A DNA stretch of 32,763 nucleotides, taken from positions 1 to 32,763 of IMG/VR virus record IMGVR_UViG_3300043775_000677. One strand, written 5' to 3'. Positions 1-32,763 of this stretch are shown here, piece after piece; positions within the stretch are counted from its first letter, which is position 1, and every line of letters begins with the position of its first letter. Source of the stretch: a virus. A program made the translations under genes and the position numbers. The notes below the pieces were generated by a model that worked only from the letters and a program-made list of their open reading frames with translations, ran no database searches and was not told the origin of the DNA.

Positions 1-338
1 CAATAGGAGTATACCCTCAAAATAATAACTTGTATTCGGAATACTACAAGGCATTGATTGATTCTATTGGAGACAGAAACAGTAGGCTATTGGAAGGCTA
101 TTTCTATTTGACTCCGACTGACATTTCTAATCTTGATTTCAGAAAAATTATCAAGGTAGGAAATCATTTCTTTCAACTCGAAAAGGTAGACAAGTATAAC
201 CCTATAGCAAATGGTTTGTGCTATGTTTCGTTGTTTAAAATACTTAGAAACATTAGTCCTGTTGACTATGACTTTATTTTACTTGAAGATGATTCGTACA
301 TGCTACAAGAAAACGGAAGTTCTAGATTTTATATTTAA
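1..338 (+). CDS. Large tail/baseplate protein, C-terminal fragment (5' end outside window)
   Basis: The reading frame is open from base 3 without a start codon of its own, so this is the last ~112 residues of a gene that begins upstream of the window. It is the counterpart of the C-terminus of the 724-residue protein at 30385-32559: over the last 102 residues I count 12 differences (about 88% identical), while the DNA differs at many synonymous positions. Both copies end in the same residues, QENGSSRFYI, and both are followed 5 bases later by a fibre gene starting MADKRISQL. The parent protein is probably a distal tail or baseplate component because of its place between tail genes and the fibre; no catalytic motif is visible in this fragment. 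A TTG at base 30 could be taken for a start, but the match to the other copy continues upstream of it (IG-YPQNNN), which argues against that. Confidence 0.85.
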   Translation, partial: IGVYPQNNNLYSEYYKALIDSIGDRNSRLLEGYFYLTPTDISNLDFRKIIKVGNHFFQLEKVDKYNPIANGLCYVSLFKILRNISPVDYDFILLEDDSYMLQENGSSRFYI

Positions 339-542
339 AATGTATGGCAGATAAGAGAATAAGTCAATTAGTTGAGAGAACAGACATTGCAAATAATGAT
401 GTTCTTCCTATAGTAGCAAGTGGTGCTACCACAACCAACAAAGTAACTGTTTCCACCTTGCAGGAATGGATGCAGGACAACCTTGATGTAGGAGTTACTT
501 CGGTAGGAATTACACTAGGCACTACGGGAACGGATGTAAACG
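1..542 (+). repeat. Diverged end repeat, left copy
   Basis: This stretch aligns without visible gaps to 32222-32763 at a constant offset of 32,221. It covers the end of the large tail protein and the start of the fibre gene. Over the first 50 aligned codons I count about 40 base differences in 150, mostly at third positions, with the right copy using more G and C there. Too diverged to be an exact terminal redundancy. Confidence 0.85.
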
Positions 543-2998
543 TGACGGGTTCGCCTATCACTACTTCGGGAAACATTACTATCAATATCCCTGATGCTTC
601 TGCTACTGCAAGAGGTGTGGTATCTACAGGTACTCAGACTTTTGCAGGAAATAAAACTCTAGTTAGAAATATCAATGTTAATGGAGTTTATGTAGGTAGA
701 GGAGCAAGCGGTGGAGATTTGTTTTCAGGAATTGCAGGAAATACTTCAGTAGGTTCTTCTGCTTTGATTTCAATTACTACAGGCTTTCCAAATACTGCTT
801 TAGGTAGTGAGGCTTTGAGAAACATCACTACAGGAGCAAACAATATTGCCATAGGTAGTGAAGCAGGAAAACTAGATGCAGGCTCAGGTGCAGCAAATGC
901 TACTTCATCAAGTTCTATTTATATCGGCAATAGTACAAAGCCACAATCAAACGGAAACACAAATGAGATTGTGATAGGTCATGCTTCTTCAGGAAATGGA
1001 AGCAATACAACAACCATTGGAAATAGTTCCACCACATTCAACAGGTTCTTTGGGGCTACCCTTTCGGATTCTTTTAGACTACCTTCTGATGGAGGTGGAA
1101 ATCAAGTGACTGTCTTTGAAAATATAGGCACTATTCACACGGGAAGCGCAGGTTCAAATATTTTCGGATTCAATAATTCAAACAATATTTTCTTTGGCAA
1201 AGGCTTATCAAATGGCGGAGTAATTCAATGGACAAATGCAGCGGTAAGGTATTACACTTTGCCTGATGCAGATGGAACTATTGCCTTGACTTCAGACTTG
1301 ACAGGCTACGTCACCCTAGGAACTGTCCAAACTATCACGGGTCAAAAGACCTTCAATAGCACGATTGTTGGACAGGATGCAACCCTAACAAGCAGCGGGT
1401 CAAACCGTACCTTGCTAGTCACTCACTCAAGTGGTAGCGGTATTGCCGTAGATATCAGTAAAGGCGGTAATGGCGAAGGCCTAAGAGTTACAAAGACTAG
1501 CGGAAGCGGTAATGCGGTGACTATTTCAGGTGGTCTTTTATCTGCTGAAGCAGTGACTTTGACAGGTGCTTTAAACGGGACTAGTGCAAATTTCACAGGT
1601 AATCTTGCATCAGATACTTCAGTTATTGCAGGTCAGGCTTTCAGGTCATTGCATTCAGGTTCTGTGTCTACTATAAATGGTTATAATTCAATTCAAGGAG
1701 ATGCAAATGGATTTATAGTAGCAAATACTACAAAAGGATTCAGAATTAATTTTCCATCAAATTCTAGTTTTACACAAACTTTGCCTGATGCATCAGGTAC
1801 TATAGCCTTGACTAGCAACCTATCTGCTTACTTACCTTTGGCAGGTGGTACTTTGACAGGTGCTTTGAACGGGACTAGTGCTAGTTTTACGGGGGATGTT
1901 TCATTATCGGGGGCACAAAATGTAAGATGGGGTTTAGATGATGGCTCTGCAAATGCTAGATCATGGGGAATAAGAAACGGATATAATGCTTCAGGTGATT
2001 TTGTAATTCTTTCATCTTCTACAAATAATACAACCTTAAATACAGTACAATTACAAATAGCAAGAACAGGCGCGGCTACCTTCTCAAGTAGCGTGACGGC
2101 TAATGGATTAAGATTAAATGGAGGAGATTCTACCAATACTATATATGCAGGTAGTTCAAATATGGGTATTACTTCTGAAAGTGGATACAATATTTTTATA
2201 GGTAGAGTCAGCAATACAATAATAGGCTTAAATGTAAATACTTCCTCAGGCAACGTAGGCATCGGCACGGCTAGTCCAGATGCAGGATTAACTATTGAAA
2301 CAGCATCAAATTCATTTAATGCATTGGCTTTAAGAGATTCAAGAGCATTCAACGCAAGTCCAGAGGCAGCCTTGGCTTTTAGAGTTAAATTTAATAGTTC
2401 AGGGGCTTTTGCTACTCCTGCTTTATTGGTAGCCTATAAGGATAATGCAACAGATGGAAATCAGGCAGGAGGATTGCAATTTTATACAAACGGAAATTCA
2501 GGTGCAACCGAAAGAATGCGAATCACTTCGGATGGTTATGCTAGGCTATCAACTAGTTCAGGCGGTATCCAATTCAACGGAGACACGGCAGCGGCTAATG
2601 CTTTGGATGATTATGAGGAGGGGACTTGGACGCCTGTTGTACAAATTGGTGCAACAGTTAATACCGCCTCTGTAACAAAAGGAAGATATACTAAAATTGG
2701 AAATGTAGTTTATATTCAGGCAACAATTACTGGTATAACTAAATCAGGAACGGGTAATTTGACAATTGCAGGATTACCTTTTACTGTAGGCCCAACTACA
2801 ACTTTTGGAGATACACAAGGGACTTTAAGATGGGATGATATTTCAAGTAGTGGTGTAATATATCCTTATTTTAGTGAAAGTAATACTTTTATTACAATGC
2901 AAGATTTTAGTACTACTGGATATGTTGGCATTGTTAATGATACTCAAATTTCATCATCATATCAATTATATGGTATCTCAGGATTTTATATGGTTTAA
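344..2998 (+). CDS. Tail fibre / receptor-binding protein
   Basis: An 884-residue protein rich in Gly, Ser, Thr, Asn and Ala, the composition of trimeric beta-structured phage fibres. The N-terminus (MADKRISQL, residues 1-66) is conserved with the partial gene at 32565 (4 differences in 66 residues) and is probably the tail-attachment domain. A segment near residues 140-175 (NTALGSEALRNI, NNIAIGSEAG) resembles head repeats of trimeric adhesins. LPDA-GTIALTS occurs twice (about nt 1260 and 1782) and LTGALNGTSA twice (1557 and 1851), so the shaft has internal repeats. GNVGIGTASP, ERMRITSDG and DDYEEGTWTPV (about residues 640-760) mark a tip arrangement frequent in Bacteroidota phage fibres. There is no recognisable S74 chaperone domain at the C-terminus. 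Third-position composition changes along the gene, with GC-richer segments near 1285-1450 and 2060-2110 and an AT-rich 3' third, suggesting mosaic exchange. Role as host-recognition fibre is inferred from composition and position. Confidence 0.8.
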   Translation: MADKRISQLVERTDIANNDVLPIVASGATTTNKVTVSTLQEWMQDNLDVGVTSVGITLGTTGTDVNVTGSPITTSGNITINIPDASATARGVVSTGTQTFAGNKTLVRNINVNGVYVGRGASGGDLFSGIAGNTSVGSSALISITTGFPNTALGSEALRNITTGANNIAIGSEAGKLDAGSGAANATSSSSIYIGNSTKPQSNGNTNEIVIGHASSGNGSNTTTIGNSSTTFNRFFGATLSDSFRLPSDGGGNQVTVFENIGTIHTGSAGSNIFGFNNSNNIFFGKGLSNGGVIQWTNAAVRYYTLPDADGTIALTSDLTGYVTLGTVQTITGQKTFNSTIVGQDATLTSSGSNRTLLVTHSSGSGIAVDISKGGNGEGLRVTKTSGSGNAVTISGGLLSAEAVTLTGALNGTSANFTGNLASDTSVIAGQAFRSLHSGSVSTINGYNSIQGDANGFIVANTTKGFRINFPSNSSFTQTLPDASGTIALTSNLSAYLPLAGGTLTGALNGTSASFTGDVSLSGAQNVRWGLDDGSANARSWGIRNGYNASGDFVILSSSTNNTTLNTVQLQIARTGAATFSSSVTANGLRLNGGDSTNTIYAGSSNMGITSESGYNIFIGRVSNTIIGLNVNTSSGNVGIGTASPDAGLTIETASNSFNALALRDSRAFNASPEAALAFRVKFNSSGAFATPALLVAYKDNATDGNQAGGLQFYTNGNSGATERMRITSDGYARLSTSSGGIQFNGDTAAANALDDYEEGTWTPVVQIGATVNTASVTKGRYTKIGNVVYIQATITGITKSGTGNLTIAGLPFTVGPTTTFGDTQGTLRWDDISSSGVIYPYFSESNTFITMQDFSTTGYVGIVNDTQISSSYQLYGISGFYMV
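1557..1881 (+). repeat. Internal direct repeat pair in fibre gene
   Basis: Bases 1557-1587 and 1851-1881 are almost identical (one difference, TTTAAACGGG versus TTTGAACGGG) and encode LTGALNGTSA in both places. They flank a ~260 bp segment that includes the second LPDA-GTIALTS unit. Such repeats can mediate recombination or deletion within fibre genes. Confidence 0.75.
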
Positions 2999-3009
2999 AC
3001 AAAAATAAA

Positions 3010-3261
3010 ATGGCTCTAACAGAAAAAACAATAGTAGACAAAATAGAGGTACTTGAAAGCAACTCTATTCAAGTAAGGACTGCAAACATTATCGAGAAAG
3101 ACGGGGTGGAAATTAGCCGAACCTTTCATCGTCATGTAGTCAATCCTAGCAATGACATTAGCGGAGAAGATGCCAAGGTTCAAGCGGTAGCAAATGCCGT
3201 ATGGACTGAGGAGATTATCGCTGAATATTTACAATCACAAAACCAAATAAAAACAAAATGA
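3010..3261 (+). CDS. Small tail-region protein
   Basis: 83 residues starting MALTEKTIVDKIEVL, 11 bases after the fibre stop. Predicted soluble and mixed alpha/beta, with a polar C-terminus (QSQNQIKTK). I recognise it only as a type of short protein that sits next to fibre genes in Bacteroidota phages; no motif gives a function. Its TGA stop overlaps the ATG of the next small gene (ATGA), suggesting translational coupling. It could be a fibre accessory or assembly protein, but that is inferred from position alone. Confidence 0.6.
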   Translation: MALTEKTIVDKIEVLESNSIQVRTANIIEKDGVEISRTFHRHVVNPSNDISGEDAKVQAVANAVWTEEIIAEYLQSQNQIKTK

Positions 3262-3404
3262 AAGTAACGCTAACAGAAGACCAAATCAAAATGTTGGAAG
3301 CATGGGCGCAAGAACTGCCAACTAAGTACGGGATGTCCTTCATCCAATTCCTAGCACAGCAAGTGCAGGAGCAGAACCCGAAGGAAGAAGTAGAAGCAGA
3401 GTAA
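3258..3404 (+). CDS. 48-residue protein of unknown function in tail region
   Basis: Encodes MKVTLTEDQIKMLEAWAQEL and ends in an acidic tail (PKEEVEAE). The ATG overlaps the TGA of the preceding gene in an ATGA arrangement, and the reading frame is compact and amphipathic helical, so it is probably a real coupled microgene. It lies directly upstream of the tape measure gene, the usual place for tail assembly helpers, but I see no homology-based evidence for such a role. Confidence 0.55.
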   Translation: MKVTLTEDQIKMLEAWAQELPTKYGMSFIQFLAQQVQEQNPKEEVEAE

Positions 3405-3412
3405 AAATCAAA

Positions 3413-3436
3413 TGGGGAATTCTTGGGGATTCCCCA
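3413..3436 (+). promoter_or_regulatory. Perfect 8-bp hairpin upstream of tape measure gene
   Basis: TGGGGAAT (3413-3420) and ATTCCCCA (3429-3436) pair perfectly around the 8-nt loop TCTTGGGG. It sits in the 53-bp gap before the tape measure start at 3458. There is no T tract after it, so it is a poor intrinsic terminator; it may be an mRNA stability or translation-control element. Confidence 0.5.
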
Positions 3437-3457
3437 AACCTTTAAAAACCCAATCCA

Positions 3458-5665
3458 ATGGCTGAAGAAAATAAAATCATTTTAGATGCAGATGTCAAAC
3501 CCCTCAAGAAACAATTAAGGGAAGCGACTCAAGAACTACAAGTAGCAAGGCAGAAATACGGGGAATTCTCAGATGAAGCCGTAAACGCAGCGCAAAAGGT
3601 AGCGGGCATTCGTGATGAGATTGATGCAGCCAATGAGGCGGCTCAGTTATTTGATCCAGGCAAAAGGTTTCAGGCATTAACCACAGCAGCGACTACAGCA
3701 GCCGGAGGCATTGCAGCAGTTCAGGGTGCTATGGCTTTATTCGGTAACCAATCTGAAGAGGTAGAAAAAGCACTCCTAAAAGTTCAGGGTGCAATGGCCC
3801 TTTCTCAGGGGCTTTCTCAGTTGAAAGACATAGGCAAAGTAGGCGAGCAGTTAAGCATCACATTTAAGGGATTGACAGCAGGGGCCAACACCTTCAAGAA
3901 GGCTTTAATCTCTACGGGTATCGGTGCTTTGGTAGTGGCTGTCGGCCTATTAGTGGCCTATTGGGAAGACATCCTTTCCCTAGTTGGTGGTGTATCAGGC
4001 GAACAGAAAAAACTCAATGAGGCTACCCAAAAAGACCTAGCAGCAAATCAAGAAAAACTTGAGGCAATTGACGGGCAAACCAATCAACTAAAATTACAGG
4101 GCAAATCTGAGGAGGAGATCCTGCAGTTGAAGATGGCTCAAACTGATGAGGCTATCAAATCGGCTGAGATCAACCTACAAAATGCAGAGGCTACAAAGAA
4201 CGCACAGGTAGAAGCGGCAAAAAGGAATCAGGCTATCCTTGCAGGGGTAATAAAATTCGTATCTCTACCATTGACAATGATCCTTGCTTCGATTGATAAT
4301 ATCAGCGGAGCATTGAAGCAGTTGGGTGTTATTGAGGAGGCTACCAATTTGGTAAATGATTCGACTAATTACCTAGCCTCTTTTGTATTCGATCCCGAGG
4401 CGGTAGCGGAAGAGGGAGATGCTACGATCAAAGAAGCGCAGGGTACTCTTGACCGATTGAAGGAGCAAAGAGCAGGATACGATTTGGCATCTATGGAAGC
4501 ACAGAAAGCAGCCGGAGAAAAGGCATCAGCAGAAAGAGAAAAGCAGATGCAGAAGGAGATGGAGGCAGAGGCTATCCTTCAGGAGGCAAGAAATAAAATG
4601 CTAAACGAGCAGCAGCAGCAGGAGGAAGCAATCAAGAAAACCTATGCTGAAAAGCAGAAGAAACTAGATGAAGCAGGGGTGAAAGATGACGGCAGTCTTG
4701 AGGCTGCGAGAAGCAAAGAACTTCAGGCGGTACGGGATAAATTCCAAAAGGAGGAAGCAGCGAAAGAGGCGGAATTCCAGAAGCAATTAAATGACATTAG
4801 AACCCAGACTAGGCTTGAAGGAATCACAGATGAAAACGAAAAAGCAAGGGAGCAGATCCTGATAGAATACCAGAAGCAGAGAGATGAAGTACTCAACAAT
4901 GAGAAACTAACTTCCGAGCAGAAGATAGCCCTACAACTAGAACTTGCACAGCAGGAACAGCAGGCACTTGCTACCCTTCAAGAGAGCATTGATCTAGCAA
5001 ATTCAGAAAGGGCTATAGCAGAACTAGATATGCAGATGAAAGAGGCGGAAGCAAGTTTCCAAATTCAAAAGGATTTGATTGACCAGAAAGAAGCCCTATC
5101 CCTTGAGCAGTTTCAAAAGGGATTGATTAATGAACAGCAATACAATGAAGCCTTGAAGGGATACTCTGAGGCTCGTATGGAGATCGATAAAAAAGAGAAT
5201 GAGGCAAAGATGGCAAATGCTGCTATGGCTGCAGGTCTTCTAGGTACTGTCTCTGATCTAGTAGGAAAGAACACGGCAGCGGGAAAGGCTACGGCCATTG
5301 CTGCTACCACTATTGATACCTATCTAGGAGCGCAGAAAGCCTTTACTTCGCAGTTAATTCCAGGTGATCCTTCATCCCCTATCCGTGCTGCCATTGCTGC
5401 TGCTGTAGCGGTTGCCGGTGGTATCAAGAACGTGAGAGAGATCGTGAAAACTAAGGTGCCTGGAGGTGGTGCTGCATCTGCTCCTTCCATTTCGGCTGCT
5501 GCTCCTGGTGGTGTTCCTCAAGTACCTACTATCGGGAACAGTCCTATCACGGCACTAGGTGCTGCCATGCAACCTACCCAACCTTTGAGGGCCTATGTAG
5601 TAGAAAGCGAAGTGACAGGGACACAGAAGAGGGTAGCAGATATTGAACGTAGAGCAGGATTTTAA
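3458..5665 (+). CDS. Tail tape measure protein
   Basis: 735 residues. The N-terminus (KIILDADVKPLKKQLREATQ) and the long Ala/Gln/Glu/Lys-rich helical body (coiled coil about residues 350-570) match the tape measure proteins of siphoviruses, which set tail length and travel with the DNA on ejection. A hydrophobic segment lies at about residues 148-168 (ISTGIGALVVAVGLLVAYWE), and Ala/Gly-rich stretches at ~70-95 and ~605-655 could also be membrane-active; such segments are expected in tape measures. The C-terminus (YVVESEVTGTQKRVADIERR) looks like a short anchoring tail. Using about 0.15 nm per residue, known for this family, a tail near 110 nm would be expected. It is the longest helical protein in the tail module. 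It is followed 11 bases later by the protease gene. Confidence 0.85.
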   Translation: MAEENKIILDADVKPLKKQLREATQELQVARQKYGEFSDEAVNAAQKVAGIRDEIDAANEAAQLFDPGKRFQALTTAATTAAGGIAAVQGAMALFGNQSEEVEKALLKVQGAMALSQGLSQLKDIGKVGEQLSITFKGLTAGANTFKKALISTGIGALVVAVGLLVAYWEDILSLVGGVSGEQKKLNEATQKDLAANQEKLEAIDGQTNQLKLQGKSEEEILQLKMAQTDEAIKSAEINLQNAEATKNAQVEAAKRNQAILAGVIKFVSLPLTMILASIDNISGALKQLGVIEEATNLVNDSTNYLASFVFDPEAVAEEGDATIKEAQGTLDRLKEQRAGYDLASMEAQKAAGEKASAEREKQMQKEMEAEAILQEARNKMLNEQQQQEEAIKKTYAEKQKKLDEAGVKDDGSLEAARSKELQAVRDKFQKEEAAKEAEFQKQLNDIRTQTRLEGITDENEKAREQILIEYQKQRDEVLNNEKLTSEQKIALQLELAQQEQQALATLQESIDLANSERAIAELDMQMKEAEASFQIQKDLIDQKEALSLEQFQKGLINEQQYNEALKGYSEARMEIDKKENEAKMANAAMAAGLLGTVSDLVGKNTAAGKATAIAATTIDTYLGAQKAFTSQLIPGDPSSPIRAAIAAAVAVAGGIKNVREIVKTKVPGGGAASAPSISAAAPGGVPQVPTIGNSPITALGAAMQPTQPLRAYVVESEVTGTQKRVADIERRAGF

Positions 5666-5676
5666 TAGTTACAGAT

Positions 5677-6717
5677 ATGGAAAAGAAACTACCACTATAT
5701 GAAATGATGATAGGGGATACGATCGAAGGCGAAGAAGAAGTTGACTTCATAGCCCTAGTAGAATACCCTGCAATTCAAAAAAACTTTTTAGCCTTTTCTC
5801 AGCAATTTGTAGAACCTGCACAAGGTGAAAGCAAAGAAGACTTTCTACCTAGATGCATTGAATACATGATCAATGAGGGTAAGGAATCAGATCAAGCGGT
5901 GGCTATCTGCTCGACTCAATGGGAAGGAAGATTCCAAGAAGACTCATATAATGACTACCCTCAATCAGCAAAAGATAATGCCGAAAGGGGTATCCGTTTG
6001 AATGAGGCAATAGGGAATAGATGCGCTACTCAGGTAGGAAAAGTTCGTGCGACTCAAATAATGGCAGGCGAAAACTTGTCGAGAGAGACCATCCGAAGAA
6101 CATACTCCTACCTCAGTAGGGCTGCTGAGTATTATAACCCTGAAGATACTGAAGCCTGCGGGACTATCTCATATCTTTTGTGGGGTGGTGAGCCTATGCT
6201 TCGATGGGCAGAAAGCAAAATGAATCAGGAAGATTTTCGGGCTGTAGGTTTTAACAAGTTTAGCATCGAGAATCAAGATCAGAGAATCGTGACTGGGCCT
6301 TTAATGGTAGCGGATCTACCGATCTACAGAAGGGATCAGGATGAGGAGTACTATGTTTCTTTTTCTGCTGCTGAAATTAAAAAGATAGTACAGAGATTCT
6401 TTAAGAAAGGCTACCAAAGCAAGGTAAATGTAGAGCATAGCACTCCTGTAGATGGGATCTATATGTTTGAATCTTACATCATTGATAGGGAGAAAGGCAT
6501 CATGCCTCCGAAGGGATTTGAAGATATCTCAAATGGCTCATGGTTTGGGTCTTTCAAAGTTGATAATGAGAAGATCTGGAATGAAGTAAAGGCAGGTACT
6601 TTCAAAGGCTTTTCTGTGGAGGGGCTTTTCCGATATGAGAAGACCAATAAAGTAGTAACTCAGGACGAGGAAATAATGTCACAGATCTTCAAGATCCTTT
6701 CTCAAATTGAACATTAA
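5677..6717 (+). CDS. XkdF-like prohead protease/minor head protein with internal insertion
   Basis: 346 residues. Residues ~1-42 (FIALVEYPAIQKNFLAFS) and ~201-320 (TGPLMVADLPIYR, NVEHSTPVDG, GFSVEGLF) match the XkdF-type putative phage serine protease domain, expected to process scaffold and capsid proteins. Between them, residues ~53-190 form an insertion with two recognisable pieces: a CIEYMINEG-KESDQAVAICSTQW segment and an alpha-helical segment (NDYPQSAKDNAERGI, TYSYLSRAAEYY, ACGTISYLLWGG). Both occur in Bacteroidota phage head proteins as I remember them. H254 in NVEH is a candidate catalytic residue, but I cannot assign the full catalytic set. It precedes a scaffold-like gene and the major capsid gene, the normal place for a head maturation protease. 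Confidence 0.75.
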   Translation: MEKKLPLYEMMIGDTIEGEEEVDFIALVEYPAIQKNFLAFSQQFVEPAQGESKEDFLPRCIEYMINEGKESDQAVAICSTQWEGRFQEDSYNDYPQSAKDNAERGIRLNEAIGNRCATQVGKVRATQIMAGENLSRETIRRTYSYLSRAAEYYNPEDTEACGTISYLLWGGEPMLRWAESKMNQEDFRAVGFNKFSIENQDQRIVTGPLMVADLPIYRRDQDEEYYVSFSAAEIKKIVQRFFKKGYQSKVNVEHSTPVDGIYMFESYIIDREKGIMPPKGFEDISNGSWFGSFKVDNEKIWNEVKAGTFKGFSVEGLFRYEKTNKVVTQDEEIMSQIFKILSQIEH

Positions 6718-6740
6718 AAATCAATTTAATATTTACAATT

Positions 6741-7331
6741 ATGAACGCAAAAGAAGCACTAGTAGAAATCAAAAAACTACTTTTCTCAGAGGCAGAAAAG
6801 CAGGCAGCCTTCGCACTTGTTGAAGGTAAACTTGTGGATGGCACAGTAGTAGCCTACGATCTTGAGGCGGGTGATATTTTCGTAATCGGTGAAGATGGGG
6901 CGCAAATCCCTGCACCTATTGGAGAGCATCAACTTGAGTCAGGTGAAATCGTGGTAGTACTTGAGGAAGGTAAAATTGCAGAGGTAAAGAAAGAAGAGCC
7001 TAAGATCGAAGTAGAGATTGAGGCTGCTGCTGAAGTACCTGCAGAGGAAGATCCTAAAAAGGACGAAGCAATGGCTAAGGTAGAGCAAGCCATGGGTGAC
7101 CTTGAAAAAAAGGTAGAAGAGTTAACTGCTAAGGTAAAGGCAATGGAAGAGAAAGCAGAAGAGGTAAAGGAAGCGGTAAAAATGTCCGCAGTAGTCCTTG
7201 AGTCTTTGGCAAAAGAGCCAAGTGATAAAGCAATCACAGCCCCTAACCAATTTGCAAAGCAGTTGAAAGTAGAAAAAGTAGACAGGTATAACAGCCTTCA
7301 AAGCGCATTTCAAAAATTAAAAAACAAATAA
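6741..7331 (+). CDS. Scaffold-like coiled-coil protein
   Basis: 196 residues. Residues ~28-88 form a small beta-rich region (GKLVDGTVVAYDLEAGDIFVI, GEIVVVLEEGKI). Residues ~85-110 are a Glu/Ala/Pro-rich linker, and ~108-150 a strong Lys/Glu coiled coil (KVEQAMGDLEKKVEELTAK). The basic C-terminus (QLKVEKVDRYNSLQSAFQK) would fit binding to the capsid inner surface, as scaffold C-termini do. It sits between the protease and the major capsid gene, 5 bases upstream of the latter, which supports a scaffolding role. No sequence signature proves it. Confidence 0.7.
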   Translation: MNAKEALVEIKKLLFSEAEKQAAFALVEGKLVDGTVVAYDLEAGDIFVIGEDGAQIPAPIGEHQLESGEIVVVLEEGKIAEVKKEEPKIEVEIEAAAEVPAEEDPKKDEAMAKVEQAMGDLEKKVEELTAKVKAMEEKAEEVKEAVKMSAVVLESLAKEPSDKAITAPNQFAKQLKVEKVDRYNSLQSAFQKLKNK

Positions 7332-7335
7332 AAAA

Positions 7336-8292
7336 ATGGCACTAGATTTATCAGGATTAACTAACTATGTGAAGGAGAATGAATTGCAGTTGACTTCTGC
7401 AGCCATCTTCTCTGCAAAAACCGCTTCTTTGATTGAAGCACTTGGTAATGTCCAGGTGGGTATCAAATCCGCTGAGACTATCAACATCATGACTACCGAT
7501 GCGGTATTCCAGGCAGGCGGTACTTGCGGATTCAACTCTTCAGGAACTACCACTATCACACAGCGTACTATCACAGTAGGTAAAATCAAGATTCAGGAAA
7601 GCATCTGCCCTAAAGCATTCGAGGCGAAATATACTCAGAAGGCTTTGAGAGAAGGTTCTACCTATGACTACATGGCATACGCTGCTGAATACTCTGCGCA
7701 GAAAGTACAGAGAATTGGTGCTGCTCTTGAGACTGCTATCTGGCAGGGTGATACAGCATCTGAGAATGCTCAATTGAACAAGTTCATGGGCTTTGGTACT
7801 ATCATCAATGCTCTTGGCTTCGGTGGTACAGGTGATCCAATCAATGGAAACTCTGCTCAGGTAACTACCTTGACTACCTCTACTGTGATTGCTGCTGTTG
7901 ACGCGGTATTCGCTGCCCTTCCTGCTGCCCTTTTGGACAAGGACGATGTGGTTATCTTCTGCGGTAATGATACTTTCAGAGAGTATGTTCTTGCTTTGAG
8001 AAACGCTAACCTTTTCCACTACCCTGTGGATGCTGCTAACATGGAACTAGTAGTGCCTGGCACAAACGTGAAGTTGATCGGTGTTAACGGATTGAATGGA
8101 ACTGACTACCTTGTAGGTCTTTCTATGAGCAATATGTACCTAGGTACTGACCTTTTGAATGAGCAAGATCGTTTCGAGTTGTTCTATGCAAAAGAGGCGG
8201 ACGAAATGAGATTCGTAGTTGAGTTTAAACTAGGATGTCAACTTGCCTTCCCTGACGAAGTAGTATTCTGGAAGAAGTACGTTGCTCCTTAA
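7336..8292 (+). CDS. Major capsid protein (HK97 fold expected)
   Basis: 318 residues: MALDLSGLTNYVKENELQL at the N-terminus, a central region rich in Gly/Thr/Ala and a C-terminal stretch MYLGTDLLNEQDRFELFYAK followed by LGCQLAFPDEVVFW. This is a familiar Bacteroidota phage major capsid type. Codons are more uniform and GC-richer than in neighbours (frequent ACC, GGT, CTT, TTC), as expected for a highly expressed gene. It follows protease and scaffold genes and is followed immediately by a strong intrinsic terminator (8303-8330), another mark of a major capsid gene. A long antisense frame within it is an artefact. Confidence 0.88.
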   Translation: MALDLSGLTNYVKENELQLTSAAIFSAKTASLIEALGNVQVGIKSAETINIMTTDAVFQAGGTCGFNSSGTTTITQRTITVGKIKIQESICPKAFEAKYTQKALREGSTYDYMAYAAEYSAQKVQRIGAALETAIWQGDTASENAQLNKFMGFGTIINALGFGGTGDPINGNSAQVTTLTTSTVIAAVDAVFAALPAALLDKDDVVIFCGNDTFREYVLALRNANLFHYPVDAANMELVVPGTNVKLIGVNGLNGTDYLVGLSMSNMYLGTDLLNEQDRFELFYAKEADEMRFVVEFKLGCQLAFPDEVVFWKKYVAP

Positions 8293-8302
8293 TTCAAATC
8301 AC

Positions 8303-8330
8303 GGGTAGGGGATTCACCCCTACCCTATTT
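8303..8330 (+). terminator. Intrinsic terminator after major capsid gene
   Basis: GGGTAGGGG (8303-8311) and CCCCTACCC (8317-8325) form a perfect 9-bp GC-rich stem around ATTCA, followed by TATTTTA. It probably ends or attenuates transcripts from the capsid gene, letting downstream structural genes be made at a lower level. Confidence 0.85.
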
Positions 8331-8356
8331 TACTAATCTTTAAATAAAAATAAAAT

Positions 8357-8860
8357 ATGGCTTGCGCATTAACTCAGAACTATACCCTTGACTGCAAAGA
8401 TTCTATCGGTGGTTTGAAGGCAGTATGGTTTGCAGCCGTAGAAGATATTGAATCATGGACAGGTACTGCCGGAACTTACACCGGTGTGACTATGGATTCA
8501 GGCAAGTATTTCTGGAAGTATGACCTAGTAAAGGAATCTTCCAACTTTGCTGAAGCCGTAAATACCAACGTTCAGAATGGTACTGTATTCTACGCTCAGA
8601 CCTTGGAGATCATCCTAAATAAATTGCAAGTAAATACTCGTAACGAGATCCTTCTACTTGCTAAAAATAGACTAGTTGCTTTAGTTCTTGACAATAACGG
8701 AAAGACTTGGGTACTAGGTGAAGTGAATGGACTTGATTTGACCGGTGGCGGTTCAGGATCAGGTACTGCATTTGGTGATCGAAATGGCTACACCTTGACA
8801 TTCACAGGAAACGAGAAAGAACTTGCTGCCCTATTTACTGGCACTCCTCCTGTAGATTAA
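8357..8860 (+). CDS. Major structural protein, probably tail tube or capsid decoration
   Basis: 167 residues, starting MACALTQNYTLDCKDSIGG, with core YFWKYDLVKESSNFAEAV, LEIILNKLQVNTRNEILLL and a C-terminal DRNGYTLTFTGNEKELA. I recognise the pattern as a widespread structural protein of Bacteroidota phages located just after the capsid gene. Its own strong terminator (8885-8915) and its isolation between two terminators suggest a high-copy virion component. The beta-rich sequence and size fit a tail tube protein, but a decoration protein or a phage Ig-like protein cannot be excluded. Confidence 0.65.
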   Translation: MACALTQNYTLDCKDSIGGLKAVWFAAVEDIESWTGTAGTYTGVTMDSGKYFWKYDLVKESSNFAEAVNTNVQNGTVFYAQTLEIILNKLQVNTRNEILLLAKNRLVALVLDNNGKTWVLGEVNGLDLTGGGSGSGTAFGDRNGYTLTFTGNEKELAALFTGTPPVD

Positions 8861-8884
8861 TATTTGGTTTGTTGTTTAGATGTG

Positions 8885-8915
8885 AAAGCGCCTCCATTTT
8901 GGGGGCGTTTTTTTT
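8885..8915 (+). terminator. Strong intrinsic terminator
   Basis: AAAGCGCCTCC (8885-8895) pairs with GGGGGCGTTTT (8901-8911) around ATTTT, an 11-bp stem with two G-T pairs, and runs into a T tract to 8915. It ends the transcript of the structural gene at 8357-8860. Confidence 0.88.
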
Positions 8916-8949
8916 GTGTACACAATTCTAGTTTTTTCTATTTATAGGT

Positions 8950-9312
8950 ATGGTAATAATTGAGAAGGGTGCAAATAGCGTGATCTATATAGCCCTATTT
9001 GATAAACGAGAAACGAGCAGCAATTCCTACACCTTTTTATTTCAGCATGAAGTAACAAAGGAGGAAGTGACTTTAAACCTAACCGATGTGAGTGATTTCA
9101 AAGATAGATACTCAGAATTCGCAATCAGCGAAGCATCCTTTACAAGTAGCACAGTAGGCTTTTGGCGTTACTATGTTACCCAAACGGGAAGCGGTGCGGA
9201 TGTTATTGCTACCGGTAAAATGGAGTTAACTGCACCTAATCTTTCTACTACAGGAGTGGTAAGATACAACGGCTATAATGGTACTTATAAGACCTATACA
9301 ACAAGCGCATGA
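8950..9312 (+). CDS. Virion-associated protein of unknown function
   Basis: 120 residues, beta-rich: VIIEKGANSVIYIALFDKR, FLFQHEVTKEEVTLNLTDV, GFWRYYVTQTG, and a Tyr/Thr-rich C-terminus (VRYNGYNGTYKTYTTSA). The alternating pattern resembles a small head-tail or decoration protein. It starts 35 bases after a terminator, with the palindrome GTGTACAC (8916-8923) and an AT-rich stretch between, so a promoter could lie there, though I see no clear -7 box. Its stop overlaps the ATG of the portal gene (ATGA), which ties it to head assembly. Confidence 0.6.
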   Translation: MVIIEKGANSVIYIALFDKRETSSNSYTFLFQHEVTKEEVTLNLTDVSDFKDRYSEFAISEASFTSSTVGFWRYYVTQTGSGADVIATGKMELTAPNLSTTGVVRYNGYNGTYKTYTTSA

Positions 9313-11318
9313 TAAAATTATTCAAGTTTGACCAAGTGCCTCTGCCCGTTTACAAAGAAGTAAAAGGGAAAGAATACGTTTACTACGGGGAAAAGAATGA
9401 CTACCCTAACTACCTTCTAAGGATCTACAACAATAGCGCAAAGAATAACGCTATTATAACAGGCAAGGTAGACTACATCTGTGGCAACGGATGGACTGTC
9501 AAGGCAGAGGATGAAATGCAGAAGGCGAAGGCATTCGGCTTGATTGATCGAATCAACACCAAGGAAGAAAGCCTTAATGAGTTGACTAAAAAACTTGTTA
9601 CCGATTTATCTATTTTTGGAGGGTACTACCTACAGGTAATCTGGACAAAAGGCACGGGTGAGATTGCAGAACTTTACCATGTTGACTACTACAAGGTTAG
9701 AACGAACCTAGACAATAGTGAGTTTTATGTTTCAGACAATTGGATTAAGAACGATAACGTCAATCCAAGACCTGATTTTGAGACCTACCCTGCATTCGAT
9801 CCTAATAACACCACAGGCACACAGATCCTGTACTTTAAGGAATACAGAGCAGGGGCAAATACCTACTCGCTACCTGATTACAGAGGGGCTATTTCCTACA
9901 TTGAACTAGATATTTCAATCGGGGAATACCACCTGAACACCATAAACAATGGTATGTTCTCAAGCAAGTTAATCAACTTGAATGGAGGTAAGGTAAGCCA
10001 GGAGGAAGAGGATAGAATCGAAAGACAATTCAAGGATAAATTCTCAGGATCAAAGAACGCAGGTAAATTCATGCTTGCTTTCAATGATTCAAAAGAAAAC
10101 GAGCCTTCAATAGTAGACCTATCGGGTACTGAATTAGACAAGCATTTCGACCTTTTAAATAAGACTGTACAGCAGGAGATTTTTACCGGTCATAAGGTGA
10201 CTAGCCCTATGCTTTTCGGAGTAAAAACAGAAGGGCAACTAGGAGGAAGAGCAGAACTTAGAGAGGCATCTGAACTATTCCAGAATACCTATGTAAACGC
10301 AAAGCAGCAAAGCCTTGAAGAGGTGGTGAATTACCTTCTGAAGTTTAATGACATAGTAGCCGAACTTGAGATTAAGAAAACTGAGCCGATTGCTTTCCAA
10401 TTTAGCGAGCAGATTATTTCTACTAACATGACTCAGGACGAGATCCGTGAAAAGTTGGGACTTGCTCCAATCGAGAAGAAAGAAAGCCAAGGATCACAGG
10501 ATATCATCAACTCTTTGAATAGCCTTTCCCCATTGATTGCTACCAAGGTAGTTGAGAGCATGGATGTAAATGAATTGCGTCAATTGATTGGCCTACCTGT
10601 AAGGACTGATATTACTACTCCAGAACAAATTGCTACAGAACCTGCTGCTGCTTTCTCTGATCACCTCCACCTTGAGTGCAGTATCTCAGAACACGATGCA
10701 GACATCCTTAAAAAGTTTGAAGGCAAAGGGGTTTCAAAGGACAAATTCAAGGTAATTGAAAGTTCAAAGATGCACTTCTCAAGCATGGAAGACTTCATCA
10801 AGCAGGATCTATTTGCTGAGTATCAATTGAATGAAGTGCAAAAGAAGATCATTAACCAAATCAAAAGAAATGATGCGGTGACTATCCCACAAATAGCGAA
10901 GGCTGTAGGGATTGATGAGGCATCCGTGATATCAAGAATCAATACCTTGATAGATGACCAGGTGCTAGTAGAAAAGATCTCAAGAGAAGGCTTGATTACT
11001 AGATCGGTAACCCGTACAGGAGAAGCGGCTATCAAAAGACTTGAGCCTGTAACTTCCTTTAAGGTGCTTTATTCATACGAGTTAAGACCTAACATTCCAG
11101 ACCTAAAAGAAGGGTCTCAATCAAGACCTTTGTGTGCAGAATTAATCAAAAGAAATTTATTCTTTACAAGGGAAGAAATTCAAAACTTATCCAATCAGTT
11201 AGGCTATTCGGTATTTCAACTTTGTGGTGGATGGTATACAAGACCTGGCACAAACATAAGAACACCTTATTGCCGTCATGAGTGGAAAAGAAATGTAGTA
11301 GTAGAAAAGACATCATAA
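9309..11318 (+). CDS. Portal protein fused to winged-helix and minor-head-like C-terminal segments
   Basis: 669 residues, long for a portal. Residues ~1-440 form the portal: YYGEKNDYPNYLLRIYNNSA, KVDYICGNGW, GGYYLQVIW, a clip/stem region around 200-260, and TGHKVTSPMLFGVKTEGQLG at ~293-312, typical of Bacteroidota phage portals. Residues ~505-560 (YQLNEVQKKIINQIKRND, VTIPQIAKAVGIDEASV, VLVEKISREGLI) read as a winged-helix DNA-binding unit with a recognition helix and wing. Residues ~580-660 contain SRPLCAELI, FTREEIQNLS, GGWYTRPGTN and PYCRHEW, reminiscent of the C-terminal part of Mu gpF-like minor head proteins; C609, C655 and H657 are possible metal ligands. The frame is open throughout, so this is a true fusion in this sequence. 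It overlaps both neighbours by a few bases. Confidence 0.85.
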   Translation: MIKLFKFDQVPLPVYKEVKGKEYVYYGEKNDYPNYLLRIYNNSAKNNAIITGKVDYICGNGWTVKAEDEMQKAKAFGLIDRINTKEESLNELTKKLVTDLSIFGGYYLQVIWTKGTGEIAELYHVDYYKVRTNLDNSEFYVSDNWIKNDNVNPRPDFETYPAFDPNNTTGTQILYFKEYRAGANTYSLPDYRGAISYIELDISIGEYHLNTINNGMFSSKLINLNGGKVSQEEEDRIERQFKDKFSGSKNAGKFMLAFNDSKENEPSIVDLSGTELDKHFDLLNKTVQQEIFTGHKVTSPMLFGVKTEGQLGGRAELREASELFQNTYVNAKQQSLEEVVNYLLKFNDIVAELEIKKTEPIAFQFSEQIISTNMTQDEIREKLGLAPIEKKESQGSQDIINSLNSLSPLIATKVVESMDVNELRQLIGLPVRTDITTPEQIATEPAAAFSDHLHLECSISEHDADILKKFEGKGVSKDKFKVIESSKMHFSSMEDFIKQDLFAEYQLNEVQKKIINQIKRNDAVTIPQIAKAVGIDEASVISRINTLIDDQVLVEKISREGLITRSVTRTGEAAIKRLEPVTSFKVLYSYELRPNIPDLKEGSQSRPLCAELIKRNLFFTREEIQNLSNQLGYSVFQLCGGWYTRPGTNIRTPYCRHEWKRNVVVEKTS

Positions 11319-11911
11319 TGAGCGCAAATGTTTTAATGATATCGGAACAATCCTTCAAGGATTTCACGGTAGCCTCCGCAAATATTGACCTGAAGAACGT
11401 CACTCAGGTGATTAAGATGACTCAGGATAGGTATATACATCCTATCTGCGGGACTGCGCTTTATGATAAGATACTCTCTTTGATCGTGGCAGGTACTATA
11501 GGTCAAGGAGGTAATGCAGTCTACAAGACCTTGCTAGATAGTTACCTAACAGATACCCTTTTCAACTATGTCCTAGGTGAATTGCCAATGGCTATGCAGT
11601 ACAAGTTTGTGAATAAAGGGGTAGTAAAAAGAAAGTCTGAGAATATCACAGAGCCTACATTCGCAGAACTTCAAAGCATTTCTCAGTACTACAAGGGATA
11701 TGCAGAATGGTACGCAGAAAGGGCTATCAATTACCTATGTGCTAACTCTGAGCAGTACCCTGAATACTTGAATCCTGGGTCTGATGTGACTACTATCCAA
11801 CCTGTGAGCAATCAGTACAAGGTGGCAATCAATCTAGGCCGTGGGGACTATGAAGATCACAGACCATACAGCGAAAGATACCAAGGCAATCGATACAAAA
11901 AACCATTCTAA
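11318..11911 (+). CDS. Head-tail connector-like protein (DUF6712-type candidate)
   Basis: About 197 residues from ATG 11318, which overlaps the portal stop (TAATG); an upstream in-frame start at 11282 would overlap the portal by 37 bases and is less likely. Features: MSANVLMISEQSFKDFTVAS, VTQVIKMTQDRYIHPICGTA, LLDSYLTDTLFNYVLGELPM, and a Tyr/Arg-rich basic C-terminus (RPYSERYQGNRYKKPF). The helical N-terminal part and its place right after the portal fit head-completion/adaptor proteins (gp6/gp15 group). The assignment rests mostly on gene order. Confidence 0.65.
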   Translation: MSANVLMISEQSFKDFTVASANIDLKNVTQVIKMTQDRYIHPICGTALYDKILSLIVAGTIGQGGNAVYKTLLDSYLTDTLFNYVLGELPMAMQYKFVNKGVVKRKSENITEPTFAELQSISQYYKGYAEWYAERAINYLCANSEQYPEYLNPGSDVTTIQPVSNQYKVAINLGRGDYEDHRPYSERYQGNRYKKPF

Positions 11912-11913
11912 AA

Positions 11914-12045
11914 ATGGCTTATTCTAAAAACGAAAAAAAGTTAAAAGAATTTCTAAGCAAGCAGCATGACATTAGTAGACCTAGTCAAAAAGTTAAAAGC
12001 AATCCAAGAAGCGCACCCAATGATCCGAACCTTCGGAGAGGGTGA
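11914..12045 (+). CDS. Possible 43-residue basic microprotein (doubtful)
   Basis: An open frame MAYSKNEKKLKEFLSKQHDI fills the 54-bp gap after the connector gene, then continues in another frame over the first 80 bases of the next gene and ends at 12045. The first 20 residues look protein-like (charged helix). The overlapping part (SRPSQKVKSNPRSAPNDPN) looks like a shadow of the next gene. Either a small overlapping gene or no gene at all. Confidence 0.25.
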   Translation: MAYSKNEKKLKEFLSKQHDISRPSQKVKSNPRSAPNDPNLRRG

Positions 12046-12403
12046 CATCTATGACTATGTAGATAATGGCGGAGAGATTCAGTACCCTGTTCTTTGGACT
12101 GTGGTACGGCCTGCAATCTATAATTCTACTACTCTACGCTATGACCTAGTCCTTCTCTTTGCTGATCTATTGACTGAAGACAAGAGCAATAGGCTACAGA
12201 TTCAAAGTGACCAGATGCTTGTGGCTTTGGATGTCCTAGCAAAATTAAAACTTGATAATGACTACACCTTTAATACTGCTCCTAACTCGACTCTGGAATT
12301 TTTCCAAGAGCGCTTTGATGACTTTACAGCCGGTGTATCAATCTCTGTACAGGTTACTGCTCCTATGCCTTTAGACCTTTGTTCCATCCCTACCGAATCA
12401 TAA
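11966..12403 (+). CDS. Head-tail joining / neck protein candidate
   Basis: 145 residues. MTLVDLVKKLKAIQEAHPMI begins a helical segment, followed by beta strands typical of tail terminator or neck proteins (YPVLWTVVRPAIYN, LRYDLVLLFADLLTED, AGVSISVQVTAPMPLDLCSI). The paired VRPA and VQVTAP strands resemble tail-completion proteins that cap the tail at the head interface. It follows portal and connector genes and precedes the lysis region, the expected position. No definitive motif. Confidence 0.6.
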   Translation: MTLVDLVKKLKAIQEAHPMIRTFGEGDIYDYVDNGGEIQYPVLWTVVRPAIYNSTTLRYDLVLLFADLLTEDKSNRLQIQSDQMLVALDVLAKLKLDNDYTFNTAPNSTLEFFQERFDDFTAGVSISVQVTAPMPLDLCSIPTES

Positions 12404-12404
12404 A

Positions 12405-12608
12405 ATGAATATCTTGCAGAAAGATGAAATAGGAGTACCCTCCACATTAGTAGCAGTACTTGCGAATGTTTTCCAAGCCATAGGAATAGACTTCTTGAAT
12501 GTGGTTTTGACTATGATCATTTCGCTTCTATCTATAGTGTGGCTAGTGTATAAAATCAAAAACGAAAAAGCAATCTTTGACAGCAGGAAAGATGAAGAAG
12601 GGAAGTAG
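12405..12608 (+). CDS. Small membrane protein, holin candidate
   Basis: 67 residues with one strong membrane segment (about residues 30-50, FLNVVLTMIISLLSIVWLVY) after a weaker hydrophobic N-terminal segment (15-28), and a charged C-terminus (KNEKAIFDSRKDEEGK). Small size, charged tail and position just upstream of the amidase fit a holin. Another membrane protein on the other side of the amidase (13133) is an equally good candidate. Confidence 0.55.
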   Translation: MNILQKDEIGVPSTLVAVLANVFQAIGIDFLNVVLTMIISLLSIVWLVYKIKNEKAIFDSRKDEEGK

Positions 12609-12714
12609 TGCGCAGGTTAAAGTGACCTTTGGAAAAAGGAGAAACGGAAAGGCAAAGAAGGCCTATAGTAAGGCATTGAATAAACCTAAAAAATACAGAG
12701 GTCAGGGAAGATGA
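12592..12714 (+). CDS. 40-residue highly basic protein
   Basis: Starts at an ATG inside the end of the preceding gene (out of frame, 17-base overlap) and ends in ATGA overlapping the amidase start. Sequence: MKKGSSAQVKVTFGKRRNGK, ending KPKKYRGQGR; about a third of residues are Lys or Arg. I recall similar small basic KVxFGKRRxGKAKK proteins ending YRGQGR in Bacteroidota phages near lysis genes, so it is probably a real conserved gene. It might bind nucleic acid or a membrane surface; function unknown. Confidence 0.65.
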   Translation: MKKGSSAQVKVTFGKRRNGKAKKAYSKALNKPKKYRGQGR

Positions 12715-13136
12715 AAAGGCCTATTAAATATATTGCAATCCATTGCACGGCTTCCCAACCTACTGCTACCGTGGCAGCCATTCAAAGGCATTGGAAAGAT
12801 ACGCTAGGATGGAAGTCCCCAGGCTATCATTTGCTGATTGAGGCTAATGGCACTATTCATAGGCTCATGGATTTTAACGGAATAGCCAACGGGGTAAGGG
12901 GTTTCAATAAAGAATCAATTCACATTTCTTATATAGGTGGAATCACCAAGGAAGGAAAGCCTGTAGATAACAGAACCGATGCGCAGAAAAAAGCAATTTT
13001 GCTGTGCATAAAAGAGGTGATTGAATGGAGTGACAACAAGTGCTTGATCATCCAAGGTCATAGAGATTTTCCAAACGCAAATAAAGCCTGCCCTTGCTTT
13101 GATGCGAAGGCAGAATACAGAGGGATAGTACAATGA
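12711..13136 (+). CDS. N-acetylmuramoyl-L-alanine amidase (endolysin, T7 lysozyme type)
   Basis: 141 residues, an Amidase_2 family zinc amidase that cuts the MurNAc-L-Ala bond of peptidoglycan. Zinc ligands by alignment in my memory to T7 lysozyme are H11 (AIHCTAS), H117 (IIQGHRDF) and C127 (KACPCFDA), with K125 matching the catalytic Lys. GYHLLIEANGTIHRL (38-52) is the family's central strand pair. There is no signal peptide, so export needs a holin; two small membrane proteins flank the gene. The length is that of a single catalytic domain without a cell-wall binding domain. Confidence 0.92.
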   Translation: MKRPIKYIAIHCTASQPTATVAAIQRHWKDTLGWKSPGYHLLIEANGTIHRLMDFNGIANGVRGFNKESIHISYIGGITKEGKPVDNRTDAQKKAILLCIKEVIEWSDNKCLIIQGHRDFPNANKACPCFDAKAEYRGIVQ

Positions 13137-13321
13137 AATTGAAGAACCTAAAAGCATGGAAGACTACAGCCCTAGGAATTATTCTAATTCTTGCTAGTAT
13201 CTTGAGTGTCTTTGTGAAAAGTGTATCTTGGTCTGATGCTTCCTTCGGGATAGGTATCGGCCTAGTTTTAATCTTCAGCCCTGATACCATTTTAAGCAGG
13301 TTTGAAAAGTTCGTAAAGTAA
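13133..13321 (+). CDS. Two-segment small membrane protein, holin candidate
   Basis: 62 residues with two membrane segments (about 11-28, TTALGIILILASILSVFV; and 36-52, ASFGIGIGLVLIFSPDT), a Lys-rich N-terminus (MKLKNLKAWK) and a basic C-terminus. Its start overlaps the amidase stop (ATGA). Size, topology and coupling to the endolysin make it the better holin candidate of the two in this region. A holin/antiholin pair with the protein at 12405 is possible. Confidence 0.6.
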   Translation: MKLKNLKAWKTTALGIILILASILSVFVKSVSWSDASFGIGIGLVLIFSPDTILSRFEKFVK

Positions 13322-13342
13322 CTGAAACCAAATATTCCCTAA

Positions 13343-14224
13343 ATGGAATTAAATAAAATAGCACGCAATGTGCATTCTCTTTCACTAAGCAAAGAGGAAA
13401 ACAGAGTAGCCCTTCTTTCGGATCTTCATTGGGATAATCCAAAGTGCGACAGGGATATGCTCAAAAGACATCTTGACTACTGCCTTGAAAATCAAATTCC
13501 TGTTTTTATCAATGGGGATTTTTTCTGCTTAATGCAGGGCAAGGGAGATCGAAGAGGTAATAAAAGCGACATCCTTCCTGAGCATAACAATGCAAAGTAC
13601 TTGGATAGCATAGTTGAAACGGCAGTAGAGTGGTGGTCACCTTATGCTTCCATTTTGACTGTGATAGGTTACGGGAATCATGAGACTGCCATCATCAAAT
13701 ATCAGGAGACCGATATCCTTCAGAGATTTGTAGACCTATTCAACTACAAGAATCAAAGCAATGTCTACACCGGTGGATATGGCGGATGGATAGTTCTGAA
13801 ATACGAGATGAAAACTAATACTTTCATGACTAAAAATCTGAAGTATTTTCACGGATCAGGTGGAGGTGGAATTGTTACCAAGGGCGCTATCAACTTGACA
13901 AGAGCCTTGGAGACCTATGAGAATATGGATGTCTTTGTGATGGGTCACATTCACGAGAATGCTAGTAGAAATGATGTAAGGGACTGCCTCCACTACAATC
14001 AAGGGAAGAGGGTATACGAATTACAGCAGAAGCAGATTCACCTTGCTATCACGGGGTCTTACAAAGAAGAGTACGGAGATGGTTCGCATGGATGGCATAT
14101 TGAGAGGGGCGCACCTGTTAAGCCTGTAGGAGGTAGGATATTAACCCTTCACGGCAGAAGATCAGTAAGGGATGGTTCAGAGAATTATGAAATATTGGTA
14201 GACTCCCATAAGTTTCCGCTATGA
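13343..14224 (+). CDS. Calcineurin-like metallophosphoesterase
   Basis: 293 residues with the complete metallophosphoesterase signature: D27-L-H29 (LLSDLHWD), G-D59 (FINGDFF), G-N112-H113-E (YGNHETA), H170 (YFHGSGG) and G-H202-I-H204 (MGHIHE). These residues bind two metal ions and hydrolyse phosphomono- or diesters. The substrate is unknown; phage members are suggested to act on nucleic acids or nucleotides. The cluster SGGGGIVTKGA (172-182) after H170 and the C-terminal region (AITGSYKEEYGDG) are typical of the phage subgroup. It lies between lysis genes and is coupled to the next gene (ATGA). Confidence 0.88.
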   Translation: MELNKIARNVHSLSLSKEENRVALLSDLHWDNPKCDRDMLKRHLDYCLENQIPVFINGDFFCLMQGKGDRRGNKSDILPEHNNAKYLDSIVETAVEWWSPYASILTVIGYGNHETAIIKYQETDILQRFVDLFNYKNQSNVYTGGYGGWIVLKYEMKTNTFMTKNLKYFHGSGGGGIVTKGAINLTRALETYENMDVFVMGHIHENASRNDVRDCLHYNQGKRVYELQQKQIHLAITGSYKEEYGDGSHGWHIERGAPVKPVGGRILTLHGRRSVRDGSENYEILVDSHKFPL

Positions 14225-14442
14225 AAGTAGAACTATCATTCAATCTACCTGAAGAAGAGGATGACTTCCGAGCAGCCATAAACGGGCAGAAGTTAAGATC
14301 TATCACTTATGACTTTGACCAATGGCTAAGAAACCAAATCAAGTACGAAGATCTCACAGATGAGGAATACCAAACCTTACAAAAGTGCAGAGATCAGTTT
14401 AGGGCTATGTTTTACGATGAAGACCTATTTATAACTCAATGA
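14221..14442 (+). CDS. 73-residue acidic protein of unknown function
   Basis: MKVELSFNLPEEEDDFRAAI, then QWLRNQIKYEDLTDEEYQTL. It resembles short acidic proteins commonly found next to phage metallophosphoesterase genes, but no function is known to me. Start and stop both overlap neighbours by 4 bases (ATGA), indicating a translationally coupled chain from 14221 to 14987. Confidence 0.65.
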   Translation: MKVELSFNLPEEEDDFRAAINGQKLRSITYDFDQWLRNQIKYEDLTDEEYQTLQKCRDQFRAMFYDEDLFITQ

Positions 14443-14987
14443 AAGAACTGCTAGACGATGAACGAATCAGGATTGCTACCATCTCTTTTTTGATAGGGGT
14501 AGTACTTGCTTTTGTGGTATACCCTAGACCTGAGCAGGAGACAGTCTACAAAACAGAAACGAAGGTAGAAACAGACACAATCTACTCTCATGTAGTGGAT
14601 ACTATTTACATCCCAAAAACTAGGATTAAAACTCAGGTTTTGAGGGATACAGTACTAAAAGAATATCAGCCTAAAATAAGCCTGTTTAAGACCTCTTTTC
14701 CTTCCGACTATGGAAGTACCCATGTAAGCGGTGAAGTCCTTGGAGAAGTCCTAAAAATGACTGCTACGAACGATTTTAAAATACCTGTAGTCACGAACAC
14801 AATAACCGAAACAAAAACAGAGACAATAATCAAGAAGCCGAAGGGGATTTATTTAGGTGCCGGAGTAAATTCTCTCTTGCAACCAAGCGCAAAAATTTCC
14901 TACCTTGATAACAAGTACCTGTTTTCGTATCAATTCGAACCACTACAGGGAGTGCATCAGGTAGGGGTATCTAAAAAAATATTTTAA
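14439..14987 (+). CDS. Membrane-anchored periplasmic protein, spanin-like candidate
   Basis: 182 residues. A single membrane segment at about 10-28 (IRIATISFLIGVVLAFVVYP) is followed by a Thr/Lys/Glu-rich extended region with repeated TDTIY and TETK motifs. The C-terminus has short amphipathic beta strands (KGIYLGAGVNSLL, AKISYLDNKYLFSYQFE, VHQVGVSKKIF) and ends in Phe, as outer-membrane beta proteins do. This layout, an inner-membrane anchor, periplasmic linker and outer-membrane-seeking end, fits a spanin that joins the two membranes at lysis. There is no lipobox cysteine, so a classic two-component spanin is unlikely; a one-protein spanin is possible. Role inferred from layout and proximity to the endolysin. 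Confidence 0.55.
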   Translation: MKELLDDERIRIATISFLIGVVLAFVVYPRPEQETVYKTETKVETDTIYSHVVDTIYIPKTRIKTQVLRDTVLKEYQPKISLFKTSFPSDYGSTHVSGEVLGEVLKMTATNDFKIPVVTNTITETKTETIIKKPKGIYLGAGVNSLLQPSAKISYLDNKYLFSYQFEPLQGVHQVGVSKKIF

Positions 14988-15233
14988 ATGTGGATTGAAA
15001 TCGAAGTCATGCTATCAGGCCAAACCATTGACTGGAAATCTCTAGGCTTGGAAGTTCAGCACGAATGGTCAAGGCGGATGGTAAGGATTGGGGACATCCA
15101 ATATGTTCAGGAGTTACTTCATGATATCCAGATCATCTACTTCTATGACAATACTTCCTGCTTGATCAAGGGCAGGTATCAAGATATTAGGACTGAAATT
15201 CTTCACCTAGATCAGGAAAGCGACCTGGACTAA
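14988..15233 (+). CDS. 81-residue protein of unknown function
   Basis: Begins at the base after the previous stop (MWIEIEVMLSGQTIDWKSLG), with a central EWSRRMVRIGDIQYVQEL and an acidic end (HLDQESDLD). Beta-alpha pattern, no membrane segment, no known motif. It is the last gene of the rightward late region; the convergent leftward cluster begins after 115 bp. Confidence 0.6.
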   Translation: MWIEIEVMLSGQTIDWKSLGLEVQHEWSRRMVRIGDIQYVQELLHDIQIIYFYDNTSCLIKGRYQDIRTEILHLDQESDLD

Positions 15234-15279
15234 TTCGGATTTTTTTCGAAAAAGTGCATGAATTTTTACTAAAAGTTAA

Positions 15280-15335
15280 TGCATTTTTATATGCCAAAAG
15301 ATATAATTTTTAAAGGATTTGGCAGATTATATGCA
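15280..15335. terminator. Bipartite inverted repeat between convergent transcription units
   Basis: TGCCAAA (15292-15298) and TTTGGCA (15318-15324) are perfect inverted repeats around a 19-nt AT-rich loop, flanked by a second pair, TGCAT (15280-15284) and ATGCA (15331-15335). The element lies between the last rightward late gene and the end of the leftward cluster, the place for a bidirectional terminator. The long AT-rich loop makes it weak; a protein-binding site is an alternative. The rest of 15234-15347 is AT-rich with no gene. Confidence 0.45.
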
Positions 15336-15347
15336 AATGAATATAGG

Positions 15348-15662
15348 CTAGTCCTCGTTTGCTATCCTATTTTTCAGCCTGTTTTCCCTGTTCCTTTTGT
15401 ACCTTTCCTCTTGCGTTTGAATCTTCAGCAGGACTAGATACCCTATCAAATCATTGATTACATCTTCGTCATCCTTTTCCAGGCTCCCGTTTTTTATTCG
15501 CTTTAGTTTGTCATCTATGCGGATAAGCAGACCTTCCCTAGGATCTAGTTTTGAGAATATGCCTATAGGCTCAAGGGCAGAGTTTCCATACTTGAGATTT
15601 TTAGAGACTAGCAGATCTGTTATCTCTGATAGGACTTTATATACTTTTTCGTGAAAGTTCAT
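15348..15662 (-). CDS. Nmad1/MazG-like all-alpha protein
   Basis: 104 residues. SKNLKYGNSALEPIGIFSK, EGLLIRIDDKLKRIKNGS and DEDVINDLIGYLVLLKI form a pattern I associate with the nucleotide-modification-associated domain 1 group, related in shape to all-alpha NTP pyrophosphohydrolases. The acidic positions (D59, D60 and DEDVIND 72-78) could bind a metal. Members are found in phages that make or handle modified nucleotides, so a role in clearing or controlling a nucleotide pool is possible. It is the last gene of the leftward cluster and its ATG overlaps the stop of the 31-residue membrane protein. Family call moderate, substrate unknown. Confidence 0.6.
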   Translation of the reverse strand: MNFHEKVYKVLSEITDLLVSKNLKYGNSALEPIGIFSKLDPREGLLIRIDDKLKRIKNGSLEKDDEDVINDLIGYLVLLKIQTQEERYKRNRENRLKNRIANED

Positions 15663-15754
15663 GGGATAAGGTATTCAAAGATGGCTATAACTATCAAGGC
15701 AAAGATAAGAGAAAATCCAACTACTTTAAAGAAGGATCTAGATCTCTGACTCAT
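15659..15754 (-). CDS. 31-residue membrane microprotein
   Basis: Reads MSQRSRSFFKVVGFSLIFAL and ends in FEYLIP: a basic N-terminus, one hydrophobic helix of about 18 residues and a short tail. The ATG lies 17 bases inside the end of the upstream leftward gene and the TGA overlaps the ATG of the next (ATGA), so both ends fit an operon of coupled genes. Probably an inner-membrane peptide with N-terminus inside; function unknown. Confidence 0.6.
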   Translation of the reverse strand: MSQRSRSFFKVVGFSLIFALIVIAIFEYLIP

Positions 15755-15989
15755 GGCACTCCTTGAATGATTTAAACCTATCCCCTTTCAGGTACTGGCT
15801 TGATTTGAATTTTGACCTTCCCTTCTTAATCAGGAAGCCATCCTCAAATAGGATGTAGAATTCATTCTCACTGACTACCTCATTGAATTGAATGTAGTCT
15901 ATCCACCACTCAGCAGGCTTGCGGTTTTCATCCATGACTTTTGAAGCCCTTCCGTATCCAAACGGATTCAAGATCTCGATTTCTTCCAT
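15738..15989 (-). CDS. Leftward protein of unknown function
   Basis: About 83 residues from ATG 15989 (MEEIEILNPFGYGRASKVMD), with a C-terminal FYILFEDGFLIKKGRSKFKS and an acidic end. A GTG at 16043 in frame would add 18 residues (RFFSSVLFYGYNLPKKT), but it lies very close to the probable promoter, so I prefer the ATG. No motif recognised. It heads the only leftward operon in the window. Confidence 0.6.
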   Translation of the reverse strand: MEEIEILNPFGYGRASKVMDENRKPAEWWIDYIQFNEVVSENEFYILFEDGFLIKKGRSKFKSSQYLKGDRFKSFKECHESEI

Positions 15990-16045
15990 AGTTTTTTTTG
16001 GCAAGTTATAACCATAAAAAAGCACACTCGAAAAAAATCTCACTT

Positions 16046-16072
16046 TTTGTGTAAAATTTTTTCACAAATATT
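16046..16072 (-). promoter_or_regulatory. Probable leftward promoter region with inverted repeat
   Basis: On the minus strand, AATATTTG (16072-16065) partly matches the Bacteroidota -7 box TAnnTTTG. Overlapping it, TTTGTG (16046-16051) and CACAAA (16063-16068) form a 6-bp inverted repeat, a candidate operator. It lies upstream of the leftward cluster and back to back with the rightward promoter at 16066-16112. Confidence 0.35.
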
Positions 16073-16112
16073 TTTTTTTCTAATTTTTTCCTTCGATATT
16101 TGATTCATCAAA
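16066..16112 (+). promoter_or_regulatory. Early rightward promoter 1 with TTTG-N6-CAAA dyad
   Basis: A long T run and CTAATTT are followed by GATATTTG (16095-16102), close to the -7 box TAnnTTTG. TTTGAT (16099-16104) and ATCAAA (16107-16112) are inverted repeats overlapping the expected start region. The whole ~47-bp block recurs at 18130-18176 with one gap and about ten mismatches. It would drive the genes from 16137 on, including the ERF recombination gene. Confidence 0.6.
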
Positions 16113-16136
16113 CAGGGACATAAAACCAAAAACACC

Positions 16137-16349
16137 ATGAAAGCAATCGAAAAAGTACAGCAGGAACTAAACAAAGTATTCGCAATGCAGGATCAACTTC
16201 AGAAGGAAGTTTGGACAAAGGAAAACTATCAGATCAATTCAATGAGAGAAGATATGCTTTCAGAAATGGCATCTACTCTTTCACAAGTATTGAGAAGCCT
16301 AGAAGAAGAAAATGAAGACTTGGAATATATCAGCCTAAACGAAAGATAA
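16137..16349 (+). CDS. 70-residue early protein, helical
   Basis: First gene behind early promoter 1. MKAIEKVQQELNKVFAMQDQ followed by MREDMLSEMASTLSQVLRSL and an acidic end: one long amphipathic helix or coiled coil with no known motif. Followed by a UUCG-loop hairpin (16355-16370) that could reduce readthrough, so this gene would be the most expressed of the operon. Confidence 0.6.
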   Translation: MKAIEKVQQELNKVFAMQDQLQKEVWTKENYQINSMREDMLSEMASTLSQVLRSLEEENEDLEYISLNER

Positions 16350-16354
16350 AACAC

Positions 16355-16370
16355 AGCCCTTCGGGGCTTT
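16355..16370 (+). terminator. UUCG-tetraloop hairpin, weak terminator or mRNA stabiliser
   Basis: AGCCC (16355-16359), loop TTCG, GGGCT (16364-16368), followed by TTACTTT. The UUCG tetraloop is very stable, but the stem is only 5 bp and the T tract is broken, so partial termination between the first and second early genes is likely. Confidence 0.6.
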
Positions 16371-16389
16371 ACTTTAAACCCTAAAAAAA

Positions 16390-16656
16390 ATGAACTACGA
16401 AACAGAAAATTTCTACGATCAAGAGATCGAATTCACCTACGAAGGTAGGGAGTATGTATGGCAAGGTGACTACACCATCGAACACACAGGTGAAGATGAA
16501 AGCGAGTATGCTCCTGCCTATGGCGAAATGGAGATCAGCATCGATCACACATCAAGCCTGTCCTATTATGATGAAGATCTCGAGAAGGTAGTGGAGGTCA
16601 AGCCTACTGCTTCGATCCTCATGGAGTTAGAAATACAAATTGAAAGAAACTATTAA
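16390..16656 (+). CDS. 88-residue acidic early protein
   Basis: MNYETENFYDQEIEFTYEGR, then YVWQGDYTIEHTGEDESEYA and a hydrophobic-acidic C-terminus. Strongly acidic and Tyr-rich, beta-like; small acidic early proteins are sometimes DNA mimics, but nothing here proves that. It lies between the first early gene and the ERF gene. Confidence 0.6.
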   Translation: MNYETENFYDQEIEFTYEGREYVWQGDYTIEHTGEDESEYAPAYGEMEISIDHTSSLSYYDEDLEKVVEVKPTASILMELEIQIERNY

Positions 16657-16675
16657 CCAAATAAACACAAACCAA

Positions 16676-17215
16676 ATGAAAGAACTTATTAAAATTCAGG
16701 CAGAATTGAAAGCCCCAAAGAATCAATTTAATTCCTTCGGCAAGTACAAGTACAGATCAGTAGAAGACATCTTAGAAGCGGTGAAGCCTTTACTATTAAA
16801 GTATGAATGCACCTTGATAATTGAAGATGAAGTTAAGGAAGTAGGAGGTATAGTATTTATTGAATCAACTGCTTCAATTCAGAAGGACATGGAAGGCAGA
16901 GCGGTTACTGCTCAGGCAGGCATTGACATAAATCGTAAAGGCATGGACATAGCGCAGTCATTTGGATCATCTTCATCCTATGCTAGAAAGTACGCATTGA
17001 ATGGTTTATTCCTGATTGATGATACCAAAGATCCTGATTCAACAAATGACCATCAGCCAAAAGCCCCTGATAAGGTAGCACCTACAGAGCAGCAGTTCGC
17101 AGGGATAGTGCAGTACTTGAATGGAACTCCAGAGCAGCAGAAGACAGCCAAGGAGGCACTAAAAAAGTACAAGTTAACCAATGATCAAAAAGAAATAATC
17201 GAAGGACTACTATGA
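16676..17215 (+). CDS. ERF-family single-strand annealing protein
   Basis: 179 residues from ATG 16676 (MKELIKIQAELKAPKNQFNS); an in-frame TTG at 16640 is less likely because family members begin at this point. Signature segments are FGKYKYRSVEDILEAVKPLL (about 22-41) and GSSSSYARKYALNGLFLIDD (about 95-115), followed by a linker and a C-terminal helical segment. ERF proteins anneal complementary single strands during phage recombination and genome circularisation or concatemer formation. It is coupled to the Gp157-like gene (ATGA) and shares the early region with SSB-like and RusA genes, forming a recombination set. Confidence 0.9.
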   Translation: MKELIKIQAELKAPKNQFNSFGKYKYRSVEDILEAVKPLLLKYECTLIIEDEVKEVGGIVFIESTASIQKDMEGRAVTAQAGIDINRKGMDIAQSFGSSSSYARKYALNGLFLIDDTKDPDSTNDHQPKAPDKVAPTEQQFAGIVQYLNGTPEQQKTAKEALKKYKLTNDQKEIIEGLL

Positions 17216-17694
17216 ACCTATACCAGATAACACAGGAGGCGCAGTATTTGGCTGCCCTCCTTGAAACCGAAGAACTGACTCCAGAACTAGAAGCAGAACT
17301 GCTAATCAATCAGGAGCAACTTCAAAGCAAAGGCATAAACTATGCAAAGGTGATAGCCAACTACCAAAGTGAGAGCGATGCTATAGATGCCGAAATCAAG
17401 CGACTCAAGGCTATGAAAGAAAGCAGAGATAAGAAGGTTACCTGGCTAACAGAAAGCCTCAAGAAAGCCATGCTAGTAAGCGGAATCGAGAAGATAGAAA
17501 GCCCACTATTCAAGATATCCTTAAGAAGATCTGAAGCGGTGGAGGTGGATGTAGTAGAAGCCCTGCCTGCTTCTTTTCAGAATGTCAAGAATGTAGTAAC
17601 GGCAGATAAGATGGCAATCAAAGAAGCCATTAAAAAAGGAGAGAATGTATTCGGTGCTAGAATAGTAGAAAACTTCAACCTATCAATCAAATGA
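17212..17694 (+). CDS. Gp157-like protein (siphovirus Gp157 family)
   Basis: 160 residues. The N-terminal two-thirds is a long helix pair (LETEELTPELEAELLINQEQ, DAIDAEIKRLKAMKESRDKK), followed by IEKIESPLFKISLRRSEAVE and LPASFQNVKNVVTADKMAIK, the conserved C-terminal pattern of the Gp157 family. Gp157 was first described in streptococcal phages, and its exact activity is unclear. In many phages it sits beside ERF or RecT genes, as here, pointing to a role with recombination. Start overlaps the ERF stop. Confidence 0.85.
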   Translation: MNLYQITQEAQYLAALLETEELTPELEAELLINQEQLQSKGINYAKVIANYQSESDAIDAEIKRLKAMKESRDKKVTWLTESLKKAMLVSGIEKIESPLFKISLRRSEAVEVDVVEALPASFQNVKNVVTADKMAIKEAIKKGENVFGARIVENFNLSIK

Positions 17695-17828
17695 AATACC
17701 TAGGGAAAGAAATACAGAGACCAGGAGACCTTGCCCCGAAGGGGGTGAAGTCTACCTACCAAACAGAAAAACTTCCATTCAATGAAACCTTTTATAGATT
17801 ATGGCTACTTGCAAACATGAAAGCCTAG
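17691..17828 (+). CDS. 45-residue protein of unknown function
   Basis: MKYLGKEIQRPGDLAPKGVK, then FNETFYRLWLLANMKA. Its ATG overlaps the preceding stop (ATGA) and its 3' end overlaps the next gene by 28 bases. The Pro/Gly-containing N-terminus and aromatic C-terminal helix look like a real small protein. The mRNA contains CCCC-GAA-GGGG (near 17735-17745), which could form a short hairpin. Confidence 0.5.
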   Translation: MKYLGKEIQRPGDLAPKGVKSTYQTEKLPFNETFYRLWLLANMKA

Positions 17829-18130
17829 CACCCCTTGTCAAGGATCTATATGCTCAAGGCTACACAAGGAATAAGATAGCCGAGATCATGGGGGTCAAGA
17901 ATATAGTAGTACAGTACATCCTCTATAAGATCCTGCTAGTAAACAAAAGCAATTCAAGAAGTAACTTGATGGAAGTACTACCAAAGGATCAGGTAAACAG
18001 GATAATAACCCTTTCCTGTTGGGGGTACAATAACTATGAGATAGCAGAGGATCTGGATTTGCCTGTGAAGAATGTCACTCTGGTGATCAAGGAGGCACGG
18101 AATAAAAAATTAATTCAAAAATTTTGTTGA
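17801..18130 (+). CDS. Double helix-turn-helix DNA-binding protein
   Basis: 109 residues with two helix-turn-helix-like units: LYAQGYTRNKIAEIMGVKNI (about 16-35) and LSCWGYNNYEIAEDLDLPVK (about 71-90), separated by a short linker. The spacing suggests a repeat of one ancestral unit. Probably a small early regulator or replication accessory. Immediately followed by early promoter 2, so its stop lies at the edge of a regulatory region. Confidence 0.65.
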   Translation: MATCKHESLAPLVKDLYAQGYTRNKIAEIMGVKNIVVQYILYKILLVNKSNSRSNLMEVLPKDQVNRIITLSCWGYNNYEIAEDLDLPVKNVTLVIKEARNKKLIQKFC

Positions 18131-18176
18131 AATATTTTTTTTCTAATTTATTTCTAAGATATTTGGCATATCAAAT
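18130..18176 (+). promoter_or_regulatory. Early rightward promoter 2 with TTTG-N6-CAAA dyad
   Basis: AAATA plus a T run, CTAATTTATTTCTAA and GATATTTG (18158-18165), followed by CATATCAAAT. ATTTG (18161-18165) and CAAAT (18172-18176) form an inverted repeat with 6-nt spacer, the same arrangement as in early promoter 1. It would drive the small genes from 18197 on. Confidence 0.6.
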
Positions 18177-18196
18177 AACTCTAACCAAATAACAAA

Positions 18197-18475
18197 ATGA
18201 AAAAGCAAAACTCACTAGCCTATTTAGAGGCAAAAGGAATGTCAAAGGTTTGGGAAGCCTATGCTGAACATTACGCAGCAGAAGAAATAATGGAAGAGGG
18301 ATTTAATCCTAATTCCGGGTATGTTTATATAGCATTAGAAAACGGAATTACAATAGCCTCTTCATTCGGTCAAGATGTTGAATATATAATTTACGATTTT
18401 GATACGGATGATGAAATGATCTTTGATTCATTTGAAGAATTAGAAATTTATTTAATCCAACAAAACGAAAAATAA
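18197..18475 (+). CDS. 92-residue acidic early protein
   Basis: MKKQNSLAYLEAKGMSKVWE, then acidic beta-rich segments (GYVYIALENGITIASSFG, EYIIYDFDTDDEMIFDSFEE). First gene behind early promoter 2, with more AT-rich codons than its neighbours, suggesting recent arrival. Function unknown; acidic small early proteins in phages sometimes inhibit host systems, but no direct evidence is seen. Confidence 0.6.
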   Translation: MKKQNSLAYLEAKGMSKVWEAYAEHYAAEEIMEEGFNPNSGYVYIALENGITIASSFGQDVEYIIYDFDTDDEMIFDSFEELEIYLIQQNEK

Positions 18476-18477
18476 CC

Positions 18478-18564
18478 ATGAAAACACTAGGAAAAATCAT
18501 CTACTTTATCGTAGCCATGTCTCCAATCTTTGCCCTAGGCTATATGCTAGGGATGAAACTTTAA
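18478..18564 (+). CDS. 28-residue membrane microprotein
   Basis: MKTLGKIIYFIVAMSPIFAL plus GYMLGMKL: a basic N-terminus and one hydrophobic helix spanning most of the peptide. It starts 2 bases after the previous stop. Size and hydrophobicity suggest a single-span inner-membrane peptide; function unknown. Confidence 0.5.
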   Translation: MKTLGKIIYFIVAMSPIFALGYMLGMKL

Positions 18565-18583
18565 TCTAAACACAAAAAAACCT

Positions 18584-18889
18584 ATGGAAAATTTCAAAAT
18601 CAAAATCACCCAAACTCAGGAAGTAGAGAGCGAAGTCTCTATCCCAAAGTACTTCACGTTAAATAAGTACTATCACTACAAACTGCTTTCAGATTCGGCA
18701 GTCATAGCAGTAAACTACTTTACTGATAAACTTGACAACTTAGTAGCCCTTGAATTGTGGCCATCTATCAAGGTGGAGCACATCAGGTATGTGACCTACA
18801 TTCTCAAGGCTGATAACCTAGAAGAGATAACAGAAGAAGAATTCACTTCACACCTAAATGCTGCTAAAAAATTAATCTATTCGCTATGA
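18584..18889 (+). CDS. 101-residue early protein of unknown function
   Basis: MENFKIKITQTQEVESEVSI, then FTLNKYYHYKLLSDSAVIAV and a helical C-terminus (EEITEEEFTSHLNAAKKLIY). Mixed beta-alpha, soluble. The stop overlaps the start of the HTH gene that follows. No motif recognised. Confidence 0.6.
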   Translation: MENFKIKITQTQEVESEVSIPKYFTLNKYYHYKLLSDSAVIAVNYFTDKLDNLVALELWPSIKVEHIRYVTYILKADNLEEITEEEFTSHLNAAKKLIYSL

Positions 18890-19092
18890 AATCCACAGAC
18901 TCACAAACTGCACTCATAAAGGGATGGCTATTGAATGGCTACTCGATCACTCAATTAGATGCGTTAAATATGTTCGGCTGCTTCCGGTTATCCGCAAGGA
19001 TAGCCAACCTTCGAGAGGAAGGGCTTGACATTGTTACCGACATGGTGAATGTAAACGATAAACGAATAGCAAAATACTACCTGAACAAATGA
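18886..19092 (+). CDS. Small helix-turn-helix protein (HTH_39-like)
   Basis: 68 residues: LIKGWLLNGYSITQLDALNM followed by FGCFRLSARIANLREEGLDI and VTDMVNVNDKRIAKYYL. The order helix, turn, LSARIANLREEGLDI recognition helix, then a beta wing is that of a phage helix-turn-helix family (HTH_39 type). Probably binds DNA as a small regulator. Overlaps both neighbours by 4 bases. Confidence 0.75.
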   Translation: MKSTDSQTALIKGWLLNGYSITQLDALNMFGCFRLSARIANLREEGLDIVTDMVNVNDKRIAKYYLNK

Positions 19093-19454
19093 CGAGAGAA
19101 GAAATAATTACCGAACTAAATCACCGTAGTACGCAGAAGTACTTGGTGTACCTAGCCCTGCAGGAGATCATGCTAGACTACTATGAGGATGTATCTATGC
19201 TCAAGTTCTTTGACCTGGATCTGCAGACTAAGCACAAGAACATGATCAATGCATTAAAGAGGAAGTCTACGCAGGCTTTTAGATACCTTGAGGGGTACGA
19301 TAATGGCGAAGCAACTATCAAGCAGTTTCACGAATTCGTGACCTTGTTTGAAAGGCTTCACACTGCTATAGATGAAGGAGGAAGCATCTTTCATGATTGT
19401 TTGAATGCAGTAGAAGAAATCCTAGATAAGAATGAAAAGGCGCAGAGTAACTGA
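19089..19454 (+). CDS. 121-residue all-helical early protein
   Basis: MTREEIITELNHRSTQKYLV, then a helical core (MLKFFDLDLQTKHKNMINAL, FHEFVTLFERLHTAIDEGGS) and an acidic C-terminus. No motif recognised; helical bundle likely. Its 3' end overlaps the next HTH-like gene by 23 bases. Confidence 0.6.
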   Translation: MTREEIITELNHRSTQKYLVYLALQEIMLDYYEDVSMLKFFDLDLQTKHKNMINALKRKSTQAFRYLEGYDNGEATIKQFHEFVTLFERLHTAIDEGGSIFHDCLNAVEEILDKNEKAQSN

Positions 19455-19581
19455 AGAGGAAAAGCAGATGATCTTTGAGGGATGGCAGGATAGAAAGCCA
19501 ATTAAGGTAATTGCACTTGAATTAGGAAGATGCTATGGGACTGTTTATACTGAATTAAAAAAAAGGTATCTAGTAGGATAA
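19432..19581 (+). CDS. 49-residue helix-turn-helix protein
   Basis: MKRRRVTEEEKQMIFEGWQD, then KVIALELGRCYGTVYTELKK. The pattern EEE-helix, K-VIALELGR, GTVY-ELKKRY is a single helix-turn-helix as in small transposase-like or Trp-repressor-like DNA binders. The Arg-rich N-terminus supports DNA binding. It ends just upstream of the promoter at 19595, so it may regulate the RNA and replication genes downstream. Confidence 0.6.
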   Translation: MKRRRVTEEEKQMIFEGWQDRKPIKVIALELGRCYGTVYTELKKRYLVG

Positions 19582-19594
19582 TTAAAAAAAGTTT

Positions 19595-19602
19595 TATATT
19601 TG
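19595..19602 (+). promoter_or_regulatory. Bacteroidota-type -7 box upstream of structured RNA
   Basis: TATATTTG matches TAnnTTTG exactly. No clear TTTG -33 element is present at the usual distance; the upstream region is A-rich. Transcription would be expected to start a few bases downstream, at about 19606-19609, right at the first hairpin of the RNA. Confidence 0.65.
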
Positions 19603-19606
19603 TACA

Positions 19607-19693
19607 TCGAATCATTCCTGTGTGGAAGCGAGAATGATTCCATAGGTTAACTAAACCTGAGCCTGGCAGTCTTCCACCTGTCGGGCTTTTTTA
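19607..19693 (+). ncRNA. Structured leader or small RNA with complementary hairpin loops
   Basis: Three hairpins in about 85 nt. Hairpin 1: GAATCATTC (19609-19617) pairs perfectly with GAATGATTC (19632-19640), 14-nt loop. Hairpin 2: AGGTT (19644-19648) with AACCT (19654-19658). Hairpin 3: terminator stem 19660-19669 with 19678-19687, loop TCTTCCAC, then a T tract. The loop of hairpin 1 holds GTGGAAG (19622-19628) and the loop of hairpin 3 holds CTTCCAC (19671-19677), perfectly complementary, so the loops could kiss. By my rough count such a 7-nt match between two loops of these sizes is about a one in a thousand chance. It lies between a promoter and the replication gene, so it is either a free small RNA or an attenuator controlling replication genes. 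I do not recognise it as a known family. Confidence 0.6.
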
Positions 19694-19697
19694 TTTT
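19660..19697 (+). terminator. Intrinsic terminator immediately before the replication gene
   Basis: AGCCTGGCAG (19660-19669) pairs with CTGTCGGGCT (19678-19687), 10 bp with two G-T pairs, then a T-rich run to 19697. The ATG of the next gene follows at once, so transcripts from the promoter at 19595 must read through it to express that gene. Confidence 0.8.
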
Positions 19698-20387
19698 ATG
19701 CAGGGTAAAAAATCATTTGTTTTGTACACGGATCAAAGGGAAGTTTTCGATGAACTTTCAGATGAAGATGCCGGTAAATTGATCAAGCATATTTTCGCTT
19801 ACGTCAATGATGAAGATCCTATCACAGAGGATAAACTTTTGAAGGTGGCATTTCTTCCAATTAAGACTCAACTAAAAAGAGACCTTAAAATATGGGATGA
19901 AAAGAAAAGCCAAAGGGCAGAGGCAGGTAAAAAAGGAGGTCTAGCAAAATCTAGCAATGCTAAGCAAAGTCTAGCAAATCCTAGCAATGCTACAAATGAT
20001 GTAGCAAATCTACCTGTAAATGTAAATGGTAATGTAAATGTAAATGGTAATGTAAATGATATTTCTTCTATTACTATTTTTACTAATAGGGGTATTCGAG
20101 GTAAAAATTTATTTGAAGAGATGTCTCACATCTATGATTTAAATGATGACCAGGTAAACAAACTATTTCAGGAATGGGAGTTGACTCATGAAGGTCAAAA
20201 ATTTGAAGGTGAAAAGCATTTAAAGAATAGTTTTATCTTGTTTGTAAAAAATAATGCAAGCAGATTTAAGCAGCAAAGAGGTAATACTTACCGGGCAAAA
20301 GAAGAAAAGCCGAAAAGTAAAAACATATTTGCGGATATGTACCAGGAATTATTAAAGGAAGAGGAACTTAAAAAATCAAATCAATGA
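19698..20387 (+). CDS. Replication protein candidate (DUF6291-like)
   Basis: 229 residues. Residues ~1-75 (KKSFVLYTDQREVFDELSDE, AGKLIKHIFAYVNDEDP, VAFLPIKTQLKRDLKIWDE) match the DUF6291 type found in phage and prophage replication regions. A Ser/Asn/Ala-rich linker (about 82-122) contains NVNGNVNVNGNVN, encoded by tandem DNA repeats that look like origin iterons. The C-terminal part (FEEMSHIYDLNDDQVNKLFQ, HLKNSFILFVKNNASRFKQQ) is helical, resembling the partner-binding part of initiator or DnaD-like proteins. The layout resembles lambda O, where the origin lies inside the initiator gene. Coupled to the next gene (ATGA). Initiator role inferred. Confidence 0.65.
   Translation: MQGKKSFVLYTDQREVFDELSDEDAGKLIKHIFAYVNDEDPITEDKLLKVAFLPIKTQLKRDLKIWDEKKSQRAEAGKKGGLAKSSNAKQSLANPSNATNDVANLPVNVNGNVNVNGNVNDISSITIFTNRGIRGKNLFEEMSHIYDLNDDQVNKLFQEWELTHEGQKFEGEKHLKNSFILFVKNNASRFKQQRGNTYRAKEEKPKSKNIFADMYQELLKEEELKKSNQ
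19941..20093 (+). other. Candidate replication origin: iteron-like repeats and AT-rich stretch
   Basis: Inside the replication gene, CTAGCAA occurs at 19941, 19951, 19971 and 19981, with variants at 19961 (TAAGCAA) and 20001 (GTAGCAA); spacing is a strict multiple of 10 bp, one helical turn. Next come two perfect copies of the 18-mer TGTAAATGTAAATGGTAA (20015-20032, 20033-20050) plus half a third, then the AT-rich stretch 20059-20093. Repeats next to an AT-rich unwinding region are the hallmark of phage origins. They also encode a low-complexity linker, so they could be mere protein repeats. Confidence 0.5.
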
Positions 20388-21013
20388 AAGCGACAATTTT
20401 AAAACACCTTCAAAAAATGGAATTTGTCTGTGGTTTGAAGCAATTCAAAGATTACAATCAGGAAGATGCCACAAACCTACTTGAATGTCTTGATAAATTA
20501 TTTACCAGTTATGGATGGATGAATGAAATCAGGGTAGACTACATCCTTCAAGCAGGCATGAGAGGACAATACGGTGACTTCTACCATGTAAATGAAAAGT
20601 CTGTAAGCGGATGGATTAACCAATACTATGCACACCATCAAAGCCAAATAGTTCAGGAAGTACAGGCTATGAATAATGTAGATCGTGAACCTACAAATGA
20701 AGAAATAGAATACTGGATTGAAATAGGTAAGCAGATATTCCGTGATAATTACCAATACGCAAAGGATCACGGCTACTGCAAGGATCTAGCAGAATGGGGT
20801 GCAAATTGGTTTAATAAGTTTCAAGAAAAAGGAATCTTAAAGCCTTGGATGTATCAGGTAGAAGATATTGAGAATGATGTACGAAGGGAATTGAGACTTA
20901 CTACCCGGTACATAGATGAAGTTACTGTAGGCGCAAAGTCAAAAAATAAAATCTGGAAACTATTCATTTTGGAATCTATAAAAGAAAATAGAAACCTAGA
21001 CAAATTGATATGA
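20384..21013 (+). CDS. Replication-region protein, unknown (helicase-loader-like position)
   Basis: 209 residues, largely helical and aromatic: MKATILKHLQKMEFVCGLKQ, then MRGQYGDFYHVNEKSVSGWI and a C-terminal helical part (YIDEVTVGAKSKNKIWKLFI). It directly follows the DUF6291-like gene and is coupled to it, the position of helicase loaders in many phages. I see no Walker motif, so it is not a DnaC-type ATPase; a non-ATPase loader or other replication accessory is possible. Confidence 0.6.
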   Translation: MKATILKHLQKMEFVCGLKQFKDYNQEDATNLLECLDKLFTSYGWMNEIRVDYILQAGMRGQYGDFYHVNEKSVSGWINQYYAHHQSQIVQEVQAMNNVDREPTNEEIEYWIEIGKQIFRDNYQYAKDHGYCKDLAEWGANWFNKFQEKGILKPWMYQVEDIENDVRRELRLTTRYIDEVTVGAKSKNKIWKLFILESIKENRNLDKLI

Positions 21014-21186
21014 AAAAGATAATCAAGAGTTTCACACCTTCAAAGCAGGATCTATTCAGCATACAGTCTACCTTGCTTTCGATCTTTACCCTGCTGCATT
21101 TTGAATTTGAAGTAGGCTTTCTTTTCATGGTGATAGTAGCCCTATACACTATAGGGATGGATCTAATCTATAAGGCTTGCAGATGA
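21010..21186 (+). CDS. 58-residue membrane protein
   Basis: MKKIIKSFTPSKQDLFSIQS followed by two hydrophobic stretches (STLLSIFTLLHFEFEVGFLF and FMVIVALYTIGMDLIY). Two membrane spans joined by a short acidic turn are likely. Its start overlaps the preceding stop, and its TGA overlaps the ATG of the RusA gene. Function unknown. Confidence 0.6.
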   Translation: MKKIIKSFTPSKQDLFSIQSTLLSIFTLLHFEFEVGFLFMVIVALYTIGMDLIYKACR

Positions 21187-21524
21187 TACAATTTAAGATA
21201 AATGAGAAGCCCATGTCCGTGAATTTAGCCTGGCAGGGAAAGAGATTTAAAACACCTGCCTACAAGGACTATGAAAAGGGGATGATTTTAAGAATGCCAA
21301 AAGGTAAGATAGAAACTTATGAGATGCTACGTGTTGAATTCTTCTTTGGATTTAGCAACAAAGCAAGCGATCTAGACAATCCGGTTAAATTACTCATGGA
21401 CATAGCGCAAAAGAAGTACGGCTTTAATGATAAAATGGTATTTGAGTTAAATGTCAGGAAGTGCATAGTCAAGAAAGGTGAAGAATTTATTCAGATGGGG
21501 ATCTATAAGATGCTACCTTTTTAG
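21183..21524 (+). CDS. RusA-like Holliday junction resolvase
   Basis: About 113 residues from ATG 21183 (MIQFKINEKPMSVNLAWQGK), preferred to a TTG 6 bases upstream because it overlaps the previous stop. NEKPMSVNLAWQGKRFKTPA is the N-terminal pattern of the RusA family. SDLDNPVKLLMDIAQKKYGF (about 61-80) carries the conserved Asp residues (D62, D64, D71) that bind metal, followed by NDKMVFELNVRK. RusA dimers cut four-way junctions and resolve replication or recombination intermediates before packaging. Confidence 0.88.
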   Translation: MIQFKINEKPMSVNLAWQGKRFKTPAYKDYEKGMILRMPKGKIETYEMLRVEFFFGFSNKASDLDNPVKLLMDIAQKKYGFNDKMVFELNVRKCIVKKGEEFIQMGIYKMLPF

Positions 21525-21544
21525 ACAAAATTCATCTTTTAAAG

Positions 21545-21572
21545 TTGGATATTAATTTTAATACTATATTTG
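21545..21572 (+). promoter_or_regulatory. Bacteroidota promoter with internal palindrome, upstream of Cro/CI-like gene
   Basis: TTG (21545-21547) and TATATTTG (21565-21572) are 17 bp apart and match the Bacteroidota consensus well. Between them TATTAA (21550-21555) and TTAATA (21558-21563) form an inverted repeat, a candidate operator for autoregulation by the regulator encoded at 21590. Confidence 0.7.
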
Positions 21573-21589
21573 AATAAATAACAAACCAA

Positions 21590-21796
21590 ATGAGCGTAGA
21601 AGAAGGAAGATTCATAAGACAAGCCAGGAAGAAAAGCGGCTTCACTCAGTTAGAACTCTGTAAGAAACTAGGCATATCTCATGCACCTATCAATCAGGTA
21701 GAGAATGGATGGGAATCTATCAGCCTTTTCAATCTTAGAATGATCTGCGAGGCTATAGGATTAGAAGTTGTAATCAGAGAAAAGAGGGAAGGCTAA
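21590..21796 (+). CDS. XRE/Cro-CI family helix-turn-helix regulator
   Basis: 68 residues: RFIRQARKKSGFTQLELCKK, LGISHAPINQVENGWESISL and FNLRMICEAIGLEVVIREKR. The order helix 1, QLELCKKLGIS, PINQVENG recognition helix is the classical HTH_3 fold. It has its own promoter and an operator-like palindrome, so it probably autoregulates and may repress the early promoters with TTTG-N6-CAAA dyads. With no integrase in the window, it does not prove lysogeny. Its stop codon lies inside a large RNA hairpin. Confidence 0.88.
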   Translation: MSVEEGRFIRQARKKSGFTQLELCKKLGISHAPINQVENGWESISLFNLRMICEAIGLEVVIREKREG

Positions 21797-21850
21797 GTGA
21801 TCCCACCTGCCTGCAATTGGGGTGTGAGTTGTTAGCAGGTAGCCTTCCTT
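21785..21850 (+). promoter_or_regulatory. Large two-part RNA hairpin over the stop codon of the XRE gene
   Basis: AGGGAAGGCT (21785-21794) pairs with AGCCTTCCTT (21841-21850), 10 bp with one G-T, and stacked on it ACCTGC (21805-21810) pairs with GCAGGT (21835-21840). A 10-nt bulge lies on the 5' side only. An alternative inner pairing, ATCCCA with TGGGGT, is also possible, so two conformations may compete. No T tract follows, so it is not a standard terminator; a 3' stabiliser or a control element for the next gene is likely. Confidence 0.5.
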
Positions 21851-21862
21851 ATTACGGCATAA

Positions 21863-22108
21863 ATGCCACAATTAAAAAGAAATCTTAAAAAGATGAAAAG
21901 GAATAATTTATTTACTCCATTTTGCGAAAGTAAACACACATATAAAGATGTTCTTTTTTATGTAGATTATTGCGGTAATGATTGGTGGCAGTGTAGTGAC
22001 CAAGGTCATATAGTAAGAGAAAGAGGTAGAAGCAAGGAAGAAGCAATAGAGAAAACTCATATTAGATGGGACGTTTACATAAATAAAATAGAAAATCAGA
22101 ATGCCTAG
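21863..22108 (+). CDS. 81-residue protein of unknown function
   Basis: MPQLKRNLKKMKRNNLFTPF, then YVDYCGNDWWQCSDQGHIVR and a basic-acidic C-terminus. AT-rich codons. A second ATG at 21893 (MKRNNLFTPFCES) is a plausible alternative start. C, W and H residues in the centre could form a small metal site, but no family is recognised. Confidence 0.55.
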   Translation: MPQLKRNLKKMKRNNLFTPFCESKHTYKDVLFYVDYCGNDWWQCSDQGHIVRERGRSKEEAIEKTHIRWDVYINKIENQNA

Positions 22109-22352
22109 AATGCTTCCCAAATCCCGACTAGATTACTCTCTTGAGATCCGCTACAGGCTTTCAAGCGGGGAGTGGTCTAAGTGGATGAATAAGGGTAAAG
22201 GCAGTTTTCAAAGTATCGAATTAGTACAGATTCAAATCAGACTCCTTGCGGCTTCATTTAAAGGCCGTGACAAGGAGATCAGGTTCGAATGGAACGGATG
22301 GCTATGTGACTATGCAGGGCTTCCTACAGGCGAAGTAATTAGCCTCAAATGA
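22101..22352 (+). CDS. 83-residue protein of unknown function
   Basis: MPRMLPKSRLDYSLEIRYRL, then WSKWMNKGKGSFQSIELVQI and FEWNGWLCDYAGLPTGEVIS. A beta-alpha-beta arrangement similar to small nucleic-acid-binding domains, but no match is recognised. Overlaps both neighbours and belongs to the early chain leading to the sigma-like factor. Confidence 0.55.
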   Translation: MPRMLPKSRLDYSLEIRYRLSSGEWSKWMNKGKGSFQSIELVQIQIRLLAASFKGRDKEIRFEWNGWLCDYAGLPTGEVISLK

Positions 22353-22834
22353 AAGCGATCGGATGGCTATATGATCAGGAGTTTAAATATGTTTTCCAGA
22401 ACATAGGTAAGGATCTATGGGAAGATCTCAGGCAAGAGGTAGCGGTCATAGTCCTAGAATACGATGCCGAAAAAATAAGGGAATTAGAAGCCAAAGGAAA
22501 GCAGGTTTTCAAGTTCTGGATTGTCAGGATCTGCTGCAATCAAACCAACAGCAAATATGGGAAGTTTGGCAGGATGTATGCAGCCTTAGTTCCCGTGGAG
22601 GATATAGTCAAGTTCATTAAAGAAGAGGAGGAGATCGATAACAGCCAAGCGGTAGCAGACTCAATTTCAAAGATAGTGCAGGGGCTGTACTGGTACGATC
22701 AGGAGATTCTCAAAATGTATGTGGAACTCGGGTCAGTTAGGAAGGTATCAAAGCAGACAGGCATTCCGCATACTTCGATTTTTATCACAATTAAAAATAT
22801 CAGAAAATGTATCAAGCAGCAGTTAGTATACTAG
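22349..22834 (+). CDS. Sigma-70-like transcription factor
   Basis: 161 residues. Residues ~22-35 (LWEDLRQEVAVIVLE) fit a sigma region 2 core-binding helix, and ~112-157 (LYWYDQEILKMYVELGSVRK, VSKQTGIPHTSIFITIKNIR) a region 4 helix-turn-helix that reads the -35/-33 element. The centre (KFWIVRICCNQTNSKYGKFG) could be the rest of region 2. Such short sigma-like proteins in phages redirect host RNA polymerase to late genes. It lies late in the early region, before HNH and terminase genes, so it may switch on late transcription. Divergent, so function moderately sure. Confidence 0.7.
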   Translation: MKAIGWLYDQEFKYVFQNIGKDLWEDLRQEVAVIVLEYDAEKIRELEAKGKQVFKFWIVRICCNQTNSKYGKFGRMYAALVPVEDIVKFIKEEEEIDNSQAVADSISKIVQGLYWYDQEILKMYVELGSVRKVSKQTGIPHTSIFITIKNIRKCIKQQLVY

Positions 22835-23073
22835 GGTCGATCGGGATTACCTTGATTTACTTCTACATCCTCAATATTCCTGCGGTATTTACAAGGGTAA
22901 CAAAGCGGAAACTAGTCAAGCCTTTCTCCTGCTCCTTCTGTCTGTCCTTCTGGATTAGCCTGTTTTTTCTAATCTTAAAAACGGATTTACTAGAAGCGAT
23001 ATTTATAAGTAGTATAGTACCCTTCATCTACCTAAATGTGGAGGATCATTTCACTAACAAATTTCAATCATGA
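22807..23073 (+). CDS. Membrane protein with CxxC motif (DUF1360-like)
   Basis: 88 residues with about three membrane segments (4-25, 43-57 and 61-77). KPFSCSFCLSFWISLFF holds C42-S-F-C45 at the start of the second segment, a pattern seen in DUF1360-type and similar phage membrane proteins. The basic KRKLVK before it suggests a cytoplasmic loop. Function unknown; redox or metal binding at the membrane is possible. Start overlaps the sigma-like gene. Confidence 0.65.
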   Translation: MYQAAVSILGSIGITLIYFYILNIPAVFTRVTKRKLVKPFSCSFCLSFWISLFFLILKTDLLEAIFISSIVPFIYLNVEDHFTNKFQS

Positions 23074-23420
23074 CTCCAGAAGATCACGAACTATTCAAGA
23101 AGCATTTTGAACTTTACGAATGCTACAAAAAGCACGCTTTCATCCGGAACTACTCTAAGGATGTATATGCGGATCTCATTCACCTATACACTACCTATGT
23201 CAATCCGAAGCACAATTTCAGCCATTGGTGCAGTTCATGTAGGGCAGAACTAGTCAACTACCTTTATGGGTGGTACACCAATGACCAAAATACTACTTGG
23301 TACAGAAAGCAGCAGGAAGAAGAAGCAGCACAGGCTTTGCAGGAGGTAGAAGTACCTTTCACCACAGAGACACCGGTGATAGAAAACAAGCCAATCAAGA
23401 GAAGAAGAAAAACCAAATAA
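23070..23420 (+). CDS. 116-residue protein with CxxC centre
   Basis: MTPEDHELFKKHFELYECYK, then HNFSHWCSSCRAELVNYLYG and a C-terminus ending KPIKRRRKTK. HxxxHWCxxC could bind zinc. The C-terminal Glu/Pro then Arg/Lys tail suggests a flexible nucleic-acid-binding end. I recall similar small proteins in Bacteroidota phage early regions but no function. Confidence 0.6.
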   Translation: MTPEDHELFKKHFELYECYKKHAFIRNYSKDVYADLIHLYTTYVNPKHNFSHWCSSCRAELVNYLYGWYTNDQNTTWYRKQQEEEAAQALQEVEVPFTTETPVIENKPIKRRRKTK

Positions 23421-23428
23421 ATAAACAC

Positions 23429-23719
23429 ATGGACAACAAACCAAAAACAAGACTAGGCAACGGAAAGAAGAGAAACGATTCCTGGATCACGGCTTCGCTA
23501 TGCCTATCAGATGCCGAGGCGCACGCATACACCTACAACGGGAAGAAGTATGTGAATCTGAATGTAAACATCTACGATAAGCCGAATGAATACGGCAAGG
23601 ATGTGGCAATCAGTTTGAATGAATACAAGAAAGATGAAGGGGCAAAGCCACAGGTTAACAAGATGCCTGCTACTCCTGCAACTCCTTACCAGGCTGAAGA
23701 CTACGATCTACCCTTCTAA
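23429..23719 (+). CDS. SSB-like protein with acidic DYDLPF tail
   Basis: 96 residues from ATG 23429 (MDNKPKTRLGNGKKRNDSWI); an upstream in-frame start at 23297 would run inside the previous gene and reads as low-quality sequence. The core (ITASLCLSDAEAHAYTYNGK, KYVNLNVNIYDK, DVAISLNEYK) is beta-rich like an OB fold. The flexible C-terminus ends in DYDLPF, resembling the DDDIPF tip by which bacterial SSB recruits partner proteins. With ERF, Gp157-like and RusA genes in the same region, a single-strand binding role is likely. Confidence 0.65.
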   Translation: MDNKPKTRLGNGKKRNDSWITASLCLSDAEAHAYTYNGKKYVNLNVNIYDKPNEYGKDVAISLNEYKKDEGAKPQVNKMPATPATPYQAEDYDLPF

Positions 23720-23721
23720 CT

Positions 23722-23847
23722 ATGGCAAAGTTCAAATTAGAAGTGGAGGAAGGGTTCTATGAATCTGACAGCCTTACATCCCTGATCCTTGAGGTGCTGA
23801 AGCATAGGTTCTGGCATCTCAGGACTCATGGCAAGTGGATGGATTAA
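23722..23847 (+). CDS. 41-residue protein of unknown function
   Basis: MAKFKLEVEEGFYESDSLTS, then LILEVLKHRFWHLRTHGKWM. The amphipathic helix rich in His and Trp looks like a small binding peptide. The ATG lies 2 bases after the preceding stop and its TAA overlaps the ATG of the HNH gene, so the frame fits the coupled chain. Confidence 0.5.
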   Translation: MAKFKLEVEEGFYESDSLTSLILEVLKHRFWHLRTHGKWMD

Positions 23848-24116
23848 TGAGAAAGCACACAAAGATTTACATGGAATATTTCGGCTATACCATTGCCGAT
23901 TTTATTCCATGTGAGTCATGTGGATCTCAAGCAGTAGACATTCACCACATAAAGGCTAGAGGTATGGGAGGAAGCAAAACAGCGGATAGGATAGAGAACT
24001 TAATGGCTTTGTGTAGAAAATGTCACGATACCATGGGGGACACAAAAACCCATAGGGAATTTTTAGAATCTAAGCACGAACAAAAAATGAATCAATTTCA
24101 AACCAAAAAAAAATAA
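23847..24116 (+). CDS. HNH endonuclease
   Basis: 89 residues from ATG 23847, which overlaps the previous stop; a GTG 12 bases upstream is less likely. C22-x2-C25 (PCESCGS), the HH pair H33-H34 (VDIHHIKARGMGG), N51 (ENLMALC), C56-x2-C59-H60 (CRKCH) give a complete HNH signature with a structural zinc site. HNH proteins encoded near terminase genes help nick or process DNA at packaging sites in several phages; here terminase begins about 2.3 kb downstream. A free-standing homing-type enzyme is the alternative. Confidence 0.88.
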   Translation: MRKHTKIYMEYFGYTIADFIPCESCGSQAVDIHHIKARGMGGSKTADRIENLMALCRKCHDTMGDTKTHREFLESKHEQKMNQFQTKKK

Positions 24117-24118
24117 TC

Positions 24119-24304
24119 ATGTCAAATTTCCAATTAAATTTTAACAGCCCGAAAAAAGTAGTAAGCATCACACTAGATGAAGAGGAAGGAATATTTCAAC
24201 TAGCGTACTTGTTTAAGAAGTTACTAGATGATGCAGGGATTCCCAACAAACTAGAAGAAAAAGAAGTAGAAGCATTAGAGGCTACTGAAGAATCAAACAA
24301 GTGA
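24119..24304 (+). CDS. 61-residue acidic protein
   Basis: MSNFQLNFNSPKKVVSITLD, then EGIFQLAYLFKKLLDDAGIP and an acidic tail (EEKEVEALEATEESNK). Small, soluble, no motif. Sits 2 bases after the HNH gene and 4 bases before the ParB-like gene. Confidence 0.55.
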   Translation: MSNFQLNFNSPKKVVSITLDEEEGIFQLAYLFKKLLDDAGIPNKLEEKEVEALEATEESNK

Positions 24305-24308
24305 AAAA

Positions 24309-24887
24309 ATGAAAACTGAAAAGGTAAAAATCTCTGAGGTGAAAATGAATCCTAATAACCCTAGGGTAATTAAGGATGACAAGTTTTCAAAATTGGTTCG
24401 GTCTATTCAAGAATTCCCTAAAATGCTTGAGATCAGGCCGATAGTAGTTAATTCAGATATGATTGTGTTAGGCGGTAATATGAGGCTAAAAGCCTGTAAA
24501 GAAGCCGGTCTTAAAGAGGTACCAATTATCCTAGCAGATAACCTTACCGAAGATGAGCAAAAGCAGTTTATCATTAAGGATAATGTAGGCTTCGGTGAAT
24601 GGGATTGGGATATGCTAGCAAATGAATGGGAAGCTGAATTGCTTGAAGAATGGGGGCTTAGTATTCCTAATTGGGGAGAGACTCCAGACTATTCAATTTT
24701 AGATGATGAAGACGTAAGTGATCAACTTGATGATATGACCAATGGAGTAAAGAAAGCAATCCAAATAGAATTTGATCTAGAACATTATGAGGAGGCTTTT
24801 GAATTGGTTAAGTTCTGGAGGGAACAGGGTGCCTATGTAGGTGCAATGATTGTAGAACACCTGAAAGCGGAAAAGCAAAAATTATGA
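24309..24887 (+). CDS. ParB/Srx-fold protein
   Basis: 192 residues. NPNNPR (14-19), IRPIVVNSDMIVLGGNMRLK (42-61) and EAGLKEVPIILADN (65-78) form the ParB N-terminal nuclease/CTPase-like fold, with GGNMR in place of the usual GERR box. Residues ~100-115 (WEAELLEEWGLSIP) match the linker often found in phage ParB-like proteins linked to methyltransferases. There is no HTH domain of plasmid ParB, so partition is unlikely. In phages such proteins often occur beside DNA-modifying enzymes; here it is coupled by overlap to an FkbM-type methyltransferase (ATGA). Confidence 0.85.
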   Translation: MKTEKVKISEVKMNPNNPRVIKDDKFSKLVRSIQEFPKMLEIRPIVVNSDMIVLGGNMRLKACKEAGLKEVPIILADNLTEDEQKQFIIKDNVGFGEWDWDMLANEWEAELLEEWGLSIPNWGETPDYSILDDEDVSDQLDDMTNGVKKAIQIEFDLEHYEEAFELVKFWREQGAYVGAMIVEHLKAEKQKL

Positions 24888-25579
24888 TACTTAAAAGAAG
24901 TGCCATAAATGGAATTCATTTCTTTTACCGGGAAGGATTTTCTGATTTGAAAACTTTTGAGGAAGTGATCGGAAATAAAACCTATCTAAAAAAAGGAATG
25001 ACAATAGAGCCGGGGGAAGATTGGATGGATTGTGGAGGTAATGTAGGGGCTTTTGCTTTGTTAGCCTGTTCAAAAGGTGCAAATGTCACAGTCTATGAAC
25101 CTGATCCTTATAACTGCGACATGATAGAAAAGAATCTGATGCTAAACGGATTCAGGGCGGAGATCAAGAATGTAGCCTTAGTTCACGATGACAGGAAAGA
25201 AGCCATTTTATTCATAGGTAACAATAATCAAGTATGGAGAAATTCACTTGTTAAGAAATGGAATAATAAGGGAATCAAGGTGAAATGCGCTAACTTCGAT
25301 TCAGAGGCAGATTCTTTTAATTGCTGCAAGATGGATATAGAGGGTGCCGAAATGCCGATCCTTGAAAATACAAATAAGACATTCAAAAAATTGGTTTATG
25401 AATGGAGTTTTGACGTAGATCCTAGCCTATCAAGATTATGGTCTCTAATCGAGAAGCAAGAAAAAAATTACAATATAAATTACGAAAAGCATAGAATTTG
25501 CCATGATGATAAAAGGGAAGTCCAATGGCAAAAATCCTGGTTCCCTGCTTGCACAAATGTTTTTGCTTTTAACAGATAA
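24884..25579 (+). CDS. FkbM-type SAM-dependent methyltransferase
   Basis: 231 residues. DCGGNVGAFALLA (49-61) is the SAM-binding Gly loop, VYEPDPYNCDMIEKNLMLNG (70-89) the ribose-binding acidic motif, and KMDIEGAEMPIL (149-160) the third FkbM signature. Family members usually methylate hydroxyl groups, often on sugars. Since it lies between a ParB-like gene and a 2OG-Fe(II) oxygenase, a substrate on nucleic acid or a hydroxylated base is a plausible alternative; this is inference. AT-rich codons suggest transfer from another source. Confidence 0.85.
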   Translation: MILKRSAINGIHFFYREGFSDLKTFEEVIGNKTYLKKGMTIEPGEDWMDCGGNVGAFALLACSKGANVTVYEPDPYNCDMIEKNLMLNGFRAEIKNVALVHDDRKEAILFIGNNNQVWRNSLVKKWNNKGIKVKCANFDSEADSFNCCKMDIEGAEMPILENTNKTFKKLVYEWSFDVDPSLSRLWSLIEKQEKNYNINYEKHRICHDDKREVQWQKSWFPACTNVFAFNR

Positions 25580-25585
25580 AAAAAA

Positions 25586-26356
25586 ATGAAAAGAATTGAT
25601 TTAATTAAAGTAGATCATGATCGAAAGATCGGAGATAATTGTGAATACATTGAACCTAATGTAATTGAAGACAGCATATTTTATGCTGATGGTGAACCCA
25701 TTGGTTTTTACCTAACTAAAATGCCTGAAAAGATGTGCAAATTAGCAGATTTGGCTAACGCAGAATTACAAAGCAAAAAAGTGCCAAAGAGCGAAATGGG
25801 TAGAAGTGCAGGCCAATACACAAAAGAAAATGTTGTAAAACAATATTCTACAATTTTAGGTAGTGTTCCTCCTAGGCCTCATAATCGAAGACCTTATCCT
25901 TCTATCTCTTCCGTACATTCAGTTAAGACAGCGCAAACTTTTATTAAGGCTATGCTTTTACTTGCTAGAGAAAGTGAAGAATTGATAAAGGAAATAATTC
26001 CAAATCAATATGAAAAGCAGATAGAATTATTTAAAGAGGTTCCTAGTAAATGGAGATTTTCAAATCTGTTTACAAGTTCAATTTCTAATTTTAATATCTC
26101 AGCACCTTTTCACAGGGATGCAGGCAATATAGTGGGAGCCGTAAATGTTATCATTTGCAAAAAGCAAAACTCAAAAGGAGGAGATCTTCACATCCCGGAT
26201 TATAACGCTACTATTGGGCAGAAGGATAATTCAATTTTAGTATATCCGGCTTGGAGGAATGTTCACGGGGTTACTCCAATCATTCCAACCCATGAAGGAG
26301 GCTACAGAAACAGCCTAGTATTTTATCCTTTGAAAGCGTTTAAAGGGTTAGAGTAA
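25586..26356 (+). CDS. 2OG-Fe(II) dioxygenase, possible TET/JBP-like base hydroxylase
   Basis: 256 residues. H176-R-D178 (APFHRDAGNIVGAVNVI), H227 (YPAWRNVHGVTP) and R241 (GGYRNSLVFY) form the complete iron (HxD...H) and 2-oxoglutarate (R) site of this superfamily, with KGGDLHIPDYN between as in the double-stranded beta-helix. The GG-L--P strand, GVTP after the distal His and R-S-V-Y end remind me of TET/JBP enzymes that hydroxylate thymine or 5-methylcytosine in DNA. A small-molecule or protein hydroxylase is the alternative. The N-terminal 120 residues lack recognised motifs. AT-rich codons suggest recent acquisition together with the methyltransferase. Confidence 0.72.
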   Translation: MKRIDLIKVDHDRKIGDNCEYIEPNVIEDSIFYADGEPIGFYLTKMPEKMCKLADLANAELQSKKVPKSEMGRSAGQYTKENVVKQYSTILGSVPPRPHNRRPYPSISSVHSVKTAQTFIKAMLLLARESEELIKEIIPNQYEKQIELFKEVPSKWRFSNLFTSSISNFNISAPFHRDAGNIVGAVNVIICKKQNSKGGDLHIPDYNATIGQKDNSILVYPAWRNVHGVTPIIPTHEGGYRNSLVFYPLKAFKGLE

Positions 26357-26374
26357 ATAACAAAAATCAACACT

Positions 26375-26716
26375 ATGAAAAAGCCGGAAAGATCTGTAAT
26401 AGAGAAAGCCATTATTAAGTCATTTGGGAACCTCTCAACGGCCGCAAGATCATTGCAGGTAGATAGGGTTACCCTTTACAAATGGATTGAGCAGGAGGGC
26501 TTAGAACAGGCTGTAATCGAAGGAAGAAATACCAGGCTTGATTTTGTTGAAAGCAAACTAGATCAGAAGATTGATAGCGGTGATACTACTGCTATCATCT
26601 TCTTTCTAAAAACACAGGGCAAATCTAGGGGATATGTCGAGAGGCAGGAGATCACCGGGGCAGATGGCAAGAAAGTTTTTGAAGTCACTATCGTAGATGA
26701 CAATCACGAGCATTAA
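26375..26716 (+). CDS. terS: Terminase small subunit candidate
   Basis: 113 residues. An N-terminal helix-turn-helix (SVIEKAIIKSFGNLSTAARS, LQVDRVTLYKWIEQEG) would bind the packaging site; the middle (FVESKLDQKIDSGDTTAIIF) is an oligomerisation helix with FLKTQGKSRGYVER following, a pattern common in small terminases of this kind. The C-terminal acidic tail (VTIVDDNHEH) overlaps the large subunit start by 20 bases, as usual for terS/terL pairs. Confidence 0.88.
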   Translation: MKKPERSVIEKAIIKSFGNLSTAARSLQVDRVTLYKWIEQEGLEQAVIEGRNTRLDFVESKLDQKIDSGDTTAIIFFLKTQGKSRGYVERQEITGADGKKVFEVTIVDDNHEH

Positions 26717-27857
26717 AACAAACAAAGTATTCAGGCACCTTGAGGCTAGCAAATCTAAGATAGTAGTAGAGCAAGGTGGCACCAGATCCGGGAAGACTTA
26801 CAATATCCTTCTTTGGATTATTTTTTCATACTGCGAAAGGAACAGGGGTAAGATTATAACCATCTGCCGGAAGACTTTCCCTGCTTTGAGGGGTACTGTG
26901 ATGCGTGACTTTTTCACCATCCTTAAAGATCATGAAATTTACTATGAGGATGCTCACAGCAAAACGGCAAACGAATACACGATCAATACAAATACGATTG
27001 AATTTATTTCCCTTGATATGCCTCAAAAAATCAGGGGTAGAAAAAGGGACTTGCTTTTTATTAATGAAGCAAATGAGTTGATCTTTGAAGATTGGCAGCA
27101 ACTAATTTTTAGAACCACAGAGCAGGCTATTCTAGACTACAACCCTTCTGAAGAATTCCACTGGATCTATGACCAGATACTTACCCGGAAGGATGTAGAA
27201 TTTCACCAGACTACCTACAAGGATAACCCATTTTTAGGGGATGTGGTTAAGCAGGAGATCGAAAGGCTCAAGGAGATTGATGAAAACTATTGGAGGGTCT
27301 ACGGGCTAGGGGAAAGGGGTCAGAGCCGATCCCTAGTATATACCTTCAGTACTACCAAGCAGATACCCAAGGAGGCTAAACTTGTGGCCTATGGTTTGGA
27401 CTTTGGATTTAGCAATGATCCTACGGCATTGGTGCGGACTTACATCCTTGATGATGCCATGTATGTAGATGAACTGATATACAGGACAGGCATGACCAAT
27501 CAGGACATAGCAAAAGAAATGCAAAGCCTGGGCCTTGATAAGGCTAATGAAATATTTGCCGATTCAGCAGAGCCAAAAAGCATTGAGGAGATATACCGAA
27601 TGGGATGGAACGTGAAGCCTGTGGTGAAAGGCGCTATCAATCTAGGGATAGACATCATCAGGAGATACAACCTTTATGCAACCGAGGGAAGTTACAACCT
27701 GATCAAGGAACTAAGAAACTACAAATACATTGAGGATAAAAACGGGCAGATGACTAACAAGCCTGTAGATAATTTTAATCACGCCTTGGATGCTCTCAGG
27801 TATTCGGTGGTGAATAAGATCAGTAACAGCCATCTAGGGAAGTACTCCTTCAGATAA
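26697..27857 (+). CDS. terL: Terminase large subunit
   Basis: 386 residues, the packaging motor. Walker A is QGGTRSGKT (26-34), Walker B LLFINEANE (119-127) with catalytic Glu, and a coupling motif is likely near TEQAILDYNP (141-150). The RNase H-like nuclease domain has acidic residues D235 (GLDFGFSNDPTAL), D289 (IFADSAEP) and D365 (FNHALDALRYS). The sequence belongs to the Terminase_3/PBSX-like group common in Bacteroidota phages. Portal and capsid genes do not follow it directly; tail genes do, which is unusual. Confidence 0.95.
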   Translation: MTITSIKTNKVFRHLEASKSKIVVEQGGTRSGKTYNILLWIIFSYCERNRGKIITICRKTFPALRGTVMRDFFTILKDHEIYYEDAHSKTANEYTINTNTIEFISLDMPQKIRGRKRDLLFINEANELIFEDWQQLIFRTTEQAILDYNPSEEFHWIYDQILTRKDVEFHQTTYKDNPFLGDVVKQEIERLKEIDENYWRVYGLGERGQSRSLVYTFSTTKQIPKEAKLVAYGLDFGFSNDPTALVRTYILDDAMYVDELIYRTGMTNQDIAKEMQSLGLDKANEIFADSAEPKSIEEIYRMGWNVKPVVKGAINLGIDIIRRYNLYATEGSYNLIKELRNYKYIEDKNGQMTNKPVDNFNHALDALRYSVVNKISNSHLGKYSFR

Positions 27858-27889
27858 ATACATCAAACCTTAAAAATATATTTCTAATC

Positions 27890-28492
27890 ATGTGGGATAA
27901 ATTGACTGTCGGGCAGTTCATCAGCCTGTACGATATCGAAACGAACGCAAATCTGAATATCATTGAGAAGCAGGCAAAGATGCTTGCTATCGTGGAGGGT
28001 AAAAGTGAGGAACACTATGATACCTACAAGTATCGAGATCTCATGCACACCTACGCAGAGAAGTTAGATTTCTTTAATAATATTCCACAGACCAAACCTG
28101 TAGACTATTTGCAGGTAGGGGATAACAGGTACAAGTTCTGCCATGAACTACACGAGATTACGGCAGGGCAGTACATTGATATTTTGGCTTTTAGCGGTGA
28201 GATAATGCAACTCAATAAGATTGCAGCGTGCTTCTTTCTACCGATGAAAGGGAAGAAGTATCAGGGGTACGGGGTAGTACCTCATGACGTGGTGGCAGAC
28301 GATTTGCTAGGGGCAAAATTCATAGAAGTATATGCTTGTATGCTTTTTTTTTGTCAATTATTCAGCGAATTAATAAGCAGTATCACAATTTACTCAATGG
28401 AGAACAAGGAGATGGCGAAGAAGGTAGTGGATTTATGGCAAGGTGGGGCTGGGTATTTAGCACTAAGCAGGTCGCAGACTTCCAGAACATAA
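27890..28492 (+). CDS. Tail-assembly-chaperone-like protein, short form (0 frame)
   Basis: 200 residues: MWDKLTVGQFISLYDIETNA, a helical middle (KQAKMLAIVEGKSEEHYDTY, CHELHEITAGQYIDILAFSG) and a region KIAACFFLPMKGKKYQGYG. The 0 frame passes a T9 run (28344-28352) at codons CTT-TTT-TTT and continues to a stop at 28492. A second frame (-1) is open from the run to 28617. The arrangement recalls gpG/gpGT tail chaperones, where a small fraction of ribosomes shifts. Position between terminase and tail genes fits. Identity as chaperone inferred from architecture. Confidence 0.65.
   Translation: MWDKLTVGQFISLYDIETNANLNIIEKQAKMLAIVEGKSEEHYDTYKYRDLMHTYAEKLDFFNNIPQTKPVDYLQVGDNRYKFCHELHEITAGQYIDILAFSGEIMQLNKIAACFFLPMKGKKYQGYGVVPHDVVADDLLGAKFIEVYACMLFFCQLFSELISSITIYSMENKEMAKKVVDLWQGGAGYLALSRSQTSRT
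28345..28351 (+). promoter_or_regulatory. Candidate -1 slippery heptamer (T TTT TTT in a T9 run)
   Basis: The 0-frame codons are CTT-TTT-TTT-TGT; sliding back one base gives TTT in both sites and then TTG in the -1 frame, the ideal condition for programmed -1 frameshifting. Polymerase slippage on T9 would give the same product. A missing T in the assembly would also look like this. Confidence 0.5.
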
Positions 28493-28617
28493 AGGTAAAT
28501 GATGCCTATGATTTGAGGGTAGTGGAGTACTTGAATACCCTTGCATATTTGAAGGATTACAATAAGGACAAAGAAGCGCAGTTAAAGAAATGGCAGTTGC
28601 AACAAAAACTCAAGTAG
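28351..28617 (+). CDS. -1 frame extension of the tail-chaperone-like gene
   Basis: From the slippery site the -1 frame encodes LSIIQRINKQYHNLLNGEQG and then FMARWGWVFSTKQVADFQNI and VVEYLNTLAYLKDYNKDKEA. The RWGW segment followed by a helical LxxLAYxK stretch resembles the C-terminal half of similar proteins in other Bacteroidota phages as I remember them, supporting translation. The region 28352-28492 would be read in two frames. The frame ends at 28617, overlapping the start of the next gene at 28590. It has no good ATG start of its own, so a fusion with the upstream frame is most likely. Confidence 0.55.
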   Translation: MSIIQRINKQYHNLLNGEQGDGEEGSGFMARWGWVFSTKQVADFQNIKVNDAYDLRVVEYLNTLAYLKDYNKDKEAQLKKWQLQQKLK

Positions 28618-29210
28618 CGAATTTAAACATAGGCGGAAGGAAACTCGAGCCTAGCGAATATGTCGCTGCTGTAGAAGGCACGTTAATCAAAAACGTGAGC
28701 GATGCCATGACCAAACTAGGCATTAACATAGTTGAAAACCTAGCCAAAAATACACCTGCGGATTCAGGCAGATTGTCTTCCTCTTTTTCAGTCCTAGGGG
28801 TAAAGGAAACTAAGACAGGATACAGGCTTGAGATAGGTATAGGGGTAGACTATGCAGACTACATAGACAAGGGGGTAAGGGGTATTCAAAACAAGCGGAA
28901 GACCTACAAGAATGATCAGGGTAAGTTCTACCAATTCAAGACCTACGGGATGCCTCCTGAAGCCTTACAGCAGTTGCAAGGATGGATGCAAAGAAAGAAC
29001 ATGGAGATCGAAGCAACTAACCTGATAGAGGGCAGAAATGTACTTCCTCAGATTTCAACAAGTGCTAAGAGATTAGCATACTACATCAAAAAGTACGGTA
29101 TTGAAGGAAGGCAATTCATCAAGAAATCAATAGATGAAGCAACCCCTGAATTCAATGTCGACATTCAAACCATTGGAAGTGACTCACTCGTTTTAAGAAT
29201 AAGCAAATGA
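28590..29210 (+). CDS. HK97 gp10-like tail completion protein candidate
   Basis: 206 residues. AMTKLGINIVENLAKNTPAD, then SGRLSSSFSVLGVKETKTGY and GVDYADYIDKGVRGIQNKR follow the HK97 gp10 pattern: helix, TP-D-SGRLxxS, then the GVxYAxYIDKG strand. These proteins take part in tail or neck completion. The rest (MPPEALQQLQGWMQRKNMEI, IKKYGIEGRQFIKKSIDEAT) is an extension specific to this phage group. Overlaps neighbours at both ends. Confidence 0.75.
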   Translation: MAVATKTQVANLNIGGRKLEPSEYVAAVEGTLIKNVSDAMTKLGINIVENLAKNTPADSGRLSSSFSVLGVKETKTGYRLEIGIGVDYADYIDKGVRGIQNKRKTYKNDQGKFYQFKTYGMPPEALQQLQGWMQRKNMEIEATNLIEGRNVLPQISTSAKRLAYYIKKYGIEGRQFIKKSIDEATPEFNVDIQTIGSDSLVLRISK

Positions 29211-30388
29211 TAACCCTAGTAGAACCAAGCATAGACATTCTTCCGGCATTCAATCGGATTAACTACACGATAAGCAGCACGAACTCGGAAGAGATCGGTT
29301 TCAAGTATGTGGTCAAAGTTTATAACTCAGACGATGAACTCGTAACTACAGCATACTACGATAGCCCTGCTGATCCTGGAGATCCTGTGGAGTTCGATGT
29401 TTCAAAATATGTATCTGTAGACTTCACCTACAGCAAAGGGTTCTATGAAACGGCTACTTCCTCAAGTTCAAAGAATGCTATAAAGGGATACTACCTGAAG
29501 TGCTACGAATACTACGAAGTTGATGGGGAATTTGTCATAGTCCTAGCAAGCGAGGTAGTGAGTGAAACCAAGTACGCTTTCGCAGGGGCTTTGCCTTTGC
29601 TTGAGTTGAAGAATTGGTACTCAGGCCAGGCTCAGTATTGGGGATCTAGCAACACAGTCTACAAGCCTTTGACAGCATGGGATACTATCAAACTCAGAGA
29701 GACCGATTCTCAGGTTTTCGGCTTTATCAATACGGGTCTTTTGACCAATGTAGAACTATTGGTTACTTACAATAACGCAACCACTCAGACCTACTATATC
29801 ACACCAACCACAGTAACAAGTCCACACATCACCTACATTCAGATAACTCCTTTGACCTATGGAGGTAGTGTAGCATCTATTCAATTATTCGTGAATTGGA
29901 ATAACGGATCTACAAGAAGGTACAAATTCGCTACCCTATACACTCAATCATGTGGCAGGTACGATCCTATGCGGATAGCCTACCTGAATAAGTTCGGGGT
30001 TTATGATTTCTTCAACTTTGACCTAGTGAATAAGACTAGTTTTCAGATTGAAAAGAAAGGCTATGAGAGAAACTACAACGGGGATATTTACGAGGCGAAT
30101 GGGATCGTGGTAAAGAACGTGAACCCTATCTACTTCACAAAGGAAACTCAGAATTGGAGAATCATTTCGGACTACATTAATGACGTTCAGGCGGAACTAC
30201 TAAGGGAACTGTACTCAAGCCCTTTGGTTTATTTGAATTTGGTAAATGATAACTACATCACTCCTTCATGGATACCGGTGAAGCCTAACGCTACCACATA
30301 CGAGGTAAAGAAAACTGCCTCTGATAAGTTATTCAACTTAGAAATAGACGTAGAATTCCAACTACTAAACACCAGACAGGTAATATGA
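29207..30388 (+). CDS. Tail structural protein, beta-rich
   Basis: 393 residues: MITLVEPSIDILPAFNRINY, several beta strands (GFKYVVKVYNSDDELVTTAY, YYLKCYEYYEVDGEFVIVLA) and Tyr/Asn/Thr-rich segments (LLVTYNNATTQTYYITPTTV), ending ELLRELYSSPLVYLNLVNDN. The pattern resembles distal tail or baseplate proteins of Bacteroidota siphophages. It is coupled by overlap to the gp10-like gene and to the 724-residue tail protein, so these three form one assembly set. No enzymatic motif. Confidence 0.65.
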   Translation: MITLVEPSIDILPAFNRINYTISSTNSEEIGFKYVVKVYNSDDELVTTAYYDSPADPGDPVEFDVSKYVSVDFTYSKGFYETATSSSSKNAIKGYYLKCYEYYEVDGEFVIVLASEVVSETKYAFAGALPLLELKNWYSGQAQYWGSSNTVYKPLTAWDTIKLRETDSQVFGFINTGLLTNVELLVTYNNATTQTYYITPTTVTSPHITYIQITPLTYGGSVASIQLFVNWNNGSTRRYKFATLYTQSCGRYDPMRIAYLNKFGVYDFFNFDLVNKTSFQIEKKGYERNYNGDIYEANGIVVKNVNPIYFTKETQNWRIISDYINDVQAELLRELYSSPLVYLNLVNDNYITPSWIPVKPNATTYEVKKTASDKLFNLEIDVEFQLLNTRQVI

Positions 30389-32559
30389 GCGCAAGGCTAT
30401 TCGTAGAAGGGATCGAAGCGGATACCCTTGGAGATATTGACGTAGACTTCACCTTCTCGGTGGCGGATGTTAGCGACATTGAGAGGCGAAATACTTCCTA
30501 TTCAAAGACTATTATCCTGCCAAACACGGCAAAAAATCAAAGCCTTTTTGGGAATATCTTTGATATCTCTGTGAATAATGACTACTACGAAGAGGATGTC
30601 AATATCGGGGTAAACTTCAACCCTGCTAAACAGGCAAAGGCTCAGATATTCCTTGATAACGTCAAGATATTTGACGGGGTTTTAAGGATGTCTAAGATCA
30701 ATTCTAGGGAAGGGGATATCACTTACGAGGTCAATATGTTCGGAAGGCTTCGGGATATTCTCCATGAGTTGGGGGATAAGACCCTAGCAGAACTAAATTT
30801 TGCGGACTATGACCACGTCTGGAATAGAACCAATATTGAAAATTCATGGGGTAGGACTGAATGGGTAGAAGGTGCCCAGAACTATGTCTACCCTTTGGTA
30901 GATTATGGCTATAGTGTTGACTCAATTACCTACCCTATCAAGAACTTTAAGCCTGCGGTATTTGTCACCGAGATTTTGAAAAGAATCTTTGCCGAGGCTA
31001 ACTTCCAGGTTACTGCTCCTTTCTTCAATTCTTTCTATTTCAGAAAGTTGCTACTGATCACGGCAGAGAAGACCATCACAAGAGAAAGCACTACCCTACT
31101 GAATCAGACTACTAACCTATTTCAGCAAGAGGTCACTACTGATTCAGACTTTATACATTTGCTAGGATTTACATCCGTAGAGACTTCAGGATTCACCATT
31201 ACTAACTCAGGTACTCGATTCACATGGAATAAAGCGCAGCCTTTAAACACAGGATTAAACCTAAATTTTAGGATATTCTTAGAGGCTTTGCAGGGCTACA
31301 CAGATAACGTCTGGACAGTCTCAGTTTTAAAGAATGGATCTGAGGTTTTGTATAGTAGCAAGTTAGTTTCCTTTATTTCTGCAGGTCAAATCTATGCATG
31401 GGATGTCTCAATAAGTGGAGGCATTGACCTTGCTTTGAATGACTACTTTGAAATCAGGCTAACCGGAGAGATTGCAGGATCAGGAACGAATACCCAACTG
31501 CAGACCGAGGTAGTGATTCAGCCTGGAGGAACATTTAAGATAGGCAACACAGTACCCGTGGCAGTAGAACTTGAAGAAGGGGATACTATGAAGATAGGCT
31601 ACACCTTGCCCAAGTCAATGAAGCAGAGGGATTTCTTGAAGTCTATCATTTCAATGTACAACTTGTATGTAACTCAGGACAGGCTTCGTACAAATGTCCT
31701 TGAGATAGTACCCTATAATGAGTTCTATAGAACCTTCAAAGATCAGGCACTTGATTGGAGTGATAAACTAGACCAATCACAGGACATCACTATCACCCCT
31801 CTTTCCGAACTATCGGCAAAGGAATACAGGCTTACATTTGATGATGATTCAGACTACTGGTCTACTTCCTATAAGACCAAATTTAATGAGGCTTATGGGG
31901 AAAGTAGGACTATCATAGACAATGATTTTATACTTGATACCAAGACTGTCAAGGTGGTATTCAGTCCCCCTGTAATGCGGGAGCAGGTAGCAGGTAGAAT
32001 CATGATTCACCTTTACAAGGTAGAGAATGGGGTCAAAGTACCTGACAACTTCAAGCCTCGTATAGCCTATTGGAAGCCACAGGTCGACTGCCCTTCTTGG
32101 AATATAGGATATGCTTCGGGCAATATTGCCTATACTAACTATCCCTATGCAGGTCACCTAGATGATCCTATCGAGCCTCAAACAGATGTGCTGTTTTCCT
32201 TCCCTCGGGAGGTCTATTTCTCGATTGGTCTATACCCTCAAAACAATAACCTTTACACGGAATATTACGAGGGGCTTATCACTTCAATAGGGGACAGGAA
32301 TAGTAGGCTTTTGGAGGGGTATTTTTACCTAACTCCTACCGATATTTCAAACCTAGATTTCAGGACTATTGTGAAGGTAGGTGTTCACTACTTCCAACTT
32401 GAGAAGGTGGACAAATACAACCCAATTGCGAACGGCCTTTCCTACGTTTCCCTATTCAAGATCCTGAGAAATATCAGCCCTGTGGACTATGACTACATCC
32501 TCCTTGAGAATGATGCCTATATGCTACAGGAAAACGGGTCTTCAAGATTTTATATTTAA
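30385..32559 (+). CDS. Large tail hub / baseplate protein
   Basis: 724 residues. The N-terminal 120 residues (RLFVEGIEADTLGDIDVDFT, RRNTSYSKTIILPNTAKNQS) match the beginning of large tail proteins common in Bacteroidota phages, thought to be tail hub or baseplate parts. The middle has long beta-rich stretches and the C-terminal ~100 residues (GDRNSRLLEGYFYLTPTDIS, YNPIANGLSYVSLFKILRNI) are the part repeated at the left end of the window. It precedes the fibre by 5 bases, and the conserved end suggests it contacts the fibre. Start overlaps the previous stop (ATGA). Confidence 0.72.
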   Translation: MSARLFVEGIEADTLGDIDVDFTFSVADVSDIERRNTSYSKTIILPNTAKNQSLFGNIFDISVNNDYYEEDVNIGVNFNPAKQAKAQIFLDNVKIFDGVLRMSKINSREGDITYEVNMFGRLRDILHELGDKTLAELNFADYDHVWNRTNIENSWGRTEWVEGAQNYVYPLVDYGYSVDSITYPIKNFKPAVFVTEILKRIFAEANFQVTAPFFNSFYFRKLLLITAEKTITRESTTLLNQTTNLFQQEVTTDSDFIHLLGFTSVETSGFTITNSGTRFTWNKAQPLNTGLNLNFRIFLEALQGYTDNVWTVSVLKNGSEVLYSSKLVSFISAGQIYAWDVSISGGIDLALNDYFEIRLTGEIAGSGTNTQLQTEVVIQPGGTFKIGNTVPVAVELEEGDTMKIGYTLPKSMKQRDFLKSIISMYNLYVTQDRLRTNVLEIVPYNEFYRTFKDQALDWSDKLDQSQDITITPLSELSAKEYRLTFDDDSDYWSTSYKTKFNEAYGESRTIIDNDFILDTKTVKVVFSPPVMREQVAGRIMIHLYKVENGVKVPDNFKPRIAYWKPQVDCPSWNIGYASGNIAYTNYPYAGHLDDPIEPQTDVLFSFPREVYFSIGLYPQNNNLYTEYYEGLITSIGDRNSRLLEGYFYLTPTDISNLDFRTIVKVGVHYFQLEKVDKYNPIANGLSYVSLFKILRNISPVDYDYILLENDAYMLQENGSSRFYI

Positions 32560-32763
32560 GAATTATGGCAGATAAGAGAATAAGTCAACTGATTGAGAGA
32601 ACGGACATTGCTAATAACGATGTCCTTCCTATAGTAGCAAGCGGTGCTACCACTACAAACAAGGTAACGATTTCTACTATCCAAGATTGGATGCAGGACA
32701 ACCTAGATGTAGGGGTCACTTCGGTGGGAATTACCCTAGGCACTACGGGAACGGATGTCAATG
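32222..32763 (+). repeat. Diverged end repeat, right copy
   Basis: Counterpart of 1-542 at offset 32,221, containing the 3' end of the large tail gene and the start of the second fibre gene. Synonymous codons here end more often in G or C than in the left copy, so the two copies come from lineages with different codon use rather than a fresh duplication. Confidence 0.85.
32565..32763 (+). CDS. Tail fibre, N-terminal fragment (3' end outside window)
   Basis: 66 codons are visible: MADKRISQLIERTDIANNDV, then LPIVASGATTTNKVTISTIQ and DWMQDNLDVGVTSVGITLGT. Compared with the fibre at 344-2998 only four of 66 residues differ (V10I, V36I, L39I, E41D), while many codons differ silently. The gene runs out of the window, so its shaft and tip are unknown; they could be the same type as the first fibre or a different one. 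Confidence 0.85.
   Translation, partial: MADKRISQLIERTDIANNDVLPIVASGATTTNKVTISTIQDWMQDNLDVGVTSVGITLGTTGTDVN

Follow-up and report, generated by a model that had tools for sequence, protein, structure and literature searches.

The question raised by this locus is whether the short stretch of DNA directly in front of a phage replication gene encodes a functional RNA and, if so, what role is served by two of its loops that are exactly complementary to each other. The window analyzed is the whole of a 32,763-base IMG/VR virus record (IMGVR_UViG_3300043775_000677). An earlier note, made from the sequence alone, had described a -7 box, two hairpins, and an intrinsic terminator at this site; the coordinates of all four were confirmed on rereading. 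The existence of the RNA, its terminator, the pairing of its loops, and its position were established by comparison with related phages. The RNA is real, conserved, and widespread, and it very likely governs the entry of polymerase into phage replication genes. The more specific interpretation, in which the phage replication operon has a terminated leader RNA (attenuator) and the loop-pair model is included, could as readily prove wrong as right, and no transcript data are available for it.

All window features described below are on the + strand. The -7 box, TATATTTG (19595-19602), matches the consensus TAnnTTTG (PMC9723704), and a -33-like element (19574-19576), which reads TAG in the window, is located 18 nt 5' of the box, in the known promoter architecture of Bacteroidota. 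Because the Flavobacterium box of this consensus occupies positions -12 to -5 (PMC9723704), transcription is predicted to start at about 19607, which is 2 nt 5' of stem 1. The predicted transcript is about 86 nt long (19607-19692), its start being inferred from the box and its end from the terminator and the T-run. Hairpin 1 (19609-19640) has a predicted 12-layer stem, supported by covariation in homologues, which consists of GAATCATTC/GAATGATTC (19609-19617/19632-19640) and a CTG/CGA extension containing the single C.A mismatch. Its loop core, GTGGAAG (19622-19628), is the exact complement of CTTCCAC (19671-19677), the loop core of the terminator hairpin (19660-19687). The latter, identified by folding and homologue comparison, comprises 10 bp, or 11 bp if G19659.T19688 is counted, and the T-run of the terminator was read directly from the sequence (19687-19692). 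Hairpin 2, AGGTT-AACTA-AACCT (19644-19658; arms at 19644-19648 and 19654-19658), contributes -2.8 kcal/mol alone. The minimum free energy of the window RNA was -33.5 kcal/mol (z = -4.4), and none of 200 dinucleotide shuffles was equally stable. As a separate observation, the C.A mismatch at 19618/19631 is conserved in 33 of 72 homologues and would read G.U on the opposite strand.

The gene that begins behind the terminator is a DUF6291 gene of the replication-initiator type (19698-20387; ATG at 19698; PF19808, E=2e-26), and its relatives in cultured phages are annotated as 'replication protein'. Within it are about five copies of the iteron-like repeat TCTAGCAAAT (19940-19987), a likely replication origin, adjoined by the AT-rich repeat TGTAAATGTAAATGGTAA (20015-20058). 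Initiator genes behind such RNAs contain class-specific repeats of 10-11 bp, 250-400 nt 3' of the RNA (TCTAGCAAAT, GAAACGCAAGT, and ATGCGAACGCA); by inference, these are likely to be the iterons of a lambda-O-like origin and to mark the probable origin of replication. The next gene (20384-21013), which encodes 209 amino acids, served as a marker of the replication module, and the RNA was present at all 58 loci of this gene with enough upstream DNA; a further 15 loci begin too close to the gene to show the RNA region. The 209-aa protein is without a Pfam, PHROG, or isolated-phage match and is highly conserved (74-89% identity) among these metagenomic phages, and a query of genome contigs with the gene returned no match. 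Elsewhere in the window, positions 30-338 (first ORF) and 32000-32559 (end of the last long ORF) encode a nearly identical peptide (TEYYEGLITSIGDRNSRLLEGYFYLTPTDIS...), and the ends of the record resemble imperfect repeats of one another.

Homologues of the window RNA were obtained from relatives of the DUF6291 protein, two pattern scans, and relatives of the 209-aa gene, followed by a covariance-model search. For the DUF6291-protein matches, neither the RNA nor its loops served as a selection criterion. The resulting window family contains 190 copies (one per locus, some loci being overlapping pieces of one contig), 72 of them distinct, with six loop types and with complementary cores in every copy. 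When the cores of the 72 distinct RNAs were placed by stem context, the loop pair was complementary in all 72, compared with 13.7 on average and at most 26 after shuffling of the 3' cores. The loop types (GTGAGAG, GTCGGAG, GTAGGAG, GTGGTAG, GTGGAAG, and GTCGCAG) conform to GTnnnAG paired with CTnnnAC, and loop pair 5 was seen as G-C, U-A, A-U, and C-G. Between the foot of stem 1 and the T-run, the RNAs of loci L026 and L076 differ only at loop pair 5, which is A-U in one and U-A in the other, and at least 16 paired changes of loop type were counted on an RNA tree built without the cores. Since pairing is kept in all 72 distinct homologues through at least 16 paired changes, the complementarity is not due to chance. 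The earlier note's claims that the two loops are perfectly complementary and that such a match is improbable by chance are thus upheld, and the covariation check it had proposed, run on homologues before DUF6291 genes, was passed for stem 1, the terminator stem, and the loop pair, with the strongest covariation in the loop pair.

The promoter is conserved together with the RNA, the -7 box being TATATTTG or TATATTCG in 64 of the 72 distinct homologues and TTG occupying the -33 position in 49 of 71. The spacing of the cores in the window family is 47-52 nt, and G.U pairs on the RNA strand outnumber C.A pairs (112 vs 68). Two individual loci were also recorded. At L004:1750-1830 the window's RNA stands behind another promoter segment, which suggests exchange of the RNA as a cassette, and at L019:2540-2600 the RNA and the N-terminus of DUF6291 are naturally deleted, with the remainder of the gene fused to the upstream gene.

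Comparison of the window RNA with cultured DUF6291 phages at the DNA level gave only chance AT-rich matches. Distant relatives were reached via proteins, a weak covariance-model match, and then an architecture scanner that required a promoter box (TAnnTTTG), then a hairpin, and a terminator with a loop complementary to that of the hairpin. The scanner returned a single match in Olleya phage Harreka_1 (loops GTGGTGG/CCACCAC), one each in phages of Lillamyvirus, Muminvirus, and Hattifnattvirus (GTGAGACG/CGTCTCAC), one in Elemovirus (TGAGAGC/GCTCTCA), and one in phage 11b (CGGGCAGG/CCTGCCCG). In the Cellulophaga phages phi19:3 and phi13:2, the pair CTCTCACAA/TTGTGAGAG was spotted by eye and no clear hairpin 1 was seen. 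The architecture therefore recurs, in strongly diverged form, in cultured phages of Flavobacterium, Olleya, and Cellulophaga. Among 163 further IMG/VR loci, 64 loci with 40 distinct RNAs were matched, all 64 oriented like the initiator gene and none the opposite way; about 0.3 matches were expected by chance for this set. Shuffled sequence gave 14 matches in 95.5 million strand-bases, none scoring 35 or more. The match at L330 has no proper -7 box and was rejected as probably due to chance. Because the scanner itself selects for complementarity, profiles of three subfamilies with the cores masked were used as a control; every full-length match was complementary, and the two exceptions were cut by contig ends. 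In subfamily 2, a count over the named structure found 99.6% of cells paired and 10 pairs changed on both sides, while in the kissing helix 5 of 7 pairs had changed on both sides with 100% of cells paired, and the covariation score was reached by none of 500 shuffles.

In phage FCL-2, a form of the RNA that has a window-like hairpin 2 stands in front of a Phg_2220_C gene (L400:37471-37590); a second FCL-2 match in the whole-phage scan (score 28.5) was weak and was judged to be chance. No such RNA was found in whole-phage scans of 6H, Fpv5, and most of BS-TP2. The RNA was also not found with the DUF6291 genes of Riemerella phage RAP44, a Vibrio phage, and three bacterial genome loci, nor at any of the four bacterial loci returned when genome contigs were queried with the DUF6291 protein of phi19:3. 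Across the class, the cores are 7-10 nt long, their spacing is mostly about 50 nt outside the window family, and the loop helix, taken as a free duplex, contributes -9 to -16 kcal/mol. Hairpin 1 is joined to the terminator by an A/U-rich linker, mostly of 10-22 nt, which is hairpin-free in most families and holds hairpin 2 in the window family; most distant relatives lack hairpin 2. The polarity of the loops varies, loop 1 being purine-rich in the window and pyrimidine-rich in phi19:3 and subfamilies 2 and 3. More than 25 distinct naturally matched loop pairs are known for the class. Several terminators (L216, L236, L318, and L400) have an inner loop of GAGUA/GAAA, then 3-4 bp, then a loop made up of one purine and the core; we take the inner loop to resemble the bulged-G (loop E) motif, which is absent from the window family.

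The tie to the DUF6291 gene drawn in the earlier note requires correction, as several unrelated replication-initiator genes also follow the RNA. The genes behind it encode DUF6291, a DnaD-like helicase loader (phrog_2514), or a Lin1244_N replication initiation protein (phrog_2562), and in three copies a nuclease-like gene follows. The RNA thus precedes three unrelated initiator types and one other gene, with loop type and gene type freely combined. Whatever the gene, its start codon follows the beginning of the T-run at a distance of 7-19 nt (132 of 132 copies); the DUF6291 gene of Harreka_1, Lillamyvirus, and Elemovirus is separated from the RNA by one or two small genes. A second TAnnTTTG between hairpin 1 and the gene was present in only 1 of 72 RNAs. 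As a promoter is normally lacking in the interval from terminator to start codon, transcripts entering the initiator gene must pass the terminator. The choice posed earlier between a stand-alone RNA and an attenuator is therefore probably not an either/or, a short RNA being combined here with an initiator gene that has no promoter of its own behind the terminator.

Under the attenuator reading, the promoter-proximal leader of the replication operon would yield an RNA of about 86 nt, stable and structured throughout, whose 3' end lies just before the initiator gene, and the loops of hairpin 1 and the terminator would pair by 7 bp. Initiator mRNA would be made only by read-through, and the RNA would in this way attenuate both initiator synthesis and transcription into the iteron region. 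Attenuation as such follows from the anatomy, in which no promoter normally separates the terminator from the initiator gene; its regulation is an inference. It is likewise inferred that termination would be the default and that loop pairing would set the frequency of polymerase escape, the direction of the loop effect not having been shown, and that released RNAs may compete for the loops on nascent copies, giving feedback with copy number.

Several objections bear on this model. The terminator appears strong alone, so that the need for loop pairing is not evident, and no alternative antiterminator fold was found. The small genes interposed in Harreka_1, Lillamyvirus, and Elemovirus, and the DUF6291 genes without such an RNA, also count against it. 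The letters of the loops vary freely yet always together; the loops are therefore not read by a conserved outside target, and their partner is the other loop, on the same molecule or on another copy. The earlier note's suggestion that the loops lock one molecule was not established. By rough geometry, a cis kiss would form a coaxial rod of 73-84 Å, for which the window linker (about 40-48 Å with hairpin 2 folded) is too short, making the kiss sterically tight in the window family; once hairpin 2 is melted, the linker is not too short. Mutual exclusion between hairpin 2 and a cis kiss is not claimed, since the estimate is only geometric and FCL-2 combines hairpin 2 with longer linkers. Both a cis lock and trans recognition between copies remain possible uses of the self-complementary loops. 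The idea of loop 1 as a Shine-Dalgarno mimic was rejected because it suits only the GAGGTGA type and no other.

A less likely but possible rival is a self-recognizing RNA whose copies pair with one another, loop 1 of the first with loop 3 of the second, either as a closed dimer or between the small RNA and a nascent leader. Such an RNA would count its own copies and set replication timing, and loop type would correspond to an incompatibility or immunity group toward co-infecting relatives. In its favor, the loop letters turn over yet stay self-complementary, so that only the RNA itself can be the partner; short linkers suffice for a closed dimer, whereas the cis linker of the window falls short with hairpin 2 folded. 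Loop-loop pairing of 7 bp is typical of plasmid copy-control RNAs (for pT181, PMC3753616). On the gene-2 tree, which has 87 tips, at least 40 changes of loop type were also counted (50 with shuffled labels). Against it, the 10-22 nt linkers of diverged relatives are mostly single-stranded and long enough for a cis kiss, the narrow core spacing of the window family suggests a cis constraint, and the turnover may be mosaicism, as initiator type changes 28 times on the same tree (37 with shuffled labels). Frequent exchange of loop type could reflect selection for different compatibility types, but plain mosaicism fits equally well, and it was not counted as proof. A bolder version, also no more than a possibility, is that of a device used by phages throughout the phylum Bacteroidota, in which an RNA recognizing its own copies through freely evolving loop types would be both a copy-number sensor and a compatibility code, the types being exchanged so that co-infecting relatives avoid mutual shut-off.

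A stand-alone phage small RNA that acts in trans on host or phage targets, and is placed near the initiator only through genome compactness, is unlikely. The RNA is fully structured, opens with a hairpin 2 nt behind its predicted start, and closes with a perfect terminator, as stable small RNAs do. However, its only exposed parts are the loops, which are hypervariable but self-complementary and so have no conserved outside target, its own loop words are not enriched elsewhere in the phage DNA analyzed (28 vs 23 and 5 vs 10 expected), and cis attenuation exists in any case, there normally being no promoter behind the terminator. An unregulated insulator, that is, a terminator stabilized by a tertiary contact and shielding the origin and initiator gene from upstream transcription, would suit the strong stem and T-run found where the replication module begins but is very unlikely, as it would require neither a promoter directly in front nor a conserved hairpin 1. 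Hairpins acting as single-stranded DNA at the replication origin would fit the iterons and AT-rich repeats 250-400 nt downstream, but are made extremely unlikely by the conserved promoter and T-run on one strand, the 64 to 0 orientation, and the many G.T stem pairs.

A structured RNA class undetected by Rfam models precedes replication-initiator genes of many Bacteroidota phages. Cultured carriers (Lillamyvirus, Elemovirus, Harreka_1, 11b, phi19:3, and FCL-2) make it immediately testable, and the natural loop pairs already supply compensatory mutants. Should the loops act in trans, lytic phages would possess an RNA-based incompatibility system; should they act in cis, the element would be a terminator controlled by contact with the RNA's own loop. 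Either would offer a handle on the replication timing of phages that depend on the host replisome.

The earlier note could place the RNA in no known family, and this held: none of 4227 Rfam families reached its gathering threshold in the window or in 20 related loci. The best sub-threshold match, to the trpB motif (25.7 bits, gathering threshold 59), and the lower ones were rejected as chance. The literature search found no paper on DUF6291 and none on small RNAs in Flavobacterium phages; the RNA sequencing in PMC8092290 is of the host only, with no phage. The CI RNA of satellite phage P4 (PMC4825925), which confers immunity by premature termination, is likewise a small structured leader RNA of a phage replication operon in which RNA-RNA pairing is tied to termination before the replication genes. 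However, the P4 RNA is processed, and its pairing partners, seqA and seqC, are external to it, whereas both partners here are loops of one RNA, one of them the terminator, with no sequence or Rfam match between the two. The defining property of the P4 RNA, targets outside the RNA, was not met, the complement lying inside the RNA and loop words not being enriched elsewhere. The plasmid copy-control RNAs (pT181 attenuator and ColE1 RNAI/RNAII) share loop-loop pairing and control of a replication gene, in pT181 by attenuation (PMC3753616). Their loop-loop complementarity of about 7 nt is matched here, but within one RNA; pT181 and ColE1 use antisense RNA from the opposite strand, whereas the present loops share strand and transcript, and no antisense -7 box was seen by eye near the window RNA, for which there are no RNA data.

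The IsrK RNA of prophage Gifsy-1 (PMC4825925) is similar in that one promoter serves both a short, terminated transcript and an mRNA that reads through into a phage operon; the parts of PMC4825925 bearing on it report no loop that kisses the terminator, and gene, host, and sequence differ. The packaging RNA of phi29 (PMC6765105) is also a phage RNA with two mutually complementary loops, which pair intermolecularly into a ring for packaging. The window-type RNA differs in being located at the replication module and half as long, and it does not belong to the phi29 packaging RNA family by Rfam match, either in the window or in the 20 related loci. Lysine and purine riboswitches have an intramolecular loop-loop contact in a terminator-bearing leader; the window-type RNA is without their conserved ligand-binding core, and its terminator loop is itself one of the kissing partners. 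To our knowledge, based also on the literature searched, there is no precedent in which a terminator loop pairs with an upstream loop of the same transcript. The features that define attenuators as a kind (a promoter, a structured leader, an intrinsic terminator, and a gene directly behind) are all present, regulation itself being inferred. The RNA family is thus new and undescribed in Rfam, while the kind of regulation is one already known.
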